In this document: in pieces, positions 1 through 64,000 of the stretch
Layout of the letters: each line of letters begins with the position of its first letter
Position numbering within the stretch: position 1 is the first letter of the stretch
The notes under the pieces: model-generated
Seen by the model: only the letters and a program-made list of their open reading frames with translations
What the model was told of the DNA's origin: nothing
Database searches by the model: none
Position numbers and translations under genes: made by a program
Assembly (NCBI GenBank): GCA_913058495.1
Contig: CAJXQC010000001.1
Span: 124,779 to 188,778 of the forward strand
Origin: an uncultured Balneola sp.
GTDB lineage: Bacteria; Bacteroidota; Rhodothermia; Balneolales; Balneolaceae
Length of the DNA stretch: 64,000 bases
Direction of reading: 5' to 3'

Positions 1-1
1 A

Positions 2-1894
2 TCTGCTCTGTATGCAGAAGGAACGTTTAACTTTCCGATGAATACCGAATTTGAAGTGATGCTTACTTTTGCAGGAAATCCAACCGGCAGATATTTACGC
101 TCAGTAGCTCCGGATGCGAACTCAATTACCGTAAGAACACACCATTCTTTTGTTCAACTTCCGGATGATAATTACAAACCAAGAGAATTCGATCCTCGTG
201 GAGGATTTTACGCTACTTCTTATCAGGATTATGCAACGCCGATTGGCGAACCAATGGTGAAAAGATTTATCAATCGACACCGATTACAGAAGAAAAATCC
301 GGGTGCCGCGATAAGCGAACCCGTTGAGCCGATCGTTTATTATTTAGATAACGGAACACCGGAGCCGGTTCGTGGAGCATTATTAGACGGAGCGAGATGG
401 TGGAACCAGGCTTTTGAAGCAGCCGGATATAAAGATGCTTTTCAGGTAAAAGTGCTACCTGATGACGCTCACCCTTTGGACATTCGATACAACGTAATCA
501 ACTGGGTTCACCGCTCAACTCGTGGTTGGTCGTATGGTGGTTCTGTTACTGATCCAAGAACGGGCGAGATCATTAAGGGAAATGTATTATTGGGTTCGCT
601 TCGTGTTCGTCAGGATTACATGATCGCCCAGGGATTATTGGCTCCATTTGAAGAAGGAAACGAAGACGATCCACGAATGTTGGAAATGGCGTTGGCTAGA
701 ATTCGTCAGCTTTCAGCACATGAAATTGGCCATACACTGGGAATATTTCATAATTTTGCGGCAAGCGTAAACGGAAGAGAATCGGTTATGGATTATCCGC
801 ATCCTAAAGTAGATATCAAAAATGGAGAGCTGGATCTAAGCGATGCTTATGATGTCGGAATAGGAGATTGGGACATTGTAACGATCAAGTTTGGTTATCA
901 GGACTTCCCGAACGGCATCAATGAAAAAGAAGCGTTAAACAAGATTCTGGAAGCAGCCCATTTGGATGGACTAAAATATATTTCTGACAGTGATGCCCGT
1001 CCACAAGGCGGCGCTCATCCGTACGCGCATTTATGGGAATACGGAAACGACCCGGCAACTCAGCTCTCGCACATTTTAGAAGTTAGAAAAATTGCTTTGG
1101 ATAATTTTGGCGAAGCTAATATCCGAAAAGGAACTTCAATGTCTGAATTAGAGGATGTATTGGTTCCGATCTATTTATTCCACCGATATCAACTTGAGGG
1201 GACTGTTAAGCTGATAGGAGGTCTGGATTACTACTACAAGCTTCGTGGCGACAATCAGCCAAATCAGGAGATCGTTGACGCATCTACTCAACGAAAGGCG
1301 TTGAATGAAATGTTGAAAGCTATTGATCCAGAAGTGTTAGCTGTTCCTGAGAATTTGTTAGACCTGATCCCAACCAGACCGGCAGGTATTTCATCATCCA
1401 GAGAATTATTCAGAGGGAACACAGGGCCAAGCTTAGACGCTCTGGGAATAGCTGAAACAGCCGCAGAACTATCGGTTAGCTTGATCTTAAACCCTCAAAG
1501 AGCAAATCGTTTGGTAGAATACGGCGCAAGAGATAACAACCTTTCTCTTAATGAAGCCATTGATGAATTAATGGAAAGTAGCTGGAATAAGAAAAAAGAA
1601 AGAGGCTACTTAGGCTCTATTCAGGATGTAGTGAATGCTGTTATAACGAAGAACCTGATTGAACTTCATGCTTCAAGTCAGTCGAATCCGTTAACCAAAG
1701 CTATTGTAGCTTCTGAGTTAGTTAAGCTTTCCCAAATGCTTTCTGAGCGATCTAACGATCCAATGGCTTTACATGCTTCTATGATGATAGATAGTTATTT
1801 GGAAGATCCGAGCGAATTTGAATCACCAAGAACGCTTTCGGCTCCTCCGGGCTCTCCAATTGGTTCCGGACCTATGTTTTATTGTGAGTTTTGA
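2..1894 (+). CDS. Zinc-dependent metalloprotease (metzincin type, DUF5117/DUF4953-like), 5' end outside window
   Basis: The reading frame is open from the first bases of the window, so the N-terminus lies upstream; the first ATG at 38 is internal. The zinc site is visible near base 719: H-E-I-G-H followed by T-L-G-I-F-H, the full HExxHxxGxxH metzincin motif, and a Met-turn-like S-V-M-D-Y about 20 residues later. The residues before it resemble the DUF5117 region of large secreted Bacteroidota proteases, and the remainder matches the C-terminal part of that family. It probably acts in the periplasm or outside the cell, but the signal peptide is not in view. Its substrate is unknown. The stop codon is followed at once by a 7-bp-phased hairpin. 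Family assignment is firm; biological role is not known. Confidence 0.85.
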   Translation, partial: SALYAEGTFNFPMNTEFEVMLTFAGNPTGRYLRSVAPDANSITVRTHHSFVQLPDDNYKPREFDPRGGFYATSYQDYATPIGEPMVKRFINRHRLQKKNPGAAISEPVEPIVYYLDNGTPEPVRGALLDGARWWNQAFEAAGYKDAFQVKVLPDDAHPLDIRYNVINWVHRSTRGWSYGGSVTDPRTGEIIKGNVLLGSLRVRQDYMIAQGLLAPFEEGNEDDPRMLEMALARIRQLSAHEIGHTLGIFHNFAASVNGRESVMDYPHPKVDIKNGELDLSDAYDVGIGDWDIVTIKFGYQDFPNGINEKEALNKILEAAHLDGLKYISDSDARPQGGAHPYAHLWEYGNDPATQLSHILEVRKIALDNFGEANIRKGTSMSELEDVLVPIYLFHRYQLEGTVKLIGGLDYYYKLRGDNQPNQEIVDASTQRKALNEMLKAIDPEVLAVPENLLDLIPTRPAGISSSRELFRGNTGPSLDALGIAETAAELSVSLILNPQRANRLVEYGARDNNLSLNEAIDELMESSWNKKKERGYLGSIQDVVNAVITKNLIELHASSQSNPLTKAIVASELVKLSQMLSERSNDPMALHASMMIDSYLEDPSEFESPRTLSAPPGSPIGSGPMFYCEF

Positions 1895-1906
1895 TAGATG
1901 TGAGTA

Positions 1907-1952
1907 TTTAGTAGTTAGTATTGTACGCGGAAGCTCAATACTAACTACTAAA
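1907..1952. repeat. Hairpin with 17-bp perfect arms made of 7-bp units
   Basis: Arms 1907-1923 and 1936-1952 are exact reverse complements around a 12-base loop. The arms read as 7-bp units (for example TAGTAGT TAGTATT, then AATACTA ACTACTA). There is no T-run after it, so it is a poor intrinsic terminator. It lies 12 bases after the protease stop and 16 before aat. It is one of the stop-codon-linked heptamer repeats of this window. Confidence 0.8.
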
Positions 1953-1968
1953 ATATGTGTACTAAAAA

Positions 1969-2553
1969 ATGAAAATAATTCCGCCTGAAATACTACTGGA
2001 AGCTTATGCTCAGGGAATTTTTCCGATGGCGGACTCCGGAGAGGATGAAGAAGTAGATTGGTATTCTGCCCGAAAACGAGGTGTCATTCCTTTAAATGAA
2101 TTCCACATGACAAAGAATGTTATGCGGATAGTTCGTCAGGGTAGATTTGAAGTAAGAGTTGACGAAAACTTCAGAGACGTGGTAAAAGCGTGTGCTGATC
2201 GGGAAACTACCTGGATCAATGACCTGATTATTAATTCCTATGATATCTTAAACCAATCCGGAAATGCTCACTCAGTAGAAGTGTATAAAGAAGGAGCCTT
2301 GGCAGGTGGATTATACGGGGTTACTTTAGGGGGCGCATTCTTTGGTGAAAGCATGTTCCGAAAAGAAAAAGAAGCAGATAAAATAGCGCTGTATTATTGC
2401 CATCAGATCTTGAAAGAGAATGGATTTACGCTATGGGATACTCAATTCTATACGGAACACTTAAGTAGATTTGGCTGTATAGAAATTGATTCAAAGAAGT
2501 ACGAAAACTTACTTCAAGAAGCATTAAAGATTGAAGCGGAATTCACTCTATAA
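1969..2553 (+). CDS. aat: Leucyl/phenylalanyl-tRNA--protein transferase
   Basis: Transfers Leu or Phe from aminoacyl-tRNA to the N-terminus of proteins that begin with Arg or Lys, creating N-degrons for ClpS/ClpAP in the cytoplasm. Family hallmarks are visible: the N-terminal A-Y-x-x-G-I-F-P-M, W-Y-S-x-x-x-R-G-V-I-P, the central T-W-I-N, the G-G-x-x-G-E-S-M-F stretch and the C-terminal D-T-Q-F-Y-T-E-H-L-x-x-F-G. At 194 residues it is shorter than the E. coli enzyme (about 234), with the loss mainly at the ends, as is common in Bacteroidota. The ATG at 1969 starts right at the conserved N-terminus. A ClpS adaptor is encoded at the other end of the window (63.2 kb). It stands alone, before a convergent operon. 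Confidence 0.93.
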   Translation: MKIIPPEILLEAYAQGIFPMADSGEDEEVDWYSARKRGVIPLNEFHMTKNVMRIVRQGRFEVRVDENFRDVVKACADRETTWINDLIINSYDILNQSGNAHSVEVYKEGALAGGLYGVTLGGAFFGESMFRKEKEADKIALYYCHQILKENGFTLWDTQFYTEHLSRFGCIEIDSKKYENLLQEALKIEAEFTL

Positions 2554-2585
2554 CAATCAGTTTCAAATCAATAAAATCAGAGATC

Positions 2586-2621
2586 AAAAAAAAGCCGCAT
2601 TTGAATTCAATCAAATACGGC
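2586..2621 (-). terminator. Intrinsic terminator of the sigma/anti-sigma operon
   Basis: The inverted repeat GCCGcATTTGA / TCAAATaCGGC (2594-2621, 6-base loop, one mismatch) is followed on the minus strand by a run of eight U (A-run 2586-2593). It sits 24 bases past the stop of the minus-strand gene ending at 2646 and between convergent genes. Confidence 0.8.
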
Positions 2622-2645
2622 TCCGATATGATTATAAGCTATAAT

Positions 2646-3821
2646 TTAGTATTCGGTAACAACCACTTGTTTTAAAGCTTCTTCTCGTGAAATAGAACCT
2701 TTATCCAATTGGTCTAATACAGCTTTCTTAAGCTGGAAGTCGATACGCTCAGGGATGTCTTTGTAACGGCCTCTGACGTTGACGGTAGTAAGAATATATT
2801 GATCCGGTTTAACGGAATTAACAGTTCTTCCATAATCTACCAAGTACTCTTTGATATTTCTTTTTAGCAGTGAATAAGCTTCATTTACACTTGCTAAAAA
2901 CTCGGCTTCTTTTTCATCCTGTTCTTTGGCATCTGGCGCATCTCTTGAAGAAGATCGAATATAGGCGCCTGTTACAGTAATTCCGGTGACGTTCCCGAAT
3001 AAACGATTATTAGTTCTGTAACTGGCATCCAGATTAAAGATGGCTCCAAAGTTGTCAAGCATCAGATAGTTCACATTTCCACTCAAGCGGAATGATTCAG
3101 CATCTTGTTCTTTCAACGCAGTTTCAAAGATGTTTCCCATGACTTTTAAGTCGAGGTATTCTTTGTCTTTTGTTGAGGCAGTCTTCACTTTACTTGCAAA
3201 AGCTGATTCATTGATCTTTCCTGATCTGTAATCGTCCAGATCTTTTTTAGTTACAGAACCGGATATAACAGGAAGCTTTTCTGTCTCTTTACGGTCAATT
3301 TTTCCATTTGAAGAAGTATAAACCAATGCCGGGAAAGAATGACGGGAGTTTGAGCCATATATCACCATTACATTTTCTGTTGGTTTTAACTGACCTATAG
3401 TTGAAGCATAGTCCTTCAGAAACTCAGTTATTCGATCCTTAACGCTTTCTTCGTCTACTTTTACATCATCATCAGATGAGCTCCCGGTACTGTAACTGTA
3501 ATAGAAAGAATTAGAACTACTCTCATTATCTGATGAAGAACTGGTATAGACAAAAGAGGAGCCGGTCTGAACATTAAAAATGATTCCGTAGCCGGGAAGA
3601 TATGTTCCCCGAACATTACGAGAACCATCTGAAAGACCGCTAATAAAGACTCGTTCTGATGAGGTATTGCCGGAGTAGGTTTTAAACATCTCTCCGAGAA
3701 TATTCTCCATTATCTTTATGTCGCGGTTCATTCGGTTGGCATCAAAATTTTGAGCCCAGCCTAACGATGAGGTTAAAAGTATAATTAATAGTGCGGGTAA
3801 TATTTGTTGTATTCGTTTCAT
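2646..3821 (-). CDS. Secreted protein of unknown function with an internal tandem duplication
   Basis: Not recognised as a named family. The start at 3821 is chosen because AAGGAA lies 6 bases upstream and a signal peptide (residues 1-23, ending G-W-A-Q) follows; an ATG at 3845 would overlap the upstream gene. The 391-residue protein appears to be two copies of one domain. Residues about 35-215 and 222-391 share the order I-M-E-N-I-L / V-M-G-N-I-F, G-Y-G-I-I-F-N / N-F-G-A-I-F-N, I-T-E-F-L-K-D-Y / I-K-E-Y-L-V-D-Y with a following L-K-P / V-K-P, and a D-x-G-K/S-I C-terminal piece. Copy 1 carries a Ser/Asp-rich insert (about residues 93-125). Third gene of an ECF sigma operon, so it is probably the envelope effector or sensed partner of that system. 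The function is inferred from context only. Confidence 0.8.
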   Translation of the reverse strand: MKRIQQILPALLIILLTSSLGWAQNFDANRMNRDIKIMENILGEMFKTYSGNTSSERVFISGLSDGSRNVRGTYLPGYGIIFNVQTGSSFVYTSSSSDNESSSNSFYYSYSTGSSSDDDVKVDEESVKDRITEFLKDYASTIGQLKPTENVMVIYGSNSRHSFPALVYTSSNGKIDRKETEKLPVISGSVTKKDLDDYRSGKINESAFASKVKTASTKDKEYLDLKVMGNIFETALKEQDAESFRLSGNVNYLMLDNFGAIFNLDASYRTNNRLFGNVTGITVTGAYIRSSSRDAPDAKEQDEKEAEFLASVNEAYSLLKRNIKEYLVDYGRTVNSVKPDQYILTTVNVRGRYKDIPERIDFQLKKAVLDQLDKGSISREEALKQVVVTEY

Positions 3822-3834
3822 GGTTTTTCCTTGT

Positions 3835-4512
3835 TTAATTTCCATAACTAACAGTTTGTATTATTTCGCCTAATACCTGTTCGTTTTCTCGAAAACGTGT
3901 AAACGTGTTTTCTTTAAGATCTTCTAAGCCGGAGCTGATAAGTTGTAAATCATTTGTTCTTTGGCTTTCCAAGTAGGAAGCAAAACTTGCAAAAGTTTCT
4001 TCCAGTTGAATGTTTTGTTGTTCCTGAGCATCTGCTACTACTTGCTGAACCAAAGCCACATTATCACGCTGAATCTGTTGGATAATTTTTTCAACCTGAA
4101 CAGCGGAAAAAGTTCTTTCAGCAGAGGGAGCCTCACCAAAACCTAATTGAACCCCGGCGTCTGTATAAGATACATTCAAACCGGTTAGTGCCCCTGTGAC
4201 AATAAATACAAAAGCTAAAACGGCTACACCAAAACCAGTCTGAGCAAAAGCATTTCTGGGAGTTAAAGCGGATAGTATGCTTTGCCAAAATCCTTCAGAA
4301 GAGCTTTTCGCCGGTTCCATAATTACCAGCTGTTCAGCAGGATCCTGCACCGGAAGATGGTGGAGAAAAGACTGGGTTTCAGTGAGTTCTTCAAATTCTT
4401 GTTTCAGATCGTCATGTTGGTTGATGAAATCCAGAAGCTCAGACTTCTTTGTCTCATCCAATTCGCCATACATGTAATCCATTAAGAGTAATCGCGCTTG
4501 TTCTTTATTCAT
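3835..4512 (-). CDS. Membrane-anchored anti-sigma factor (putative)
   Basis: A 225-residue protein in three parts. The N-terminal helical region (residues 1-50, starting M-N-K-E-Q-A-R-L-L-L-M-D-Y-M-Y-G-E-L) resembles the sigma-binding anti-sigma domain, though without a zinc-binding H-x-x-x-C-x-x-C motif. One transmembrane segment follows (about 93-115). The C-terminal part, presumably periplasmic, has a Gln/Glu-rich helix likely to form a coiled coil (about 140-215). The start overlaps the end of the sigma gene by 8 bases, the usual translational coupling of such pairs. It would hold the sigma factor at the membrane until an envelope signal releases it. The assignment rests on gene order and architecture. 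Confidence 0.75.
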   Translation of the reverse strand: MNKEQARLLLMDYMYGELDETKKSELLDFINQHDDLKQEFEELTETQSFLHHLPVQDPAEQLVIMEPAKSSSEGFWQSILSALTPRNAFAQTGFGVAVLAFVFIVTGALTGLNVSYTDAGVQLGFGEAPSAERTFSAVQVEKIIQQIQRDNVALVQQVVADAQEQQNIQLEETFASFASYLESQRTNDLQLISSGLEDLKENTFTRFRENEQVLGEIIQTVSYGN

Positions 4513-5074
4513 AGTTGAACACCTCTTTATTTATATTCCAGGAGTCGAACGTCTTTTTCAGCGCCCGTAATCCATAATACATTCTTGACTTTACTGTGTT
4601 AATCGGTTCATCTAAAATTTCTGCTATTTCGGGAAATGTAAGTCCTTCATACTCTTTCATTATTACCACTACTCGCTGATCGTTTGGTAACTGAAGCAAT
4701 GCTTTATGAAGGAGAACCAACCCTTCATTTCGCAATACTGTAGAATCTGCTGCTGAAGCAGTTTCCGTTTGAGGAGCCACTTTTAGTGTTTCATAAGAAG
4801 TAGCTCTTTTTCTGCCAACTCTCTTCAATTCATCCAGGCAAAGGTTGTTTGCTATTCGATATAACCAGGAACTGAATTTGTTTACGTCATCCAAAGTGTC
4901 CAGCTTTTGGTACGCTTTGATGAACGTTTTCTGAGTGATCTCAGCGGCGTCGTCACTGCTGGCGAAGTAGCGATAAGCAAAGTGATGAATCTTACCTTGC
5001 CACCGACTAACCAGCGTATTGAACGCCTGGTGATTTCCTCCCAGAAAATCCTGAACTAATCGTGCATCTTCCAT
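4505..5074 (-). CDS. ECF-type RNA polymerase sigma factor
   Basis: Region 2 (with F-A-Y-R-Y-F, D-D-A-A-E-I-T-Q-x-T-F-I-K-A-Y and F-S-S-W-L-Y-R-I-A-N-N) is joined by a short linker to region 4 (L-P-x-D-Q-R-V-V-V-I-M-K-E-Y-E-G-L-T-F-P-E-I-A-E-I-L, then V-K-S-R-M-Y-Y-G-L-R-A-L-K). This is the sigma-70 ECF layout. The start at ATG 5074 gives the usual N-terminus (M-E-D-A-R-L-V-Q-D-F-L); the frame stays open to 5188, but those residues are not family-like. An AAGGAAA lies about 15 bases upstream. It heads an operon with the anti-sigma and a duplicated secreted protein. Which promoter it reads cannot be told from here. Confidence 0.9.
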   Translation of the reverse strand: MEDARLVQDFLGGNHQAFNTLVSRWQGKIHHFAYRYFASSDDAAEITQKTFIKAYQKLDTLDDVNKFSSWLYRIANNLCLDELKRVGRKRATSYETLKVAPQTETASAADSTVLRNEGLVLLHKALLQLPNDQRVVVIMKEYEGLTFPEIAEILDEPINTVKSRMYYGLRALKKTFDSWNINKEVFNYE

Positions 5075-5203
5075 TTTATCGTGTTGCAATTTCCTTTTTC
5101 CGAAGTTGTTTTCGGGTATAAGACGAGTATATTTTCTGATTAGTTTTAATAAAACCCAAAAAAAACTAATATTGAATCCATGTTTCAAATGTTAATTTAA
5201 TGG

Positions 5204-5674
5204 ATGAAGATGAAAAAATACCTGCTACTATTCAGTTTTTTTATTTTAGGAACGGCAACACTTAATGCGCAAAAAGTATATAGAACCTACATAGATCTAG
5301 GATATATGCATGTTGATGACGTTGATTCATACTTCAAATTTGGGTTTTCTGATCATGGAGGATACACTACAACGCTCAATTTCGAACTTCAAATACTGAT
5401 ACCTACTGCAGGTTCTTTTCCGGATGAGGGCGGGTTTTTGATAGGAATTCCATTACAGTTACATAATTCGGGTTCTACCTATATCGTTTTGTCACCAAGA
5501 ATTGGTTCCAGATCCGTTGAATTGATTGGGGATGATAAATCTACTTATGGAGCAATTTTTGAAGGTGGACTGGGATTTTATTTTAATAAAGCTTTAGGAC
5601 TAAATTTTGGAGTAGGCTACGATTCTATAAAGGAACAAGAATACGTATCAGCTCATATTGGTATTGCGTTTTGA
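5204..5674 (+). CDS. Small exported protein, possibly a beta-barrel
   Basis: Not recognised. It has a clear signal peptide (M-K-M-K-K-Y-L-L-L-F-S-F-F, cleavage after L-N-A-Q near residue 22). The remaining 130 residues are rich in Gly, aromatic residues and alternating hydrophobic strands, ending G-I-A-F with a terminal Phe. This suggests a small outer-membrane barrel of about eight strands. It is divergent from the ECF sigma operon with 129 bases between the coding starts, so it may be a target of that sigma, which is inference. Its stop is followed one base later by three copies of GAAAGGT. Confidence 0.65.
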   Translation: MKMKKYLLLFSFFILGTATLNAQKVYRTYIDLGYMHVDDVDSYFKFGFSDHGGYTTTLNFELQILIPTAGSFPDEGGFLIGIPLQLHNSGSTYIVLSPRIGSRSVELIGDDKSTYGAIFEGGLGFYFNKALGLNFGVGYDSIKEQEYVSAHIGIAF

Positions 5675-5764
5675 GAAAGGTGAAAGGTGAAAGGTGAAAA
5701 TTTTTTAAAAAAAGATTGAAAATCAAATATAAAATCGAATTTTCAACACTCAACACTCAACACT
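5675..5764. repeat. Two facing heptamer arrays between convergent genes
   Basis: GAAAGGT is repeated exactly three times at 5675-5695, directly after the TGA of the plus-strand gene (5672-5674). CAACACT is repeated exactly three times at 5744-5764 and contains the stop and last codons of dinB on the minus strand. Between them is AT-rich sequence with poly-T and poly-A runs (about 5701-5713). Each convergent gene thus ends in its own 7-bp array. Confidence 0.8.
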
Positions 5765-6862
5765 CCCCAACCCTTTTCTAAACTCTAACTCCAGTTGTTC
5801 ATAATAATGATCTTCAGAAAGATTCAGGTTTGATAGAGAAATTCCGAGTAGGCGAACCTGGCGATTTCCGACATCCGTATCTTCCAGAAGTTGACGTGCA
5901 ACGGTAGATATTTGATAATGGTCGTTAGTGTAATTAGGTACAGATTGGCTTCGGGTGATGGTATCGAAATTTTTGTATCGGACTTTTAGTGTAATGGTCT
6001 TCCCTTTGGCGTTGATCTTCTGCATTCCTTCAGAAATAGACTCCGATAACTCATCCAGAAAAGTGGTGATCCAGTTCATTTCTCCCTTGTCGTCAGAGAA
6101 AGTACGCTCCTTCCCATAAGACTTTCGAATTCGATGCGGCTTAACTTCTCTGTTGTCAATTCCTCTACAAATTCGATAATAATACCTTCCTGACTTTCCG
6201 AATGCTTTAACCAGATCGATTTCGCTCCATTCTTTAAGATCAGCTCCGGTTTTGATTCCAAGCGAATGCATTTTCTTTTGAGTGGCTTTTCCAACACCAA
6301 AGAACTTCTTGATTTCCAAGCCTTCCAGAAATTCCTCTGCTTCTTCGGGCGGGATAAGTGTAAGCCCGTTAGGTTTGTTGTAATCAGAGGCGACTTTAGC
6401 AATGAACTTGCAATATGAAACACCTGCGGATGCAGTAAGCTGAGTTTTCTCTTGAATCTTTTCCAGAATCTCTTTTGCAATAAGTGTGGCTGATCTCATT
6501 CCCTTATGATTTTCTGTTACATCCAGGAAAGCTTCATCCAGAGAAAGAGGTTCAACCAGATCTGTATATTCAAAAAAGATCTCACGAATTTGTTGAGAGG
6601 CTAATTTGTAAGCATCGAATCTTCCTTTTACAAAAATTCCATGTGGGCAAAGTCGTGCAGCTTGTGAACAAGGCATAGCTGAATGTACCCCAAACTTTCG
6701 GGCTTCATAACTAGCTGTTGAAACTACGCCACGCCCATTAGGTGATCCTCCAACAATAACAGCTTTTCCGCGAAGAGCAGGATTATCTCTTTGCTCTACG
6801 GCTGCAAAAAAAGCATCCATGTCTATATGGATAATCTTGCGAATATGTTCCTGCTTTATCAT
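5750..6862 (-). CDS. dinB: DNA polymerase IV (Y-family translesion polymerase)
   Basis: Error-prone lesion-bypass polymerase. Metal-binding and catalytic residues are present: I-D-M-D-A-F-F-A-A-V-E (D14, D16) near the N-terminus and S-L-D-E-A-F-L-D-V (D109, E110); the nucleotide-contact motif S-Y-E-A-R-K-F-G-V lies at 51-59. Thumb and little-finger domains follow, and the length of 370 residues is normal. Near the C-terminus E-Q-L-E-L-E-F could serve as a sliding-clamp-binding motif. The last residues (S-V-E-C) and the stop are written by a CAACACT heptamer repeat, so the natural end may once have been different. A partly symmetric sequence (ATGTAT T ATACAT, 6867-6879) lies just before the start, but no SOS box could be assigned. 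Confidence 0.95.
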   Translation of the reverse strand: MIKQEHIRKIIHIDMDAFFAAVEQRDNPALRGKAVIVGGSPNGRGVVSTASYEARKFGVHSAMPCSQAARLCPHGIFVKGRFDAYKLASQQIREIFFEYTDLVEPLSLDEAFLDVTENHKGMRSATLIAKEILEKIQEKTQLTASAGVSYCKFIAKVASDYNKPNGLTLIPPEEAEEFLEGLEIKKFFGVGKATQKKMHSLGIKTGADLKEWSEIDLVKAFGKSGRYYYRICRGIDNREVKPHRIRKSYGKERTFSDDKGEMNWITTFLDELSESISEGMQKINAKGKTITLKVRYKNFDTITRSQSVPNYTNDHYQISTVARQLLEDTDVGNRQVRLLGISLSNLNLSEDHYYEQLELEFRKGLGSVEC

Positions 6863-6920
6863 TACATGTATTATACATATAAATTGACTCAGAAAGAACC
6901 CTATAATGATGCCGTTTTAT

Positions 6921-6970
6921 AAAAAAACCAACCCGTAGGGATAATTCATGAATTATCCCTACGGGTTGGT
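6921..6970 (-). terminator. 44-bp perfect palindrome, likely terminator of the SDR gene
   Basis: Bases 6927-6970 are a perfect 44-bp palindrome, with CCCGTAGGGATAATTC as the core of the left arm. On the minus strand it is followed by seven U (A-run 6921-6927), so it can terminate the gene ending at 6987. The sequence also resembles REP-like palindromes that occur in many copies in related genomes, so it may be a repeat used as a terminator. Confidence 0.7.
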
Positions 6971-6986
6971 GTAATAAAAAAGATTG

Positions 6987-7631
6987 CTACTTTACTGCAT
7001 CTTGGATTAAGGTGTCCCCTGAAACAAAATCGAATGTTTTGCCAATAGTATTATTATTATTTAGACAAGCAGTGATAACGGAAGCCACGTCTTCACGAGG
7101 TATTTTATTTTGTGATGATGAATCCGGATCTGTTGTTATTGAACCTGTTCCCTTGTTATCAGTCAAGCTTCCCGGACGAACAATAGTGTAATCAAGGTCT
7201 GTACGCTTCAAATTTTGATCTGCATAGAATTTTGCAATCATATACGGCTTTATCGGTGATTTATTCCACGCGCTACGATCATCTGCATTAATTACGCTAA
7301 CTATAATAAAGCGCTTAGTATTATTTTTCTCAGCAGCTTCCATACATTTTACAGCTGCATCGAGGTCGATTTCTAATGTCTTATCATAATCAGTTTTACC
7401 ACCTGACCCTGCGGTAAACACTATAGCATCAGCTCCTTCAAATACGTTAGAGAGTTCTTCAACAGAGCTTTCAAGATCACCCATTACTGTTTCTACATTA
7501 TTATCATTAAAAAAAGATTTTTGATCTTCCTTCCTGATCATGGCAACAGGCTTTATTCCTTCTTCATCGACTAATTGTTTTGAAAGAATTCTTCCTATGC
7601 CTCCATTTGCTCCTACTATCAAAGTGTTCAT
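6987..7631 (-). CDS. NAD(P)-binding atypical short-chain dehydrogenase (SDR_a5/NmrA-like)
   Basis: A 214-residue Rossmann protein. The dinucleotide motif G-A-N-G-G-I-G is at residues 7-13. Family signatures follow: G-D-L-E near residue 51, V-F-T-A-G-S-G after beta-4, and a late Y-x-x-x-K (Y-M-I-A-K-F-Y-A-D) in the active-site helix. It resembles the small stress-linked NAD(P)H-binding proteins of the YwnB/YhfK kind, which bind the cofactor and whose reactions are mostly unknown. It is a single gene ending in a strong palindromic terminator. The call is firm at fold level and open at function level. Confidence 0.8.
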   Translation of the reverse strand: MNTLIVGANGGIGRILSKQLVDEEGIKPVAMIRKEDQKSFFNDNNVETVMGDLESSVEELSNVFEGADAIVFTAGSGGKTDYDKTLEIDLDAAVKCMEAAEKNNTKRFIIVSVINADDRSAWNKSPIKPYMIAKFYADQNLKRTDLDYTIVRPGSLTDNKGTGSITTDPDSSSQNKIPREDVASVITACLNNNNTIGKTFDFVSGDTLIQDAVK

Positions 7632-7744
7632 TTTGCTAAAACTCCGTTTAATTGAATTTCTTTATTCATCTAACAAGAGGTAATCTGATATAGTTGGCGA
7701 ACATCAAAACAAAGCTCAGAGCTGAATAGTGTGCATATAAAAAA

Positions 7745-7769
7745 GGTTCCGATGCAGAGCAACGGAACC
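7745..7769. repeat. GGTTCCG/CGGAACC hairpin, dispersed repeat copy 1
   Basis: GGTTCCG (7745-7751) and CGGAACC (7763-7769) flank an 11-base loop ATGCAGAGCAA. A second copy in opposite orientation is at 35496-35520, with loop ACGCAGAGCAC when read on the minus strand. Loop as well as arms are conserved, which marks a dispersed repeat rather than two chance hairpins. Confidence 0.7.
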
Positions 7770-7772
7770 AGA

Positions 7773-7828
7773 ATCTTAAATCTTAAGTCTTACGTCCTAA
7801 ATCTTATATCCTAAATCTAAAACCTATC
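7773..7828. repeat. Eight-unit degenerate heptamer array (consensus ATCYTAA)
   Basis: Eight units in perfect 7-bp phase: ATCTTAA, ATCTTAA, GTCTTAC, GTCCTAA, ATCTTAT, ATCCTAA, ATCTAAA, ACCTATC. The last unit contains the TAG stop (7824-7826) of the minus-strand dipeptidase gene, so the array begins at that gene's end and runs into its 3' untranslated region. It does not form a strong hairpin by itself. Confidence 0.8.
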
Positions 7829-9125
7829 CTTCTGCCTGAATCCCCGCAGCAACGTTCTGCACCTCATCCAGAACTCTTAAAAGATTTCCGCTCCAGATCA
7901 TCTCGATTTGTTCTTGAGTGTAGCCTCTTTTCACAAGCTCAATAGTAACGTTCAATGTTTCAGATGCATCCATCCAGCCGTTAACACCGCCGCCGCCATC
8001 GAAGTCAGAACTGATTCCAACATGTTCAATTCCGATCAGATCAACCATATAATCAATGTGGTCTACAAAATCCGATACATCAACTGAAGGAGCGTTGTCA
8101 GCTGTTTCCTGTTCAATTTTTGGTTGGGCTTTTTTCTGCATCTCCTGGTAAAGTGAAAAGTATTCACCTCTAGTTTCTGTACTCATCTGTCGGATGGAGT
8201 CTCTTGAAACCATTTCGAAACCCATTTCTTCAGCTACTTCTTCTTCAATTTTAGCAGCGGCTTCACGATATGCTTCATGCTTTTCAGAATTAACATAGCT
8301 ACGGAAAGCAACGGTTTGAACTACACCACCATTTTCTTTCAGCATCATAAGCTCTTCATCATCTAAATTTCTGCTAACAGAAGGGTCCAACGCTCTTGCA
8401 GAAGAATGCGAAGCTATAACCGGCGCTTTTGATAATTCCATTGTTTGCATATTTGCTTTCTTGGAAGGATGAGAAAGATCGATCATAATTCCCCATTTAT
8501 TCATTTCAGCGATCACTTCTTTTCCGAAATCACTCAAGCCATCGTGCAACCAAACGTCATCTCTTTCACCTGTATTTGAATCACTTAACTGACTGTGACC
8601 ATTATGCGAAAGCGACATATATCGCGCTCCACGATCATAAAACTCTTTAACTCTTTCCAGTTCCATTCCTAATGGATAAGCATTTTCAACTCCGATCATT
8701 GCAACTTTTTTGCCTGCTGTATGAATTCTGCGAACATCATCAGATGTCAAAGCCAACTCAATTTGATCAGGAGCTAATTCTTCAGTTAATCGGTGTATGG
8801 CTTCAAATTTAGAAACTGCATTTTCATAAGCCGCGTCAAAACCTTCCTGATCTAGTTCCCCTTGTCCGGTATAAACGATAAGAAAGGCTACATCCAAGCC
8901 GCCGGCTTCCATTTTGGGAAGATCAACCTGAGTATCCAGGTTCATGGTATAGTTCTTTTCCTGAGTGAAGTTATTGGTGTTAATATCCACATGGGTGTCT
9001 AACGTAATTACACTATTGTGAATTTTTTCAGCTTTGGCTATAAGTTCAGGGTCAACAGAAGAATCGGGAGTACATGCCCATATCAGCATGCAAAACAATA
9101 GAATAAGAGTTTTCAAGATATTCAT
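7824..9125 (-). CDS. Membrane dipeptidase (peptidase M19), lipoprotein
   Basis: Renal-dipeptidase-type zinc enzyme that cleaves dipeptides, including D-residue ones, probably in the periplasm. The lipobox L-I-W-A-C puts the lipid-bearing Cys at residue 18. Metal and substrate motifs appear in family order: T-L-D-T-H-V-D, I-G-V-E-N-A-Y-P-L, L-S-H-N-G-H-S, M-I-D-L-S-H-P-S, V-I-A-S-H-S-S-A-R-A, and I-G-I-E-H-V-G-I-S-S-D-F-D-G-G-G. The length of 433 residues is somewhat long, from a helical insert of about 60 residues (near residues 300-360). It is monocistronic as far as can be seen. Confidence 0.92.
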   Translation of the reverse strand: MNILKTLILLFCMLIWACTPDSSVDPELIAKAEKIHNSVITLDTHVDINTNNFTQEKNYTMNLDTQVDLPKMEAGGLDVAFLIVYTGQGELDQEGFDAAYENAVSKFEAIHRLTEELAPDQIELALTSDDVRRIHTAGKKVAMIGVENAYPLGMELERVKEFYDRGARYMSLSHNGHSQLSDSNTGERDDVWLHDGLSDFGKEVIAEMNKWGIMIDLSHPSKKANMQTMELSKAPVIASHSSARALDPSVSRNLDDEELMMLKENGGVVQTVAFRSYVNSEKHEAYREAAAKIEEEVAEEMGFEMVSRDSIRQMSTETRGEYFSLYQEMQKKAQPKIEQETADNAPSVDVSDFVDHIDYMVDLIGIEHVGISSDFDGGGGVNGWMDASETLNVTIELVKRGYTQEQIEMIWSGNLLRVLDEVQNVAAGIQAEG

Positions 9126-9235
9126 TTTAAAGAAGTTAGTTATATTTATTGAAATAGAAATTATACAATTCGGAACTACAATGAGATATAATTCCTTTAA
9201 GTGTATAGGAATTTATTCAACAAAACATTGATGTC

Positions 9236-9505
9236 ATGGAATTTTTTGGATTTTTAACACTCGGAACATTTATCGGTTGGCTTAGCAATACATTTTCAGG
9301 AGCGCACGGAATTAAAATGGTCCCAAGTATTTTAACCGGAGCAATAGCTGCTTTAATAGGCGGATCGATAGTAATTTTTTTCGGTCTTCAAGGCTCAGGT
9401 TTCTATGCTGCTATTACATCAACAGGGGCATTATTTACAATAAATGCCTTTAGAAAAAAGAAGCCGATTTTTGCTGATGAAGAAAATAGGGAACAAAATC
9501 ACTGA
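9236..9505 (+). CDS. Small two- to three-helix membrane protein
   Basis: An 89-residue protein with hydrophobic segments at about 4-20, 30-50 and 52-66, ending in a charged tail (R-K-K-K then acidic residues). The Gly-rich spacing (G-A-I-A-A-L-I-G-G) is like the GlsB/YeaQ small membrane proteins, but the resemblance is weak and I do not claim membership. It is followed in the same direction by two more membrane genes at 9558 and 9978. Confidence 0.55.
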   Translation: MEFFGFLTLGTFIGWLSNTFSGAHGIKMVPSILTGAIAALIGGSIVIFFGLQGSGFYAAITSTGALFTINAFRKKKPIFADEENREQNH

Positions 9506-9557
9506 TCCCGGTATAAGCATTCACACCACTGTACCATGAACTGAATGTTTTATATGA

Positions 9558-9950
9558 ATGAATCGTAAAGACCGTAACATCAATCTTTTTTTATTTCTCT
9601 TCTTTATCGCCGTAGGACTATATATGTCTGTTTCGGGAAGTTGGAACCTTATTACTAGCGAACAGGAAAATCTGTTTGATTTTCAGAATAAAGACATTCC
9701 TATCTTTACTAATATTACTCAACTGCTTACCGGCCTTATATGCTTATTTTCAGGATTTATAATGTGGATGAGAGTTCATTGGGCCTTTAGTTTTTCCCTG
9801 TTTAGTTCAGGTTTGCTCATTGCTTATAATCTGAACAACATGGGAAGGGCAATTTACGAAAACCCAACCGAAGCCATAATTATGGCTGCTATTTTAGTGA
9901 TCGTTTTGCAGAGCCTTCCTTTTCTTATCAGACAGAATCAGAGAATCTGA
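9558..9950 (+). CDS. Hypothetical four-helix membrane protein
   Basis: 130 residues with four predicted membrane segments (about 10-30, 48-68, 71-92 and 104-122). No motif or family is recognised. A conserved-looking Arg/Trp (M-W-M-R-V-H-W) sits between helices 2 and 3. It stands 52 bases after one small membrane gene and 27 before another, so the three are probably co-transcribed. Confidence 0.55.
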   Translation: MNRKDRNINLFLFLFFIAVGLYMSVSGSWNLITSEQENLFDFQNKDIPIFTNITQLLTGLICLFSGFIMWMRVHWAFSFSLFSSGLLIAYNLNNMGRAIYENPTEAIIMAAILVIVLQSLPFLIRQNQRI

Positions 9951-9977
9951 TTTACGAAACATGAAAGGAGCAAATTC

Positions 9978-10730
9978 GTGTACCGCCTTATGGAACGGAT
10001 TTCAGATAAAGACATAGAATGGCTTCTAAAGCCGAATCAGGATTTCAACTATAAGACCGAAGAACGTCTCGAAAAGGTTCAAAAGCTTTCATTTAAGAGA
10101 AAGGCGATACGTTTTGGGTTGTGGGCTTTATTAATTCTTACTCTTACCATATTTCCTTTCTTCCTGCTGATAAAAACATCCATTTATTTAAATATCGATC
10201 AGGGTTTAAACGGATGGGTTTCTCTTTTTGGAGGAATTGGGGCAACAGTTGCTATTTTATTGGTATATGTTGTGATGCTGTTTCGAAAAGTAAAAAATAA
10301 GAAACTTATCTTTCGCTATGGTCTGGGCGGGGTTGGAGCATTGGTAGGCGGTTTCTGTCTGTACGGATTACTGTACGTATCGAGTGTAAACGCTAAATCA
10401 GATTCTGTAAAAGAAGTTTATCGTTCATTACATCCAATCCTAAGAGTAGCAGTAGCTACAACTACTCTGGCAGAAGGAGATCTGGTGATCACAGACATAA
10501 AAAGATCGGCCGAAGACTATACAAAAATGGGATTGCCGATAAACCAAAGTTCTCTTCACTTTCCTCAGCCGGATGGATATGTTCATGCAATTGATCTGAG
10601 AACCAAAGGTCATTCCGAGTTTAGAAACTTCATGTTAAGCAATTCACTACGGCTGATGGGATTCAAAACATTAAGACATGTGGGATCAGCAGATCACCTC
10701 CATATTTCACTGCCATATTCTGAGCATTAA
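9978..10730 (+). CDS. Membrane protein with a possible LAS-type (D-Ala-D-Ala peptidase-like) C-terminal domain
   Basis: The GTG start at 9978 is favoured by AAAGGAG at 9964-9970 (7-base spacing); an ATG lies 12 bases later. The first 50 residues are charged and cytoplasmic, followed by three membrane segments (about 43-66, 78-102 and 110-130). The C-terminal 110 residues look extracytoplasmic. They contain S-x-H, then H-A-I-D-L, and near the end D-H-L-H-I-S. An H...D...HxH series is what zinc peptidases of the LAS/M15 group use to hold metal. Spacing differs from the classic SxHxxGxAxD, so the enzyme call is tentative. If right, it would trim peptidoglycan peptides. Confidence 0.5.
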   Translation: MYRLMERISDKDIEWLLKPNQDFNYKTEERLEKVQKLSFKRKAIRFGLWALLILTLTIFPFFLLIKTSIYLNIDQGLNGWVSLFGGIGATVAILLVYVVMLFRKVKNKKLIFRYGLGGVGALVGGFCLYGLLYVSSVNAKSDSVKEVYRSLHPILRVAVATTTLAEGDLVITDIKRSAEDYTKMGLPINQSSLHFPQPDGYVHAIDLRTKGHSEFRNFMLSNSLRLMGFKTLRHVGSADHLHISLPYSEH

Positions 10731-10807
10731 AAAAGGGCTTTTCCTTGTTTATGAGCTAGAATATTGCGACCATTCTCCTGCACCTAAAGCAAAACCAAAT
10801 TTTTGAT

Positions 10808-12214
10808 ATGTCGCATTATAAGTTCTACGAGCAGGTAAATAAAAATTTCGATAAAGCGGCGAGATATACCCGCTTTGATAAAGGCCTTCTAAACCAGATT
10901 AAAGTTTGTAATACTGTCTATCATGTTACTTTTCCGGTTCGGAGAGACAACGGAGATATTGAAGTTATAGAAGGATGGCGAGTAGAGCATAGCCATCATA
11001 AAACACCAACTAAAGGTGGTATCAGATACAGCCATAAAGTGGATGAAGATGAAACAATGGCACTTGCAGCACTGATGAGTTACAAGTGCGCGATCGTTGA
11101 TGTGCCTTTTGGTGGTGCAAAAGGTGGTGTTAAGATCAGTACAAGAGAATATTCTGTTAGTGAGCTAGAAAGAATTACCCGTCGTTATACATACGAATTG
11201 ATCAAAAAAGGATTTATTGGCGCAGGGGTAGATGTTCCTGCACCTGATTACGGAACAGGAGCTCGCGAGATGGGTTGGATTCTGGATACCTATCGCCAGA
11301 TGAATGAAGACCTGAATGCCGAAGGTTGTGTAACCGGAAAGCCAATTCAGCAAGGTGGTATCAGGGGAAGAACGGAAGCTACAGGACGTGGAGTTTTCTT
11401 TGGAATCCGTGAAGCGTGCAAAGTGAAAAAAGACATGGACAAACTTGGATTAAGCGTTGGTGTAGATGGAAAGACGTTTGTAGTTCAGGGATTAGGTAAT
11501 GTAGGTTATCATGCATCACTATATATGACCGGAGCCGGTGCAAAAATGATCGGTGTTGCTGAAATGGAGGGAGCCATTTACGATCCTAAAGGAATGGATC
11601 TGAAAAAACTGATGGAATTCCGAAAAGAAACAGGAAGTATTATCGGATTCCCGGGCAGTAAAGAATTGAAATCAAATAAAGACGCTCTAGAACTGGAATG
11701 TGATGTGTTGATTCCTGCAGCTCTTGAAAGTCAGATAACCGGTGATAATGCCGCTAATGTAAAAGCAAAGATCATTGCTGAGGCAGCCAACGGACCTACG
11801 ACTGCTGATGCACATGAAATGCTAAAAGATCGTGGCGCACTAATTCTTCCGGATGCTTATTTGAATGCCGGTGGTGTGGTGGTTTCATATTTCGAGTGGT
11901 TGAAGAATATTCAGCACGTTCGCTACGGTAGAATGAACAAACGATTTGACGAAGAAAGTTTGACCAGAATTGTTCAGGAGATCGAGAAGATATCCGGAAA
12001 GAAATTCTCAGCCAATGAAATGGATAAACTGGCGCATGGTGCTTCAGAATATGATCTCGTTGATTCGGGACTGGAAGAAACCATGATCACGGCCTATGCA
12101 GAACTTACTGCACTTAGAGAAGAGCACAATCTTACTGACCTGAGAACGGCTTCGTTTATAAGCGCTATCAATAAGATCGGAATCATGTACGAACAAATGG
12201 GAATCTTCCCGTGA
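10808..12214 (+). CDS. gdhA: Glu/Leu/Phe/Val dehydrogenase, most likely glutamate dehydrogenase
   Basis: Interconverts glutamate and 2-oxoglutarate plus ammonia with NAD(P). The substrate domain shows K-G-G-I-R-Y-S, the M-S-Y-K-C-A-I-V-D-V-P-F-G-G-A-K-G-G active-site Lys regions, and P-A-P-D-Y-G-T-G with the catalytic Asp. The nucleotide domain has G-L-G-N-V-G. At 468 residues it is about 40 longer than typical bacterial GDH; the extra residues are spread around residues 165-205 and at the C-terminus. The start is at the ATG after a 77-base gap. The stop is followed at once by a heptamer hairpin and then a sodium symporter gene, perhaps a substrate transporter. Amino-acid specificity (Glu versus Leu/Val) is not provable by eye. 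Confidence 0.9.
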   Translation: MSHYKFYEQVNKNFDKAARYTRFDKGLLNQIKVCNTVYHVTFPVRRDNGDIEVIEGWRVEHSHHKTPTKGGIRYSHKVDEDETMALAALMSYKCAIVDVPFGGAKGGVKISTREYSVSELERITRRYTYELIKKGFIGAGVDVPAPDYGTGAREMGWILDTYRQMNEDLNAEGCVTGKPIQQGGIRGRTEATGRGVFFGIREACKVKKDMDKLGLSVGVDGKTFVVQGLGNVGYHASLYMTGAGAKMIGVAEMEGAIYDPKGMDLKKLMEFRKETGSIIGFPGSKELKSNKDALELECDVLIPAALESQITGDNAANVKAKIIAEAANGPTTADAHEMLKDRGALILPDAYLNAGGVVVSYFEWLKNIQHVRYGRMNKRFDEESLTRIVQEIEKISGKKFSANEMDKLAHGASEYDLVDSGLEETMITAYAELTALREEHNLTDLRTASFISAINKIGIMYEQMGIFP

Positions 12215-12272
12215 TTAGTTAATGGTTAATTGTTATGCGTCTCTTCCAACCAATAACAAATTACCATTAACC
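12215..12272. repeat. Heptamer-phased hairpin after the gdh stop
   Basis: Units TTAGTTA, ATGGTTA and ATTGTTA begin one base after TGA 12212-12214. The facing units AATAACA, AATTACC and ATTAACC (12252-12272) are their near reverse complement (two mismatches over about 19 bp), with a 15-base loop. It ends 2 bases before the next ATG, so in a read-through mRNA it would occlude the start region of the symporter. Confidence 0.75.
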
Positions 12273-12274
12273 AT

Positions 12275-13726
12275 ATGACAGAGTCTCAGGTTTTTGAATT
12301 AGCTGTTGACAGGTACGCTGTTTATGCTTTTATCGGATATCTTACTCTATTAATCGGGATCGGACTTTATTCAGCTCGCTTTTCCTCTTCGGGGATCAGC
12401 GAGTTTTTTATTGGCGGAAGAAAAATGAATAAGGTTGTGATTGCTCTTTCAGCAGTTGTTTCCGGCAGAAGCGCCTGGCTGTTGTTGGGAGTAACCGGAT
12501 TGGTTTATGTTCAGGGCGCCTCAGCAATTTGGGCGGTTGTTGGATACACTGTTGTTGAGTTGATTCTCTTCCTCACCTATGCAAAAAAACTCAGAGAATT
12601 TACAGAAGAACACGATTGTATTACCGTCCCTGATTTTTTTGCAGAACGTTTTGGTGATAAAACCGGAACATTACGATCCATTCTTATAATCACTTTTCTG
12701 ATCTTTATGGTGAGCTATGTTTCCGCCCAGTTTGTTGCCGGAGGAAAAGCGTTTTCTTCTAGTTTTGGGATCGAACAAAGTACAGGGGTTTTGCTTTCAG
12801 CAATTATCATTTTGGCTTACACAGTTTTAGGTGGATTTCTGGCAGTTAGCTTAACGGATGCTTTCCAAGCGTTCTTTATGATCTTTGCATTGGTATTTCT
12901 CCCTTTTATAGCCATTCAGGATTTAGGCGGATGGTCGGTCATGATCGAGCAACTTCAATTTCAGGACGCTGCGCTGATCGATCCGTTGGCACTGAGCGCT
13001 GGAGCTTTTATTGGGTTTATGGGAATCGGTTTAGGTTCGCCGGGAAATCCTCACATCCTGTCGAGGTATATGGCCATTGATGATGCTAAAAATTTACGAT
13101 TTGCTGCAGGAATTGGGACTTTCTGGAATATTGTGATGGCAGCGGGAGCGGTATTAATAGGTTTGGTAGGTCGGGCGTATTTCTCAAATATTGAAATGCT
13201 TCCCGGAGCTGATTCAGAAAACTTATATCCGTATTTAGCACAACTGCATTTACATCCGGTTTTATTTGGGATAGTGATAGCGTCCATTTTTGCAGCGATC
13301 ATGTCTACAGCAGATTCACAGTTGTTGGTTGCCGCTTCAAGTGTGGTTCGGGATTGGTATCAAAAGATCTTAAAGAGAGACGAAGAAATTCCCCAAAAGA
13401 AATTAGTGCTCTACAGTAGGCTGGTTGTTGTTGTGTTGGTTATCATCGCATTGCTCTTTGGATTGATAGCTCAGGAATTGGTGTACTGGCTGGTGCTTTT
13501 TGCCTGGGCAGGATTGGGAGCAGCTCTCGGACCAACTTCAATTCTGGCACTTTACTGGAAGGGAACCACCAAAAAAGGAGTGATTTCAGGAATTATTACC
13601 GGAACACTGGTAACTATTGTCTGGTATTTCATTCCGGTTCTGAAAAGCAATATGTATGAACTGGTTCCGGCTTTTATTGCAAGTGGATTGGTAACGATTT
13701 TGGTGAGTAAGTGGACTAAAGAATAA
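12275..13726 (+). CDS. Sodium:solute symporter (SSS family, PutP-like)
   Basis: An inner-membrane sodium-coupled transporter of 483 residues with about 13 membrane helices. The N-terminal Y-x-A-R-F-S-S-S-G-I-S-E-F-F-I-G-G-R-K-M is the classic SSS opening. It is followed by the S-G-R-S-A-W-L-L-L-G sodium-site region of helix 2 and A-D-S-Q-L-L-V-A-A-S-S-V-V-R-D in helix 8-9, where PutP binds sodium through Ser/Thr. The C-terminal A-L-G-P-T-S-I-L-A-L-Y-W also matches. The neighbouring glutamate dehydrogenase makes proline or another amino acid a reasonable substrate guess. The start is 60 bases after gdh with a hairpin between, so expression may be coupled or attenuated. Confidence 0.9.
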   Translation: MTESQVFELAVDRYAVYAFIGYLTLLIGIGLYSARFSSSGISEFFIGGRKMNKVVIALSAVVSGRSAWLLLGVTGLVYVQGASAIWAVVGYTVVELILFLTYAKKLREFTEEHDCITVPDFFAERFGDKTGTLRSILIITFLIFMVSYVSAQFVAGGKAFSSSFGIEQSTGVLLSAIIILAYTVLGGFLAVSLTDAFQAFFMIFALVFLPFIAIQDLGGWSVMIEQLQFQDAALIDPLALSAGAFIGFMGIGLGSPGNPHILSRYMAIDDAKNLRFAAGIGTFWNIVMAAGAVLIGLVGRAYFSNIEMLPGADSENLYPYLAQLHLHPVLFGIVIASIFAAIMSTADSQLLVAASSVVRDWYQKILKRDEEIPQKKLVLYSRLVVVVLVIIALLFGLIAQELVYWLVLFAWAGLGAALGPTSILALYWKGTTKKGVISGIITGTLVTIVWYFIPVLKSNMYELVPAFIASGLVTILVSKWTKE

Positions 13727-13735
13727 AATCAAGAT

Positions 13736-13820
13736 TTTGTCATTTCGAGCAAAGCGAGAAATCTAAAAATTGCTGCAAATAAAAAACTCTAGATTTCTCA
13801 CATCCGTTCGAAATGACAAA
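13736..13820. repeat. Large imperfect inverted repeat between convergent genes
   Basis: Outer arms TTTGTCATTTCG / CGAAATGACAAA (13736-13747 and 13809-13820) and inner arms GAGAAATCTA / TAGATTTCTC (13756-13765 and 13790-13799) are each perfect, with internal loops between them. It has no U-run. The TCATTTCGAGC...GAGAAATCT pattern is a repeat I recall as common in Bacteroidota intergenic DNA; here it fills the gap between the symporter and DoxX genes. Confidence 0.75.
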
Positions 13821-13830
13821 GAACAGAAAA

Positions 13831-14307
13831 TCAACGAGAATCTGAAAGTTGAGCGGAATCAGTGATCAACCGACCACCGCGAACCGTTGCACCCAAGACT
13901 AATCCAGCGCTTACGAGTACCAAGTTTTTGACTATGTACTGACCTTCCAGAGTTAAACCAAAAGGAAAGCTTGTCCACACAACATCAGGTAAAAGAAACA
14001 CAGGAAGCACAGTTCCTGGCATTTGAAGAAACAGAAGCAGTAAGGTTGTTCTCATAAATTTTCCTGCGATCAATCCAATTCCGATCAAGACTTCCCATGT
14101 TGCCAGAACAGGTATAAACAGATCCGGATCGACAAAATAAACGGTATTTCGAACCAGCTCTTCGGCAGGACTTAATCCCGGAAAGAACTTCAGAGCACCA
14201 AACCAGAAGAAAATAATTCCAAGCCCGATTCTAAGCGAGCTCAATCCGTACTTAGCCATCCATTCAGTAATTAGGATATCAGCTTTGTCAAAGTATTTCT
14301 CAAACAT
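13831..14307 (-). CDS. DoxX-family membrane protein
   Basis: 158 residues with four hydrophobic segments (about 22-42, 62-82, 85-105 and 125-145). The opening [21 protein letters not shown] and the E-V-L-I-G-I-G-L between helices are DoxX/YkgB-like features. Such proteins sit in the inner membrane; some are linked to quinone or oxidative-stress functions but the reaction is unknown. It is convergent with the symporter gene, with its own start at ATG 14307, and no operon partner is seen. Confidence 0.75.
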
Positions 14308-14417
14308 GATAGGTAGGATTTGTTTGAGAGAAATTTATAAATAGAATATGAAGAACTGATGAAGTAAATAATTCAGACTTTGAATAACTTCATTTAACCA
14401 GTATAAAAGAAATAAAT

Positions 14418-14717
14418 ATGCCTTACGAAATATTAGTAGGATTGAATGTAACTGATGATGAACTATATCAGAAGTACAGGGATGAAATGACGCCGATTCT
14501 AAAAGAATATGGAGGAGGCTTTAGATATGATTTCTTGATAGAAAAAGTATTAAAAACAGATTCTGAATCTAAAATAAACAGAGTTTTTGCTATTTATTTT
14601 GAGAGTGAAGAAGCAAAAAATGAATTTTTTCTGAACGATAAATACATTCAAATAAAGGAGAAATATTTTACGCCGTCAGTTTCAGGTACAACAACTATCG
14701 CCGGATATAACAGATAA
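14418..14717 (+). CDS. DUF1330-like small cytoplasmic protein
   Basis: 99 residues with a ferredoxin-like alpha/beta pattern: the opening Y-E-I-L-V-G-L-N-V, D-x-x-x-Y-x-x-Y-R-D-E-M-T-P-I-L-K-E-Y-G-G-G-F, then F-A-I-Y-F-E-S-E-E-A-K-N-E-F and a C-terminal strand. This is the layout of DUF1330 dimeric alpha-beta-barrel proteins, whose function is not settled. It lies alone, 110 bases from the divergent DoxX gene, and its end is 22 bases before the first REP doublet. Confidence 0.65.
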   Translation: MPYEILVGLNVTDDELYQKYRDEMTPILKEYGGGFRYDFLIEKVLKTDSESKINRVFAIYFESEEAKNEFFLNDKYIQIKEKYFTPSVSGTTTIAGYNR

Positions 14718-14739
14718 GATCAAACCTTCATTTTAACTT

Positions 14740-14835
14740 AGTATTCCATCTGACGGATTGCTCGTCTGATGGAATACTGAGCTATCTAGTTAACCAGATT
14801 TTCGGTCAGACAGTTAATCTGTCAGACCGAAAATC
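14740..14835. repeat. REP doublet copy 1
   Basis: Hairpin A has arms AGTATTCCATCtGACG (14740-14755) and CGTCtGATGGAATACT (14763-14778) with one central mismatch. Hairpin B has arms GATTTTCGGTCAGACAG (14797-14813) and CTGTCAGACCGAAAATC (14819-14835), again with a single central mismatch and a 5-base loop. The conserved mismatch in the stem is typical of REP sequences recognised by RAYT transposases. Confidence 0.85.
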
Positions 14836-14858
14836 GGCAGGAAAATGTTTAGAGGGGA

Positions 14859-15383
14859 TTATAACCAAGCCAAGTAAACAATCAGTTTTTGATCTATAAG
14901 TTTTACTTTGATTCTACTTATTTCTTCTCCTTCGTAGTAAATGAAACTATTATCCTCTGCAATTTTTACTATTTCCATGGTTTCGTTATCAAATATTTCT
15001 GTATAGCTCTGGGTTGGCTTTTCTTTGTCAAACAATAAAGTTTTGAGAATAGGAAATGAATAATAGTAATCATCCAGAAACTCAGTTTTGGAATAGATAG
15101 ATACAATCGAATCAGAAGGAAAGCTTAAATAATCTAAGTGCCAGTTTGCGTGATCGACAGTAACCATCTCTCTTTTCCAAGTGAAGTTTTTATAATTATC
15201 ATGGGTGATTTGAATATTTTTTTTGTTATCGATAGGATGAAACGCATACAGAAGATCTTCCGGTAAGTTTGTTTCATGTTCAAAATAACTATCCCAAAAG
15301 AACTCGCAGTAATAGAGATAAGTGGGTGTGCTTATTGCAAAAACCAGGATAGAAATGGCAAGGGTTTCTGTGAACTTTCTCAT
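14859..15383 (-). CDS. Unknown membrane-anchored or exported protein, bracketed by REP doublets
   Basis: Not recognised. The start at ATG 15383 gives M-R-K-F-T-E-T-L followed by one hydrophobic segment (about residues 6-24), then a 150-residue soluble domain rich in Tyr, Asp and Lys with strand-like periodicity, presumably outside the cytoplasm. The frame is open to an earlier ATG at 15428, but that codon lies inside a REP hairpin, so it is less likely. It sits exactly between REP doublets 1 and 2, in the same direction as the transposase. It could be cargo of the element or a resident gene with repeats inserted at both sides. Confidence 0.6.
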   Translation of the reverse strand: MRKFTETLAISILVFAISTPTYLYYCEFFWDSYFEHETNLPEDLLYAFHPIDNKKNIQITHDNYKNFTWKREMVTVDHANWHLDYLSFPSDSIVSIYSKTEFLDDYYYSFPILKTLLFDKEKPTQSYTEIFDNETMEIVKIAEDNSFIYYEGEEISRIKVKLIDQKLIVYLAWL

Positions 15384-15424
15384 CTCTAACAATATTAAAG
15401 AATAGGAATAATTCAAAGTTATAG

Positions 15425-15518
15425 CCATTCCATCTGACGGATTCCCCGTCTGATGGAATACTGAGTTAGCGAATCAAGCTAGTTTTTTCGGTCAGACAGG
15501 TAATCTGTCAGACCGAAA
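15425..15518. repeat. REP doublet copy 2 (overlaps the RAYT 3' end)
   Basis: Hairpin A has arms 15427-15440 and 15446-15459 (ATTCCATCTGACGG and its partner). Hairpin B has arms TTTCGGTCAGACAG (15486-15499) and CTGTCAGACCGAAA (15505-15518). The minus-strand stop codon of the transposase (15479-15481) lies in the linker, so hairpin B is translated as the last 13 or so codons of the transposase. Confidence 0.88.
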
Positions 15519-16120
15519 TCAACATTAGCTAAAAATTCATCAGGAATTGTCTGCTTAGAAAAGGCTCTAAACTTTTTATTATCAATAGGAAGTTTAAATA
15601 AATCTCTGGCTAATTCCTGATTACAAAGTTTTCCATTTCGAAACCCGGCATAATCCTGATACGAAGAAAACTCCCATTCTTCTAGTTCGGTCACCAGTTT
15701 AGCTCTAATAGGATTTTGATGAATGTACAAGAAACAATTGATTCCATAGCTGTTATGATTTTTGAATTCTTTAAATAGCGATTTAGCTTTAGCTCTGGCT
15801 CGGAATAAAGAACCGGAGCGATTTAATTTCTTGTTAATCGCTTGAGTATAAGAGCTTTGAAGAATCCCAATACTCCTGTTCAAGGAGCCCACATTATTTG
15901 TTGCCTTAAGTTTTTCAGAAGATTGATAATCAGGTTTTACTTGAAATAAATAATGATAATGATTCGGCATTAAACACCACGCCAAAATGTTAATGTATGG
16001 AACGAGGTGTTTTTCAACTTTCTTTAAGAAATACAGATAATTTTCTCGTTCAAAGAAAAGTAGTTCTCTGTTATTGCCTTGATTATAAAGGTGGTATACA
16101 TGTTCTGGGATAAATTGCAT
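15479..16120 (-). CDS. REP-associated tyrosine transposase (RAYT, Y1/IS200-like)
   Basis: A single-strand HUH nuclease that nicks REP hairpins. The HUH motif is N-H-Y-H-Y-L (H54, H56), preceded by W-C-L-M-P as in other RAYTs. The likely catalytic Tyr is Y91 in S-S-Y-T-Q-A-I-N, followed by G-S-L-F-R-A-R-A-K-A-K-S. The later H-Q-N-P-I-R-A-K-L-V and W-E-F-S-S-Y-Q-D-Y-A-G are standard family signatures. The length of 213 residues is normal and no frameshift is seen, so it may be active. The last residues (G-L-T-D-Y-L-S-D-R-K-N) are encoded by the REP hairpin at its 3' end. Matching REP doublets flank it on both sides. Confidence 0.92.
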   Translation of the reverse strand: MQFIPEHVYHLYNQGNNRELLFFERENYLYFLKKVEKHLVPYINILAWCLMPNHYHYLFQVKPDYQSSEKLKATNNVGSLNRSIGILQSSYTQAINKKLNRSGSLFRARAKAKSLFKEFKNHNSYGINCFLYIHQNPIRAKLVTELEEWEFSSYQDYAGFRNGKLCNQELARDLFKLPIDNKKFRAFSKQTIPDEFLANVDFGLTDYLSDRKN

Positions 16121-16171
16121 CTGTCATTATAATAAAAATGGGATTTAAACTATAAACATATACCGTATTAC

Positions 16172-16198
16172 GGTCAGACGGACTTAAGCTGTGAGACC
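16172..16198. repeat. Decayed single REP hairpin
   Basis: GGTCAGAC (16172-16179) faces GTGAGACC (16191-16198) with several substitutions. It matches hairpin B of the REP doublets. It lies just upstream of the RAYT gene start and beside intact doublet 3, and looks like an older copy. Confidence 0.5.
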
Positions 16199-16207
16199 AC
16201 CAAACTT

Positions 16208-16300
16208 CCATTTCATCTGACGGATTCCCCGTCTGATGGAATATTGAGTTAGCGAATCAAGCTAGTTCTTTCGGTCAGGCAGGAAATCTGTCAGACCGAA
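16208..16300. repeat. REP doublet copy 3
   Basis: Hairpin A has arms 16211-16223 and 16229-16241 (CATCTGACGG core). Hairpin B has arms TTCGGTCAGGCAG (16270-16282) and CTGTCAGACCGAA (16288-16300), here with two stem mismatches. The linker is identical to copy 2 over about 22 bases. It lies 2 bases after the end of the TRIC gene (minus strand). Confidence 0.85.
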
Positions 16301-16302
16301 TC

Positions 16303-16908
16303 TCAAACCTTCATCTTTGGCAACGAAAGGTCGAGCTTAATGGCAGCAACGCGTATTCCGATAACTACCCCGGTAGTAATGACATAGTTCAAATTGGTTG
16401 CTATATCAAAATAGATGCCGAGATAGAAAACCAAAGCTCCCATCAAGCAAGCAGTGGCATAGATCTCTTTTCTAAAAATAAGCGGAACTTCTCTGCATAG
16501 AATATCCCGGATAATCCCACCAACCACTGCGGAGGTCATTCCCATGATTCCTGCCATAAACGGATTTAATCCGAAAGCCAAAGCCTTTTCCATTCCACTG
16601 ATCGTAAACAACGCTATCCCAATGGTATCAAATAAAAAGAGCGGTTTATTGATATCATCCAATCTGTTTCTGATCAGATAAGTAAATGGAATTGCAGACA
16701 AGATCACAATGGGATAAGTCATATCGCCGATCCAGGTTATGGACTCGCTTCCAATCAGAATATCACGAACGGTTCCGCCACCAATAGCCGTCGCAAAACC
16801 GATCACAGCCGCTCCGAAAATATCGAGATCTTTCTTAGCCGCCATCCTGATGCCACTTATAGCAAATACAAAAGTCCCGATAAGATCAAGGATGGAGATG
16901 ATGGTCAT
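16303..16908 (-). CDS. TRIC-family (UPF0126) cation channel-like membrane protein
   Basis: 201 residues with about seven membrane segments arranged as two repeats of the same three-helix unit. G-F-A-T-A-I-G-G-G-T-V-R-D-I-L-I in repeat 1 corresponds to G-M-T-S-A-V-V-G-G-I-I-R-D-I-L in repeat 2, the glycine-rich kinked-helix motif of prokaryotic TRIC channels (YadS/YicG group). Bacterial TRIC proteins form trimers permeable to K+ or Na+, but their physiology is uncertain. Its stop codon abuts REP doublet 3. No operon partner is clear; Mrp lies 102 bases upstream on the same strand. Confidence 0.88.
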   Translation of the reverse strand: MTIISILDLIGTFVFAISGIRMAAKKDLDIFGAAVIGFATAIGGGTVRDILIGSESITWIGDMTYPIVILSAIPFTYLIRNRLDDINKPLFLFDTIGIALFTISGMEKALAFGLNPFMAGIMGMTSAVVGGIIRDILCREVPLIFRKEIYATACLMGALVFYLGIYFDIATNLNYVITTGVVIGIRVAAIKLDLSLPKMKV

Positions 16909-17009
16909 TTATTGATTATTTAAAAGAGCTTACCATATTTAATCATCTCCCTTCAAAGGGAGATGGTCTGCTATTTGAAATTTGAACATTGTCATTTTCG
17001 CGCAGCGAC

Positions 17010-18134
17010 TCACGGTCTAAATTTAATATCCACTTTCTTAGTCGTTTCACCGGATTTCGAGCGCAGTTCCAGTTGTTGCTTCATGTTTTCCGTTGCACCG
17101 ACAAAAGCTCTTGCAGAGAAAGAAGAATCATCAGCTAAAACAATAGGCAATCCATTATCTCCTGCTTCGCGAACAGTTTGTTCGATGGGGATCTCGCCCA
17201 ACACAGGTACTCCCATTTCTTTAGCTAAATGTTTGGCACCGCCATCACCAAAAATGTAGTACTTCTTTTCGGGCATATCCGGAGGTGTGAAATACGCCAT
17301 GTTCTCGACAACACCCAGAACAGGAACATTCACTTTCTTGAACATCGCCACTCCTTTTCGAACATCATCCAAAGCTACAACTTGCGGTGTTGATACGATC
17401 ACAGCTCCGCTTAACGGCACCGTTTGTACAATGGTAAGTTGGATATCACCTGTTCCCGGAGGAAGATCCATGATCAGATAATCCAGTTCGCCCCATTCCA
17501 CTTCGGTCATAAATTGTTTAATGGCGCTGGTAGCCATTGGTCCACGCCAAACCATCGCCTGATCCACATCCACTAAAAAACCCATAGAAACCATTTTGAT
17601 TCCGTGTCGCTCTATAGGAACTAATTTCTTTTGTGTGGTGATGTTCGGCTTTTCAAACACATTGAACATGGTTGGAATACTAGGACCATAAATATCGGTA
17701 TCCATCAGTCCAACTTTGTATCCGTCTTTTGCTAAAGCGGAAGCGATGTTTACGGCTACAGTAGATTTTCCCACTCCACCTTTTCCGGATGCTACGGCAA
17801 TGATATTCTTAACACCCAAAAGAACTTCTTCCTGTTTCTGCTGAGTTTGTTGGGGAGCCTGTTCCGGTTTGCCCTTTCTCTTGGAAACATTAATTCCCAC
17901 CTGAATGTCAACTACGGCTTCTCCGTCAATGAACTTGTGAATAGCTTCTTCACATTGACGTTGAATTTGTTGAGCAAGAGCATCGTTTTTCTCGGGCATT
18001 TCCAGCGTAAAGGAAATGTATTTATCCTGAATGATGATATCATGGATCATATCCAGTGAGATCAGGTCCTGTTTTTCTGTTGGATGGAGAACGTGAGCAA
18101 GTGCGGTTTTGATCTGCTCTTTGTTGATGGACAT
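17010..18134 (-). CDS. mrp: Mrp/NBP35-family iron-sulfur carrier ATPase
   Basis: P-loop scaffold/carrier for Fe-S clusters (ApbC/Mrp). The N-terminal MIP18/DUF59 domain (residues 1-85, with L-I-S-L-D-M-I-H-D-I) precedes the deviant Walker A G-K-G-G-V-G-K-S-T at about 116-124. Then come D-T-D-I-Y-G-P-S-I-P, W-R-G-P-M, Y-L-I-M-D-L-P-P-G-T-G-D, and V-V-E-N-M-A-Y-F. In this region many Mrp proteins have C-x-x-C; none is seen after M-A-Y-F, as in other Bacteroidota/DUF59-Mrp forms where the motif is degenerate. The length of 374 residues and the start at ATG 18134 are normal. Confidence 0.92.
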   Translation of the reverse strand: MSINKEQIKTALAHVLHPTEKQDLISLDMIHDIIIQDKYISFTLEMPEKNDALAQQIQRQCEEAIHKFIDGEAVVDIQVGINVSKRKGKPEQAPQQTQQKQEEVLLGVKNIIAVASGKGGVGKSTVAVNIASALAKDGYKVGLMDTDIYGPSIPTMFNVFEKPNITTQKKLVPIERHGIKMVSMGFLVDVDQAMVWRGPMATSAIKQFMTEVEWGELDYLIMDLPPGTGDIQLTIVQTVPLSGAVIVSTPQVVALDDVRKGVAMFKKVNVPVLGVVENMAYFTPPDMPEKKYYIFGDGGAKHLAKEMGVPVLGEIPIEQTVREAGDNGLPIVLADDSSFSARAFVGATENMKQQLELRSKSGETTKKVDIKFRP

Positions 18135-18218
18135 ATACTTTTTAAAGGATTTTTTTCTTTATTCTTATATCAGCAATAAAGATACAAAGAATTAGATTGA
18201 GTATTGGAAGGGAAAGTG

Positions 18219-18752
18219 GTGAAAACAAGTATAGGACTAAAAGAGAAGTTTAGACAACGTGCACTATTGTTAATAGCACTAGTGACGATCCTAGGATGTC
18301 ATTCATATACAGACTTTGAAAGAACCCCACCGTTAGAAGAAGAATTCGATTTTACTACTTATTGGCAAGATGAAGCAAGAGACTCTTTAACAGTTAGTGG
18401 TATAGAGGTAGAACAAGGGCTTAATAAACCAAATTATTATGAAATAAGAGATGCAGAAACTCAAAAAAGAATTACATATCCATACCTATTTTTAATTACA
18501 GATATAACAGACTCTACATTTATAACCATATCTGGTAATGTGACATTTGAATCCGGGTTGAGATATTTGCTACTTCCTAATTATTCTCGATTAATGTTAA
18601 TTGAGAAAGAAACATTAGAAATATTACTCGACTTAAAAATAGATGAACATATATCTAATGCTAAAGTTATAGATGACCATATTTACTTTTGGTATAGAGC
18701 TGATCAAGGATATAAGGTTACGTATAGTTTGGGAAGAGTTAAGATTAACTGA
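18219..18752 (+). CDS. Putative lipoprotein of unknown function
   Basis: Unrecognised. GTG 18219 is chosen because GGAAGGG lies 6 bases before it; a TTG at 18204 and a GTG at 18216 are in the same frame. The N-terminus has a basic region, a hydrophobic run A-L-L-L-I-A-L-V-T-I-L-G-C, and a lipobox Cys. The mature part of about 150 residues contains beta-rich sequence with T-D-I-T-D-S-T-F and W-Y-R-A-D motifs of no known meaning. Codon use is more AT-rich than in the flanking Mrp and GcvT genes, which is mild evidence for acquisition. It stands alone. Confidence 0.6.
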   Translation: MKTSIGLKEKFRQRALLLIALVTILGCHSYTDFERTPPLEEEFDFTTYWQDEARDSLTVSGIEVEQGLNKPNYYEIRDAETQKRITYPYLFLITDITDSTFITISGNVTFESGLRYLLLPNYSRLMLIEKETLEILLDLKIDEHISNAKVIDDHIYFWYRADQGYKVTYSLGRVKIN

Positions 18753-18788
18753 CTCAAAAACATCTAAAGTCTTAATCTCTTTAACCTC

Positions 18789-18872
18789 GTTCCGTACCTC
18801 CGGTGCGGAATGCTGCTTGGGAGCTCAGCTCCCAGTACTTTTATCATAAACCCACCGCAAGCGCCTCGCTTG
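18789..18872. repeat. Three consecutive hairpins (REP-like, second family)
   Basis: Hairpin 1 is GTTCCGTACC (18789-18798) with GGTGCGGAAT (18802-18811), using two G-T pairs. Hairpin 2 is TGGGAGCT c AGCTCCCA (18818-18834), perfect. Hairpin 3 is CAAGCG cct CGCTTG (18858-18872), perfect. They occupy the gap between the lipoprotein gene and the RelBE pair. There is no strong U-run directly after a stem. A decayed relative (GTTCCGTG...CACGAA) may be at about 36099-36130. Confidence 0.65.
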
Positions 18873-18911
18873 TTCGATCTTTCCAAGCCAAGACTCTGAT
18901 ATTAATTCTAA

Positions 18912-18963
18912 TTCGTTCTTATATACCAAAAAAGTATATTTGTCGTACTTGTATTACATGTAA
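18912..18963 (+). promoter_or_regulatory. Candidate promoter and operator of the RelBE module
   Basis: TATATTTG (18935-18942) fits the Bacteroidota -7 consensus TAnnTTTG. TTCG (18912-18915), 19 bases upstream, is one base off the -33 TTTG. Downstream, the perfect 10-bp palindrome TTACATGTAA (18954-18963) ends 16 bases before the antitoxin ATG, where a ribbon-helix-helix antitoxin would be expected to bind for autorepression. Use of this promoter class in this organism is an assumption. Confidence 0.4.
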
Positions 18964-18979
18964 ACAAATTCATTGAACT

Positions 18980-19195
18980 ATGCCTATTACAGTACGTTTA
19001 GGAGAATCGGTTGAAAAGCGACTGGATGAGTTGGCAAAACTTACCGGTCGCACCAAAACTTATTACATCCGTCAGGCTTTGGAAGAAAAGTTGGACGAAA
19101 TGGAAGATTTGTACATGGCTGAACAGCGTATTGAAGAGCCTCAAAAGCACTGGAGTCTGGACGAGATAGAGTGCGGCGATGATCTGGAAAGTTGA
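18980..19195 (+). CDS. relB: Ribbon-helix-helix antitoxin (RelB/DinJ-like)
   Basis: A 71-residue antitoxin. The N-terminal strand and two helices, I-T-V-R-L-G-E-S-V-E-K-R-L-D-E-L-A then G-R-T-K-T-Y-Y-I-R-Q-A-L-E-E-K-L, form the RHH DNA-binding fold. The acidic C-terminal tail would wrap the toxin. Its end overlaps the toxin start by 17 bases, the usual coupling in these modules. It binds and inactivates the RelE-type toxin and probably represses its own promoter at the palindrome just upstream. Confidence 0.88.
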   Translation: MPITVRLGESVEKRLDELAKLTGRTKTYYIRQALEEKLDEMEDLYMAEQRIEEPQKHWSLDEIECGDDLES

Positions 19196-19451
19196 ATTTG
19201 ACGATCGTGCCCGTAAAGAACTCAGAAAGCTAGATAAGCAAACTCAGGATCGGATTCTGAAATGGCTACGTACTAATCTAGCGACAGAAGAAGATCCGAG
19301 AAGAACAGGGAAATCTCTGAAAGGCAGAATGAAAGGACTGTGGCGATACCGGGTTGGAGATTATCGAATTGTCAGCCAGATTCAGGATGAACAGATTTTG
19401 ATTCTGGTTATTCGAATCGGACATCGGCGGGATATTTATGATAAGAAGTGA
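19179..19451 (+). CDS. relE: RelE/StbE-family toxin
   Basis: 90 residues with the RelE/ParE fold order: an opening W-K-V-E-F-D-D-R-A-R-K-E-L-R-K-L-D, a helix with I-L-K-W-L, then G-L-W-R-Y-R-V-G-D-Y-R-I-V and the closing I-R-I-G-H-R-R-D-I-Y. The Arg and terminal Tyr of these last motifs are those used by RelE mRNA interferases on the ribosome. The start lies inside the antitoxin gene. It is intact and of full length, so the module may be functional. Confidence 0.88.
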   Translation: MIWKVEFDDRARKELRKLDKQTQDRILKWLRTNLATEEDPRRTGKSLKGRMKGLWRYRVGDYRIVSQIQDEQILILVIRIGHRRDIYDKK

Positions 19452-19504
19452 ATAAGTTAAGTATGCTTAAAATTATATATCGAGTTTCTAATCTTGTTTC
19501 AATA

Positions 19505-20140
19505 ATGAAAGTATCAACATTTAGCTTTTTTCTGTGTTTTTGCATCCTTTTAAGTTCAAAGCCAATTTTGGGTCAGGAATCTGAGGAGTATTCTATCATT
19601 TTAAAACCTATGACATATCAGGGATTAGATACTGACTGGGACGGAAAGAGAATTAGGATGAGTACTAATGGACTTTCAATTGGAATTACGGTTAGCGCAA
19701 ATGCATATGAAACGAATTATTATCCTAATGGAAGAGAAAGCAACAGTAATACCGCAGAGAATAAGTCGAGTGATTTAGAAAAAGAACTCATTTTATACAA
19801 TATAACATCCAGAATATCACTGAATACAAGTTCAGAAAACATTTCTGTATTTACAGAAAGTGTAGGAGTATCATTTTCAAGTGAAGTTCATAACCCTGAT
19901 AAAACTTCGATTCTATATTATTCTTTACCAAGTGATACCACAAAGGTTTTTATGAAAGACAACCCATACAGTGCAGAGTTTCCATATCAAGTATTGTTAT
20001 TTTACCCAAGGTTTCAACAGAAACTATCTAGCGATACCTTGAATATCGATCTTCATTTACCCATTATTCAAACACCAGAGGGAAATCGAATTATGGAAAG
20101 CCGTGTGATTAAGTTAGAGGGTACAATTAAACGAAATTAA
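19505..20140 (+). CDS. Exported protein of unknown function
   Basis: The ATG at 19505 is preferred over an in-frame GTG at 19448, which overlaps the toxin stop, because it opens a signal peptide (M-K-V-S-T-F-S-F-F-L-C-F-C-I-L-L, cleavage near G-Q-E). The mature 190 residues are beta-rich and end with a charged strand; no domain is recognised. Codon use is AT-rich, like the gene at 18219. It follows the toxin-antitoxin pair directly, so it may be transcribed with it, but a functional link is not implied. Confidence 0.6.
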   Translation: MKVSTFSFFLCFCILLSSKPILGQESEEYSIILKPMTYQGLDTDWDGKRIRMSTNGLSIGITVSANAYETNYYPNGRESNSNTAENKSSDLEKELILYNITSRISLNTSSENISVFTESVGVSFSSEVHNPDKTSILYYSLPSDTTKVFMKDNPYSAEFPYQVLLFYPRFQQKLSSDTLNIDLHLPIIQTPEGNRIMESRVIKLEGTIKRN

Positions 20141-20235
20141 AAGAAGAAATTTCCAATTCTTAATTCTATCCCTTTCTCTAAAAATCATTAACTTAATGAG
20201 GATTAAGAACAAAACGACACAAACTAACTATACGA

Positions 20236-21336
20236 ATGGCTAAAAAAACACCGTTTCATGCTATCCATCAAAAAGAAGGCGGGAAACTTGTAGAATTTGC
20301 CGGATTTGAAATGCCGGTTCAGTACAAAGGAATTAAGGCAGAACATGCAGCCGTTCGTAATGATGTGGGCGTTTTCGATGTATCTCATATGGGTGAGTTT
20401 TACATTCACGGACCGGAAGCACTTGATCTGGTTCAGCATATCTCAGTAAATGATGCTTCAAAATTAGTTCCGGGAAAAGCACAGTACACGTGCATGTGCT
20501 ATGAAGATGGCGGGATTGTAGACGACATGATCGTGTACAAACTGTTCGAAGAAGATCAGTACATACTTGTTGTAAACGGCGCGAACGTAGATAAAGATCT
20601 GGCCTGGGTAAACAGCCAAAACACTTTTGATGCCACAGTAGTTGATATGTCGGATGACACTTGTTTGCTTGCAGTTCAGGGACCGAAATCAGTAGACTCG
20701 CTGCAAAAGCTTACCGATCTAGATCTTTCAGAGATCGGATTCTATAGTTTTAAAATGGGAACATTAGCCGGATTTGAAAACATCGTGTTTTCAGCAACAG
20801 GATACACCGGGGAGAAAGGATTTGAGATCTATTTCGATAAAAACAATGTAGATCCGGAAGCAGTTTGGAACGCTATCTTTGAAGCAGGAGAAGAATTCGG
20901 GATCGAACCGTGTGGTTTAGGTGCTCGTGACACGCTGAGATTGGAAATGGGTTTTGCTCTTTATGGCAACGACATCACCAAAGACACTAATCCGCTGGAA
21001 GCACGATTGGGTTGGATCACCAAATTTGATAAAGGTGATTTTGTAGGAAAAGAAGCTCTTCTCAAGAAAAAAGAAGAAGGAAATTCGCGACAATTAGTTG
21101 GCTTTGTAATGAACGACGAACGCAACATTCCGCGTCATGGATACGAAATAGTGGACGAATCAGGAAATACCATTGGCGAAGTTGCCAGCGGAACAATGTC
21201 GATCACTTTGGGTAAAGGAATAGGGATGGGTTATGTGAAAAAAGAATTTGCTGCTGAAGGCAACACTATCCATATTGCGATCCGTAAAAAAACAGCGGAA
21301 GCTACAGTAACACGCCCTCCATTTATAAAAAAGTGA
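20236..21336 (+). CDS. gcvT: Glycine cleavage system T protein (aminomethyltransferase)
   Basis: Transfers the methylene group of glycine from the H protein to tetrahydrofolate and releases ammonia, in the cytoplasm. It shows the standard N-terminus (F-A-G-F-E-M-P-V-Q-Y), V-F-D-V-S-H-M-G-E-F, N-D-A-S-K-L-V-P-G-K-A-Q-Y, G-G-I-V-D-D-M-I-V-Y with the folate-site Asp, T-G-Y-T-G-E-K-G-F-E-I-Y, and L-G-A-R-D-T-L-R-L-E-M. Its 366 residues are a normal length. It begins a run of plus-strand genes; comB follows after 24 bases. The gcvH and gcvP partners are not in the window. Confidence 0.95.
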   Translation: MAKKTPFHAIHQKEGGKLVEFAGFEMPVQYKGIKAEHAAVRNDVGVFDVSHMGEFYIHGPEALDLVQHISVNDASKLVPGKAQYTCMCYEDGGIVDDMIVYKLFEEDQYILVVNGANVDKDLAWVNSQNTFDATVVDMSDDTCLLAVQGPKSVDSLQKLTDLDLSEIGFYSFKMGTLAGFENIVFSATGYTGEKGFEIYFDKNNVDPEAVWNAIFEAGEEFGIEPCGLGARDTLRLEMGFALYGNDITKDTNPLEARLGWITKFDKGDFVGKEALLKKKEEGNSRQLVGFVMNDERNIPRHGYEIVDESGNTIGEVASGTMSITLGKGIGMGYVKKEFAAEGNTIHIAIRKKTAEATVTRPPFIKK

Positions 21337-21360
21337 GAGAACATATTTTAAAGAACTACG

Positions 21361-22098
21361 ATGGCTAGACTAGATTACATGGACGTATATTTTTCGGTGC
21401 AATCCTTTCAGGAAGAGGATCTGCGTGGAAAATCTGCGGTTATTATTGATGTGCTGAGGGCTGCTTCGTCGATGGTGACGGCGCTGAGTAACGGTGCAAA
21501 AAAGATCATTCCGGTTGGAGCAATGGAAGACGCAGTCCGTATTGCCCAAACTATGGACAACAAGGATTATCTGCTTTGCGGAGAGCAAAATGGTCATAAG
21601 ATCGAAGGTTTTCATTTAGGAAACTCACCGTTGGAGTACACAGAAGATGTAGTAGCGGATAAAACGTTGATCATCAACACCACAAACGGAACGAAGGCGA
21701 TCAAAAAAGCAGCGCTTGCAAATCGTATGTATGTGGGCTGTTTTCTAAATCAGAAAAGCATTTTGAAAGTACTGGAAGACCACGATGATGATGTGGTTTT
21801 GATCTGTTCAGGTTGGCAGGGAAAAATGTCGTTAGAAGATACGCTGTTCGCTGGATCTATTATTTATAAAATGTGCAAAGGAAAGCTTCCGAAGAATACC
21901 AAAGACGGAGTAAAGGTCGCGTTTAGTTTATATCAGAGCTATAAAGATGAGCTGGAAACAGCCATTGAATCCAGCGATCATGCAATTCGTCTTAAAGAAC
22001 TTGTTCCTGACGGGGATATTCCTTTTGTTTGTGAAGTAGATAAATTTGACGTCCTTCCGGGAATGAAGGATGGAATTTTAATCAATTTGAATGGCTAA
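21361..22098 (+). CDS. comB: 2-phosphosulfolactate phosphatase
   Basis: Hydrolyses (R)-2-phospho-3-sulfolactate to sulfolactate. ComB features are visible: M-D-V-Y-F-S-V, the V-I-I-D-V-L-R-A-A-S-S-M-V-T-A-L near residues 26-41, C-G-E-Q-N-G-H-K-I-E-G-F-H-L-G-N-S-P-L-E-Y, then T-T-N-G-T-K-A-I, and C-S-G-W-Q-G-K-M-S-L-E-D-T-L-F-A-G. The length of 245 residues is typical. Its stop overlaps the ftsK start by 8 bases. The preceding enzyme of the pathway, ComA, is encoded at 54.5 kb. In other phyla this pair leads to coenzyme M or sulfolactate; in this lineage sulfonolipid synthesis is an attractive but unproven sink. Confidence 0.9.
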   Translation: MARLDYMDVYFSVQSFQEEDLRGKSAVIIDVLRAASSMVTALSNGAKKIIPVGAMEDAVRIAQTMDNKDYLLCGEQNGHKIEGFHLGNSPLEYTEDVVADKTLIINTTNGTKAIKKAALANRMYVGCFLNQKSILKVLEDHDDDVVLICSGWQGKMSLEDTLFAGSIIYKMCKGKLPKNTKDGVKVAFSLYQSYKDELETAIESSDHAIRLKELVPDGDIPFVCEVDKFDVLPGMKDGILINLNG

Positions 22099-24634
22099 AA
22101 AGAAGTTAAATACAGCCGGAAATTCTAAGGCAGGTATTGACGATAACCGAAAAGTAGAGATCATCGGAGTAATAATTATTGCTCTTGCGATTTTACTTGG
22201 CTTAAGTATCGTTTCCTACACTCCGGAAGATTACCAATATGCGACCAAACTGTCGTTTATGGATCTTTTCAATAAAGATGCATCCTCCAGATTAGTGCAA
22301 AACTGGCTTGGGCCTGTGGGAGCTTATCTTTCGCATTTCGTGGTTCATCAACTGTTTGGTTATACCAGTTTTATTTTGGCGGTTCTGATCTTTTTCCAAG
22401 GTTGGCACATTTTCAGAAGGCGGAATTATAAAGACCTGAGCTGGATCACCATTTTGGGTGTTTGGAGCATGATCCTTTTCTCAACTGTTTTGGGATGGAT
22501 GAACTTCAATCTTGATTTTCCTGCTGATTCAGTATGGAGCGGAGCGGCCGGAGTAGCAATCTCAAAAGTGCTTCAGAACTTTACCAGTAGTATCGGATCC
22601 GGAATAATCTTATCACTCTTGGCGATCGTAACGTTATTGTTACTTTGGGACAGAGATCTTCAAAAATCCATCGACAATCTGAAATTATGGATCGAAAACG
22701 TTCAGCAGAAACTGGAAGATGCCCGCATTGCCCGCGCTGAAAAGAAAGAAATAAAAGCACAGGAAAGAGAAGAGCGTTTAGCCGAAAGAAGAGCAGAACG
22801 TGAAGCGGCTAAAGAAGAAAAAGCAGTCAAGAAAGAAGAGAAAAAGAGCGCTAAAGCTGAAACTAAAAAAGAAGTTAAAGAGCCCGAAGCGCCTGCGCCA
22901 ACGATTGATGACATTGTAGCAAAATCTCACGAACAAGATCTGGAGCGCATCGAAAAGGAAAAACGAGCTTCTGATGACATCGATAACAGACAAAAAGCGG
23001 CTATAGACAAAAAATCTAATCTGGAAGAAAAAGAAGTTCTGGACGAGGACAGTGAAGAGCTGGAAGTTTCGGTATACAAAGGCGAAGGCGATGAGGAAGC
23101 CGGAGAAAGAGATCTGGACAAGATAAATCGGGATAAAGCGAAGGAAGTTCCTGTTATCAGATATAAGTTCCCAACCATTGATCTTTTAGACACGCCCGCA
23201 GAAGACAGAACAGAAGTTGATCTGGAAGAGATTCGGGAAAACAAGCGCATCATCCTGGATAAACTGAAAAGACACCGAATTGAGATCGTTGGAATTAACG
23301 CCATTGTGGGCCCAACGGTAACGCTGTATGAACTTGAGCCGGCACCGGATGTTAAGATCAGTAAGATCGAAAGCTATTCCAATGACTTAAAAATGGCGAT
23401 GGCTTCAAAAGGTTTACGCATGCTTTCTCCGATTCCGGGAAAATCTGCAGTTGGGATTGAAGTTCCGAACAGCACGCGCGAAATGGTGTACATCAAGCAG
23501 GTCATCAACACAAAGAAATTTGTTGAAACAGACATGACCTTGCCGGTTGCATTCGGTAAAACGATCGAAAATGAAGTGTTCATGATCGACCTTACAAAAA
23601 TGCCTCACTTGTTAATGGCGGGAGCAACCGGTTCCGGTAAATCGGTTGGTGTGAATACGATTATTACTTGTCTGCTTTATAAGTGCGATCCGGAAAATCT
23701 GAAATTTGTGATGATCGATCCGAAGAAGATCGAATTGGCATTGTATCGAAATATCCAGAATCATTTTCTGGCGATGCTACCTAATGCAGACGAACCGATC
23801 GTAACAGATACTTCCAAAGCTCTGGATACACTGAACAGTGTGTGTAAGGAAATGGATGATCGCTATGATCTACTGAAAATGGCGCTGGTTCGGGATATCA
23901 AAGCGTACAACAAGAAATTCAAAGAAGGCGAACTGGACGAAGAATTAGGTCATCGCCATCTGCCTTACATCGTAGTTATCATCGACGAGCTTGCTGACTT
24001 AATGATGACAGCCGGAAAACAAATTGAAGAGCCTATCGCCCGTCTAGCTCAGCTTGCACGAGCTATTGGAATCCATTTGGTGGTTGCAACTCAGCGACCG
24101 TCTGTAAATGTAATTACAGGTACAATCAAGGCGAACTTCCCGGCACGAATTGCTTATCAAGTTGCATCAAAAGTAGATTCCAGAACTATTCTGGATATGG
24201 GTGGAGCGGATCAGTTGGTTGGAGCCGGAGATATGCTGTTTACCAACGGCGCAGGAATGACCAGACTTCAAAATGCATTTGTATCAACAGAAGAAGTAGA
24301 AAGAATAAACTCATTTATTGGCCAACAAGCCGGGTATAAGGAACCATTTCATCTGCCGATAATACAAGAGGACAATGTAGGAATACCTGACCCGTTAGAT
24401 GATATAGATGAAATGTTTCAGGCTGCAGCCAAAGTTGTGGTGTTACATCAACAGGGATCCGTTTCATTATTACAAAGAAAATTAAAGATCGGCTACAACA
24501 GAGCCGGCAGAATCATAGATCAACTATTTAATGCAGGAATCGTTGGACCATATCAAGGAAGTACCGCACGCGATGTTCTCGTTCAGGAAGAAGAAGAATT
24601 ACAAGAGATCTTTGATGGCCTTGAAAACCTCTAG
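22091..24634 (+). CDS. ftsK: FtsK/SpoIIIE-family DNA translocase
   Basis: A septum-located motor that clears chromosome ends before division. The N-terminal 200 residues have four membrane segments. A highly charged Lys/Glu/Arg linker follows (about 205-340). The motor domain carries Walker A A-T-G-S-G-K-S-V-G (about 512-520), Walker B V-I-I-D-E-L-A-D-L-M, and the A-T-Q-R-P-S-V-N-V-I-T-G motif. The C-terminal winged-helix gamma domain (Q-R-K-L-K-I-G-Y-N-R-A-G-R-I-I-D-Q-L) would read polar KOPS-like sites. The length of 847 residues is normal. It overlaps comB by 8 bases and lolA by 20, so it is translationally coupled on both sides. Confidence 0.96.
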   Translation: MAKKKLNTAGNSKAGIDDNRKVEIIGVIIIALAILLGLSIVSYTPEDYQYATKLSFMDLFNKDASSRLVQNWLGPVGAYLSHFVVHQLFGYTSFILAVLIFFQGWHIFRRRNYKDLSWITILGVWSMILFSTVLGWMNFNLDFPADSVWSGAAGVAISKVLQNFTSSIGSGIILSLLAIVTLLLLWDRDLQKSIDNLKLWIENVQQKLEDARIARAEKKEIKAQEREERLAERRAEREAAKEEKAVKKEEKKSAKAETKKEVKEPEAPAPTIDDIVAKSHEQDLERIEKEKRASDDIDNRQKAAIDKKSNLEEKEVLDEDSEELEVSVYKGEGDEEAGERDLDKINRDKAKEVPVIRYKFPTIDLLDTPAEDRTEVDLEEIRENKRIILDKLKRHRIEIVGINAIVGPTVTLYELEPAPDVKISKIESYSNDLKMAMASKGLRMLSPIPGKSAVGIEVPNSTREMVYIKQVINTKKFVETDMTLPVAFGKTIENEVFMIDLTKMPHLLMAGATGSGKSVGVNTIITCLLYKCDPENLKFVMIDPKKIELALYRNIQNHFLAMLPNADEPIVTDTSKALDTLNSVCKEMDDRYDLLKMALVRDIKAYNKKFKEGELDEELGHRHLPYIVVIIDELADLMMTAGKQIEEPIARLAQLARAIGIHLVVATQRPSVNVITGTIKANFPARIAYQVASKVDSRTILDMGGADQLVGAGDMLFTNGAGMTRLQNAFVSTEEVERINSFIGQQAGYKEPFHLPIIQEDNVGIPDPLDDIDEMFQAAAKVVVLHQQGSVSLLQRKLKIGYNRAGRIIDQLFNAGIVGPYQGSTARDVLVQEEEELQEIFDGLENL

Positions 24635-25229
24635 TCTTATTTCATTGCTGTTGATCGTTTTTGCGATCTCGGTACAGGCACAAACCAAAGTTTTTCCAAA
24701 GCTGAAAGCCAATTTCGAAAACGAAAAGGTTTTTGTAGCTGATTTCGAACACGTTTATTACGACTCTTACACAAAAGAATCGTTAAGCAGCCAGGGAAAG
24801 ATCTGGGTTTCATCTGATAAATACCGGTTAGACAGTGAAAATCAATTGCTGATCGTGGATGGGGAAACTTCCAGAGTTTATGATGAAGTTCGGAACAGGG
24901 TTATTGTAAGTGATTATTCTGAAGAAGACGATGATTTTGCTCCATCAAGGATGTTGAACGGAGTAGATTCCACTTATACCATTACGGAAGAAAAAATGGA
25001 TAAAGGCAGAACAAAGATCATCATGAAAACAGACGATGATTTCGCCTTATATCTGACGGTTGAGATCATTGTGAATTCTGAAGCAATCCCGATAAGCATT
25101 ACAGCATATGATTTTTCAGAAAATGAGATCATAACCACCTTTAAAAACGGATCTTTTTTGCTTAAAAATGAAGAATTATTTGTACTACGCTATCCTCAGG
25201 ATGCAGAAATAGTTGATACCAGGTACTGA
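24615..25229 (+). CDS. lolA: LolA-like outer-membrane lipoprotein carrier protein
   Basis: A periplasmic chaperone that carries lipoproteins to the outer membrane. The start at ATG 24615 opens a signal peptide (M-A-L-K-T-S-S-L-I-S-L-L-L-I-V-F, cleavage after V-Q-A-Q); in-frame codons upstream to 24531 overlap ftsK too far. The mature 180 residues are the LolA half-barrel: F-V-A-D-F-E-H, S-S-Q-G-K-I-W-V, K-Y-R-L-D-S-E-N, and the late N-E-I-I-T-T-F strand before F-V-L-R-Y-P. The FtsK-LolA gene order recurs in many bacteria. A LolC/E-type permease is encoded separately at 49.4 kb. Confidence 0.88.
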   Translation: MALKTSSLISLLLIVFAISVQAQTKVFPKLKANFENEKVFVADFEHVYYDSYTKESLSSQGKIWVSSDKYRLDSENQLLIVDGETSRVYDEVRNRVIVSDYSEEDDDFAPSRMLNGVDSTYTITEEKMDKGRTKIIMKTDDDFALYLTVEIIVNSEAIPISITAYDFSENEIITTFKNGSFLLKNEELFVLRYPQDAEIVDTRY

Positions 25230-25231
25230 TC

Positions 25232-26266
25232 TTGAAAACAGCATTAAAAGTAATTGCAGGAATTCTGGTCGCCGGTTTTTTTCTCTGGCTTGCATTCAAA
25301 GAAGTAGAATTTGAGCAAATTGTAGAAGCATCCAAATCCATGAGCTATGGCTGGATCATTCCGTTTGTACTAGCTACGCTTTCGGCACATTTTATTCGGG
25401 CGGAAAGGTGGAGATTATTATTCAACGATAAAGCTAAAACGCCGCACAGAGTCACCCTTTTTACAGGTGTGATGGTAGGATATTTGTCAAACATTCCATT
25501 TGCAAGATTAGGAGAAGTTACACGACCTGTGTATGTAGCTCGACAGGTTGACGAAAGCAACAGTAAGTTGATAGGGACGATCGTTCTTGAGCGAATCATT
25601 GATATGGTGAGTTTACTTTTACTGATGACTTTTGTGGTCATATTCATGGTATCAGACCCCGAAATACTCAGCAATTTGTTTGGGATAGACATCACCGACT
25701 CTGAAGTTCTTCTTTCCTTTGCGTTTTCTATTGGTAAATATTTAGGGGTCGCAATTCTGGGTTTTGCAGTGATCTATTTTATCCTGAGATCTCTAAGTAC
25801 AAAAGTAGAGTTTATATCTAAAGGATTTGAAAAATTCAAAGTGATATCAAAGACATTTATTGATGGAGTTCTAGCGGTAAAGGAACTTAAAAACTGGCCA
25901 CTTTTTGTTTTATACACGGCGCTGATCTGGGTTTGCTACATTGGGATGACTTACATTCCATTCTGGATGTTCGACATGCACTCCATTTATGATCTTTCTT
26001 ATGCAGATGCTTTAGTGCTTACAATGGTTTCAGCAGTAGGGATTATCATTCCGACTCCCGGTGGAGTAGGCACTTATCATTTATTTGTAACCAAAAGTTT
26101 ATTTCTGCTTTATGCTGTTCCGGAAGCAATCGGTTTGGCGTATGGAACCATAACCCATGCTTCAACACTCGCTGTTATTATTATCAGCACGCCTTTGTTG
26201 TTGGTTTTGGATAAATATATTGCGTTAAAGCATGCGGCTAAAACTGAGGGAACAAGCGTAGAATAA
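25232..26266 (+). CDS. Flippase-like integral membrane protein (UPF0104 / LPG-synthase TM family)
   Basis: 344 residues with about eight membrane helices in the order of the lysylphosphatidylglycerol-synthase transmembrane domain family. Typical motifs are R-A-E-R-W-R-L-L-F (residues 52-60), N-I-P-F-A-R-L-G-E-V-T-R-P, and a late I-P-T-P-G-G-V-G-T-Y-H. The start is TTG 25232, two bases after the lolA stop; no ATG occurs before residue about 39 and the N-terminal helix would be lost without it. Members move or modify lipids or glycans. No catalytic C-terminal domain is fused, so it is more likely a transporter than an LPG synthase. Confidence 0.82.
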   Translation: MKTALKVIAGILVAGFFLWLAFKEVEFEQIVEASKSMSYGWIIPFVLATLSAHFIRAERWRLLFNDKAKTPHRVTLFTGVMVGYLSNIPFARLGEVTRPVYVARQVDESNSKLIGTIVLERIIDMVSLLLLMTFVVIFMVSDPEILSNLFGIDITDSEVLLSFAFSIGKYLGVAILGFAVIYFILRSLSTKVEFISKGFEKFKVISKTFIDGVLAVKELKNWPLFVLYTALIWVCYIGMTYIPFWMFDMHSIYDLSYADALVLTMVSAVGIIIPTPGGVGTYHLFVTKSLFLLYAVPEAIGLAYGTITHASTLAVIIISTPLLLVLDKYIALKHAAKTEGTSVE

Positions 26267-26343
26267 ATCAGTACATCTTTTGACGTACACAGGTTAACCT
26301 TGCTCTAAATTTTTAGTACATTCTTAAAACTTCTTTTTTGACG

Positions 26344-28062
26344 ATGAAACGATCCTATTTTGCAACCATCTTACTTCTATTCATCATTTGTCCGGCATTG
26401 TTCGCTCAAAGCGGGAATACTCAAAATTCATTATTACCTGAAATAGATCCGCAGGATATTGAGATAAGAAGTGAGTTCAGAGCCAGGTTTCCGGGAATCA
26501 GAAGGCAACCGATTTTAGGATTTAATCCCAAACCCAGAGTTTTTCGGATCGATCCGAACAGAGTTCCTTTTATGGAATCTGATAAAGAGGCCGTTGCCAG
26601 TATCGCACTCACACAACTAGACAGACCTGAGCCTCCTGCCAAATCAGTTTTACAAGATCCATCCAGAACAAATGCTTTTATTAAAGCGGGTTTCGGAAGC
26701 TTTACCACTCCGGAACTGGAGGCTTACGTATTAAGAAGGCTGAATAACGAAAGTATTGCTTCCGTAAATGTAGATTATTCCAGCTCAAGTGGTCATTTAG
26801 ATGATCAGGATTCCGGTTTCAGATTTTTTGATGTGAACGGCGTTTATGGAACAAAATTAAATGGCGGAGCAAAACTGTCTGCTAAAGTAGGTGTATTCAG
26901 TGACTTTAATCACCTGTTTGAATTATCAAATAATGTGCCTTCAGATAATTCAGGGACTTCCGAAAAAGACTATAAGGGCTTTAATGCAGGGCTTATTCTT
27001 GAAAACAATGCCAATGAACTGGAAGGATGGGAACTGTATTTGAATGCTTCTGCTGTAGGAGTCGATCTTATGGGACAAAATGCAGCTTTAAGGGGAAGTC
27101 AGTCAGAGCAATTTATACAAGCAGGCTTTGAAAAAGAATGGGCAGGTTCAAAACTCTATGATGTGCTTAGTGCAAAAGTCGATATTAAAGGTGGAAATTA
27201 TTCAGCAGAAGGAATCGGAGATACCCAATGGATTAGCTCTTCAGCTACTTTTGGATACAGCAGTTTATTCAACTACGCCACAGAAATAGAATTGGAAGGT
27301 GGAATAGCGTATGTATCTGACGGATTCAGAAGCAAACCTTTATTAGTCTTAAACTCAGCAATGAATCATACTGTAAAAGAAGGGTTAAATCTGACCGGAA
27401 AGATCTATGCTCGTCCGGAAATAAAATCTGTTTGGGAATACCATCAACAAAACAGATTTTTGAATGTGAGTTCTCAAACTCAATTTCAATATATATTCGG
27501 AGTAGACGGAGGAATAGAATTTAAACCACTGGAATCCACAAAACTTTTTGGAAGCATTTCTTACCAGGCAATTGATAATTATAGTTACTACTTAAGATCT
27601 TCAAGAACATTCGGTGTAAATACAGAAGAAACATTCTATACAATCAATTATGCAGATGTGTCTAAATTCAGAATGGAAGTAGGAGTCACTCAACAAATAG
27701 TTTCCGATAAATTCTGGTTTGATGGATTTATATATGCACAAAGACCTGAGCTTAAAAGCGGAGGAGACGTTCCGTTTGAAGAAAGAGTGGGTGCAGAGGG
27801 AGTATTTTCAGTAAAGCCGGTTAATCAATTTACAGTAAGTTCATGGGTACAGTATGTTGGAGAAAGAGAAGATGGAAATACTTCTAATACGCAAACAATA
27901 GATGGTTATCTTCTTTTAAATGGTGGAGCAGACTACAAGATCAATGAAAAATTTGGCGTTTATTTGAAAGTGTTGAATATTCTGGGACAAAACTATGAGG
28001 TTTGGCAAGGTTATGAAGAGCGACCTTTTCAAATTTTCGGAGGTATTAAAGTAACTTTATAA
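26344..28062 (+). CDS. Outer-membrane beta-barrel protein (annotated as TonB-dependent-receptor-like in relatives)
   Basis: About 572 residues. The signal peptide (M-K-R-S-Y-F-A-T-I-L-L-L-F, ending L-F-A-Q) is followed by I-D-P-Q-D-I-E-I-R-S-E-F and R-R-Q-P-I-L-G-F-N-P-K-P-R, a region with no plug-domain or TonB-box motif that I can see. Amphipathic strands then run to a C-terminal K-V-T-L. It looks like a TonB-receptor-sized barrel without plug. ATG 26344 is chosen over TTG 26338. It heads a tight group (3-, 2-, 13-, 2- and 10-base gaps) with two HU-like genes, exbB, exbD and a TonB-like gene, so an energised outer-membrane role is likely. Confidence 0.75.
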   Translation: MKRSYFATILLLFIICPALFAQSGNTQNSLLPEIDPQDIEIRSEFRARFPGIRRQPILGFNPKPRVFRIDPNRVPFMESDKEAVASIALTQLDRPEPPAKSVLQDPSRTNAFIKAGFGSFTTPELEAYVLRRLNNESIASVNVDYSSSSGHLDDQDSGFRFFDVNGVYGTKLNGGAKLSAKVGVFSDFNHLFELSNNVPSDNSGTSEKDYKGFNAGLILENNANELEGWELYLNASAVGVDLMGQNAALRGSQSEQFIQAGFEKEWAGSKLYDVLSAKVDIKGGNYSAEGIGDTQWISSSATFGYSSLFNYATEIELEGGIAYVSDGFRSKPLLVLNSAMNHTVKEGLNLTGKIYARPEIKSVWEYHQQNRFLNVSSQTQFQYIFGVDGGIEFKPLESTKLFGSISYQAIDNYSYYLRSSRTFGVNTEETFYTINYADVSKFRMEVGVTQQIVSDKFWFDGFIYAQRPELKSGGDVPFEERVGAEGVFSVKPVNQFTVSSWVQYVGEREDGNTSNTQTIDGYLLLNGGADYKINEKFGVYLKVLNILGQNYEVWQGYEERPFQIFGGIKVTL

Positions 28063-28065
28063 GCT

Positions 28066-28263
28066 ATGACGAACGATTTTTTAAAAGCATTTGGGTTAAC
28101 GATTCGTGATCAGATCATCATGAAAAATTCTGTCGAAATAAAAGGTCTGGGTACTTTTAAAGCAGAACACACAAGCCAACAACAGGAAAGAAAGGGAGAT
28201 GGAAAGCTCGTAATGCTTCCTCCTAAAGACAGTATTGAATTCAAAGCTGATATGGGGGAATAA
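28066..28263 (+). CDS. Small HU-like (CCDC81-type) protein
   Basis: 65 residues. V-E-I-K-G-L-G-T-F-K-A-E-H, then a short polar loop and L-V-M-L-P-P-K-D-S-I-E-F-K-A-D, resemble the beta-arm half of HU/IHF proteins (G-x-G-x-F ... P ... v-x-F-k). The N-terminal helical part is short. This fits the prokaryotic HU-CCDC81 domain 1, which in Bacteroidota usually precedes a second HU-like domain in the same polypeptide; here the second is the next gene, two bases on. DNA binding is not shown, since many such domains lack the basic arm. Confidence 0.65.
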   Translation: MTNDFLKAFGLTIRDQIIMKNSVEIKGLGTFKAEHTSQQQERKGDGKLVMLPPKDSIEFKADMGE

Positions 28264-28265
28264 CA

Positions 28266-29987
28266 ATGCTGATAGATAATGAAAAGTTTATTGCTCTGCT
28301 TGCTGATAATTCGGGAATAGAAAAAGAGAAAGTTGAGAAGTACCTGGAAGAGCTTATAAATGAGATGAAGGCTTCTTTTGATGAAGGGGAAGGATATGAA
28401 GTGGAAGGCTTCGGGATTTTCAGCAAATTAGGATCAAACATTCTATTTATCCCTTCTGATGAGCTGGAAACGGAGGTCAATTATAAGTATGTAGGTATGG
28501 AGCCTATTGAACTTCCCGGAGGAGCACAACAGCAAGAAACTGAGTCACCTGAAGAGGAAGAAGAAAATCCTATTCAGGGAATTCTTGACGGTGGAGAAAC
28601 TGAAGAACCGGAAGAATACGAAGATCCGTTTGCCGAGTTGTTCAATGAAGCAGAAGAGCATGAAAAAGCAGGGCAGGAGCAGACCGAAAAAGGAGACCTC
28701 AGCGAAGAGGAGATTGAAGCTGTTGTTGAAGAAGAGATAGAAAGCGAAGACACTGAAGAAATAATTTCGGAAGAAACAGAGAAAGAAGAAGAACCGTTAG
28801 AAGATTCACTCAAAGATATATTTGGTTCAGATGAGCCCGAAGAAGAAGAAGCAGAACCTAAGGAGGATGAAATACCTGGTCCTGAAAAATGGGGCATAGA
28901 TGCACATAAAGAGGAAGAACATGAGGGTGCTTTTTCAGGTTTGCTGGGTGATAATGCAGATGAACCCGAATTAATTGATGAAGACGACATTTTTGCAACA
29001 GAAGAAGAAATCACTGCTGAAGAGGAATTGTCTGAAACTGATGAAGGACTTCAGCAAGAAGAAGATGAGACTGAAGAAATAGATTTTTCTGCATTGGAAG
29101 ATGACACTTCTGATGAAGATTTCGAAGATCCATTCGAGTCCTTGGAGGAAGAACAAGAAGAAGATTTTGTGCCCGTTGTTACGAATGTGTCTTCAGGAAA
29201 AGCTTCTAAAACGGAAGTTGATGAGGATCAAAAGGAAGAACAAGAAGAGAAGACCGAAAAAACAAGCAGGACACCGAAGAGTCCCAGAGACAGAAAGCAA
29301 AGTTCTCCGGTGTTTTTATATATGATTCTTGCTCTGGTTTTGTTGGGAGGAACCGGATATCTATTAGCTTATTTTGGTGTTGTTAATATTGAGGGAATTA
29401 CACCATCTTCAGCTTCAACACAAGTAGCCCAGAACACTCCGCCGGTAACACAGCCGGAAAGCACACCACCGCAAACTTCACAGCCAGAAGAGGAGCAGCA
29501 GATAAGAGATGTGCCGGAGATTGAAGCGAACAGCGAAAATACTCCTGATGAAGCGGAAGAAAATACTGGAAATATTTCTGAATCCGAATCTGAAGCTACT
29601 GACGATGTAACACCTCAAGACCGGGAAAATGATATAGCTCCACTGGTTGCTGATGAAAAAGCTCCTGGCGATGGAGGTATTATTTCTCCTGTAAATATTC
29701 AGGAACAAGCCGAAGTATATGGTTTAAAAGGAACTGCAACCGAAGCCGGGAACAATGGCTATACGATCGTACTATATACTTTAAGCCGGAAGTCCGGAGC
29801 AGACGCTCAGTTTGAAAAATTATCTAAAGATGGCTTTCGGGTTATTATTAAAGAAAATCCGTCACAGGAATTCGGTGTATTATACAGAGTAAGCATCGGA
29901 CAATTTGAGTCACTGGCAGATGCAGCTATTGCTGCTGAAAAGGTTGATTCTGAAATACTTGGAAATTATATCATCACAAAAATTTAA
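28266..29987 (+). CDS. HU-like / SPOR-domain membrane protein with long acidic linker
   Basis: A 573-residue protein in four parts. Residues 1-75 are HU-CCDC81-like (two helices, then Y-E-V-E-G-F-G-I-F-S-K). Residues about 85-345 are strongly acidic and of low complexity (mostly Glu, Asp, Pro, Ser). Residues about 347-372 form one membrane helix (F-L-Y-M-I-L-A-L-V-L-L-G-G). After a Pro/Thr/Gln and acidic stretch, a SPOR domain closes the protein (about 490-573; Y-T-I-V-L-Y-T-L, F-G-V-L-Y-R-V-S-I-G-Q-F-E-S, ending I-I-T-K-I). SPOR domains bind bare glycan strands at the septum. The HU-like part would be cytoplasmic. Its gene lies between an HU-like gene and exbB. Antisense frames over the acidic part are Ser-rich shadows. 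Confidence 0.82.
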   Translation: MLIDNEKFIALLADNSGIEKEKVEKYLEELINEMKASFDEGEGYEVEGFGIFSKLGSNILFIPSDELETEVNYKYVGMEPIELPGGAQQQETESPEEEEENPIQGILDGGETEEPEEYEDPFAELFNEAEEHEKAGQEQTEKGDLSEEEIEAVVEEEIESEDTEEIISEETEKEEEPLEDSLKDIFGSDEPEEEEAEPKEDEIPGPEKWGIDAHKEEEHEGAFSGLLGDNADEPELIDEDDIFATEEEITAEEELSETDEGLQQEEDETEEIDFSALEDDTSDEDFEDPFESLEEEQEEDFVPVVTNVSSGKASKTEVDEDQKEEQEEKTEKTSRTPKSPRDRKQSSPVFLYMILALVLLGGTGYLLAYFGVVNIEGITPSSASTQVAQNTPPVTQPESTPPQTSQPEEEQQIRDVPEIEANSENTPDEAEENTGNISESESEATDDVTPQDRENDIAPLVADEKAPGDGGIISPVNIQEQAEVYGLKGTATEAGNNGYTIVLYTLSRKSGADAQFEKLSKDGFRVIIKENPSQEFGVLYRVSIGQFESLADAAIAAEKVDSEILGNYIITKI

Positions 29988-30000
29988 ACATTTCATTTAC

Positions 30001-30708
30001 ATGAACACCCTTCTTTTACTATTTCAAGATTCAACGGCAGTTGCTGATTCGTTAGCAATGGCACTCGAAGGAGAAACAATTACATTATTCGATCTTTTAA
30101 TTGAGGGAGGGGTTTTAATGATCCCGATCTTCGTGCTTTTTATGCTTTCTATGTACGTAATTGTAGAACGTTGGCGAGCTTTAAACCGATCGCATACGGA
30201 TACAGAGAGATTTTTAAGTTCGGTTGAAGGTTTGTTAAAGTCCGGGAAGCAATCGGATGCTATGGCTTACTGTGATGATCATGACAAACCGTTGGCAAGA
30301 ATTATTAAAGCCGGAATCAAACGATTAGGTCGCCCGATTCGAGATATTGAAGACGCCATTGACAATGCCGGGAAAAAAGAAATATTCTTTCTTGAAAAAA
30401 GAATGAATTGGTTAGCAACCATTGCCGGTGTAGCACCGTTACTAGGTTTTACGGGAACGGTAACTGGTATGATCGAGGCTTTCATGGATATTCAATCCCT
30501 TCAGGGAAATGTTAACCCAAGCGAATTAGCCGGAGGTATCTGGGAAGCTCTTATTACCACGGCTGCAGGATTGATTGTTGGTCTGATAGCATTCGGGTTC
30601 TATAACTTTTTACTAGGTAAGATTAACAGGTCTATTTTTGAGCTTGAAAATGCATCTGCAGATTTTATGGACTTACTTCAATCACCGGCACCTAAAAAGC
30701 AGGCATAA
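30001..30708 (+). CDS. exbB: ExbB/TolQ-family proton channel protein
   Basis: An inner-membrane stator subunit that uses the proton gradient with ExbD to drive a TonB/TolA-type partner. The start is ATG 30001, since upstream codons lie inside the preceding gene. It has three membrane helices (about 30-52, 140-162 and 175-200). Conserved stretches are A-P-L-L-G-F-T-G-T-V-T-G-M-I-E-A-F and W-E-A-L-I-T-T-A-A-G-L-I-V-G, with the family Thr residues that line the channel. At 235 residues it is a standard size. It is coupled to exbD (2-base gap). Tol-type versus Exb-type function cannot be told from sequence alone. Confidence 0.92.
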   Translation: MNTLLLLFQDSTAVADSLAMALEGETITLFDLLIEGGVLMIPIFVLFMLSMYVIVERWRALNRSHTDTERFLSSVEGLLKSGKQSDAMAYCDDHDKPLARIIKAGIKRLGRPIRDIEDAIDNAGKKEIFFLEKRMNWLATIAGVAPLLGFTGTVTGMIEAFMDIQSLQGNVNPSELAGGIWEALITTAAGLIVGLIAFGFYNFLLGKINRSIFELENASADFMDLLQSPAPKKQA

Positions 30709-30710
30709 TT

Positions 30711-31127
30711 ATGGCACGCGATTTTAGACGAGGAGATAAAAGGTTAACCCCGTTATCGCTATTCTCTCAATCTTCATTGACAGATATAGTATTGCTGTTG
30801 TTGATCTTCTTTTTGCTGACTTCTTCATTCGTAACAAACTTTGGGATAAAAGTGAATATTCCGAAAGCAGAGTCCGGATCAACTACTCAAAACGAGTTCA
30901 TTTCTGTTGCAATCACTAAAGAAGGCGAGTTTTATGTGGATGGGGACTTAACGGCACGAGGTTCTCTAGCTCTTCAGATAAGGGCAGCACGCAATAATAA
31001 GCAGAGTCAAACGATTATATTACGTGCCGATAAGGACGCAAAAGTAGATGATGCGGTGAGAGTTATGAATATCGGTAAGGCCTTGAATTTAAAATTGGTC
31101 ATGGCTACGGAACAAAGTTCATTATAA
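30711..31127 (+). CDS. exbD: ExbD/TolR-family protein
   Basis: 138 residues: a short cytoplasmic basic N-terminus, one membrane helix with the essential proton-carrying Asp (S-L-T-D-I-V-L-L-L-L-I-F-F, D25), and a periplasmic domain (V-N-I-P-K-A-E-S-G ... I-I-L-R-A-D-K-D-A-K-V). Partner of the ExbB-type protein upstream and the TonB-like protein 10 bases downstream. There is no odd feature. Confidence 0.92.
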   Translation: MARDFRRGDKRLTPLSLFSQSSLTDIVLLLLIFFLLTSSFVTNFGIKVNIPKAESGSTTQNEFISVAITKEGEFYVDGDLTARGSLALQIRAARNNKQSQTIILRADKDAKVDDAVRVMNIGKALNLKLVMATEQSSL

Positions 31128-31137
31128 ATTAATCAGG

Positions 31138-31959
31138 ATGAAGAAAACTAAATTCACACAAGATGATAGTGTTGCACTTACGGTAACGTTAAGTGTGAGC
31201 ATTATTATGGTTTTGTTTTCTCTGTGGTATACACTGGATATGAACCAAAACTTCCGACCTTCTTTTATTGAAGTAGAGTTCGGTGAGTTTAGATCAGGAA
31301 CATTGGCAGAGTTTTCTGAAGTTAAGGAAGATGAAGTAGCTACCCGACCAAATCCTTCCGAAGTTAAAACCGAGGAACCCGTTGAAGAAACCCCGATTCC
31401 GGAAGAACAGCCCACTAATCCGACAGAAGAAATTACCAAACCTGTAGATCTTCCTGATGAGGTTGAAGAAGTAAAAGAAGAAAAGGTCGAAACACCTAAG
31501 ACGGATGTTGTAGACCCCACCAAAGAGACGGCGGAAGAAGTAAAAGAAGAAATTGAGATTCCTCCGCAGGCAAAAGAAGATCTGGAAGTTAGCGACGGTG
31601 CAAAAGAAAGTGGAGATATTAAAGGTAATACCGGAGAAACAAATGCTGATGCCGGAACAGGAGTTGATGATGAGAAGTCAGCTCCTTACGAACTAAAATG
31701 GGATGGGAGTATCGAAAGAGACCCGATGGTTCAGCCTTTACCCGAAAATACTGCAAACACAGAAGGGGTTATTTCCGTAAAATTTCAGGTAAAGCCTGAT
31801 GGTTCGGTAGGCTTGATTATTCCATTGAAGAAAATGAATCCTGAGTTAGAAAAAGAAGTGCAGCGGACTTTAAGGAGCTGGAAATTTTCAAAACTTCCAA
31901 GTGGAGTGCCTCAACAAGCACAATGGGGAACAATAACTTTCCGATTTGTATTCGGATAG
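31138..31959 (+). CDS. TonB/TolA-like energy transducer
   Basis: 273 residues. One N-terminal membrane helix (about 14-34) is followed by a long Glu/Pro/Val/Lys-rich periplasmic spacer (about 55-165) and a C-terminal domain (about 195-273) with G-V-I-S-V-K-F-Q-V-K-P-D-G-S-V and L-R-S-W-K-F, which is the TonB C-terminal pattern. The spacer is more acidic than the usual Lys-Pro/Glu-Pro spacer. It is the last gene of the run starting at 26344, so it probably couples ExbBD to the barrel protein or, through Tol-like action, to division. No separate pal or tolB is near. Confidence 0.8.
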   Translation: MKKTKFTQDDSVALTVTLSVSIIMVLFSLWYTLDMNQNFRPSFIEVEFGEFRSGTLAEFSEVKEDEVATRPNPSEVKTEEPVEETPIPEEQPTNPTEEITKPVDLPDEVEEVKEEKVETPKTDVVDPTKETAEEVKEEIEIPPQAKEDLEVSDGAKESGDIKGNTGETNADAGTGVDDEKSAPYELKWDGSIERDPMVQPLPENTANTEGVISVKFQVKPDGSVGLIIPLKKMNPELEKEVQRTLRSWKFSKLPSGVPQQAQWGTITFRFVFG

Positions 31960-32164
31960 TCCGATCAAAAAAGGAAACACACCTGCCCTTCTATTTTTTG
32001 TAACTTTCAACAGTTCGTCAAGCTATTATTAATGCAATCTCATAAGAGTGAGATCAACTAAAAAATGAGTTAGCTTCACAACTTTTTACCCATTCCTTGC
32101 TTCTGTACCAATACATTCAGTTATTCAATTCTGTATAACTAACTAAACTAACTTCGGTACTACT

Positions 32165-35100
32165 ATGAAGGCAAGAAAGCTATTCTATTCCGTATTCACT
32201 TGTTTAATTGTTTCGTTTTTTGTGGCTGATATCTCTTCAGCTCAGATTTTCGGGCATGGTGAGGAAACGGATTCTCCTACTTATAAAAAAGAACTCTTTA
32301 AAGATTTAAATTATAGAAATATTGGACCATACAGGGGTGGGCGCTCAGTAGCCGTATCAGGTCATGCTTCACAACCATATACTTTTTACACCGGATTTGC
32401 TGGCGGAGGTGTTTTCAAAACAACAGATGGGGGAAGCAGTTGGATAAACGTATCTGATGATTTTTTTAAAACAGGTTCTGTAGGGGCGATTTCTGTGGCA
32501 CCTTCGGATCCGAATGTGATCTATGCCGGAATGGGCGAAACGGATATACGCGGAAATATGAGTGCGGGAGATGGGATGTATAAATCTACTGATGCAGGGA
32601 AAACCTGGAAACATATCGGTTTAGGCGAAAGCCAGTTTATTGGTGATATAGAAGTGCACCCTTCAAACGATGATATCGTTTGGGTAGCAGCTATGGGACA
32701 GATCTTTGGTATGGATGGAAATGAAGAAAGAGGTGTTTTCAAATCTACAGACGGAGGAGCTACCTGGAAAAAAGTTTTATTTAGAAATAATAAAACCGGA
32801 GCTGTGGACATCGCTGTTGATCCGAATAATCCCAGAATACTATTCGCAGCACTTTGGGAAGCATACAGAAATCCTTGGGAAATGAGCAGTGGTGGTGAAG
32901 GAAGTGGATTGTTCCGAAGCAAAGACGGCGGAGAAACCTGGGAAGAAATTTCAAAATTCCCGGGAATGCCAAAAGGATTACTTGGAAAGATCGGTGTCGC
33001 TGTTTCGCCTGCAAATTCGAACAGAGTTTGGGCAATCATAGAGAATCAAAATGGTGGAGGTTTGTTTCGCTCCGAAAATGGTGGAGATACCTGGAGAAGA
33101 ATAAGTGCGGACAGAAATCTTCGCCAAAGAGCTTGGTATTACTCTAAAGTTATTGCAGATCCGAAAAATGAAAACGGAGTATATGTTCTTAATGTAGGTT
33201 TCTGGAAATCAACAGATGGTGGAAGTAAATTCAGCAGGATTGGAACCCCACATGGCGATCATCATGATCTTTGGATCGATCCAAATGATCCGCAACGAAT
33301 GATCATAGGTGATGACGGTGGAGGTCAGGTAACATATAATGGCGGTGAAGGTTGGTCTTCATATTATACTTCAGCTACAGCACAAATCTATCAGGTTACT
33401 ACGGATAACCAATTTCCATATATGGTGTACGGAGCTCAGCAGGATAACAGCACGTTCGCCATCAAGAACAGAACGAATGGCTTTGGAATTGATGAAAGCG
33501 ATTGGTGGCCGGTAGCCGGTGGTGAAAGTGGATATATTGCTCCTGATCCGGAAGATCCGAATGTTACTTTCGGAGGAAGTTACGGTGGATATCTCAATAA
33601 ATATGACAAAGAACTAGGACTAAGTGATCGCGTTGATGTTTGGCCTGATAATCCTATGGGTGCAGGCGCTGAAAAGCTTAAGTACAGATTTCAGTGGACA
33701 TTCCCGATCATAATCTCTCCTCATAATCCTGATGTTCTTTATACCACATCGCAACATGTGCATCGTTCAACAGATGAAGGAATGAGCTGGGAAACGATCA
33801 GTGACGATCTCACCAGAAATGACAAGGAAAAGCAGAAAGAATCAGGTGGGCCGATTACAAAAGATGATACCTCTGTAGAGTATTACAATACGATCTTTAC
33901 TTTTGTTGAGTCACCAATTCAGGAAGGTACTTTTTGGGCGGGTTCAGATGACGGATTAATTCATATCAGCAGAGATAACGGAGAAACTTGGGAGAATGTA
34001 ACACCGAAGGGATTACCGGAAACAATGATCAGTATCATTGATGCTTCCCATCATGATGCAGGAACAGCTTACTTTGCTGCTACACGATATAAGTTCAATG
34101 ACTATGCACCGATGATCTACAAAACCACAAATTATGGTAAAAGCTGGACTAAGATCACAAAAGGAATTCCGGCAATGGATTTCACCCGTGTGGTTAGAGA
34201 AGACCCAAACAAAAAAGGCCTACTGTATGCAGGAACAGAAACCGGAGTATATGTTTCTTTTGATGCGGGCGAAAACTGGCAGGATCTGCAATTAAATCTT
34301 CCGGCTGTTCCGGTTACAGATATGGCAGTTCATAAACGCGATAAAGATCTCGTAGTGGCAACTCAGGGGCGTTCGTTCTGGATACTGGATGATCTGCCTG
34401 TGCTTCACCAAATGAGTGATCAGATCGCTAAAGCAGAAAATCATCTTTTCCAGCCGGAGAGAACATACTTGTTCGGAGGTCCTAGCTTCAGCAGACCGGG
34501 TTCTACAGTAGGGCAGAATCCTGAACGAGGAGCTGTTTTCTTTTACACGTTGAGAGACGAAATGGCGGAAGAGATCAAGCTGGAAATTCTAGATCCTTCG
34601 GGAAATACCATACGAACCTATTCCAGCATCAAAGATGATAATGATCGTCCTGTAAGAGAGTCATCGACTTTTTATGAAGAAGAAGATCAAACCAGACCAA
34701 GTGTGGTAGCAAATCAACCCGGTCTAAATAAGTTTGTTTGGGGATTGGATTATCCTGACGTAACCAGAATTGATGGTACACAAATTCTTTGGGCAGGAAA
34801 TACCTCAGGACCTTCCGCAATTCCGGGAACATACACTGTTAAAATGCATATCGGCGATGAGGTTGTTGCAGAACGTAATTTTGAAGTAGTAAAAGACCCA
34901 AGATTAGAAAATGTAACCCAGCAAGATTTTGTAGCACAGTTTGAGTTAGTAAAAACGATCAAAGCAAAACTGGACACCACTCATAAAACCATCAATAGAA
35001 TTCGTGAGATTCGAAAAGAGATCAACGAAATGATGGCTGAAGCAAAGGACAACAAAGAGCTACAGGAAAAAGCGAAAACGATGCTGGAAGCAATGTCAGA

Positions 35101-35365
35101 AGTTGAAAATGAGCTGATGCAAACCAAAGCCGAAGCAACTCAGGATGTATTGAACTTTGAGATCAAGCTGAATAACAAGCTTGCGGCACTGGCCAGCACT
35201 GTAGCAACCGGCTACGGCAGACCAACTAAACAACAATATGCAGTGTATGAAGATCTGGCTGGAAAAGTAGATGCTCAATTCAAGCGTTTGCAAGCAGTTT
35301 GGGATGGTGAATACGAAAACATCATTCAGGAATTTGAAAGCAAAGGCGGAAAGATCCAGAACTGA
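32165..35365 (+). CDS. Secreted VPS10 / Asp-box beta-propeller protein
   Basis: 1066 residues. The signal peptide is M-K-A-R-K-L-F-Y-S-V-F, with cleavage after S-S-A-Q. The N-terminal two thirds form a beta-propeller with many Asp-box (BNR) loops of the S-T-D-G-G-x-x-W type (for example near residues 84, 142, 197, 249 and 303). The protein resembles sortilin/VPS10 and glycosyl-hydrolase-like propellers common in Bacteroidota. The C-terminal part has an Ig-like strand region (about 790-910) and an extended helical stretch (about 925-1066) that may form a coiled coil. The exact activity is unknown; it may bind or cleave glycans or peptides. It is monocistronic, 205 bases after the TonB-like gene, with no clear terminator between. 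Confidence 0.85.
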   Translation: MKARKLFYSVFTCLIVSFFVADISSAQIFGHGEETDSPTYKKELFKDLNYRNIGPYRGGRSVAVSGHASQPYTFYTGFAGGGVFKTTDGGSSWINVSDDFFKTGSVGAISVAPSDPNVIYAGMGETDIRGNMSAGDGMYKSTDAGKTWKHIGLGESQFIGDIEVHPSNDDIVWVAAMGQIFGMDGNEERGVFKSTDGGATWKKVLFRNNKTGAVDIAVDPNNPRILFAALWEAYRNPWEMSSGGEGSGLFRSKDGGETWEEISKFPGMPKGLLGKIGVAVSPANSNRVWAIIENQNGGGLFRSENGGDTWRRISADRNLRQRAWYYSKVIADPKNENGVYVLNVGFWKSTDGGSKFSRIGTPHGDHHDLWIDPNDPQRMIIGDDGGGQVTYNGGEGWSSYYTSATAQIYQVTTDNQFPYMVYGAQQDNSTFAIKNRTNGFGIDESDWWPVAGGESGYIAPDPEDPNVTFGGSYGGYLNKYDKELGLSDRVDVWPDNPMGAGAEKLKYRFQWTFPIIISPHNPDVLYTTSQHVHRSTDEGMSWETISDDLTRNDKEKQKESGGPITKDDTSVEYYNTIFTFVESPIQEGTFWAGSDDGLIHISRDNGETWENVTPKGLPETMISIIDASHHDAGTAYFAATRYKFNDYAPMIYKTTNYGKSWTKITKGIPAMDFTRVVREDPNKKGLLYAGTETGVYVSFDAGENWQDLQLNLPAVPVTDMAVHKRDKDLVVATQGRSFWILDDLPVLHQMSDQIAKAENHLFQPERTYLFGGPSFSRPGSTVGQNPERGAVFFYTLRDEMAEEIKLEILDPSGNTIRTYSSIKDDNDRPVRESSTFYEEEDQTRPSVVANQPGLNKFVWGLDYPDVTRIDGTQILWAGNTSGPSAIPGTYTVKMHIGDEVVAERNFEVVKDPRLENVTQQDFVAQFELVKTIKAKLDTTHKTINRIREIRKEINEMMAEAKDNKELQEKAKTMLEAMSEVENELMQTKAEATQDVLNFEIKLNNKLAALASTVATGYGRPTKQQYAVYEDLAGKVDAQFKRLQAVWDGEYENIIQEFESKGGKIQN

Positions 35366-35373
35366 TTAAAAAA

Positions 35374-35420
35374 CTAGTTAATGTTTAATCGTTATTTGAG
35401 AAGCGATTAGCCATTCCGGA
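35374..35420. repeat. Degenerate heptamer repeat after the VPS10 gene
   Basis: CTAGTTA, ATGTTTA and ATCGTTA (35374-35394) are in 7-bp phase, starting 9 bases after the TGA. AGCGATTAGCCATTCC (35402-35417) is a decayed reverse complement. The units are close to those after the gdh stop (TTAGTTA ATGGTTA ATTGTTA), so the two loci may share ancestry. Confidence 0.6.
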
Positions 35421-35430
35421 AACTTCTTAC

Positions 35431-35458
35431 GGTCAGACGGACTAAACCCGTCTGATGG
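35431..35458. repeat. Single REP hairpin of the RAYT-linked family
   Basis: TCAGACGG (35433-35440) pairs perfectly with CCGTCTGA (35448-35455). The context GGTCAGACGG...CCCGTCTGATGG joins the left half of REP hairpin B with the right half of hairpin A found at 14.7-16.3 kb. It lies 19 kb from the RAYT gene, so the family is dispersed. Confidence 0.65.
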
Positions 35459-35495
35459 GTTTTTAAGGCTAGTCTGTATTGATTGAGATTCACCT

Positions 35496-35520
35496 GGTTC
35501 CGGTGCTCTGCGTCGGAACC
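35496..35520. repeat. GGTTCCG/CGGAACC hairpin, dispersed repeat copy 2
   Basis: Arms GGTTCCG (35496-35502) and CGGAACC (35514-35520) with an 11-base loop; read on the minus strand it matches the copy at 7745-7769 in 22 of 25 bases. It is flanked by an imperfect direct repeat (GTCTGTATTGATTGAGATTC at about 35472 and GTCTGTATTAATTAAAATTC at about 35548). Confidence 0.65.
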
Positions 35521-35554
35521 AACTTGTAGATACTTTTTCTAAAGATTGTCTGTA

Positions 35555-36046
35555 TTAATTAAAATTCTCTTTCCTATACTCAGAATCATAATCAGATTTT
35601 TTGCTGATAAGCTTATTAAGGTAGCCGAAAAGATAGTTTATGATAACAAGAATGAATGTAGTTCCAACGCCTAGCCAGTATTGCTTAAGAGCTATACTTA
35701 TTCCGATTCCGGCAGCCATTAAAATGGTTGCTGCGGTGGTTAGATATCGCACTACCTGACTCGAAGAGCTTTTTAAAATAGTTCCGGCGCCAATAAAACT
35801 GACACCTACTACAACGGCATGAACCATACGAATTGGGTCAACGCCAAGTCCTTCTGGTTGGATAAGCTGATTGAAATCTATGATCACTATTCGACCCAAA
35901 GAAACCAATAATGCAGCTGAACCGGAGATGATCATATTGGTTCGGAATCCGGCAGGTTTCTGCTTCCATTCCCGCTCCAGCCCCAGAATCCCACCCAGGA
36001 TAAGAGCTATAGTTACATCTAATAAAATTTGTGCTTGTTCATACAT
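35555..36046 (-). CDS. MgtC/SapB-family membrane protein
   Basis: 163 residues with four to five membrane helices. The signature L-G-G-I-L-G-L-E-R-E-W-K-Q-K-P-A-G-F-R-T-N (about residues 18-38) is the MgtC core, followed by S-A-A-L-L-V-S-L-G and V-V-V-G-V-S-F-I-G-A-G-T-I-L-K. It lacks the long C-terminal ACT-like domain of virulence MgtC, like the short SapB form. Such proteins are tied to magnesium starvation and F-ATPase control in some pathogens; here the role is open. Its stop lies inside one arm of a direct repeat that flanks the GGTTCCG hairpin. Confidence 0.85.
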   Translation of the reverse strand: MYEQAQILLDVTIALILGGILGLEREWKQKPAGFRTNMIISGSAALLVSLGRIVIIDFNQLIQPEGLGVDPIRMVHAVVVGVSFIGAGTILKSSSSQVVRYLTTAATILMAAGIGISIALKQYWLGVGTTFILVIINYLFGYLNKLISKKSDYDSEYRKENFN

Positions 36047-36150
36047 GAAAACCCGAAATAAGTAAAGGAGTCTCTTATTTTAATGGGTTAGAGAAGGATT
36101 TGTTCCGTGTTGGATCTCCGGAGCACGAAATTATTAGAAAAGCCTTTATA

Positions 36151-36178
36151 GTCAGACGGGCTACAGCGGTCAGGTCTT
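36151..36178. repeat. Decayed single REP hairpin
   Basis: GTCAGACGGGCTACAGCGG then TCAGGTC resembles the REP hairpin B (GGTCAGAC ... GTCAGACC) with substitutions. It lies between the MgtC gene and the end of the MscS gene. Confidence 0.4.
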
Positions 36179-36200
36179 AATGGAACACCTAAATTGAGAT

Positions 36201-36256
36201 CTTCTCACTCACCACTTTTCACTTCTTTATTTTCACCTTTCACTTCCTCACTCTTC
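36201..36256. repeat. Eight-unit heptamer array inside the 3' end of the MscS gene
   Basis: Units in 7-bp phase on the plus strand: CTTCTCA, CTCACCA, CTTTTCA, CTTCTTT, ATTTTCA, CCTTTCA, CTTCCTC, ACTCTTC. The minus-strand stop codon (36205-36207) lies in the first unit, so the others are translated as the last 16 or so residues of the channel protein. Confidence 0.75.
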
Positions 36257-37152
36257 GGCATAGCATTTCTAAAATTAATATCTCTCTGCGGGAAAGGAAT
36301 TTCGATATCGTATGCTCTGAACTTTCTGACGATGGCCTGATTTAGTCCATTTAGGATCGAGTAATGTTCTTTCACATTTCCAACCCAAACGATCAGCTTC
36401 ATATTCCAGGAAGAATCCCCGAATGACCGCAAGTGTACATCATGTTTTGGAGTATGTAGTATGGAGTCACTTTCTTCAGCGACTTCGTTGAGCGCCTTTA
36501 ATACAACATCAAGATCCGAGCCGTAGGACACGCCGACATCAATAACCAAACGATAAGTTGGATCTCCGTATGAATAGTTGACTACATTCTTTGAAATGAA
36601 CTCAGAATTCGGAACGATCACAGAAATATTATTGATGGATCGAACAGTGGTGGAACGGATATTAATTTCCTGAACATCTCCTTCTATATCATTTACCAAT
36701 ACACGATCTCCAATGCTGATTGGGCGTTCGAAAAGTACGATCAAACCCGAAATGAAGTTGGAAGTGATGTTTTGTAAACCAAAACCAATACCAACAGAAA
36801 GGAAACCAAAGATCACTGCGAGTCCCGTCAGGTCAACACCTACAAACTGAAAGGAGACCAGCATCCCGATGATCATGACCACGTATTGAGTCATCCTGGA
36901 AAGTGTAAACCGCAACCCGGGATCTTTAATAAATCGTGGTAAGACTTTATTGTTTAAAATCCTTTTTACAAAGCTGCCGAGATAAGTAAACCCAATAAGA
37001 AAGAAAATGAAGATACAAATGGACAGAAGAGTAACCGGAGTATCTTTTAATTCAAATAAAGTGGTATTAAAAAGAGTACCCAGATAATCAAAGATCTCAC
37101 TCGGGGTGAGGTCATCTATGGTAGGTAATGATTGTGTGGAATCAGCTTGCAT
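36205..37152 (-). CDS. MscS-family mechanosensitive channel
   Basis: An inner-membrane channel opened by membrane tension. It has three membrane helices (about 44-64, 86-108 and 113-135); the pore helix and cap region show G-I-G-F-G-L-Q-N-I-T-S-N-F-I-S-G-L-I-V-L-F-E-R-P-I-S-I-G-D. The beta domain (V-L-V-N-D-I-E-G-D-V-Q-E-I-N-I-R-S-T-T-V-R) and the alpha/beta C-terminal domain follow, with D-I-E-I-P-F-P-Q-R-D-I near the end. The final tail (E-E-V-K-G-E-N-K-E-V-K-S-G-E) is translated heptamer repeat and unlikely to be ancestral. It lies 54 bases after the Spy-like gene and may be part of the sigma operon. Confidence 0.9.
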   Translation of the reverse strand: MQADSTQSLPTIDDLTPSEIFDYLGTLFNTTLFELKDTPVTLLSICIFIFFLIGFTYLGSFVKRILNNKVLPRFIKDPGLRFTLSRMTQYVVMIIGMLVSFQFVGVDLTGLAVIFGFLSVGIGFGLQNITSNFISGLIVLFERPISIGDRVLVNDIEGDVQEINIRSTTVRSINNISVIVPNSEFISKNVVNYSYGDPTYRLVIDVGVSYGSDLDVVLKALNEVAEESDSILHTPKHDVHLRSFGDSSWNMKLIVWVGNVKEHYSILNGLNQAIVRKFRAYDIEIPFPQRDINFRNAMPKSEEVKGENKEVKSGE

Positions 37153-37206
37153 ATTTTCTTAATTAGGTTGGGTGAAAATAAACAAATCTGAAAGAACCGC
37201 AGTTAA

Positions 37207-37704
37207 TTAATTTCCACTAGCGGGTTCCTTTTTATCGCCTTCACGATCTCTTCTGGATTTTATCATTCGTTGAACAAGAGAATCTAGTTCTTGAAGTTGT
37301 TCAGGGGTACAAAGCGCTCTGATATTCGAGATGTGTTCATATGTTCGGAATTCCATATCCGAAACCAATACTCCGATCTCAGTAGTTAAAGAATCCACGG
37401 TTTCAACTGAAACATCATTGACTTGTGTAAGACGGAACATACGTCTTCTCTTTTCATCGATCTTTTGCTGAAGAGCTTTCGTTTCGTTTCTGTGATTAGT
37501 ATTTAAAGAATCATACGTTCGTTTTTGTTCTTCAGAAAGCCCCAGTTTTTTTGCAAGGTATTCGCTTCTTTTGTCTCCGTCTCTTCGGTCATGACCTCGC
37601 TTTCCAAGTTCCGGACCAACAACTAACCCGATAAGAATCAGGTTCAGCAAAACCAGAACAGAGATGGATATAATAGTAAATCGTTTGTTCTCAAATAAAC
37701 CCAT
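37207..37704 (-). CDS. Spy/CpxP-like periplasmic stress protein (heavy-metal-resistance family)
   Basis: 165 residues. An N-terminal hydrophobic segment (about 9-30) acts as signal anchor or signal peptide. Then a helical domain has K-K-L-G-L-S-E-E-Q-K-R-T-Y-D-S-L and L-C-T-P-E-Q-L-Q-E-L-D-S-L-V, the two LTxxQ-like motifs of Spy/CpxP/ZraP proteins. In that family such proteins act as periplasmic chaperones or as sensors of envelope or metal stress. It is the third gene of the ECF operon (sigma, anti-sigma, this gene), 4 bases after the anti-sigma, so it may feed back on the anti-sigma. Confidence 0.75.
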   Translation of the reverse strand: MGLFENKRFTIISISVLVLLNLILIGLVVGPELGKRGHDRRDGDKRSEYLAKKLGLSEEQKRTYDSLNTNHRNETKALQQKIDEKRRRMFRLTQVNDVSVETVDSLTTEIGVLVSDMEFRTYEHISNIRALCTPEQLQELDSLVQRMIKSRRDREGDKKEPASGN

Positions 37705-37708
37705 GAGC

Positions 37709-38038
37709 TTACTCCAAGGAAGTTAAAGTTGCGTAATCCGGAAAGTACTCATCAGAATATTCTGAGATATCTTCAGTTGTTTGTTCACTATCAGAATTGG
37801 TAGAATAAAATAGAATGGCAGAAACATTCAGGATCAATATTAAAATGACAGCTGCATATTTTCGCACTTCGGAAAGAGAGAAGATGGTAGCTGCTTTAGG
37901 AGCGTTTTGATTATCAATTTCATCAAAACGGGCAAAAAGATTTTCTTCAAAATCAGCACTGGTTGAAAGAAAAGCAGGCTTTTCAGCATCTTTCATGAGC
38001 TGATCTATATGGGTTTGTATGTCTTTTTCTGATTTCAT
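37709..38038 (-). CDS. Short membrane-anchored anti-sigma factor (putative)
   Basis: 109 residues: a cytoplasmic N-terminal part (1-65, with E-N-L-F-A-R-F-D-E-I), one membrane helix (about 71-89, Y-A-A-V-I-L-I-L-I-L-N-V-S), and a short acidic tail outside. The size and position directly after an ECF sigma gene suggest an anti-sigma, though no conserved zinc motif is present. GGAAGA lies 5 bases before the ATG. A 17-base motif at 38050-38066 stands 11 bases before this start, and a near-identical one stands 11 bases before the sigma start. Confidence 0.65.
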   Translation of the reverse strand: MKSEKDIQTHIDQLMKDAEKPAFLSTSADFEENLFARFDEIDNQNAPKAATIFSLSEVRKYAAVILILILNVSAILFYSTNSDSEQTTEDISEYSDEYFPDYATLTSLE

Positions 38039-38049
38039 AATTCTTCCGA

Positions 38050-38066
38050 TAAAGGATTAGGCGAAA
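38050..38066 (-). promoter_or_regulatory. 17-base motif upstream of the anti-sigma start
   Basis: On the minus strand it reads TTTCGCCTAATCCTTTA and ends 11 bases before the ATG at 38038. It differs by one base from the motif at 38683-38699. Its place in the leader, at a fixed distance from the start codon, suggests an mRNA-level or sigma-linked control site; function is not known. Confidence 0.45.
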
Positions 38067-38089
38067 TGTGTTGTAAAAACTTGTGCTCT

Positions 38090-38671
38090 TTAAAAATAAT
38101 TTTCATAATTGTCTTCCATGATCTTTCTGAGGTTTTGTTTACTCCGATGAACCAAGGACTCTATAGAAGACAAACTTTTCTCCATAATGTCTGCAATCTC
38201 TTTGTAACTAAGTCCGTCTTGTTGGCTGAGAACAAAAGCCGTTCGTTGGGTTTCAGGAAGTTTATTCAGAGAATCTTGTATAAACTGTTGTTGCTGTTTT
38301 TGATGTAGCTCTTCTTCCGGATCAGGTAGATCTGAAGCCGTTAGAGACATCTCCAAATCGGCTGCTTCTGATCGTACACGCTTTTCAAAATAGGCAGCGC
38401 GTTTAAGGCTTCGGCGTTTTTTCAGTTCATCCAAAGATCTGGAAACAGCGATTCTGTACATCCAGGTAAAAAGGGAGGCCTCTTCTTTAAAATTGGAGAT
38501 GGTTTTGTACACTTCTGCAAAAACTTCCTGAGTAAGGTCTTCAGAGTCATCAACGTCTTTCAGGTAGCCATAACAAACGTTCAGGATTGGGTCTTTATAT
38601 TCACGAACTAATTGCTGAAACGCAGTTCGGTCTTTATCCCGTAGTCGTTGTATGAATTCCTTTTCTTCCAC
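38090..38671 (-). CDS. ECF-type RNA polymerase sigma factor (RpoE-like)
   Basis: About 193 residues. Region 2 has F-Q-Q-L-V-R-E-Y-K-D-P-I-L-N-V-C-Y-G-Y, D-S-E-D-L-T-Q-E-V-F-A-E-V-Y and F-T-W-M-Y-R-I-A-V-S. Region 4 has L-P-E-T-Q-R-T-A-F-V-L-S-Q-Q-D-G-L-S-Y-K-E-I-A-D-I-M and S-L-V-H-R-S-K-Q-N-L-R. The GTG at 38671 is chosen over TTG 38680 because it gives the family-like N-terminus (E-E-K-E-F-I-Q-R-L-R-D) and puts the upstream 17-base motif at exactly the same 11-base distance as in the anti-sigma gene. It heads the operon sigma, anti-sigma, Spy-like, and probably MscS. Confidence 0.9.
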   Translation of the reverse strand: MEEKEFIQRLRDKDRTAFQQLVREYKDPILNVCYGYLKDVDDSEDLTQEVFAEVYKTISNFKEEASLFTWMYRIAVSRSLDELKKRRSLKRAAYFEKRVRSEAADLEMSLTASDLPDPEEELHQKQQQQFIQDSLNKLPETQRTAFVLSQQDGLSYKEIADIMEKSLSSIESLVHRSKQNLRKIMEDNYENYF

Positions 38672-38682
38672 TAAAGCCAATT

Positions 38683-38699
38683 TAAAGAATTAGGCGAAA
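38683..38699 (-). promoter_or_regulatory. 17-base motif upstream of the sigma gene start
   Basis: On the minus strand it reads TTTCGCCTAATTCTTTA, 16 of 17 identical to the motif at 38050-38066, and ends 11 bases before GTG 38671. See the finding on this pair. Confidence 0.45.
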
Positions 38700-38801
38700 G
38701 TTTTAAGAAATTCTTTTTATGAAATTTATACTAGTAAAAGAGATTGATATTATAAACTGGATTAGCTTAGTTAAATCAAGTTATTAACCAAGCGGATATA
38801 T

Positions 38802-39869
38802 ATGAGACAGCTAGCGATTTTAGTTTTACTTGTATTTATAAATGGTTGTATCACTCCAAGGCCTGTTACCGTTGATGAAAAGACAGTTGAGAACAACCCA
38901 AACCTAATCGAAACTTCTCCGGGCTATTATATGGAGTTCATAGGGCTTAAAAATTATACGGCCCAGCAAATAGTTGATTCTATGCGAGCTAAACAGCCGG
39001 AAACAATTATTGGGGCGCGAGCACTAAATGCGTGTAGTGCAGTGATGCAAGATGACCTGGGATTTGAGTATTCATCTACAAATTACGTCAAGCCAAACTA
39101 TGGATATATAACTCTTATTGAGTCTAAAAAGGATTACGGGATTGTTGAAAAAGAATTACCGAAGGATACCTTAAATACAATTTCGGAATGGAACATCAAT
39201 GGAAAAAATCTCGGAGATCAAACAAATACAATGGCACTCTCTTTTCTAATTCAATTTCTCCGTACTGATGGAAAAAAGATAAGCATGAAAATGAAAATGA
39301 TTTACAATCAATTTGCAGAAGATTCAGAAAAAGAATTTTCAGACGGTTTGATAGATCACATCAATTCTTTGGATATGGATGAGGCGTTGCCATTAGCTCG
39401 TGAAGTATTAAAAGCGGATGGTAATTTGGTTAATAGGTACTGGGCGTTACTTATTATGATGAGAACTAAACCAAATGATAACGATTTAGAACTTCTTTTT
39501 GACCAGTACTATTTTGACGACAACACTCTTAAATCTTACACATCATACGTTCTGCGAGAAACGTTAAAGTTGAGAGATGAAATACCTTGGAAACTCTATA
39601 CTGCTCAAATTCAAAACTTGTTGAATGGTTCTGCAATCTGGAGCTATGATAATATATTGAGGTTTTTGAAAGACAATAATTTTGACAGCAATTTTGCTTC
39701 AGATATTCTAAATCCTAAATCACCAATTTTAAGTGACTACCTTAATGCTTATGAGTCGAGCAAAAGTAAATTAGCATTTGAATTTATATCTAAGATCAGC
39801 TCAGGCGAGGTGAAAAATAAAGATGAAGCAAATAAATGGCTTGCGAGCCAATACATGAAATTGAATTAA
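38802..39869 (+). CDS. Large putative lipoprotein of unknown function
   Basis: 355 residues. The signal sequence M-R-Q-L-A-I-L-V-L-L-V-F-I-N-G-C ends in a lipobox with the lipidated Cys at residue 16. The mature part is mixed alpha/beta in the first half. The second half (about 190-355) is helical and repetitive (W-A-L-L-I-M-M-R, L-R-E-T-L-K-L, then K-S-K-L-A-F-E-F), which could be a HEAT-like solenoid. No family is recognised. It is single and ends 2 bases before a strong hairpin. Confidence 0.65.
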   Translation: MRQLAILVLLVFINGCITPRPVTVDEKTVENNPNLIETSPGYYMEFIGLKNYTAQQIVDSMRAKQPETIIGARALNACSAVMQDDLGFEYSSTNYVKPNYGYITLIESKKDYGIVEKELPKDTLNTISEWNINGKNLGDQTNTMALSFLIQFLRTDGKKISMKMKMIYNQFAEDSEKEFSDGLIDHINSLDMDEALPLAREVLKADGNLVNRYWALLIMMRTKPNDNDLELLFDQYYFDDNTLKSYTSYVLRETLKLRDEIPWKLYTAQIQNLLNGSAIWSYDNILRFLKDNNFDSNFASDILNPKSPILSDYLNAYESSKSKLAFEFISKISSGEVKNKDEANKWLASQYMKLN

Positions 39870-39870
39870 A

Positions 39871-39906
39871 AACATTAGGGATGTAAAATATTACATCCCT
39901 AATGTT
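39871..39906. terminator. Perfect hairpin between convergent genes
   Basis: Arms AACATTAGGGATGTAA (39871-39886) and its exact complement (39891-39906) enclose the 4-base loop AATA. It lies 2 bases after the lipoprotein gene and 17 bases from the glgP stop. The flanking A/T runs are short (AAA and TTT), so it is a weak intrinsic terminator in both directions; it could also be a dispersed palindrome. Confidence 0.6.
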
Positions 39907-39923
39907 GATCTTTAAATAGACAA

Positions 39924-42404
39924 TTACTTTTTCAGCTTCACAGGTTTTGTTCGCCAGATCTCATCAGCATAATCCAGAATAGTTCGGTCGCTGGAGAATT
40001 TACCGATGTTAGCCACATTCAGAATTGCTTTCCGGTTCCATTCGGATTGATCTTTATAGAGCCCTTCAACTTCTTCTTGCTTTTTCACATAAGCTTCATA
40101 ATCAGCCATAACCATGAAGTAGTCTCCTTTGTGAAGTAATGCGTCAACTATAGGTTGGAAAAGCGTTGGGTCTTCTTCACAGAAGAAACCGGTACGCATT
40201 TGATCAATTACTTTTTTCAACTCGGCATTAGAATTGTAATAGTCCCATGGATTATAGCCCTGCTGACGAAGCTCATCCACTTCTTCCACCGTTAATCCGA
40301 AGATGAAAATATTATCGTCTCCAACTTCCTCTTTGATCTCGACATTCGCTCCGTCAAGCGTACCGATAGTAAGAGCGCCATTCAGAGCAAACTTCATGTT
40401 TCCGGTTCCTGAGGCTTCCATTCCGGCAGTAGAAATTTGCTCAGAAAGATCAGCAGCAGGAATCATCATTTCCGCTAAGGTAACCCTGTAGTTTTCAAGG
40501 AAAATACACTTCAGTTTATCACTAACATCCGGATCGTTGTTTACTTTCTCACCAATGCTGTTGATAAGCTTGATATGAAGTTTAGCCATTGCATAACCAG
40601 GAGCGGCTTTTCCACCAAAGATCACCGTTCTTGGAACAATATCCATGTCAGGGTTTTCTTTTAAACGGTTATATAATGTTGCAACATGCAAAGCTGCCAT
40701 AAGCTGGCGCTTGTATTCATGAATTCTCTTGATCTGAATATCAAACATAGACTTTGGATCTACATCAATTCCTCGTTCTTCTTTGATGTAATCAGCCAAT
40801 AGCTTTTTGTTTTCCAGCTTTATCTCGCCAAATTTTTTCTGGAAAGTCTTTTTCTTTGCTGATGGTGCCAGCTTTTTTAGATGATCAAGATCGGTGATCC
40901 ATTTATCTCCGATCTCATCAGTAATAAGATCGGACAGATCAGGATTACATTGCTTCAACCATCTTCGTGGAGTAATTCCATTGGTCTTGTTGGTGAATTT
41001 ATCAGGATAGAGTTCATCAAAATCCTTGAACATGGTTTCTTTTACCAATCGGGAATGAAGCGCAGCAACACCGTTCACCTTTCTGGAACCAACAATTCCC
41101 AAATGTGCCATGTGTACTACAGGATCTTCACCCTCTCCGATTATGCTCATTCTCTTCATACGAGCAGTATCGTTTCCATGTGATGCTTTGATGGTATCCA
41201 TAAAGCGACGATTGATCTCATGGATAATATTAAGATGTCTTGGTAACAGGTTTCTCATCAACGAAACCGGCCATTTTTCCAAAGCCTCAGGAAGTAAAGT
41301 ATGATTGGTATAAGCCATTGTATTAGATGTAATATCCCAGGCTTTTTCCCATGGCATGTGTACATCATCCAGCAGAACCCTCATCAACTCAGGAATCGCA
41401 AGATTTGGATGAGTGTCGTTACACTGAATGGCAACGCGTTCCGGAAATTTACTCCAGTCATCAGTTCCTTTCTTGAAACGTCTAATAATATCCTGCATAG
41501 AAGCGGATACAAGGAAATATTCTTGCTTCAATCGGAGTTCCTGACCTACAAATACTTTGTCGTTCGGATAGAGAACACGTGTGATGTTCTGCTCAAGTTG
41601 ATTGTCTTTTACAGCATCAATGTACTGACCCTGATTAAAGCTTTTTAGATCTAAAGTAGCATCAGATTCTGCCTTCCATAATCGCAGATTGTTGACAATT
41701 CCATTATCGTACCCGGGAATAGGAGTATCGTATGCAACGGCTTGCACTCTGCGGGTATTTTCCCAACTGTAATGGTGTCCACCATCCCCGTTTTGAGCCG
41801 CACCCTGGTGTCCATAAAATTCCACCGGATATTGAACTTTGGGACGGACAATATCCCAAGGATTTCCATAACGCAACCAAAGATCCGGTTTCTCGATCTG
41901 AAATCCATTTTCCATTGTTTGATAGAAAATTCCGTAGTCATAACGCAAACCGTATCCGATAGCAGGAATACCTAATGTTGCCATGGAATCTAAAAAGCAT
42001 GCTGCAAGTCTTCCGAGACCACCATTTCCAAGTCCGGCGTCCCATTCTGCATTTCGGATATCATCATAATCCAGACCAACATCCTGTAAAGCATCAGCTA
42101 TTTCTTGTTGAACATCCAGATTAACTACCATGTTATCCAGCAGACGACCGATCAGGTATTCCATGGATAAATAGTAAACTCGTTTTGCTCCGGAATTATG
42201 GTAGTGTTGCTGCGTTGTTAACCAGCGCTCATTTAACCGATCCATTAAAGTGAGGACCACACTCCGGTAATTATCCCAGTTTGTGGTAGAGTATTCGTCC
42301 TTTGCCAAGGTGTGGCGAAGATGCATTTTAATATCTTCGCGAAGGGAGTTTTTGTCCATTCCCGATCTTAGATCCGGTGTTGAAGAAGTCTTCTTTTTAG
42401 CCAT
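39924..42404 (-). CDS. glgP: Glycogen/maltodextrin phosphorylase
   Basis: PLP enzyme that releases glucose-1-phosphate from alpha-1,4-glucan ends in the cytoplasm. GT35 features: V-Y-Y-L-S-M-E-Y-L-I-G-R near residue 70, N-A-E-W-D-A-G-L-G-N-G-G-L-G-R-L-A-A-C, D-T-H-P-x-L-A-I-P-E-L-M-R, I-K-R-I-H-E-Y-K-R-Q, and the PLP Lys in G-T-G-N-M-K-F-A-L-N-G at about 670. The length of 826 residues is the usual phosphorylase size. It lies 37 bases behind ispE and probably shares the cca-ispE-glgP transcript. Its partners glgB and malQ are at 50.7-54.4 kb on the other strand. Confidence 0.97.
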   Translation of the reverse strand: MAKKKTSSTPDLRSGMDKNSLREDIKMHLRHTLAKDEYSTTNWDNYRSVVLTLMDRLNERWLTTQQHYHNSGAKRVYYLSMEYLIGRLLDNMVVNLDVQQEIADALQDVGLDYDDIRNAEWDAGLGNGGLGRLAACFLDSMATLGIPAIGYGLRYDYGIFYQTMENGFQIEKPDLWLRYGNPWDIVRPKVQYPVEFYGHQGAAQNGDGGHHYSWENTRRVQAVAYDTPIPGYDNGIVNNLRLWKAESDATLDLKSFNQGQYIDAVKDNQLEQNITRVLYPNDKVFVGQELRLKQEYFLVSASMQDIIRRFKKGTDDWSKFPERVAIQCNDTHPNLAIPELMRVLLDDVHMPWEKAWDITSNTMAYTNHTLLPEALEKWPVSLMRNLLPRHLNIIHEINRRFMDTIKASHGNDTARMKRMSIIGEGEDPVVHMAHLGIVGSRKVNGVAALHSRLVKETMFKDFDELYPDKFTNKTNGITPRRWLKQCNPDLSDLITDEIGDKWITDLDHLKKLAPSAKKKTFQKKFGEIKLENKKLLADYIKEERGIDVDPKSMFDIQIKRIHEYKRQLMAALHVATLYNRLKENPDMDIVPRTVIFGGKAAPGYAMAKLHIKLINSIGEKVNNDPDVSDKLKCIFLENYRVTLAEMMIPAADLSEQISTAGMEASGTGNMKFALNGALTIGTLDGANVEIKEEVGDDNIFIFGLTVEEVDELRQQGYNPWDYYNSNAELKKVIDQMRTGFFCEEDPTLFQPIVDALLHKGDYFMVMADYEAYVKKQEEVEGLYKDQSEWNRKAILNVANIGKFSSDRTILDYADEIWRTKPVKLKK

Positions 42405-42441
42405 TATAGATGCTGATTGATAATCTTAAATATGAAATAAA

Positions 42442-43320
42442 TTAGCTGATCTGCTTCTTGTAGATACCCAGATCAGGCTCAAAATTTGGTCGCGATAAAT
42501 TCGCTGAAAATCCGAGACTATGAAACGATTCATATGCATGAATTGCAACAAAATCCTGTTCAAAAATTCCAAAAACGCTGGAACCGCTTCCACTCATTGA
42601 GGCGTAGCTTGCTCCGAATTCGTAGCATTGGTCTTTGATGTTTCCTACGATATTCATTCGTGGGAAAACGGAAGCTTCAAGATCATTAATGATCAGGTAT
42701 TCCCATTCTTCCAAAGCCTCATCGATGAGAACTTTCTTTAAAGAAAACTCGGGTTCCGGATTTGGTTCTACAAAATTGTATGCTTCGGGAGTGCTGCTTG
42801 GTTCGCCGGGAAAAATTGTTACGATCCAACCGTCGGGCTGAATATTTAAAGGTTCAATTTCCGTTCCCAATCCTGTGGCAAAACCAGGCTTTCCCTGAAT
42901 AAAAAAGGGAACATCGGCGCCTAATTTTTTCCCAAGCTCCATTAATTCCGTTTCCTGTAAACCCAGATTAGCGATCTTGTTGATCATCCTGAGGGTTGTA
43001 GCCGCGTTACTACTGCCACCGCCAAGTCCTGCTCCCGCAGGAATATTTTTTTGAACTTTGATGCGAAACTGATCTTTTAACCCTGCTTCTTTCTCAAGAA
43101 GATTTACAGCTTTTACTATCAAATTGGTATCATCTACAGGAATTTTTTCATCGCTCATGGTTAAGCTGTTTCTGCTCGATGGCGTTATCTCAAAACGATC
43201 TGTCCACTCGATAAAACAAAAACCAGTCTCAATGTTATGATATCCTGAGTCAAGCCTCTCCAAAACGTTGAGCCCGATATTGATCTTAGCGTATGAATTT
43301 GAAACCCAAACTTCTTTCAT
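42442..43320 (-). CDS. ispE: 4-diphosphocytidyl-2-C-methyl-D-erythritol kinase
   Basis: Phosphorylates CDP-methylerythritol in the non-mevalonate isoprenoid pathway. GHMP-kinase motifs: the A-K-I-N-I-G-L-N-V opening with D-S-G-Y-H-N-I-E-T, the phosphate loop P-A-G-A-G-L-G-G-G-S-S-N-A-A (about 92-105), and the C-terminal M-S-G-S-G-S-S-V-F-G. The length of 292 residues is normal. The ATG at 43320 is preceded by a complex hairpin repeat that separates it from cca. Confidence 0.95.
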   Translation of the reverse strand: MKEVWVSNSYAKINIGLNVLERLDSGYHNIETGFCFIEWTDRFEITPSSRNSLTMSDEKIPVDDTNLIVKAVNLLEKEAGLKDQFRIKVQKNIPAGAGLGGGSSNAATTLRMINKIANLGLQETELMELGKKLGADVPFFIQGKPGFATGLGTEIEPLNIQPDGWIVTIFPGEPSSTPEAYNFVEPNPEPEFSLKKVLIDEALEEWEYLIINDLEASVFPRMNIVGNIKDQCYEFGASYASMSGSGSSVFGIFEQDFVAIHAYESFHSLGFSANLSRPNFEPDLGIYKKQIS

Positions 43321-43339
43321 CTAAATAAAGAGTGATCAT

Positions 43340-43439
43340 GTGACAAAGTGAGATGTAAGCTTCGCTTACAGTTACAAAGTTGGTTTGAATATAAACCAAC
43401 TTTGTAACCAAACACGAAGTGTTGATATAACTTTGTCAC
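43340..43439. repeat. Cloverleaf-like repeat: outer stem with three internal hairpins
   Basis: Outer arms GTGACAAAGT (43340-43349) and ACTTTGTCAC (43430-43439) pair perfectly. Inside are GTAAGC-TTC-GCTTAC (43355-43369), GTTACAAAGTTGGTTT with its perfect partner (43371-43386 and 43393-43408), and AACAC-GAA-GTGTT (43411-43423). Parts are in 7-bp phase (GTGACAA AGTGAGA TGTAAGC). It begins 3 bases from the cca stop and lies between cca and ispE, both on the minus strand. Confidence 0.75.
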
Positions 43440-43442
43440 TTT

Positions 43443-44867
43443 TTACTCTTCCTCCAAAAATTTATCCTTATTATTCATCATGTACACAAAAGCTGCATCA
43501 TGATCATTCGGAATTTCACCGTTTAATATAGCTTCTTTTACGGCGTCTTTTATGTCTCCGATTGTTTTGCTTGGCTGAATTTGAAGTGCTTCCATGATCT
43601 CTTCTCCGGAAAGAGGGTTTTTCCAGTTTCTGATATGATCCTTTTTTTCAACTTCTTTGATCTTCTTTTCAACTCTGTTAAAGTTTTTCTGGAATCGCTC
43701 TACTTTATTGTCATTCTTACTGGTGATGTCAGCTCTGCAAAGCGTCATAAGATCATCAATATCATTTCCGGCTTCAAAGATCAACCTTCTTATGGCGCTG
43801 TCACTCACTTCTTCTGAAACTAACGCAATAGGGCGGAGATGCAATCGTACCAATTTTCTCACATATCGCATTCTTTCATCCAGCGGCAGACCTAGTTGAC
43901 GAAAAATTCCTTTTGTCCATTTTGCCCCGAGGGCATCATGTCCGTGAAAAGTCCAGCCGGCCCTATTATCAAATCGTTGAGTAGGCGGTTTTGCAATGTC
44001 GTGCAAAATAGCAGCCCATCTCAGCCAAAGATTTCCTCCATATTCAACAACATTATCCAATACTTGCAGAGTGTGCCAGAAATTGTCTTTATGTGTTTGT
44101 CCATTTTTTTCTTTTACACCTTGCAGTCGATGCATTTGAGGGAAAAACTGTTTTAATAAACCTGTATGAAATAAATGAGCAAACCCGATTGAAGGTTTAT
44201 TACTCATTATTATCTTATTCAGCTCAGTAATAATTCGCTCTTTAGAAATGATCTCAAGCCTTGGAGCCATTTCGGAAATAGCATTATATGTCTTCTCTTC
44301 AATATTGAAATTCAGCTGGGTGGCAAAACGAATAGCGCGGAGCATTCTAAGCGGATCGTCATCAAAAGTTTGTTTGGGATCTATAGGCGTTCGGATCAGC
44401 TTGTTTTTTAGATCCTGAATTCCTCCGAATGGATCTACAAGCGTACCAAAGTCTTCTTCATTCAAACTCCAGGATAATGCATTAATCGTTAGATCGCGCC
44501 GAAGTTGATCATCTTCAAGAGTTCCATCTTCCACAATGGGTTTTCTGGAATTCTTACGATAGCTTTCTTTGCGCGCTCCTACAAACTCTAGTTCAAACTC
44601 TTCAGTTTTTACAAGAGCTGTTCCGAACTGTTTGAACACAGAAAGATGGGATCCTTTTAAAGCTTGATGAACCTTCTCAGCTAAAGAAATTCCGGAACCA
44701 AGCGTAACAAAGTCGAGGTCAGGTTCTGTTTGTTTAAGTCGATCAAGGTAAAAGTCACGCACATAACCTCCTACAATGTAAACCGGTTGGTTTATGGAAG
44801 CAGCGGCTTTGCTTATAACATCAAAAACAGACTTATGTGAAGCAGGTATTTGTAGCGGAAAATTCAT
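43443..44867 (-). CDS. cca: CCA tRNA nucleotidyltransferase / poly(A) polymerase family with HD domain
   Basis: Adds or repairs the 3' CCA end of tRNAs. Head domain: V-Y-I-V-G-G-Y-V-R-D-F-Y-L-D-R then D-L-D-F-V-T (catalytic Asp pair), R-R-D-L-T-I-N-A-L-S-W with the neck R-A-I-R-F-A-T-Q-L. The C-terminal half holds an HD-type domain (A-A-I-L-H-D-I-A-K-P, then H-G-H-D-A-L-G-A). The ATG at 44867 is used rather than an in-frame TTG at 44873. The 474-residue length fits the HD-fused form. CCA adding versus poly(A) polymerase cannot be separated by eye. Confidence 0.9.
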   Translation of the reverse strand: MNFPLQIPASHKSVFDVISKAAASINQPVYIVGGYVRDFYLDRLKQTEPDLDFVTLGSGISLAEKVHQALKGSHLSVFKQFGTALVKTEEFELEFVGARKESYRKNSRKPIVEDGTLEDDQLRRDLTINALSWSLNEEDFGTLVDPFGGIQDLKNKLIRTPIDPKQTFDDDPLRMLRAIRFATQLNFNIEEKTYNAISEMAPRLEIISKERIITELNKIIMSNKPSIGFAHLFHTGLLKQFFPQMHRLQGVKEKNGQTHKDNFWHTLQVLDNVVEYGGNLWLRWAAILHDIAKPPTQRFDNRAGWTFHGHDALGAKWTKGIFRQLGLPLDERMRYVRKLVRLHLRPIALVSEEVSDSAIRRLIFEAGNDIDDLMTLCRADITSKNDNKVERFQKNFNRVEKKIKEVEKKDHIRNWKNPLSGEEIMEALQIQPSKTIGDIKDAVKEAILNGEIPNDHDAAFVYMMNNKDKFLEEE

Positions 44868-44952
44868 CGGCAAAAGATACCAATCTTATAGGATGCTTTC
44901 AGGGGTTTGTTTTATAAAATTAATAGTAAGGGTAAATAAAAGGATTTGAATC

Positions 44953-45354
44953 ATGGGATTTCCATCAAACTGGTTAATAGCAACAAATGGTAGTAAATAT
45001 GCAAGCGAAGCAGTAAAGCATGCCGGAATGTTAAGTTCTCTTTTAAACAATAAACCTACAGTTACTATTCTTGTGGTTGCAGATGATAAGGAAAGCGAAG
45101 ATACAGCCAAAGGAATTGTTGAAATGGCGAAGTTTTTATTCGAGACAAACAGTGGCCCGGAAATGGACCCGGAGTTAGCAGTAGAGATAGGCGAGCCGGG
45201 AAAAACTATTATAAAAACAGCTGAAAAATTAGAATGCGATCAAATTTTTATAGGAGGAGCTGATTTTAAATGGGATATAAATGACGGGAAGCCGGGCGGT
45301 ATCAGCAATTACATAATTGATAAATTTAACGGGGTAATTACGGTGGTGAAATAA
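44953..45354 (+). CDS. Universal stress protein (UspA family)
   Basis: 133 residues with the Usp Rossmann-like order: the opening strand N-W-L-I-A-T-N-G-S-K-Y-A-S-E-A-V-K-H-A, a middle V-E-I-G-E-P-G-K-T-I-I-K-T-A, then C-D-Q-I-F-I-G-G-A-D and a final S-N-Y-I-I-D-K-F-N-G-V-I-T-V-V. The ATP-binding G-x-x-G-x-x-x-x-x-S-V is partly degenerate (G-G-A-D...G-G-I-S-N-Y), so nucleotide binding is uncertain. It stands alone, with AAAGGA 10 bases before the ATG. Confidence 0.8.
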   Translation: MGFPSNWLIATNGSKYASEAVKHAGMLSSLLNNKPTVTILVVADDKESEDTAKGIVEMAKFLFETNSGPEMDPELAVEIGEPGKTIIKTAEKLECDQIFIGGADFKWDINDGKPGGISNYIIDKFNGVITVVK

Positions 45355-45368
45355 AACTTACAGTTAAC

Positions 45369-45761
45369 CTAAGAAATTGGTGAAGATCTTGTTCTCAAAA
45401 AGTCAGATAAGAAATCGGCATCGATTTTTTTAGTAACTAAATCAACTACCAAATCAGCAAGCTCCTCATCATGTTCTTCATTCACCTCAAAACCATTTAA
45501 GTAAAGAAAAGTAAGACAAGAAGCTAAAGCGGTTCTTTTATTACCATCAATAAATGGGTGCCGAAATACGAAACAGGAAACATATGCCACAGCCATGCCA
45601 TAAAGATCTAGTAAGTAATCTCCATCGAAAGTAGTTTTAGGTGATTCAATACAAGCTTTGATTCCTTCTGGATCTCTAATATTTGGTTCACCACCTGCAG
45701 TGTTGATTTCTTCACTATGAATAAAAAGTATATCATCCAAAGAAAGGAATTTTGGAGACAT
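45369..45761 (-). CDS. doc: Doc-type (death-on-curing, Fic-fold) toxin
   Basis: 130 residues of Fic fold. The active motif is H-P-F-I-D-G-N-K-R-T-A-L-A (H68 the catalytic His). In Doc the second half of the Fic motif carries N-K, which favours phosphorylation of EF-Tu rather than AMPylation; N-K is present here. V-F-R before and F-L-Y-L-N-G-F after are typical of Doc. It follows its antitoxin gene by 2 bases and is intact. The plus-strand Usp gene converges 14 bases away. Confidence 0.9.
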   Translation of the reverse strand: MSPKFLSLDDILFIHSEEINTAGGEPNIRDPEGIKACIESPKTTFDGDYLLDLYGMAVAYVSCFVFRHPFIDGNKRTALASCLTFLYLNGFEVNEEHDEELADLVVDLVTKKIDADFLSDFLRTRSSPIS

Positions 45762-45763
45762 AC

Positions 45764-45970
45764 CTATTCACCAAGTTTATCCAATGATCTTCGATGTTTT
45801 TCACTTATTCGTTTATAAGCAGATTTCACATCGATTTTTTTGATTAGTAAACCATCTTCTTGAGGGACAATTTCAACCTGGTCATCTTGTTCCACTCGAA
45901 GCAATTTGAGGAGGGACTTTTCGAGGATGATGCCTCTGCTGTTTCCGATATTTTGAAGTTTTTTAATCAT
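45764..45970 (-). CDS. AbrB/MazE-type antitoxin of the Doc module
   Basis: 68 residues. The N-terminal swapped-hairpin domain (I-K-K-L-Q-N-I-G-N-S-R-G-I-I-L-E-K-S-L-L) is the AbrB/SpoVT DNA-binding fold, followed by L-R-V-E-Q-D-D-Q-V-E-I and a charged C-terminal helix that would bind the toxin. Classic Doc is paired with Phd; an AbrB-type partner is a known alternative. A perfect 14-bp palindrome lies directly upstream of the start codon. Confidence 0.85.
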   Translation of the reverse strand: MIKKLQNIGNSRGIILEKSLLKLLRVEQDDQVEIVPQEDGLLIKKIDVKSAYKRISEKHRRSLDKLGE

Positions 45971-45984
45971 AATGTTATAACATT
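45971..45984 (-). promoter_or_regulatory. 14-bp palindrome, candidate operator of the Doc module
   Basis: AATGTTATAACATT is a perfect palindrome that abuts the antitoxin ATG. AbrB-type antitoxins bind such sites to repress their own operon. Its nearness to the start also allows it to affect translation. Confidence 0.5.
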
Positions 45985-46120
45985 GTTAAAACAAAAATAG
46001 TGTATTTTTTGCAAAATTGGAAGTTTTCCTACATTGTTTCATTCTATGATATGGTTGAAAAAAAGGAATTGACTCTTTATTTAGAAAGTAATAGTCAAAA
46101 GATAAGTTAAATACAGAATT

Positions 46121-46552
46121 ATGAAGTCGACAGTAATTTATATTTTTTGCTTTTCCATATTTTTGATTTCATGTAATATGATCAATTTCGGTTCGGGCGA
46201 TTTAGCAACCGATCTGGAACTAGAAGATAAAGAAATAACTAATGTTCAGGACATTGAAGCGACTTTTACAGTAAGAAATAAAACGAGAGAAACTAAAGAA
46301 TATAACTTTTCATCAGGTTGTCAGGTGTCTTTTTTAATTACTGAGAACGGTACAAAGATTATAAAAGCGGAGGAAAAATTAATTTGTACCAGAGCCTTAA
46401 CTAGTTTCAAGTTGGAAAAAGACGAAAGTAAAACCTTCGAATTACCAACTTACTTTGATATCGATTTGAATCCCGGGACATACTCCATCCAAGCCTACCT
46501 TATTGGATACGAAGACGAAGTATTTGCTACAAAAAGCTTTATTGTAAACTAA
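46121..46552 (+). CDS. Small lipoprotein with a BsuPI-like Ig fold
   Basis: 143 residues. The signal and lipobox end in L-I-S-C (Cys 18). The mature part has the strand order A-T-F-T-V-R-N-K-T, S-S-G-C-Q-V-S-F-L-I, L-E-K-D-E-S-K-T-F-E-L-P and L-N-P-G-T-Y-S-I-Q-A-Y-L, which resembles the intracellular-proteinase-inhibitor BsuPI domain. That similarity is by eye. Two further Cys (C67 and C89) could form a disulfide. It is monocistronic. Confidence 0.6.
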   Translation: MKSTVIYIFCFSIFLISCNMINFGSGDLATDLELEDKEITNVQDIEATFTVRNKTRETKEYNFSSGCQVSFLITENGTKIIKAEEKLICTRALTSFKLEKDESKTFELPTYFDIDLNPGTYSIQAYLIGYEDEVFATKSFIVN

Positions 46553-46558
46553 AAGAAG

Positions 46559-47563
46559 TTACTCGATCTCTAAATTCGAATGATCACCGACATCTACTTT
46601 CCCTTTCACATTTTTGAGTGAAGTATGCGCCCCAATTGTAGATCCGTCTGTCTCAACATTTTCCAGAACTGCATTATCTCTGATGATTGAGTTCTTGATC
46701 GTTGAATTCTTGATTGAAGTTCCTTCTTCAATACTTACATGTGGTCCAATTTTGCTGGACTCGATGTTAACTCCGTCCGCAATAAATACAGGAGGGATGA
46801 TCTCAGATCCCGGAAACTTAGAAGCATTGAAAGTTGGGTTTTCCTTGGCTACGATTTCGCCGGTAGTTTCTAACCATGCCGGTAAAGTACCGCAATCCAA
46901 CCATTCGTCAACCGTAGCAATTTTAAAGACTTTTCCTTCATTGATCATGTTATCAAGTGCTGCAGTAAGGAAGTATTCGCCGCCGGGGCCTTTAAGCCCG
47001 TCATCCATAACACGATTTACTTGTCGCTTCAATTCTTCACCGTCTTTGAAATAATACACCCCGATAATGGCGAGATCAGAAATAAATTCTTCCGGCTTTT
47101 CTACGAAACCTGTGATCTTTTCGCCTTCATGAACGGCAACTCCAAAACGTGAAGGGTCTTCAACTTTCTTGAGCCAGATCACGCTATCAGCACCGTCTAA
47201 ATCAAATTTCTCTGCGCTGTCAAATAGAGTATCAGCAAAAGCGACGATCACCTCGCCTTCCAGATCTTCGTTCGCACAAGCTACAGCATGGGCGGTTCCA
47301 AGAGCAGGAAATTGAACACGAAAAGTAGTTTTTGCGTCGTGTCGATCGCTCATGGCAGTGAGCTGATCTTTGATGTCTTGACCGAAATCAGGACCTAAGA
47401 TGTACACAATCTCATCAATTTTGCGATCCAAAGTTCGAATAAAAGTCTCAACCAATCGCTCTATGATCATGGTTCCGGCTACAGGAAGCAAAGGTTTAGG
47501 AACAGTATGAGAGTGTGGGCGAACACGAGTTCCGCGACCCGCCATTGGGATAATTAATTTCAT
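46559..47563 (-). CDS. Sugar-nucleotide pyrophosphorylase with left-handed beta-helix tail
   Basis: 334 residues. The nucleotidyltransferase domain opens M-K-L-I-I-P-M-A-G-R-G-T-R-V-R-P-H and P-K-P-L-L-P-V-A-G, contains A-F-A-D-T-L-F and D-C-G-T-L-P-A-W, and ends near residue 240. A short hexapeptide-repeat region follows (I-G-P-H-V-S-I-E-E-G, S-T-I-K-N-S-I-I-R). It makes an NDP-sugar from a sugar 1-phosphate; glucose- or mannose-type is likely. GlgC's usual motif is not matched, so I do not call it GlgC. It is divergent from the MurF-like gene with 32 bases between. Confidence 0.85.
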   Translation of the reverse strand: MKLIIPMAGRGTRVRPHSHTVPKPLLPVAGTMIIERLVETFIRTLDRKIDEIVYILGPDFGQDIKDQLTAMSDRHDAKTTFRVQFPALGTAHAVACANEDLEGEVIVAFADTLFDSAEKFDLDGADSVIWLKKVEDPSRFGVAVHEGEKITGFVEKPEEFISDLAIIGVYYFKDGEELKRQVNRVMDDGLKGPGGEYFLTAALDNMINEGKVFKIATVDEWLDCGTLPAWLETTGEIVAKENPTFNASKFPGSEIIPPVFIADGVNIESSKIGPHVSIEEGTSIKNSTIKNSIIRDNAVLENVETDGSTIGAHTSLKNVKGKVDVGDHSNLEIE

Positions 47564-47595
47564 ATATTTGTCTCCGATTCGAAACTTTGTTTTAA

Positions 47596-49353
47596 TTGTG
47601 CGGTGAATATAAGAGCGTTCGTACTCAATATCGAGGAGTTCTGTATTTAACTGCTAAACATCACATTCTAATAATCTCCGACTTGGATTGGTACCTTACT
47701 TTACTTAATTATTTTTCAATTATTTTCTGTGTCATACTACTCAGATATCATTGGTACAGAACTCGTTTTTTTGTTCACACTTTCCAGCAGGTTGGTTATA
47801 AAAATAACGAGTATTGGCAATGGCTCAGAATGCACTGGGATGAAAAAGTAATACCTGTTGATCTTGGAATATTCAATCTGATATTATTTATAGCAGTTGC
47901 AGTAGATGGATTTTGGGGCTCAGTTGTTACAAGAAGTACACTGGCTGTTGTTTTCTTTGTATATACTGTTTTTTGGCTGAGTTCAATTCAGCGGTACAAA
48001 CAAGAGAAAGTTAAGAAACCACTGATTATTACAAACAGAGTAAAGCGCCTGTTAATACCAGTGGTTCTTTTAGGCGTTCTATTTCCGGCCTTTCTTACGT
48101 TCGAGTCATATTCAGGACGTTTTCTTTATAATTACAGCCCCGGTCTTTTAAATTTTGATATTGTACTCTTGGTTTTTGGGTGGGTATTTTCTGCCATTTT
48201 GATCCCATTCTTTATTTTTATCGCAAGTTGGGTTACAAAGCCTGTTGAGAATGCAATTCAGGAAGGTTTCAAGAAACAAGCGAGAAAAAAGCTTAATTCA
48301 ATGCCACATTTGAAGATTGTTGCTATTACCGGGAGCTATGGCAAAACCAGTACAAAATTTATGATCCGGGATCTTTTGAAAGAAAGATTCAGCGTTTGTT
48401 CTACCCCGGGAAGTTACAACACTCCAATGGGAATCTGCAAAGTCATTAATAATGACCTTCAATCACATCACCAGATTCTAATACTGGAAATGGGGGCTCG
48501 ATACGAAGGAAATATTCAGGAGTTATGTGATATTGCAAAACCGGATATTTCAATAATAACCAATGTGGGTGTTGCTCACTTGGAAACATTTGGTTCTCAA
48601 AAAGTAATAGCAAAAGAGAAAGGAACTCTTGTAGATAATCTGAGTGATGGAGGGGTAGCTATTCTGAATGCCGATGATGAGCTGGTTAGAAAAATGGGGG
48701 AAGAACGCTCAAATATAGAAAGAATTTTAGTTGGCTTGAATTCCGGAGATATTAGAGGAAGTAGTATTAATTATAATTACGAAGGCACGAACTTTGAGTT
48801 AAGCATTGATGAAGAAAAGACTTCAATTCAAACAAGGTTATTAGGTTCTCATAACGTTCAAAATATGTTGTTAGCAATTGGCGCGGCTCATCATTTTGGG
48901 ATTCGGGCAAAAACGATAGCATTGGGAGCGAAAAATATTGAGCCAATTGAGCACCGGTTGGAACTAAAAAAATCCGGCAACTTCTTTATTGTTGATGATG
49001 CTTTTAATTCTAACCCTGTCGGAGCAAAGAATGCCATCGAAATTCTGGCACAATTTTCATCCGGAAGAAGGATAATTATTACTCCGGGGATGGTGGAACT
49101 TGGAGAAATTGAGTTTGAAGAAAACAAAAAGTTTGGTGAAGCAATTGGTAAAGCAAATTTGGATAGAATTATTTTGGTGGGAGAAGAAAGAGCAAAGCCA
49201 ATTCTTGAAGGTATAAATTCAGTTGATGGTCATAAAGAAAACATCACAGTGGTAAATTCTTTATTTGAAGCTAATGATATATTAAAGTCCTTTATCCAAG
49301 CAGGAGACGTAGTACTTTATGAGAACGACCTTCCGGATTTATACAATGAGTAA
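47596..49353 (+). CDS. MurF-like Mur ligase with N-terminal membrane region
   Basis: The Mur-ligase part begins at about residue 235: I-T-G-S-Y-G-K-T-S-T-K-F is the ATP loop, L-E-M-G-A-R and T-N-V-G-V-A-H-L-E-T-F the central motifs, N-A-D-D-E the linker, and D-D-A-F-N-S-N-P the C-terminal domain motif typical of MurF. In front are about 200 residues with five or six membrane helices. The given start is a TTG at 47596 with no ribosome site; TTG 47683, just before the first helix, is another option, so the true start is uncertain. Classic MurF is soluble, so the substrate may be wall-related but membrane-bound. A membrane MurF-like protein is known in some relatives. Confidence 0.75.
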   Translation: MCGEYKSVRTQYRGVLYLTAKHHILIISDLDWYLTLLNYFSIIFCVILLRYHWYRTRFFVHTFQQVGYKNNEYWQWLRMHWDEKVIPVDLGIFNLILFIAVAVDGFWGSVVTRSTLAVVFFVYTVFWLSSIQRYKQEKVKKPLIITNRVKRLLIPVVLLGVLFPAFLTFESYSGRFLYNYSPGLLNFDIVLLVFGWVFSAILIPFFIFIASWVTKPVENAIQEGFKKQARKKLNSMPHLKIVAITGSYGKTSTKFMIRDLLKERFSVCSTPGSYNTPMGICKVINNDLQSHHQILILEMGARYEGNIQELCDIAKPDISIITNVGVAHLETFGSQKVIAKEKGTLVDNLSDGGVAILNADDELVRKMGEERSNIERILVGLNSGDIRGSSINYNYEGTNFELSIDEEKTSIQTRLLGSHNVQNMLLAIGAAHHFGIRAKTIALGAKNIEPIEHRLELKKSGNFFIVDDAFNSNPVGAKNAIEILAQFSSGRRIIITPGMVELGEIEFEENKKFGEAIGKANLDRIILVGEERAKPILEGINSVDGHKENITVVNSLFEANDILKSFIQAGDVVLYENDLPDLYNE

Positions 49354-49363
49354 AAGATAATTT

Positions 49364-50590
49364 TTATTCATACCTGATTGCATTGGCAGGCTGAACTTCA
49401 GATGCTCGGGTTGCAGGCATCCAGCTAGCGGCAATACAAAGGAAAAGGCTTCCCAATAAGATTATAGCAACGTCCATAAGCTGAATTTGAACAGGATATG
49501 CGTCAATCAAAAAAGCAGTTGAAAGTTTGATGATATGAAACTTGAGTTGAAGCCAGCTTAGTACCAGACCCAACAGGCCGCCAAAAATACAACCGATCAA
49601 TCCTATATAAAGTCCTTGTTTCCGAAAAATACTTTTAATTGCTGATTTTGAATAACCCATAGTAATCAAAATTCCAATATCACGTCTTTTTTGGATAACA
49701 ATCATTGTTAAAGAGCCTACAATGTTTAGTACCGCTACAATGATAATTATCATCAAAATTGCATAAGCACCCCATTTCTCCAGATACATAACATCGTACA
49801 AGGCTTTTTGAAGGTCGTACCATGATGAAACTTTGTACTCAGGACCTATTTTAGATTGCAGTGTTGGTTTTATTTGTTGAGCCAATTCACTGTCTGTGAT
49901 TTTAATATCTATACCCGAAATAGCATCTCTGGATTTGAATAGTCTTTGCGCGGCGGTAATATCAATAAAAATCTGGGCGCCACCGCCAATTTGCTCAAGC
50001 TCATAAGAACCCCGGATCTCAAATCGGTACAGTCTTGGAGAAGTTATTTGAGTTAAAGTTCTTCGCATGGCAGAAGCGCTCAGTAAAGCCACTTCATCAC
50101 CTAATTCAAGATCAAGTTCATTTCTAAGTTGTTCATTTATTACAAGGCCGGGTTTTCTGTTTCTTACACTTACATCAAATAAACCGGATTTAATACTTTG
50201 CTCAATTTCAATTAGTTGTCTAAAGCTTTCAGTATCTACACCTCTTATTTCAACTACTTTATTCTCACCACCATCATTTGTAAGCAAAGCCTTACCCTCA
50301 ACGTAAGAAGAGAGAAGAGTTACTTCCGGGAGCGATTCAATCTGATCTGTTAATTCCTGATTCTGTATGAATGTGCTTGTTCCAGCAGCTTCTACACGGA
50401 GATCGGGATCGTAGTTAAGCAGGTAACCTTGAACAACATCAAAAAAACCATTAAGCACAGATAATACTACAATCAATAAGGCAGTACCTATGGTAACCCC
50501 AATTATGCTTATAAAAGTAAGCGTAGAAATAAGCGAAATATGCTTTTTTGAGAAAAGATATCTTTGGGCGATTTGTCCGGTATAGTGCAT
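49364..50590 (-). CDS. LolC/LolE-family ABC transporter permease
   Basis: 408 residues. Four membrane helices: one near the N-terminus (after Q-R-Y-L-F-S-K-K-H-I-S-L-I-S) and three near the C-terminus. A large periplasmic MacB-like domain lies between. The C-terminal I-G-I-L-I-T-M-G-Y-S-K-S-A-I-K-S-I-F and the last S-E-V-Q-P-A-N-A-I-R-Y-E are typical of FtsX-like LolC/E permeases. ATG 50590 is used, as an upstream TTG is unlikely. The ATPase LolD is not next to it. It probably releases lipoproteins to LolA (gene at 24.6 kb). Confidence 0.88.
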   Translation of the reverse strand: MHYTGQIAQRYLFSKKHISLISTLTFISIIGVTIGTALLIVVLSVLNGFFDVVQGYLLNYDPDLRVEAAGTSTFIQNQELTDQIESLPEVTLLSSYVEGKALLTNDGGENKVVEIRGVDTESFRQLIEIEQSIKSGLFDVSVRNRKPGLVINEQLRNELDLELGDEVALLSASAMRRTLTQITSPRLYRFEIRGSYELEQIGGGAQIFIDITAAQRLFKSRDAISGIDIKITDSELAQQIKPTLQSKIGPEYKVSSWYDLQKALYDVMYLEKWGAYAILMIIIIVAVLNIVGSLTMIVIQKRRDIGILITMGYSKSAIKSIFRKQGLYIGLIGCIFGGLLGLVLSWLQLKFHIIKLSTAFLIDAYPVQIQLMDVAIILLGSLFLCIAASWMPATRASEVQPANAIRYE

Positions 50591-50689
50591 AGGTACAAAA
50601 TAGAAAATGAACAACTGTAAAGCATGCCGAATACATCAAAAGATTTTGTGTAAAATTGCTATCTTCGTAGCCTTAAATAAAGAGGATTA

Positions 50690-52894
50690 ATGAGTTCTAC
50701 ACTTAGCAAAGAAATAATAGCCTCAGTTTCTAATGGCACACACGGGGATCCATTTTCGGTCTTAGGTTTACATTCAATTAAAGAGAAGGGAAAGGAAAAT
50801 CTAGTTATACGAGCCTTCCGCCCTGAAGCCAAATCTGTTTCAGCGAATATAGGGACCTCAAAACCATTGGTCTTAGACAAGGTTTCTGATAAAGGGTTAT
50901 TTGAAAAAATAGTTCCCAGAAGAAAAAATAAGTTCGACTATACTTTAATTATTACTCCATTTGAAGGAAAAAAATTTGAAGTGATCGATTCCTATAATTT
51001 TGATTCGCTGTTAAGTGAGTTTGATTTGCAGCTCTGGGGCGAAGGAAATCACCAGAAAGCGTATGAGTTTATGGGCGCTCATCCTAAAAAAGTTGATAAG
51101 ATCGACGGAGTGCACTTTGTAGTAGCAGCGCCAAGCGCATCAAGAGTTAGTGTTGTGGGATCATTTAATAATTGGGATGGAAGAGTTCATCCAATGAGAA
51201 AGTTTCATGATCAGGGAATTTGGGAAATTTTTATCCCACACGTGACAGAGGGTGATTTATATAAATTTGAAATAAAAACACCGGTTCAGGATGCTCCTTT
51301 ATTAAAAGCAGATCCATATGCATTTAAAGCCGAATTACGGCCAAATACTTCATCGGTAGTAACGGGATGTAATGACTTTAAATGGACAGACAAAAAATGG
51401 ATGGGAAAAAGAGCTGAAAAGCAGGCGAAAGACCAGCCCATTTCTATTTATGAACTTCATTTAGGTTCATGGAGAAGAAAAGTTGAAAACGGACAGGACT
51501 TTTTGAGTTATAGAGAGTTGGCTAAAGAGCTGGTTCCATACATCAAGGAAATGGGATTTACTCATATAGAATTACTACCCATTGCAGAACATCCTTATGA
51601 TCCGTCCTGGGGATATCAGATCACAGGGTACTATTCACCAACCCGTAGGTTTGGAGACCCGGAAGATTTTAAATTCTTTGTAAACGAATGCCACAAAGCC
51701 GGAATTGGTGTTTTACTTGATTGGGTGCCGGCACACTTTGCAAAAGACGATCATGGGCTGAGAAGATTTGATGGCACAGGTTTATACGAACACGAAGACC
51801 CGAGACAAGGTGAACACTTGGATTGGGGAACGTGCATTTTCAACTTTGGCAGAACTGAAGTTCAGAATTTTCTGGTTTCAAATGCTGTATTCTGGTGCGA
51901 AGAATACCATATTGATGGGCTCAGGGTTGATGCGGTTGCTTCGATGCTCTATTTGGATTACTCTCGGAAAGAAGGAGAATGGATTCCCAATAAATATGGT
52001 GGAAGAGAAAATATTGAGGCAATAAATCTGCTCAGAAATGTAAATGATGTGCTTCATTCTTTATTTTCCGGTGTACTAACTTTTGCAGAAGAATCTACTT
52101 CTTGGGGCGGAGTTTCCAGGCCTACAGGAACAGGCGGGTTAGGCTTTGATTACAAATGGAATATGGGATGGATGAACGATACTCTTTCTTATATTGAAAG
52201 AGATCCGATCCATAGAAAATATCATCAGGATCAACTCACCTTTTCGATGATATATGCATTTTCAGAACACTTTGCATTACCCTTTTCTCACGATGAAGTG
52301 GTGCATATGAAACAATCAATGCTTTCGAAAATGCCGGGTGATGATTGGCAAAAATTCGCAAATCTGAGATTGCTGTATGCGTATATGTATACACACCCCG
52401 GTAAAAACTTATTATTCATGGGAGGAGAGTTCGGACAATGGTCGGAATGGAATCATGATAATTCTTTAGACTGGCATTTATTGGAGTGGGATAAGCATAA
52501 AGGATTACAACAGCTTGTCAAAGACTTAAACAAGGTCTCAAAGCAGGAGGGATCTCTTCACCAAATTGATGGTGATTGGAGAGGTTTTGAATGGATTGAT
52601 GTTAGCGATGCAGATAATAGTCTTATTTCTTACATTCGTCGAGGTAAAAATGCAGATGATTTTGTTGTGGTAATCTTGAATTTTACTCCTGCAGTTCACC
52701 ACGGATATCAAATTGGTGTTCCAAAGGACGGAGAATATAAAGTAGTGATGAATACCGATTCAGAATACTATGGGGGAAGCAATGCCGGAGATTCGGTTAT
52801 AAAAGCTAAGTGGGGGGAGTGGCATAATCAACCAGCTTATATAAATGTAACTATACCGCCATTAGCAGCACTAATATTAAAACCAAAAGGATAA
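50690..52894 (+). CDS. glgB: 1,4-alpha-glucan branching enzyme
   Basis: Makes the alpha-1,6 branches of glycogen. Two N-terminal beta domains (the second a CBM48 at about 130-230, V-S-V-V-G-S-F-N-N-W-D-G-R) precede the GH13 barrel. Visible residues are H-I-E-L-L-P-I-A-E-H-P, D-G-L-R-V-D-A-V-A-S-M-L-Y (nucleophile Asp), F-A-E-E-S-T-S-W (acid Glu), and F-S-H-D-E-V-V-H (third acid). Its 734 residues are the full-length form. TATCTTCG at 50660-50667 resembles a Bacteroidota -7 box, and AGAGGA precedes the ATG. malQ follows by 2 bases. Confidence 0.97.
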   Translation: MSSTLSKEIIASVSNGTHGDPFSVLGLHSIKEKGKENLVIRAFRPEAKSVSANIGTSKPLVLDKVSDKGLFEKIVPRRKNKFDYTLIITPFEGKKFEVIDSYNFDSLLSEFDLQLWGEGNHQKAYEFMGAHPKKVDKIDGVHFVVAAPSASRVSVVGSFNNWDGRVHPMRKFHDQGIWEIFIPHVTEGDLYKFEIKTPVQDAPLLKADPYAFKAELRPNTSSVVTGCNDFKWTDKKWMGKRAEKQAKDQPISIYELHLGSWRRKVENGQDFLSYRELAKELVPYIKEMGFTHIELLPIAEHPYDPSWGYQITGYYSPTRRFGDPEDFKFFVNECHKAGIGVLLDWVPAHFAKDDHGLRRFDGTGLYEHEDPRQGEHLDWGTCIFNFGRTEVQNFLVSNAVFWCEEYHIDGLRVDAVASMLYLDYSRKEGEWIPNKYGGRENIEAINLLRNVNDVLHSLFSGVLTFAEESTSWGGVSRPTGTGGLGFDYKWNMGWMNDTLSYIERDPIHRKYHQDQLTFSMIYAFSEHFALPFSHDEVVHMKQSMLSKMPGDDWQKFANLRLLYAYMYTHPGKNLLFMGGEFGQWSEWNHDNSLDWHLLEWDKHKGLQQLVKDLNKVSKQEGSLHQIDGDWRGFEWIDVSDADNSLISYIRRGKNADDFVVVILNFTPAVHHGYQIGVPKDGEYKVVMNTDSEYYGGSNAGDSVIKAKWGEWHNQPAYINVTIPPLAALILKPKG

Positions 52895-52896
52895 GA

Positions 52897-54387
52897 ATGA
52901 GATTTCCTCGCTCAAGCGGAACGCTGGTTCACCCGACATCATTTCCTGGAAAATATGGGATTGGTGACTTTGGTAATGAAGCCAGAGATTTTATTGATTT
53001 TTTGGAAGAAACAGCACAAACCATCTGGCAAATACTTCCTTTAACACCCACTGGTTACGGGAATTCTCCGTATGCAAGTTATTCGGCATTTGCAGGTAAC
53101 CCGTACTTGATTTCGCCGGATATCCTGGTCCGTAAAGGGTTGCTTACCAAGAAAGAAGTTTCAAAGGCCGAGTTGCCATCTGATGTTGAAATAGATTACG
53201 AAAAATCATTTAGCACTAAAAATGTATTACTAAAACTGGCATCAGAAAGGTTTTATAAAACGATAGATGCAGATCAGAAGTCTAGGTTTGATGTATTTAA
53301 AAAGCAGAATAAGTTTTGGTTAAATGATTATGCTTTATTTATGGCATGTGGTTTAGATAGAGGAATGCAGCCCTGGAATAAATGGGAGGATAAACTCGCT
53401 CAAAGAGACCCGGAAGCAATAAGTAAGGCTCAAAAAAAATATAAAGAAGAGCTCGCTCATCAGAACTGGTTGCAGTTTGAGTTTTCGAATCAATGGTCTG
53501 ACTTAAAGAGATATGCTAACGACAAAGGGGTAAGAATAATAGGAGACATACCTATTTTTGTTGATCACAATAGCGCTGATGTTTGGGCAAATCCGAAGTA
53601 TTTTGAAGTTGATAAAAAAGGAAATAGAAAACTGGTAGCAGGTGTTCCTCCTGATTATTTCAGCAAAACAGGCCAGTTGTGGGGGAATCCATTATATAAA
53701 TGGAAAGTGCTCGAAAAAGATGGATTTTCTTGGTGGGTAGCGCGGTTCAATCATATGTTTTCTATTTGTGATGCAATTCGTGTAGATCATTTTCGGGGCT
53801 TTGATGCGTATTGGGAAGTTAAAGCTTCTGAAAAAACAGCTGAAAACGGCCGCTGGGTGAAAGGGCCGGGTGAGAAATTATTTAATGCCATTCTGGAAGA
53901 CTGCGGTGAGCTCCCGATTCTGGCAGAAGACCTCGGATTTGTAACAGAAGGAGTAGAAAAGCTCAGAGATAAGTACAACTTCCCTGGGATGAAGATTATT
54001 CAGTTTGCCTTTGATTCCGACTCATCCAATAGCTTTTTGCCACATAATTACCCCCAAAACTGTGTTGTGTATTCCGGAACTCATGATAATGACACAAGTA
54101 TTGGGTGGTATACGAGCGCACCTGAAGTAGAAAAACACAGAGCCAGAGTCTATACAAGATCAGCCGGCAATGATATAAATTGGGAATTTATACGTTTAGG
54201 GATGTATTCAGTGGCTGATCAGGCTATTTTTCCTCTTCAGGATTTTATGGGCCTGGATGCCTCACATCGAACAAATATCCCGGGCACATCATCTGATAAC
54301 TGGACGTGGAGGTACACGGAAGAAATGTTAGAGCAAGTTGATAAAGAAAAGATTAAAGAATTAGTTATCAATACAAACCGAAAATAG
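52897..54387 (+). CDS. malQ: 4-alpha-glucanotransferase (amylomaltase, GH77)
   Basis: Transfers maltodextrin segments between glucans. GH77 motifs are present: S-G-T-L-V-H-P-T-S-F-P-G-K-Y-G-I-G-D, P-Y-A-S-Y-S-A-F-A-G-N-P-Y-L, D-A-I-R-V-D-H-F-R-G-F-D-A-Y-W (nucleophile Asp), I-L-A-E-D-L-G-F-V-T (acid Glu), and Y-S-G-T-H-D-N-D-T. Its 496 residues are the bacterial amylomaltase length. It is coupled to glgB and, after 69 bases, comA follows. Confidence 0.97.
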   Translation: MRFPRSSGTLVHPTSFPGKYGIGDFGNEARDFIDFLEETAQTIWQILPLTPTGYGNSPYASYSAFAGNPYLISPDILVRKGLLTKKEVSKAELPSDVEIDYEKSFSTKNVLLKLASERFYKTIDADQKSRFDVFKKQNKFWLNDYALFMACGLDRGMQPWNKWEDKLAQRDPEAISKAQKKYKEELAHQNWLQFEFSNQWSDLKRYANDKGVRIIGDIPIFVDHNSADVWANPKYFEVDKKGNRKLVAGVPPDYFSKTGQLWGNPLYKWKVLEKDGFSWWVARFNHMFSICDAIRVDHFRGFDAYWEVKASEKTAENGRWVKGPGEKLFNAILEDCGELPILAEDLGFVTEGVEKLRDKYNFPGMKIIQFAFDSDSSNSFLPHNYPQNCVVYSGTHDNDTSIGWYTSAPEVEKHRARVYTRSAGNDINWEFIRLGMYSVADQAIFPLQDFMGLDASHRTNIPGTSSDNWTWRYTEEMLEQVDKEKIKELVINTNRK

Positions 54388-54456
54388 CTTATAAAAGCAG
54401 TTCTTTAATACCATTGTAAAATTGAGTATATTTAGGGCTTTGAATTTTAAGATAGT

Positions 54457-55275
54457 ATGGCATTTACATTAAAAAATATACCATTTAGAACATCAAAACC
54501 TCGAGCAAACGGGATGACCTTTGTCCTGGATAAAGGATACAGCGTGCGGGAGTGCGAAGATTTCTGCCAGGTTGCTTCAGGATTAGTTGATGTAGTAAAG
54601 TTAGGATGGGGAACATCTGTTGTTACTCAAAATCTAGAGGAAAAGCTGGAGGTGTACGCCAATGCAGGTATAACAGTATACTTTGGCGGCACTTTATTCG
54701 AAGCGTACTTGTTACGAGGGCAGTTGGGGGATTATGTAAAATTACTGAATAAGCATAATATTGAAACCCTTGAAGTATCTAACGGTACTATCTGGCTTTC
54801 TGATGATAAGAAACAAAAGATAATCAGAGATTTGAGTAAAGACTTCAGGGTCTATTCAGAAGTTGGGAGTAAAAACCCTAACGAAATCGTTCCTCCATAT
54901 AAGTGGGTTAAGGTTATTCGCGAAGAATTAGAAGCAGGATCTGAAAAAGTAATTTGTGAAGCTAGAGAAAGTGGAACGGTTGGAGTATTTAGGCCGAACG
55001 GAGAAATTAGATCTGGTTTGATTGAAGAAATAACAGATCAAATTCCAGTAGAAAAGCTTATATTTGAAGCTCCTCAGAAAGAACAGCAGGTTTGGTTTAT
55101 AAAAAGATATGGAAGCAATGTAAACCTTGGCAATATTCCTCCTAAAGAGGTAATAGCACTGGAAACAATACGACAAGGGCTAAGAAGTGATACTTTGATG
55201 GATTTTATATCTATAGAAGATCCCGCCTTTCAAGAGATGATGAAGAACAATTCAATTTCAAACGACGAGAAATAA
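54457..55275 (+). CDS. comA: Phosphosulfolactate synthase
   Basis: Adds sulfite to phosphoenolpyruvate to form (R)-phospho-3-sulfolactate. A 272-residue barrel with family stretches: F-V-L-D-K-G-Y-S-V-R-E-C-E-D-F, V-K-L-G-W-G-T-S-V-V, V-Y-F-G-G-T-L-F-E-A-Y, L-E-V-S-N-G-T-I-W-L, S-E-V-G-S-K, and I-F-E-A-P-Q-K-E-Q-Q. It stands between malQ and a glycogen-synthase-like gene (9-base gap), not near comB at 21.4 kb. The next steps (sulfolactate to sulfopyruvate and cysteate) are not seen here. Confidence 0.92.
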   Translation: MAFTLKNIPFRTSKPRANGMTFVLDKGYSVRECEDFCQVASGLVDVVKLGWGTSVVTQNLEEKLEVYANAGITVYFGGTLFEAYLLRGQLGDYVKLLNKHNIETLEVSNGTIWLSDDKKQKIIRDLSKDFRVYSEVGSKNPNEIVPPYKWVKVIREELEAGSEKVICEARESGTVGVFRPNGEIRSGLIEEITDQIPVEKLIFEAPQKEQQVWFIKRYGSNVNLGNIPPKEVIALETIRQGLRSDTLMDFISIEDPAFQEMMKNNSISNDEK

Positions 55276-55284
55276 AGACTATTT

Positions 55285-56082
55285 ATGAAAATTTTATATG
55301 CAGCAGCGGAAATATCTCCATTTGCAAGAATGACATATACAGCAGATCTTTTGCGCTTTTTACCAGCATCATTGCAGGATAAAGGGTTTGAAATAAGAAT
55401 TCTTCTTCCTAAATATGGCTCTATCAATGATAGAAGAAACAGGCTTCATGAAGTAATCAGGCTTTCCGGAATAGAGGTTGAGGTTGGAGACAATGTAGAA
55501 AGCATGAAAATTAAAGTTGCCAGCATTCCAAATGCTAAGCTTCAGGTTTATTTCTTAGATAATGATACTTATTTTAAACGTAAGGGACTGTTCAAGAAGC
55601 CTAACACCGACGAATTTTACGAAGACAACGCAGAACGTTTGGCTTTCTACAATAAAGGAGTGTTGGAAACTGTTATGAAGCTTGGTTGGGAACCTGACAT
55701 TATTCATTGTCATGATTGGCCTGCCGGCTTAATTCCTTTACTGGTAAAGACGAAGTATAAAGACGAGGCGATATTTAAGAATACGCAAGTGATTTATAAT
55801 CTTCATCATCCGGAGAATGAAGGACAAGCCGACACTGCTAAGATTCTTGAATTATTAGGGTTGCCGGAAGATATAGATATAAACAAACTTACAGATAACG
55901 GTAAAGTAGACTTGTTGAGATTAGGACTACAATTTAGCGATCACGTTGTTACTGGTAATTATCTAAAGGATGAGTTTGATGAGACCTTTAAGGAATTGGG
56001 TGTAAAGCCACATCAAATTCAGGGTTCTCCGGAAGACGTATCCGAAAAGTTTGCAGAATACTATAATAAAATAGCTAAGTAA
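55285..56082 (+). CDS. Half-size glycogen/starch-synthase-like protein (GT5 N-domain only)
   Basis: 265 residues that match only the first Rossmann domain of GT5 glycogen synthase (M-K-I-L-Y-A-A-A-E-I-S-P-F-A; I-I-H-C-H-D-W-P-A-G-L-I-P; V-I-Y-N-L-H-H). The usual 480-residue enzyme has a second domain that is absent. The ADP-glucose motif K-x-G-G-L after S-P-F-A is replaced by R-M-T-Y-T. The frame ends cleanly and the next gene starts 23 bases on, so it is not a broken gene; half-size relatives beside DUF4270 genes are common in Bacteroidota. It may bind a glucan or regulate rather than synthesise. Confidence 0.82.
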   Translation: MKILYAAAEISPFARMTYTADLLRFLPASLQDKGFEIRILLPKYGSINDRRNRLHEVIRLSGIEVEVGDNVESMKIKVASIPNAKLQVYFLDNDTYFKRKGLFKKPNTDEFYEDNAERLAFYNKGVLETVMKLGWEPDIIHCHDWPAGLIPLLVKTKYKDEAIFKNTQVIYNLHHPENEGQADTAKILELLGLPEDIDINKLTDNGKVDLLRLGLQFSDHVVTGNYLKDEFDETFKELGVKPHQIQGSPEDVSEKFAEYYNKIAK

Positions 56083-56105
56083 TTTTAAAAATTTATAAAG
56101 AGTTG

Positions 56106-57302
56106 ATGCAAAAGAGCATTTCAAAAGCCGCAGTAACATGGCGGCTTGTTTTGTCAGTATTAATAATTGGAAGTTTCATTTCTTGTGAGGACACAAATAC
56201 TGTTGGAAGCGGGATTGTAGATTCTACAGATATATCCAGAGACACGTTATACGTCACTAATTTTGAGCAAAATGATATTACCATATATAGTGGAGATTTG
56301 ACTAACCCACCCCTGGGAAGGTATGAAGATCAAATTTTTGGGTCGTATGAATCAATTGGATACGCTAAACCCAGATTAATACCACAAGCTGATATACCAA
56401 TTAGTGATTCTTCAAAGTTAAAACTTATGCTCCAATTTGATGGGGATACTTTTTATGGAGACACAACAGCAACTACGAATTTTTCAATTTACAGAGTAAC
56501 AGAGCGCTGGAGAGAGTCAACCATATTGGCTGATGATGTTATAGATTTTGATAATACGGAGTTAGTTGGCTCATTTAGTTATTTAGATCAGGATTCAATA
56601 ATTATCGATTTATCCGATTCAGTTTCAGCTGAATATATCAGATACTCTAATAATGAAGATGATGACAGGGACTCATTGTATAATTTCGAGTTTTTCGGTT
56701 TAGCGATAGTGCCCGATGCAGCGTCTTCGAAAATCATTTTTCCAACTATAAATACGAGCCAATTTTTTTCAGTTGAAGAAACGAGTTTGGACACCACATT
56801 TATTCCGATTAATGATTACGCGTTCACCACTAAAAGAGAAAACGAACCAACATTTAATAACAGGTTATATTTAAGCAGTAATTTAGAGAGCTTTTATAAG
56901 GTTTCGTTTCAGGAGATAGCGAGTACAATTGGTTCAAAAAATGTTTTAAATGCTCAGCTTTATCTATATGAAGATACATTACTGATTAAAAATTCTCTGC
57001 CATTGAATCATATAAGACCAACAGTAAATTTCATGGATTTGAAATTTTTTGATGGACAAGAGTTTAGGTTTGATTTACAGTTTTCATCTCCTGATTTTTT
57101 TGCTGAAAGAGATTCTACTGGGAGAATTTTCCGATTTAATATTACAGAACATATCAATGAATACATTTTTGGAAATGTGGACGATCAGGAGTTATACCTG
57201 AGCATTAATCCAAATGGAGGATTACTTTATTCAAGTATTTTATATGATTCCTCTAGTTCCCAGGCATTAAAACCAAAAATAGTATTAACAATAGCAGAGT
57301 AA
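56106..57302 (+). CDS. DUF4270-family lipoprotein
   Basis: About 398 residues. The signal and lipobox are S-F-I-S-C (Cys about 27), followed by the DUF4270-type opening E-D-T-N-T-V-G-S-G-I-V. The remainder is beta-rich, with L-G-R-Y-E-D-Q-I-F-G-S-Y-E and a last K-P-K-I-V-L-T-I. Function is unknown. This gene is repeatedly found right after the half-size glycogen-synthase-like gene in Bacteroidota, as here. ATG 56106 is preferred over TTG 56103. Its stop overlaps the next start by one base. Confidence 0.82.
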   Translation: MQKSISKAAVTWRLVLSVLIIGSFISCEDTNTVGSGIVDSTDISRDTLYVTNFEQNDITIYSGDLTNPPLGRYEDQIFGSYESIGYAKPRLIPQADIPISDSSKLKLMLQFDGDTFYGDTTATTNFSIYRVTERWRESTILADDVIDFDNTELVGSFSYLDQDSIIIDLSDSVSAEYIRYSNNEDDDRDSLYNFEFFGLAIVPDAASSKIIFPTINTSQFFSVEETSLDTTFIPINDYAFTTKRENEPTFNNRLYLSSNLESFYKVSFQEIASTIGSKNVLNAQLYLYEDTLLIKNSLPLNHIRPTVNFMDLKFFDGQEFRFDLQFSSPDFFAERDSTGRIFRFNITEHINEYIFGNVDDQELYLSINPNGGLLYSSILYDSSSSQALKPKIVLTIAE

Positions 57303-58603
57303 TGAAAAAATCTTTTTTACTAGTTATAGGTTGCCTTTTAATAGCTGTAGTTCTGACCTCTGAAAATACTTTTGGACAAAGTGATGAAGGAAAATCGGGA
57401 ACTGTTTATTCGAAATACGGAACAGGTTTACCATTATTGAATAACACTGCTCAGGAAAAAGGTATGGGCATTATTGGAGTTTCTTTTAATGACATAAGTT
57501 CTCCGGGACTTCATAATCCTGCTTTCTGGAGTAAAGGAATCTACACAAGAGTAGCCGCTAACTTTGACTTTACTAGTTACTCTATTAAGGATTTTTCCGG
57601 CGAGGGTAATAATTCTCTGTTAAACATCGGCAGTTTTCAGGCAGTATTTCCATTGTCAAAAGATAAGCTGGGACTATCAGTTGCTTTATTTCCTGAAACA
57701 CGAACAAGTTATAATGTAAATTCATCTCAGGTGATTCCATTTGGAACGGGTAGCACGGAGTATTTTTCTAACCGAACAGGAACGGGAGGAATTACGAAAT
57801 TTGAGGTAGGGCTTGGCTATAAAATAAATAATACTATATCGGTGGGTTATGCTCCTTCCTATTCTTTTTTAACAGAAAAAGAGAACAGGTCTGTTGTTTT
57901 TATAGACGGAAGGGTTTCATCGAATTTAACTACACGAAGTGTAAACGGTACGTCTTTTTCCCATAGATTTGGGTTATTACTGAATAAAAGATCAGTGTTT
58001 AGTAAAAGTGATCTTATTCAGTTTGGTGCTTCATTGACTCTGCCAACTAACTACGATGCAACGAGAACTACAAATACCAGAAAAAATGTTGGCTCAGCAA
58101 GCGAGATAGTTCAAATTGGAGGTACCGAGATGGCTGACGTTAGCTTACCAACAAAAGTAGCAGCGGGATTTACATATTTTCTTAATCCAAAATTCAATGC
58201 ATCTGCAGAAATTCAGTTTGAAAACTGGGAAGAAGCGAAATATGAATTCTCAAATTCAGATGAAAGGGCGTTTAAGAACAGAAAAGTAATAGGAACCGGT
58301 TTTCAATACCATCCATATAGAGGTCGCTCTGCAAAGTTTCTATCGAACTTCAAATACAGCGCAGGTGTTACATTTGATAGCGGACACCTTGAAATAAGCA
58401 ATGAAGAGGTCTCTACATTGTGGTTTTCTGCTGGTCTTGGATTGGTTTCGCCAAATCTGAGAACCGGGTCTTCTTTTGATTTAAGCTTTCAATACGGCCT
58501 CAGAGGAACAACAAGAGGTGGTTTAGTCAAGGAAAATATATTCGGGATTAATCTTTCAGTAAATTTAACAGAATTGATGTTTTTACAACGAAAGCTTAAT
58601 TAA
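57302..58603 (+). CDS. Outer-membrane beta-barrel protein
   Basis: 433 residues. The signal peptide ends T-F-G-Q (about residue 26). A-Q-E-K-G-M-G-I-I-G-V-S and N-P-A-F-W follow, which resembles the opening of FadL-like/PorV-type barrels. Amphipathic strands then run to a C-terminal L-M-F-L-Q. Its start overlaps the DUF4270 stop (TAATG), so the two are translationally coupled and may form an outer-membrane pair. Substrate is unknown. Confidence 0.72.
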   Translation: MKKSFLLVIGCLLIAVVLTSENTFGQSDEGKSGTVYSKYGTGLPLLNNTAQEKGMGIIGVSFNDISSPGLHNPAFWSKGIYTRVAANFDFTSYSIKDFSGEGNNSLLNIGSFQAVFPLSKDKLGLSVALFPETRTSYNVNSSQVIPFGTGSTEYFSNRTGTGGITKFEVGLGYKINNTISVGYAPSYSFLTEKENRSVVFIDGRVSSNLTTRSVNGTSFSHRFGLLLNKRSVFSKSDLIQFGASLTLPTNYDATRTTNTRKNVGSASEIVQIGGTEMADVSLPTKVAAGFTYFLNPKFNASAEIQFENWEEAKYEFSNSDERAFKNRKVIGTGFQYHPYRGRSAKFLSNFKYSAGVTFDSGHLEISNEEVSTLWFSAGLGLVSPNLRTGSSFDLSFQYGLRGTTRGGLVKENIFGINLSVNLTELMFLQRKLN

Positions 58604-58666
58604 TTTTAAAGTAATATTCTTATACTCTGATAAGTTAAAGACAAAGTTAATGACAACAATTGTGAT

Positions 58667-60007
58667 ATGATGAAGAATTTAATAATAGCTATTGGATTTT
58701 TATTTACAAGCTCTGCAATAGCAACAGCGCAGGCTGAATGTACAACTATGGAACCACCTGATGGGCTAAAACCTATTGCAGCGTTTTCTATATTCCAATC
58801 CAATTTTAAAAACAAGGATTACCCTTTTGCCTTAAAGTATGGAAGATGGATGCTCTGTTCAAAACCACAAAAAATCGAAGGTTACTCAGGTTTTGAATTG
58901 TCTAGGCAGATGGACCGATTTACGACTATTTATCAAGAAATAGCAAAAACTCATAGCGATCCAAGTATCAAAGCTACATATCTGGATTCTGCTTTAATGG
59001 TATTTGATACAAAGCTAGAACTTTATGCAGATGATAAAGAAGAGATTTATAAAACTCATCAACAAAAAGGAAGATTCTTTTTAGAAAATAATTCTGTTGT
59101 TGTTGATGCTGTTTCAAAAGCATATGAAGAGTTTCAGATCATGTTTGATATGAATCCGGAAAAGACCACAAAAGCAGCGCGTGGATATTATGTAGATAAC
59201 TTGCTCCGTAACTATATTAATAAAGGAGAAAGAGAGAAGGCGCAAACAATAATTGACGAAGCGTCTAAATATGCAACCGGTCCATTAGTTGATAAATTAA
59301 ATGATTATCAGAAAGATCTTTTTGGTAGCCCTGAAGATGTGATAGCTTATTACAAACCAATCCTTGAGTCAGAGCCTCAAAATATTGAAGCGCTTAAAGC
59401 TTTGGAAAGAGCGTATCAGGATCAAGATAATCAAGCAGAACTTACTAAGATCAGAAGAGCCTTACATAAAGCTCAGCCAACATTTAATAGCGCTAAATCT
59501 TTAGCTGAAACAGAAGCTAGTAACGCTCGTTATGGAGAAGCTATTAAGCTTTATAAGCAAGCACTTAAAATGGCTAAGAATGATGCAGATAAAAAACAAA
59601 TCAATTTAAGAGTAGCCAACGCTTACATTAATCAAGGCGATATTAAAACAGCAGATACTTTTGCAGATGCTGCGATAAAGATTGACCCTAATTTTGGTCA
59701 GGCTTACATAGCAAAAGCAACAATCTATAATGCAGCTGTAACTAATTGTGTTGCTGACAGAAAACTGGAAGCAAAAGACAGAATGGTGTATTGGTTGATC
59801 ATTGATTATTTGAACATGGCTAAAGCGAAAGATCCGTCTGTAGCGAATACTGTGAATTCACAAATAGGCAATTATGAGGCTGTTACTCCAACTGGGGAAG
59901 ATAAATTCTTACGATTGGATAACCTTGAAAATGGACAAAAAGTTAAGATCGATGGCTCAGTAGCTCCATGTTATGCCTGGATCAATAAAACTACTACTGT
60001 TCGTTAA
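58667..60007 (+). CDS. Exported tetratricopeptide-repeat protein
   Basis: 446 residues. The signal peptide (M-K-N-L-I-I-A-I-G-F-L-F, cleavage after T-A-Q) is followed by a helical domain and TPR units (about 200-370; for example A-R-Y-G-E-A-I-K-L-Y-K-Q-A-L-K-M-A and A-N-A-Y-I-N-Q-G-D-I-K-T-A-D-T-F-A-D-A-A-I-K-I-D-P). A short beta-like tail contains a Cys. Such proteins act as periplasmic scaffolds. It is 63 bases after the barrel gene and ends in an intrinsic terminator. Confidence 0.8.
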   Translation: MMKNLIIAIGFLFTSSAIATAQAECTTMEPPDGLKPIAAFSIFQSNFKNKDYPFALKYGRWMLCSKPQKIEGYSGFELSRQMDRFTTIYQEIAKTHSDPSIKATYLDSALMVFDTKLELYADDKEEIYKTHQQKGRFFLENNSVVVDAVSKAYEEFQIMFDMNPEKTTKAARGYYVDNLLRNYINKGEREKAQTIIDEASKYATGPLVDKLNDYQKDLFGSPEDVIAYYKPILESEPQNIEALKALERAYQDQDNQAELTKIRRALHKAQPTFNSAKSLAETEASNARYGEAIKLYKQALKMAKNDADKKQINLRVANAYINQGDIKTADTFADAAIKIDPNFGQAYIAKATIYNAAVTNCVADRKLEAKDRMVYWLIIDYLNMAKAKDPSVANTVNSQIGNYEAVTPTGEDKFLRLDNLENGQKVKIDGSVAPCYAWINKTTTVR

Positions 60008-60054
60008 TTTGCTATCAGCAAAAACATTTGTATCTTTTCATACCTAATTAATTC

Positions 60055-60087
60055 AACGGTGCTCTTATCTGAGCACCGTTCTTTTTT
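60055..60087 (+). terminator. Intrinsic terminator after the TPR gene
   Basis: Perfect 10-bp arms AACGGTGCTC (60055-60064) and GAGCACCGTT (60071-60080) with a 6-base loop are followed by C and six T (60082-60087). It closes the glgB-to-TPR run and separates it from rho. Confidence 0.9.
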
Positions 60088-60163
60088 ACTTCGCTCTCCT
60101 TAGTATTTCCAACATTTATTGAAATAACGCTTCTTTTTGAAGAGGAGACCAACAAATATTTAT

Positions 60164-61390
60164 ATGGCACGGAACAGAAAAAACTATAAGAACCGTAACA
60201 ACAACAAGAACAGAAATAATAAGAATAGAAATAAAGGCGGCAATGTCTTTATCCCGAAATTCTATTGGAAAGAGAATCAAGGTGTTTCCGGACGTTACGC
60301 AGGAGTTCTTGAAATAAATGAGAAAGGCTGGGGATTAATCAGAAAACTGGATTATGAATTCAGTTATAGTCCTCAAGATCCTTTTCTAAAACCGGAAGAA
60401 GTAAAATCTTTAGATCTTCGTCCGGGACTAATTCTTGAAGGAGAGTACGAAGAAGACAAAAGAGGAAATAAGCATGTTTGTTCTGTAGATCGCATCAACA
60501 GAAAAGATAAAGAAGCCTGGACTAAATCGAGCAGATTTGAACGGCAAACTCCAATCATGCCTGTTGACTGGATTAAACTTGGCGAGCCATCAGACAATAT
60601 CGAGATGCGAGTCATCGACCTTGTGGCGCCAATAGGAAAAGGTCAAAGAGCGTTAATTGTTGCGCCTCCAAGAACAGGTAAAACGGTAATGCTAAAGCAA
60701 ATCGCGAAAAGTATTGCTGAAAACCACCCTGATATTCCTTTAAGTGTTTTGTTGGTTGATGAGCGACCGGAAGAAGTAACCGATTTTATTCGTTCTACAG
60801 ACGCAGAAGTGTTTGCTTCGTCTAACGATAATAAGACCCAAAGCCACATTCGAATTACAGAAATGGCTTTAGGTTACGCAAAAAGAAAGGCAGAGATGGG
60901 TGAAGACTCAGTATTACTTATAGACTCTCTTACTCGTCTTGGAAGAGCTTACAATGCTATACAGACAAATAGTGGACGTACACTTTCAGGTGGTTTGGAT
61001 ATCAGAGCGCTGGAAATTCCTAAAAAGATATTTGGGTCTGCCAGAAAGATCGAAGGTGGTGGTTCTTTGACGATCATTGCCACTTGTTTGATTGAGACTA
61101 ATTCCAGAATGGATGACCTTATCTTTGAAGAGTTCAAAGGAACCGGAAACATGGAACTTGTTCTGGACAGAGAGCTGGCAAACGACCGTATTTATCCGTC
61201 CATAAATATAACCGCTTCAGGAACCAGAAATGAAGAAAAGTTCATTACGGATTCACTGGAAGAACGAAATATGGTCAGAAGATATCTTCTGAAGAAATCT
61301 CCGAAAGAATCTATGTTAGGATTGCTAAAGGTTTTAAATAACACTGAAAGCAATCAGGAACTGTTGAACCAGATTGCAGCAACCAGTTAG
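60164..61390 (+). CDS. rho: Transcription termination factor Rho
   Basis: Hexameric RNA helicase. The N-terminus (residues 1-27) is a short Asn/Lys/Arg tail in place of the long acidic extension of many Bacteroidota Rho. The RNA-binding domain follows, with G-V-S-G-R-Y-A-G-V-L-E-I. The motor has Walker A A-P-P-R-T-G-K-T (about 167-174), V-D-E-R-P-E-E-V-T, Walker B V-L-L-I-D-S-L-T-R-L, the R-loop with G-G-G-S-L-T, and T-G-N-M-E-L-V-L-D-R. ATG 60164 is used; an in-frame TTG at 60137 lies before the AGAGGAG. About 408 residues. Confidence 0.96.
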   Translation: MARNRKNYKNRNNNKNRNNKNRNKGGNVFIPKFYWKENQGVSGRYAGVLEINEKGWGLIRKLDYEFSYSPQDPFLKPEEVKSLDLRPGLILEGEYEEDKRGNKHVCSVDRINRKDKEAWTKSSRFERQTPIMPVDWIKLGEPSDNIEMRVIDLVAPIGKGQRALIVAPPRTGKTVMLKQIAKSIAENHPDIPLSVLLVDERPEEVTDFIRSTDAEVFASSNDNKTQSHIRITEMALGYAKRKAEMGEDSVLLIDSLTRLGRAYNAIQTNSGRTLSGGLDIRALEIPKKIFGSARKIEGGGSLTIIATCLIETNSRMDDLIFEEFKGTGNMELVLDRELANDRIYPSINITASGTRNEEKFITDSLEERNMVRRYLLKKSPKESMLGLLKVLNNTESNQELLNQIAATS

Positions 61391-61412
61391 TCGGGATTTT
61401 TTGTCGGTCTGT

Positions 61413-61733
61413 TTAAGCTACAGGCATTGAAGTGTCAATTTCCTTAGACCAGGCTGTAATACCGCCTTTTAAGTTGTGAACGTTAGAAAAACCTTCTTTC
61501 TCGAGGAATTCCAGGGCTTTTCCGCTTCGTCCACCTGAACGGCACATTACAACTACTTCAGAATCTTTGTGATTTTTGATCTCGTCTACTCTTGACGGAA
61601 GGTCTCCTAATGGGATATTTTCTCCATCCAAGTTAGATACCATATATTCAAAACCTTCTCTTACATCGAGCAGAAAAAAGTCATCCCCTGATTCTTTCTT
61701 TTCCTTTAATTCCTGTACTGTTATTTCATTCAT
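61413..61733 (-). CDS. Single-domain rhodanese
   Basis: 106 residues with the rhodanese fold: F-L-L-D-V-R-E near the N-terminus, active-site loop C-R-S-G-G-R-S (catalytic Cys), and the C-terminal V-H-N-L-K-G-G-I-T-A-W. It carries or transfers sulfane sulfur. It follows lptB by 14 bases on the same strand. It converges with rho. Confidence 0.92.
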   Translation of the reverse strand: MNEITVQELKEKKESGDDFFLLDVREGFEYMVSNLDGENIPLGDLPSRVDEIKNHKDSEVVVMCRSGGRSGKALEFLEKEGFSNVHNLKGGITAWSKEIDTSMPVA

Positions 61734-61747
61734 AATGCTAAATAATC

Positions 61748-62509
61748 TTAATCGTTTTTATATCTGTCAAGTTTAAATTGCTCACCTAAATATAACTTTT
61801 TAGCGTCTTCATTTTCAGCCAAAATATCTGCAGTTCCTTCCATTAAAATATTGCCTTCAAACATCAAATAAGCCCGGTCGGTGATGGCCAGTGTTTCATG
61901 AACGTTATGGTCGGTGATAAGGATTCCAATATTCTGTTTAGTGAGCTGAGCAACAATTTCCTGAATATCTTCAACTGCGATTGGGTCTACTCCTGCAAAA
62001 GGTTCATCCAGCAATATAAATTTAGGTTCTGTAACCAATGCTCTGGCAATTTCTGTTCTTCTGCGCTCACCACCGGATAACGAATATCCTTTGTTGTTTA
62101 CTACTTTATGCAGCCCAAATTCTTCAATAAGCTTATCAACACGTTGTTTGATCTCTTTTGATGGAACAGAAAAAAACTGAAGTATGGATTCAAGGTTTTC
62201 ACGAACGGTCAAATTTCTGAATACGCTGGCTTCCTGAGCTAAATATCCAACTCCCATTCGCGCCCTTTTGTACATGGGCTTTTTTGTGATGTTGGTATCG
62301 TTAAGGAATATCTTACCTGAATTTGGAGTCACCAACCCAACCATCATATAAAAAGTAGTGGTTTTTCCGGCTCCGTTAGGACCCAGTAACCCTACGATCT
62401 CGCCTTGTTTTACATTAATGGAAACTTCGTTTACAACGGTTCTTTTTCGGTACCGTTTAACAAGTTTCTCGCTGTGTAATGTCAGATCTGTTTGTGTGTG
62501 ATCACTCAT
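61748..62509 (-). CDS. lptB: LPS export ABC transporter ATP-binding protein
   Basis: ATPase that powers lipopolysaccharide transport from the inner membrane. Walker [10 protein letters not shown] (about 39-47), Q-loop [10 protein letters not shown], signature [13 protein letters not shown], Walker [15 protein letters not shown]-loop D-H-N-V. The [10 protein letters not shown]-x-L-T-V-x-x-N stretch is the LptB hallmark. The length of 253 residues is normal. It lies 22 bases behind purQ. lptFG and lptC are not in view. Confidence 0.94.
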
Positions 62510-62531
62510 GATTCAGTTAATGTACTAAATC

Positions 62532-63230
62532 TTAAGCAACTGACAAGGAATTGAGAATAGAATCAAATATGATCTTACCATCATCCGAACCGAGTAGTTT
62601 TTCCATTGCACGCTCAGGATGTGGCATCATGCCTAAAACATTTCTGCCATCATTAGTAATTCCGGCAATATGATCGATAGAACCGTTAAAATTAGATTCA
62701 TCAGTTAGATTTCCATCAGTATCAGAATACCTGAATAAGATCTGATCTTGGTCCTGAAGAGATTTTAGTCCCGATTCATTAATGTGATAATTCCCTTCAC
62801 CGTGAGAAACCGGAATATCAAAAACCTGTCCTTTGGTTAACGTATTGGTAAAAAGAGAATCAGTAGTCTCGCATCGTATAAATACATTTTTACATACAAA
62901 ACGAAGATCCTGATTGTGCATCATTGCTCCCGGAATCAAGCCTGCTTCGAGCAAGATCTGAAAGCCATTGCAAATCCCGAGAACAGGTCCGCCTTTTTCA
63001 GCAAATTTTACTACTTCCTGCATAATAGGAGAGAAACGTGCGATAGCCCCGGAGCGTAGGTAATCGCCATAAGAGAATCCACCGGGAACGATCAGAAAAT
63101 CAATGCCTGAAAGATCGGTGTCTTTATGCCAGAGAAATTTAACTTTACTATTCATGATGTGCTTCATTGCATGATATGCATCATGATCACAATTAGATCC
63201 CGGAAAAACTATTACTCCAAATGTTGCCAC
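62532..63230 (-). CDS. purQ: Phosphoribosylformylglycinamidine synthase, glutaminase subunit
   Basis: Provides ammonia for FGAM synthase in purine synthesis. Class-I glutaminase motifs: I-V-F-P-G-S-N-C-D-H-D, V-P-G-G-F-S-Y-G-D-Y-L-R, G-I-C-N-G-F-Q-I-L with the nucleophile Cys, and M-M-P-H-P-E-R-A with the catalytic His/Glu. 232 residues, start ATG 63230, one base after the clpS stop. purS lies beyond clpS. purL is outside the window. Confidence 0.96.
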   Translation of the reverse strand: MATFGVIVFPGSNCDHDAYHAMKHIMNSKVKFLWHKDTDLSGIDFLIVPGGFSYGDYLRSGAIARFSPIMQEVVKFAEKGGPVLGICNGFQILLEAGLIPGAMMHNQDLRFVCKNVFIRCETTDSLFTNTLTKGQVFDIPVSHGEGNYHINESGLKSLQDQDQILFRYSDTDGNLTDESNFNGSIDHIAGITNDGRNVLGMMPHPERAMEKLLGSDDGKIIFDSILNSLSVA

Positions 63231-63231
63231 G

Positions 63232-63552
63232 TTAACCTCTTATTTCGGTTATAAGTTGAATTTCTTTTAAAACACCTTCCATTTTCAGACACTCTATAAA
63301 CTCACCTTCATGTATCAAGGCTTTACCATTATTATGAACCTGAAAGGTCAAGTCCTGAGCTATAGAGTAACTGCATCCTTTTGCTTTCACGATTTGTTCA
63401 ATTACTTCATCGAAGGTATGTATATCATCATCAAATAAGAACAATCGCCAGGGAGTATCGATACTCTCTTCAACTTGTTCTTCGGTTTTTGTCAGCTCAT
63501 CAGTATCAGCAAGCAGAATATCTGAGTCTGTAAATTGAGCTAACGGTTTCAT
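63232..63552 (-). CDS. clpS: ClpS adaptor protein
   Basis: 106 residues. An N-terminal flexible arm is followed by the ClpS core: L-F-L-F-D-D-D-I-H-T-F-D-E-V-I and V-H-N-N-G-K-A-L-I-H-E-G. The core binds N-degrons and delivers them to ClpA/ClpC. The first of the three substrate-pocket acidic residues is Asp where E. coli has Asn (N-D-D there, D-D-D here); the pocket His of V-H is kept. It is inserted between purS and purQ (1-base overlap and 1-base gap), so it is co-translated with purine enzymes. The ATG at 63552 is preferred over TTG 63555. The Aat transferase at 2 kb supplies its degrons. Confidence 0.9.
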   Translation of the reverse strand: MKPLAQFTDSDILLADTDELTKTEEQVEESIDTPWRLFLFDDDIHTFDEVIEQIVKAKGCSYSIAQDLTFQVHNNGKALIHEGEFIECLKMEGVLKEIQLITEIRG

Positions 63553-63797
63553 CAATCTTCGAATGAAATCTCGTAGTCTTCCATTACTTCATTTGCTAAC
63601 AATTGTGCACATGCGGATTCCACAACTTTAGTTGCAGCTTCTTTGCTGTCAGCGTTTACATCCAGTTCAATAAATTTACCGATTCGTACTTGTTGAACAT
63701 CATTCAACCCAAGATTTTGAAGGGCGTGGTGAGCCGCTTTTCCTTTTGGGTCAAGAATGGAGGGACGTAGTGTTACGTTTACTTTTGCTTTGTACAT
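63552..63797 (-). CDS. purS: Phosphoribosylformylglycinamidine synthase subunit PurS
   Basis: 81-residue structural subunit of FGAM synthase. Family motifs: V-N-V-T-L-R-P-S-I-L-D-P-K-G-K-A, L-G-L-N-D-V-Q-Q-V-R-I-G-K-F-I-E-L and a C-terminal A-N-E-V-M-E-D-Y-E. It is the first gene of the purS-clpS-purQ set, 40 bases after the miaA stop. Confidence 0.95.
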   Translation of the reverse strand: MYKAKVNVTLRPSILDPKGKAAHHALQNLGLNDVQQVRIGKFIELDVNADSKEAATKVVESACAQLLANEVMEDYEISFED

Positions 63798-63837
63798 GAA
63801 TGAACGAGTTTTAAAAGTGAGCCCAAATTTACGGCTT

Positions 63838-64000
63838 CTATTGCTTAGCTGCTAAACGAGATAGCAGGATTTCTTTAAGTTCTTCAGGTTTTTTTTCATC
63901 AGCAGGAAGCCATTCGATAAAATCCCACCGTCTGAACCAGGTTAGTTGTCGTTTTGCGTATCGTCGGGTTTGAGTTTTGATCTTTTCAACGGATTTCTCA
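63838..64000 (-). CDS. miaA: tRNA dimethylallyltransferase, C-terminal end only
   Basis: A minus-strand frame enters from the right edge and stops at TAG 63838-63840. The visible 53 residues contain T-R-R-Y-A-K-R-Q-L-T-W-F-R-R-W, the conserved C-terminal motif of MiaA, which adds an isopentenyl group to A37 of tRNAs reading U-starting codons. The rest lies beyond the window. The C-terminal tail is short. Confidence 0.92.
   Translation of the reverse strand, partial: EKSVEKIKTQTRRYAKRQLTWFRRWDFIEWLPADEKKPEELKEILLSRLAAKQ

Follow-up and report, generated by a model that had tools for sequence, protein, structure and literature searches.

An orphan gene in a second REPIN-bounded interval of a Balneola RAYT block

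The stretch of DNA analyzed here (the window; 64,000 nt from an uncultured Balneola sp., a marine bacterium) contains a gene for a REP-associated tyrosine transposase (RAYT) that shares a block of double-hairpin repeats with a second, orphan gene. RAYTs are generally seen as domesticated enzymes that stand alone and are not known to move, and it is still debated what makes hosts retain them. The block raises the question of whether the second gene is cargo, as a previous sequence-only reading had proposed, and of how it came to lie between the repeats.

That reading described three direct copies of a two-hairpin REP element delimiting both genes, and this anatomy is confirmed: three direct doublets of ca. 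93 nt (starting at about 14735, 15427, and 16210) enclose an orphan-gene bay and a RAYT bay (Table 1), and the patterns of both hairpins match the window at these three places only, with zero matches in shuffled sequences. The copies lie at 14741-14833, 15425-15517, and 16208-16300; copy 1 is 60 % identical to copy 2 without gaps and 85 % with gaps, and copies 2 and 3 are 95 % identical. In each doublet, the core of hairpin A is CCATCTGACGG-loop-CCGTCTGATGG and hairpin B is CGGTCAGACAG-loop-CTGTCAGACCG. The reverse complement of hairpin B matches hairpin A, including an internal stem mismatch (T.T in A and A.A in B, strand as read); hairpin B is therefore an inverted hairpin A, and each doublet, with two REPs in inverted orientation and a short spacer between them, constitutes one REPIN, a pair of inverted REPs that spreads as a doublet (PMC3116915). 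Among ten REPIN copies from four genomes, 90.6 % of the cells pair and two-sided changes occur at three stem pairs, particularly in REPIN1 of genome G003, with a covariation that in this sample exceeds that of shuffles weakly. The outer edges of the block are abutted by a near-perfect 15-nt direct repeat. The earlier reading had missed both this repeat and the inverted relation of the two hairpins.

Table 1. Coordinates in the window of the features of the block and its neighbors
Feature	Position	Strand	Remarks
DUF1330-family gene, left neighbor, outside block	14418..14717	+	99 aa; Pfam PF07045; conserved in G001, G003, G006, G007
Outer direct repeat, left copy TCAAACCTTCATTTT	14720..14734	.	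15 nt; relatives have up to 17 nt; single at G001 empty site
REPIN1	14737..14835	+	Hairpin A 14737-14781 (extended stem); hairpin B (inverted REP) 14797-14835
Orphan passenger gene	14859..15383	-	ORF, 174 aa; N-terminal membrane anchor or signal
REPIN2	15427..15518	+	Hairpin A 15427-15459; hairpin B 15486-15518
RAYT (REP-associated tyrosine transposase)	15479..16120	-	213 aa; HUH motif NHYH; catalytic Tyr in SSYTQ; YIHQNP
Decayed single REP	16172..16198	.	Pairs better in G006/G007
REPIN3	16210..16301	+	Hairpin A 16210-16242; hairpin B 16269-16301
Outer direct repeat, right copy	16303..16317	.	Doubles as 3′ end of glycine-transporter gene
Glycine-transporter (UPF0126-type) gene, right neighbor, outside block	16303..16908	-	201 aa; Pfam PF03458; adjoins G001 empty site too

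A search for further doublets found three full REPINs in the whole 3.4-Mb host genome, all inside the block, and ca. ten single hairpins elsewhere, so that the amplified, genome-dispersed population expected of REPINs was not seen. The single or decayed REPs reported at 16172, 35431, and 36151 are present, and an MgtC-like gene is bracketed by two of them (35431-35459 and 36151-36178). In genome G005 (locus L091), the corresponding MgtC-like gene is adjoined by a gene distantly similar to a lipoprotein-like ORF of G003, described below. Additionally, an intergenic region of G000 (contig C37, 1-2900; L060) is dense in unrelated repeat families (GGGCGTTCACGCCC, GGGCTTCAGCCC, and others) and contains four single REPs around a tRNA-Phe-like gene; as a candidate passenger array this cluster was rejected, because it is a mixed region with other repeat families.

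The RAYT scored 23.9 bits against the Pfam model Y1_Tnp, narrowly above the cut-off of 23, and thus has a recognizable Y1 domain; against the NCBIfam model REP_Tyr_transpos, an equivalog that may not cover subclass 2.6, it scored 48.2 bits (E 1e-12), below the curated cut-off of 80. Motifs NHYH and SSYTQ are conserved across an alignment of 18 homologs and, as expected for this class, the gene is flanked by REP hairpins, further copies of which are found at other places in the genome. The RAYT stop codon lies inside hairpin B of REPIN2 (15479-15518), from which the last codons of the gene are read. Subclass HuH 2.6, or RAYT group 5, is recognized by the signatures NH[LIV]H and YIH[QN]NP, by atypical hairpins without GTAG, and by its occurrence in Bacteroidetes (PMC6006769). 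The block RAYT contains YIHQNP, its HUH motif is NHYH, no GTAG foot was seen in its hairpins, and its host belongs to the Balneolaceae, relatives of Bacteroidetes; placed by its signatures, it may fit this subclass.

The orphan gene could also start at an upstream ATG inside REPIN2 (15428), for a product of 189 aa. Its protein has a hydrophobic N-terminus and is probably membrane-anchored; it had no family match in Pfam, NCBIfam, PHROGs, or PADLOC, and none in phages or plasmids, and its structure was modeled with a pLDDT of 38. A dN/dS of about 0.29 and a codon-position pattern typical of a selected protein indicate an accessory protein under purifying selection. Homologs occur only in G006 and G007, two other Balneola species, at the same locus, making three genomes with the host; matches in the protein search were from Balneola sp. 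EhC07 and one Balneola MAG. Genome-wide searches of five other Balneola genomes (G001 to G005) and of 51 further relatives did not find the gene.

Both G006 and G007 carry the same block in the same place. A clean empty site, of the kind that the earlier reading had suggested looking for in a close relative, is present in G001, where the DUF1330 and glycine-transporter genes are adjacent, with one copy of TCAAACCTTCATTTTAG; in the genomes that carry the block, this sequence stands on both sides of it as a direct repeat of 15-17 nt; in G001 the block may either never have inserted or have been deleted. In G003, the left repeat and REPIN1 are followed by an unrelated ORF for a lipoprotein-like product of 168 aa, which is encoded on the other strand, and then by the right repeat; a functional link of this ORF with the passenger was considered, but no similarity was found. 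No block was found at the 3′ flank of the transporter gene in more distant species. The phylogeny of these Balneola genomes is near-star, with recombination.

These comparisons bear on whether the repeats simply landed around a gene that was already there. For the block itself we reject insertion of REPINs around a resident gene, because the passenger is missing together with the block in G001 and is absent from the other Balneola genomes; the passenger is thus accessory, and it was found at this locus in no relative lacking REPs and RAYT. A broader version of this idea is that REPINs land in intergenic gaps near the RAYT, the passenger being an ordinary accessory gene, the differences among genomes ordinary indels or recombination, and the bays meaningless. 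In its favor, REPs are mostly intergenic and recombination mosaics occur throughout the flanks of the block; against it stands the joint absence of passenger and block in G001; we consider it rather unlikely, but as a null it remains substantial. The outer repeat, in turn, might have let the whole block enter or leave at once, independently of REPINs and RAYT, if illegitimate recombination or slippage took place where the glycine-transporter gene ends (3′). The repeat abuts both edges of the block, is single at the empty site, and has similar counterparts around the different content of G003, but such a process explains the outer edges only, and neither exchange at the level of bays nor the recurrence of this arrangement elsewhere, and we find it very improbable. 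The high similarity of copies 2 and 3 had been taken as a sign of recent movement; this was not confirmed, because both copies are 92-93 % alike in G006 and G007 as well, and their duplication therefore predates these species.

A second type of evidence comes from the comparison of G006 with G007. From about 14691 to 15519, spanning REPIN1, the passenger, and REPIN2, these genomes differ by 3 mismatches in 829 nt, whereas divergence on either side is 6-8 %; across the 20 kb that were compared, no other stretch of such near-identity approaches this length, the next one being of 362 nt. The tract represents a recent transfer of one bay between two species of Balneola. Its right edge coincides with the end of REPIN2, as might be expected from a clean transfer bounded by the action of the RAYT. 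However, this edge should not be over-read, because G007 has a cluster of its own changes just to the right of 15519, and its tightness may in part reflect a separate change in the RAYT of G007. On the left, G007 switches from G000-like to G006-like sequence between 14673 and 14699, 36-62 nt outside REPIN1, which weakens the case for a RAYT-bounded transfer and favors homologous recombination over cutting at REPIN1.

The left breakpoint is also relevant to active transposition of cargo, in which the RAYT would cut at REPINs, much as at the ends of IS200/IS605 elements, and move REPIN-gene-REPIN units in single-stranded form. The catalytic HUH and Tyr residues are kept in most homologs, the RAYT shows a dN/dS of 0.15-0.18, cargo varies among islands, and the shared orientation of the REPINs, on one strand, agrees with a strand-specific process on single-stranded DNA. 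Conversely, the exchange between G006 and G007 reaches beyond REPIN1, the passenger bay was never found away from the block locus, and in G006 the bay persists although the RAYT is frameshifted (L055, 2879-3388); in G007, the RAYT is C-terminally shortened. To our knowledge, an insertion of the IS200/IS605 type is not expected to leave an outer direct repeat of 15-17 nt. The literature reports no evidence of mobility of tnpA-REP genes (PMC8266576), and a REPIN-bounded unit at different sites, as in a composite transposon, was not seen for the passenger, which occupies one locus in three genomes. Cargo transposition driven by the RAYT is therefore a live rival, but an improbable one and weaker than recombination.

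In 92 genomes of the family, 23 RAYT loci of the subfamily of the block RAYT were listed. The statement that RAYTs normally sit alone between REPs held for many (e.g., L064, L065, L066, and L079) but not for all. The RAYT of G005 (L064, 1132-1502 and 2124-2829) is flanked by tandem arrays of REPIN units of ca. 150 nt, one array with two units and the opposite one with five. At a second Balneola locus, between gltS and a helicase gene (L066/L080/L126/L129), the order is REPIN-RAYT-REPIN-REPIN in G003 and REPIN-RAYT-REPIN in G007, with a lone REPIN in G006 and G001 and a remnant in G000; at this locus, it is the RAYT that was gained or lost as an interval. Other islands include an additional bay between REPINs, filled with different genes, and this part of the cargo proposal stands; that the RAYT moved the gene is less probable, the one datable exchange breaking on the left outside a REPIN. 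Thus, G084 and G093 contain REPIN-RAYT-REPIN-[DUF433/DUF5615]-REPIN, G101 has a ParE toxin and a small partner in a REPIN-bounded bay beside the RAYT, and a Gfo/Idh oxidoreductase bay adjoins the RAYT in G084 and G100. The DUF433/DUF5615 pair is regarded as toxin-antitoxin-like. Six of the seven full-length REPINs of G084 are inside the RAYT island, so that genome-wide abundance does not explain the bracketing there, and within each of ten islands the REPINs share one orientation, without exception among the 48 copies scored.

The order of the bays also varies. Read REPIN-forward, it is sigma(+), Gfo(-), RAYT(+), DUF433/DUF5615(-) in G084; sigma(+), RAYT(+), Gfo(-) in G100; and DUF433/DUF5615(-), RAYT(+) in G093. 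The RAYT and its neighboring bay are therefore swapped, with orientation kept, in two species comparisons (G084/G100 and G084/G093), as would follow from excision and reinsertion, or from recombination, of the segments that co-oriented repeats delimit; protein identity is 80-90 % in the first (RAYT and Gfo) and 65-83 % in the second. These permutations could include misjoins at repeats, since the contigs of G084, G100, G093, and G101 are short drafts, some of them ending inside REPINs. Moreover, the sigma genes beside the islands of G084 and G100 are only 60 % identical and other neighbors differ, so these loci may not be orthologous. The presence of DUF433/DUF5615 bays beside RAYTs at two different sites in genus g19 is suggestive only as a sign of a moved unit. 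Both this recurrence and the permuted order with conserved orientation argue against incidental bracketing, which is favored by the islands of G072, G075, and G093, where REPINs are scattered among ordinary-looking genes, such as those for an M28 peptidase and a SpoU methylase; many REPIN-flanked neighbors may likewise be native genes around which REPINs inserted, and this also counts against the explanation that we prefer.

The preferred explanation, to which we give about an even chance, is a REPtron, with a RAYT of the Bacteroidetes type (subclass 2.6 or group 5), in which the intervals between co-oriented REPINs become exchangeable, mainly by homologous recombination, with the RAYT supplying repeats and not transport of cargo. 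The anatomy, the empty site, the bay exchange, the recurrence in the family, and the shared orientation of REPINs were observed directly, whereas the recombination route and the activity of the RAYT are deduced. The RAYT would presumably make and place the REPINs, as deduced from the known family; the REPINs, together with their flanks, could then act as joints of homology and, because all REPINs of an island point the same way, the bays might be lost, traded between strains, or rearranged in sequence while keeping their orientation. The 174-aa gene would be an accessory passenger of one interval, brought in with the block. A bolder proposal, which we find quite unlikely, is that the RAYT islands of the Balneolaceae are gene-capture platforms, in which the RAYT would excise and reinsert REPIN-ended cassettes (toxin-antitoxin systems, orphan membrane proteins, and enzymes) on single strands, generating shuffled arrays unlike integrons in both enzyme and site. 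If clustered, co-oriented REPINs do bound genes that are lost, exchanged, or re-ordered, they would suggest a use as portable recombination joints for gene turnover, and possibly a simple means of exchanging genes; the idea can be tested in Balneola, where one site exists in full, partial, and empty form.

Several known systems resemble the block. In integron arrays, co-oriented recombination sites separate interchangeable genes beside one enzyme; the resemblance is one of behavior only, and no tyrosine integrase of the IntI type was seen among the ORFs near the block, nor was an attC-like site identified. Like IS200/IS605 elements, the block has a related Y1 HUH enzyme and hairpin ends but, unlike them, it shows no sign of presence at several sites and has flanking direct repeats. 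Its doublets are inverted REP pairs of about 93 nt overall, as in REPINs (PMC3116915), but the copies are very few, point in one direction, and lie almost exclusively in the RAYT island, the remainder in the genome being single hairpins. In the REPtron of Escherichia coli, a single tnpA-REP gene likewise has three REPINs (inverted REP pairs) around it, and no passenger bay appears in the portion of its description considered here (PMC6006769). The closest match is the REPtron of HuH 2.6 or group 5, with a Y1 HUH transposase, atypical hairpins without GTAG that have copies elsewhere, YIHQNP, and a single RAYT of its type (PMC6006769), from which the block differs by the extra gene in a second REPIN-bounded bay and by bays that vary between relatives. 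Passenger bays in REPtrons were not described in the literature searched, which was open-access only and is hence weak evidence of absence. The block is best read as a known kind of REPtron, in which what appears to be new is one or more passenger bays bounded by co-oriented REPINs.

Follow-up and report, generated by a model that had tools for sequence, protein, structure and literature searches.

A split variant of the Bacteroidota HU-CCDC81 SPOR protein in Balneola and its conserved gene block

Several described systems share parts with the locus considered here. SPOR division proteins of the FtsN/DamX type possess a cytoplasmic N-terminus, a single transmembrane (TM) helix and a C-terminal SPOR domain, and SPOR domains of other bacteria are known to bind septal glycans. 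The eukaryotic CCDC81 proteins (PF14908) are microtubule inner proteins in which no SPOR or TM domain is known. The closest relatives are the Bacteroidota proteins carrying the HU-CCDC81_bac_1, HU-CCDC81_bac_2 and SPOR domains (PF18174, PF18175 and PF05036), in which two HU-like domains and a SPOR domain are encoded by one gene. As regards the Tol-Pal system, PMC12204202 states that tol-pal loci are not identifiable in Bacteroidetes, that other outer-membrane-stabilising systems are expected there, and that PorE is proposed as one counterpart.

Layout, domains and kinship of the pair

The window, that is, the whole stretch of 64,000 nucleotides analysed here, derives from an uncultured Balneola sp. 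and carries on its forward strand the gene of a free 65-residue HU-fold protein, HU1 (28066-28263), followed after 2 nt by that of a 573-residue protein, HU2-SPOR (28266-29987). These coordinates, lengths and the overall layout agree with those given by an earlier, sequence-only reading of the window. The start of HU1 cannot be placed earlier, because the stop codon of the preceding outer-membrane protein (OMP) gene (28060-28062) lies in frame two codons 5' of its ATG. Against PF00216 (Bac_DNA_binding) HU1 scores 27.5 bits, above the Pfam cut-off of 22.4; the match begins at profile position 22, without the first HU helix, and the HU1 profile aligns to IHF-alpha from residue 24 on. The protein spans the second helix of HU/IHF to just past the last beta strand and is devoid of both the first and the last helices.

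The second chain consists of a HU head without a DNA arm (residues 1-85), an acidic spacer (86-346), a TM helix (about 348-368), a periplasmic linker and, past the TM helix, a C-terminal SPOR domain (496-569; 29 bits vs a cut-off of 21). Residues 6-53 of the head match PF00216 with 23.7 bits, again above 22.4. The spacer comprises 261 residues, 109 of which are Asp or Glu (42%) and 17 Lys or Arg, with a net charge of -92. Basic residues follow the spacer, and the TM helix begins near residue 348, an arrangement that should leave the HU2 head in the cytoplasm; the topology prediction thus bears out the cytoplasmic position assigned to it beforehand.

The CCDC81-like character proposed in the sequence-only reading stood in part. 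Both HU domains pass PF00216 and the SPOR domain passes its own model, while the CCDC81-specific cut-offs are missed by both HU domains: the window proteins reach 12.6 bits for HU-CCDC81_bac_1 (PF18174; cut-off 26), of which HU1 would be the counterpart, and 17.7 bits for HU-CCDC81_bac_2 (PF18175; cut-off 35). The second-best Pfam match of HU1 is PF14908 (eukaryotic CCDC81), at 22.7 bits and under the cut-off of 26.1. The connection with CCDC81 is drawn from two other sources. Firstly, among the orthologues, G014 reaches the PF18175 cut-off with 35.7 bits, and so does G010 with its neighbours in the frame (35.2 bits, compared with 34.9 bits alone). Secondly, in profile-profile comparison the read-through HU1-HU2 profile aligns colinearly with the fused Bacteroidota tandem (hhalign E 8.9e-13, 106 columns), the HU1 profile alone matching the first half (E 1.7e-6) and the HU2 profile alone the second half (E 6.3e-11). 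The helix absent from HU1 is equally absent from the first domain of the fused proteins, and the split point falls between two natural domains.

Outside the class, matches to HU-CCDC81_bac_1 and HU-CCDC81_bac_2 occur in one chain in all eight proteins tested with Pfam (L095, L096, L097, L098, L099, L100, L102 and L104), with L099, L100 and L102 under the cut-off for one or both models, and the SPOR cut-off is passed only by L095, L096 and L104. A direct sequence search of the fused protein L095 against solved structures gave no match up to E 10. Judged from these alignments, the pair is a split variant, kept throughout the class, of the HU-CCDC81 SPOR protein known from Bacteroidota; this upholds the earlier proposal of a split homologue of a two-HU SPOR protein that is a single chain in Bacteroidota. 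It is called a variant rather than a plain member because the window proteins miss the CCDC81 cut-offs and depart from the single-chain feature.

Distribution and age of the two-gene form

Genes lying only 2 nt apart whose homologues are fused elsewhere might be the product of an assembly or sequencing frameshift, and the sequence-only reading had named such an error, between 28255 and 28270, as what would overturn it. The relatives speak against it. Among the 30 best-matching ones, HU1 is a separate ORF just upstream of HU2-SPOR in 30/30, the distance from the HU1 stop to the HU2 start lies between -14 and +14 nt, and HU1 ends in any of the three stop codons, TAA, TAG or TGA. Between congeners, HU1 codon changes amount to 19 synonymous vs 1 nonsynonymous in one comparison (L009) and 7 vs 0 in another (L006); HU1 is under purifying selection.

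The wider sample of Balneolales consists of 57 loci, namely the 30 best matches and 27 picked to span families, drawn from 128 genomes with matches to the HU2 profile, some of which match canonical HU only; loci L105-L129, which partly duplicate genomes already included, and an extra fused copy, L145, were left out of the 57. Two genes are present in 55 of these loci and one fused gene in the other two (L081 from G037 and L139 from G043), while three further genomes of the same genus (G040, G045 and G048) carry the split form. In the other orders of the class the split is found in 14/14 loci, with a weak HU1 match in L075 (E 0.05) and L077 (E 0.04). In total, separate ORFs occur in 69 of the 71 class loci read, and in each of the 71 HU2 has HU1 as its neighbour or fusion partner. 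With so many split loci, and with stops and frames differing among them, a frameshift is ruled out as the source of the split and retains next to no probability; the sequences indicate that the split is real and old. The additional fused HU1-HU2 copy, in G055 (L145:1833-3938), encodes 701 residues with a weak SPOR match and is without the Tol neighbours of the main locus.

The same distribution bears on the reading of HU1 as a nucleoid protein in its own right that has only the operon in common with HU2-SPOR. Its score above the PF00216 cut-off is in keeping with this reading. However, HU1 is without the first and last HU helices, it is never found apart from HU2 in the 71 class loci, and within the fused protein its match is to the first half, so that an independent role appears highly improbable.

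The conserved gene block and the Tol-Pal question

All neighbouring genes considered here are on the forward strand. Upstream of the pair are the gene of the DNA translocase FtsK (22091-24634; PF01580, 7.3e-59), that of a LolA-like periplasmic protein assigned from a weak match and synteny (24531-25229; PF03548, 15.7 bits, under the cut-off), that of a membrane protein of the LPG_synthase_TM family, which is a conserved upstream neighbour in Balneolales by synteny (25232-26266; PF03706, 2.9e-42), and, directly upstream of HU1, that of the outer-membrane barrel protein OMP (26338-28062). Downstream follow a TolQ/ExbB-type motor subunit (30001-30708; PF01618, 4.1e-30), a TolR/ExbD-type subunit (30711-31127; PF02472, 7.5e-26) and a TonB/TolA-like force transducer with a TonB_C domain (31138-31959; PF03544, 6.8e-7). 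Among the NCBIfam models, tolQ (2.4e-24) ranks above exbB (6.7e-13) for the first of these, both under their equivalog cut-offs, and the tolR and ExbD models tie for the second. A 1066-residue Sortilin-Vps10/BNR repeat protein is encoded downstream of the block, at 32165-35365. A scan for promoters and terminators gave numbers near chance, and the operon limits therefore rest on gene spacing only.

The order OMP, HU1, HU2-SPOR, TolQ, TolR, TonB-like is conserved. Long flanks were available for 27 Balneolales loci, 25 of which have OMP, TolQ, TolR and TonB alongside the pair; the other two, L149 and L155, are at contig ends. OMP, TolQ and TolR accompany it in 13/14 loci of the other orders of the class, and in L072 a stretch of 2.6 kb downstream yielded no TolQ. 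Outside the class, TolQ/TolR adjoin in 4/10 loci (L097, L100, L101 and L104) and OMP in 3/10.

OMP has no Pfam match, and its assignment derives from an AF2 model, Foldseek and alignment. The model shows 22 strands, with the barrel starting at residue 109, and in Foldseek its best matches are TonB-dependent transporter structures (lowest E 4.4e-18). The pLDDT stays below 50 over residues 12-106, a low-confidence segment that is not in itself proof of plug absence. According to the model, OMP is likely a 22-strand barrel of the TonB-dependent transporter type without a folded plug. An N-terminal periplasmic segment of about 45 residues is near-invariant in sequence yet disordered in the model.

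TolB_N (PF04052) has no match in the window's genome, while the E. coli, Caulobacter and Bacteroides controls are positive. Because no TolB_N was found in this genome, the block may be regarded as a candidate Tol-Pal counterpart. A more far-reaching proposal, put forward tentatively and on balance rather unlikely, is that the block from OMP to the TonB-like gene takes the place of the missing Tol-Pal system in Balneolota, Rhodothermota and part of Bacteroidota: TolB and Pal would be replaced by a septal SPOR anchor, headed by a HU heterodimer, and by a TonB-receptor-like, predicted plug-less barrel whose periplasmic tail is invariant, so that a cytoplasmic, perhaps nucleoid, signal would gate constriction of the outer membrane. 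A block conserved throughout a class offers a concrete and testable candidate for an outer-membrane-stabilising system in bacteria without identifiable tol-pal loci.

The HU1-HU2 head, the proposed anchor and known systems

The head was modelled on close relatives. Eight relatives with HU1 and HU2 in frame provided the input, the HU1 stop being read as serine, which imposes a short covalent link; the window's own HU1 and HU2 lie in different frames and hence outside read-through modelling. The resulting chain of 154 residues has a pLDDT of 77 and a pTM of 0.68 (the five models range from pLDDT 47.6 to 77.0) and consists of one helix and a sheet for HU1 and two helices and a sheet for HU2. The best solved match over both domains (Foldseek and VIA-align) is 8v3l_A, a chain of a Tetrahymena doublet-microtubule entry (Z 9.7, rmsd 4.0, 122 residues). 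In PMC11961760, CCDC81b is named for the related entry 8V3I, and by analogy 8v3l_A may be CCDC81b. Two further matches, to single-chain IHF, 2iie (Z 6.3, rmsd 3.6, 96 residues), and to 9io5_T of the Mycoplasma mobile G1-ATPase gliding complex (Z 7.9, 123 residues), have Z values under 8, which can reflect a common arrangement. Nearly all single HU chains align to the HU2 part only, over about 70 residues. Collectively, the modelling suggests with moderate confidence that read-through HU1-HU2 folds as a HU/IHF-type pseudo-dimer.

HU1 and HU2-SPOR are reasonably probable as the two subunits of one septal anchor with an obligate heterodimeric head, acting in constriction together with a Tol-like motor and a barrel. 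In the cytoplasm, HU1 (one helix, sheet and arm) would pair with HU2 (two helices and sheet, no arm) into a HU/IHF-type heterodimer that corresponds, in two chains, to the fused HU-CCDC81_bac_1/_2 head carried by SPOR proteins of Bacteroidota. A long, variable and usually acidic tether would connect this head, through one TM helix, to the periplasmic SPOR domain, which would bind septal peptidoglycan. Anchor, co-encoded TolQ-TolR-TonB-like motor and predicted plug-less barrel may then act in cell constriction, the anchor linking a cytoplasmic partner to the septal wall and the outer membrane. The window's genome has other proteins with SPOR matches, so that HU2-SPOR need not be its main septal SPOR protein. 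At another locus of this genome (L175, G000:C4:55000-74000), a MotA/ExbB-like gene lies about 1.4 kb from a 576-residue ORF with two or more SPOR-like repeats.

In the sequence-only reading, by contrast, HU1 would be a soluble partner able to bind the membrane-bound HU2 and let it go again, and the acidic spacer might serve as a DNA mimic or an extended tether. Separate chains would indeed allow exchange, and the window's spacer is strongly acidic. Nevertheless, the genes are always adjacent, with the spacing given above in the 30 best-matching relatives, natural fusions exist, and 12 of 71 homologues have a spacer that is not acidic (net charge -5 or higher), a count from which L074 (no TM by the test used) and N-rich loci were left out. 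Such a switch is therefore improbable, and an obligate pair is preferred because of the tight gene coupling in all loci read, the fusions L081 and L139 and the model. As for the spacer itself, its length varies from 50 to 353 residues among these homologues, and since its acidity is not conserved, the idea of a DNA mimic is weak and a conserved mimic is ruled out; a variable tether fits the sequences better.

Whether the head contacts DNA is a separate question. It is possible, though doubtful, that the HU1-HU2 head binds DNA and thereby fastens the nucleoid, or some chromosomal site, to the septum in the course of chromosome partitioning. Both domains have the HU fold, and HU1 retains an arm, close to normal in length, in which a His is conserved and a stretch is rich in Gln/Lys. 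The title of a 2017 study by Burroughs et al. suggests chromosome partitioning for this HU clade. FtsK, moreover, is encoded upstream in 14/16 long Balneolales loci (L079-L094), but in 0/14 loci of the other orders (L065-L078); this linkage was accordingly dropped as general evidence for chromosome segregation and kept for Balneolales only. Further evidence against DNA tethering comes from the arms. An arm ending in Asn-Pro in both subunits, a feature of HU/IHF, is absent from the pair: HU2 has only a short hairpin in its place, too short for an arm, and none of the 69 HU1 arms listed has an Asn-Pro tip. The charge of the HU1 arm averages only +0.7 (range -4 to +4), and that of one canonical HU encoded in the window's genome is +4. 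Net charge of the whole domain was discarded as proof against DNA binding, since that of the genome's canonical HU L164 is also 0. The earlier argument that an acidic spacer speaks against DNA contact is weak in view of the spacers that are not acidic; better ones are the armless HU2 and the HU1 arm without Asn-Pro. The two-gene form eases study of the HU-CCDC81 head, as each subunit can be expressed on its own and a simple assay would tell a DNA-binding from a protein-binding head.

A second cassette occurs in the same genome outside the window (L174, G000:C43:5884-7277), where a free 94-residue HU is followed by a 370-residue protein composed of HU, acidic linker, TM helix and LysM-like tail. 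The latter has a full HU domain (PF00216, 89.5 bits), and the profile of its tail aligns with the LysM protein Kbp (5.2e-10), the Pfam LysM score being under the cut-off. The free HU precedes the long HU-LysM protein in 24/24 loci (of 30, six brought in by the C-terminal piece being left out), and the HU domains of this cassette retain the tip of the arm, which is Asn-Pro in almost every one of the 24. Counted by hand in the rows listed, about 70 of the order's 126 genomes encode the long HU protein, and every one of them belongs to the same family as the window; a class-wide search gave 53/175, again in that family only. A free HU beside a membrane-held HU with a wall-binding tail is therefore encoded twice in this genome, and the LysM cassette suggests that HU heads held at the membrane recur as a design in the window's family. 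Among the titles and abstract openings of the literature searched, no account of the split pair or the LysM cassette was found. Four points are new here: the split extends through the class, fused versions exist inside the order, the gene block may be a counterpart of Tol-Pal, and a LysM cassette is present.

Compared with HU/IHF heterodimers (PF00216), the pair shares the fold, and its predicted two-domain arrangement resembles single-chain IHF; in contrast, HU1 is without helices 1 and 3 and without the Asn-Pro tip, and HU2 is armless and membrane-tethered. Eukaryotic CCDC81 is approached through the second-best Pfam match of HU1 and through the Tetrahymena doublet-microtubule chain that is the model's best solved match. 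FtsN/DamX-type proteins, as noted above, have the cytoplasmic N-terminus, single TM helix and C-terminal SPOR domain predicted for HU2-SPOR, but neither a HU head nor an obligate small partner. OMP resembles TonB-dependent transporters in its predicted 22-strand barrel. With Tol-Pal the locus has in common the TolQ, TolR and TonB_C genes directly downstream of HU2-SPOR, whereas the window's genome has no TolB_N match and the block contains a SPOR protein and an outer-membrane barrel instead. The likeness is greatest to the Bacteroidota HU-CCDC81 SPOR proteins, which have the same domain order (first HU domain without its first helix, second HU domain, linker, TM helix, SPOR) and, in some cases (L097 and L100), OMP and TolQ/TolR neighbours; they differ in being encoded by one gene rather than two, while the window's spacer is longer and more acidic and its HU domains remain under the CCDC81 cut-offs.
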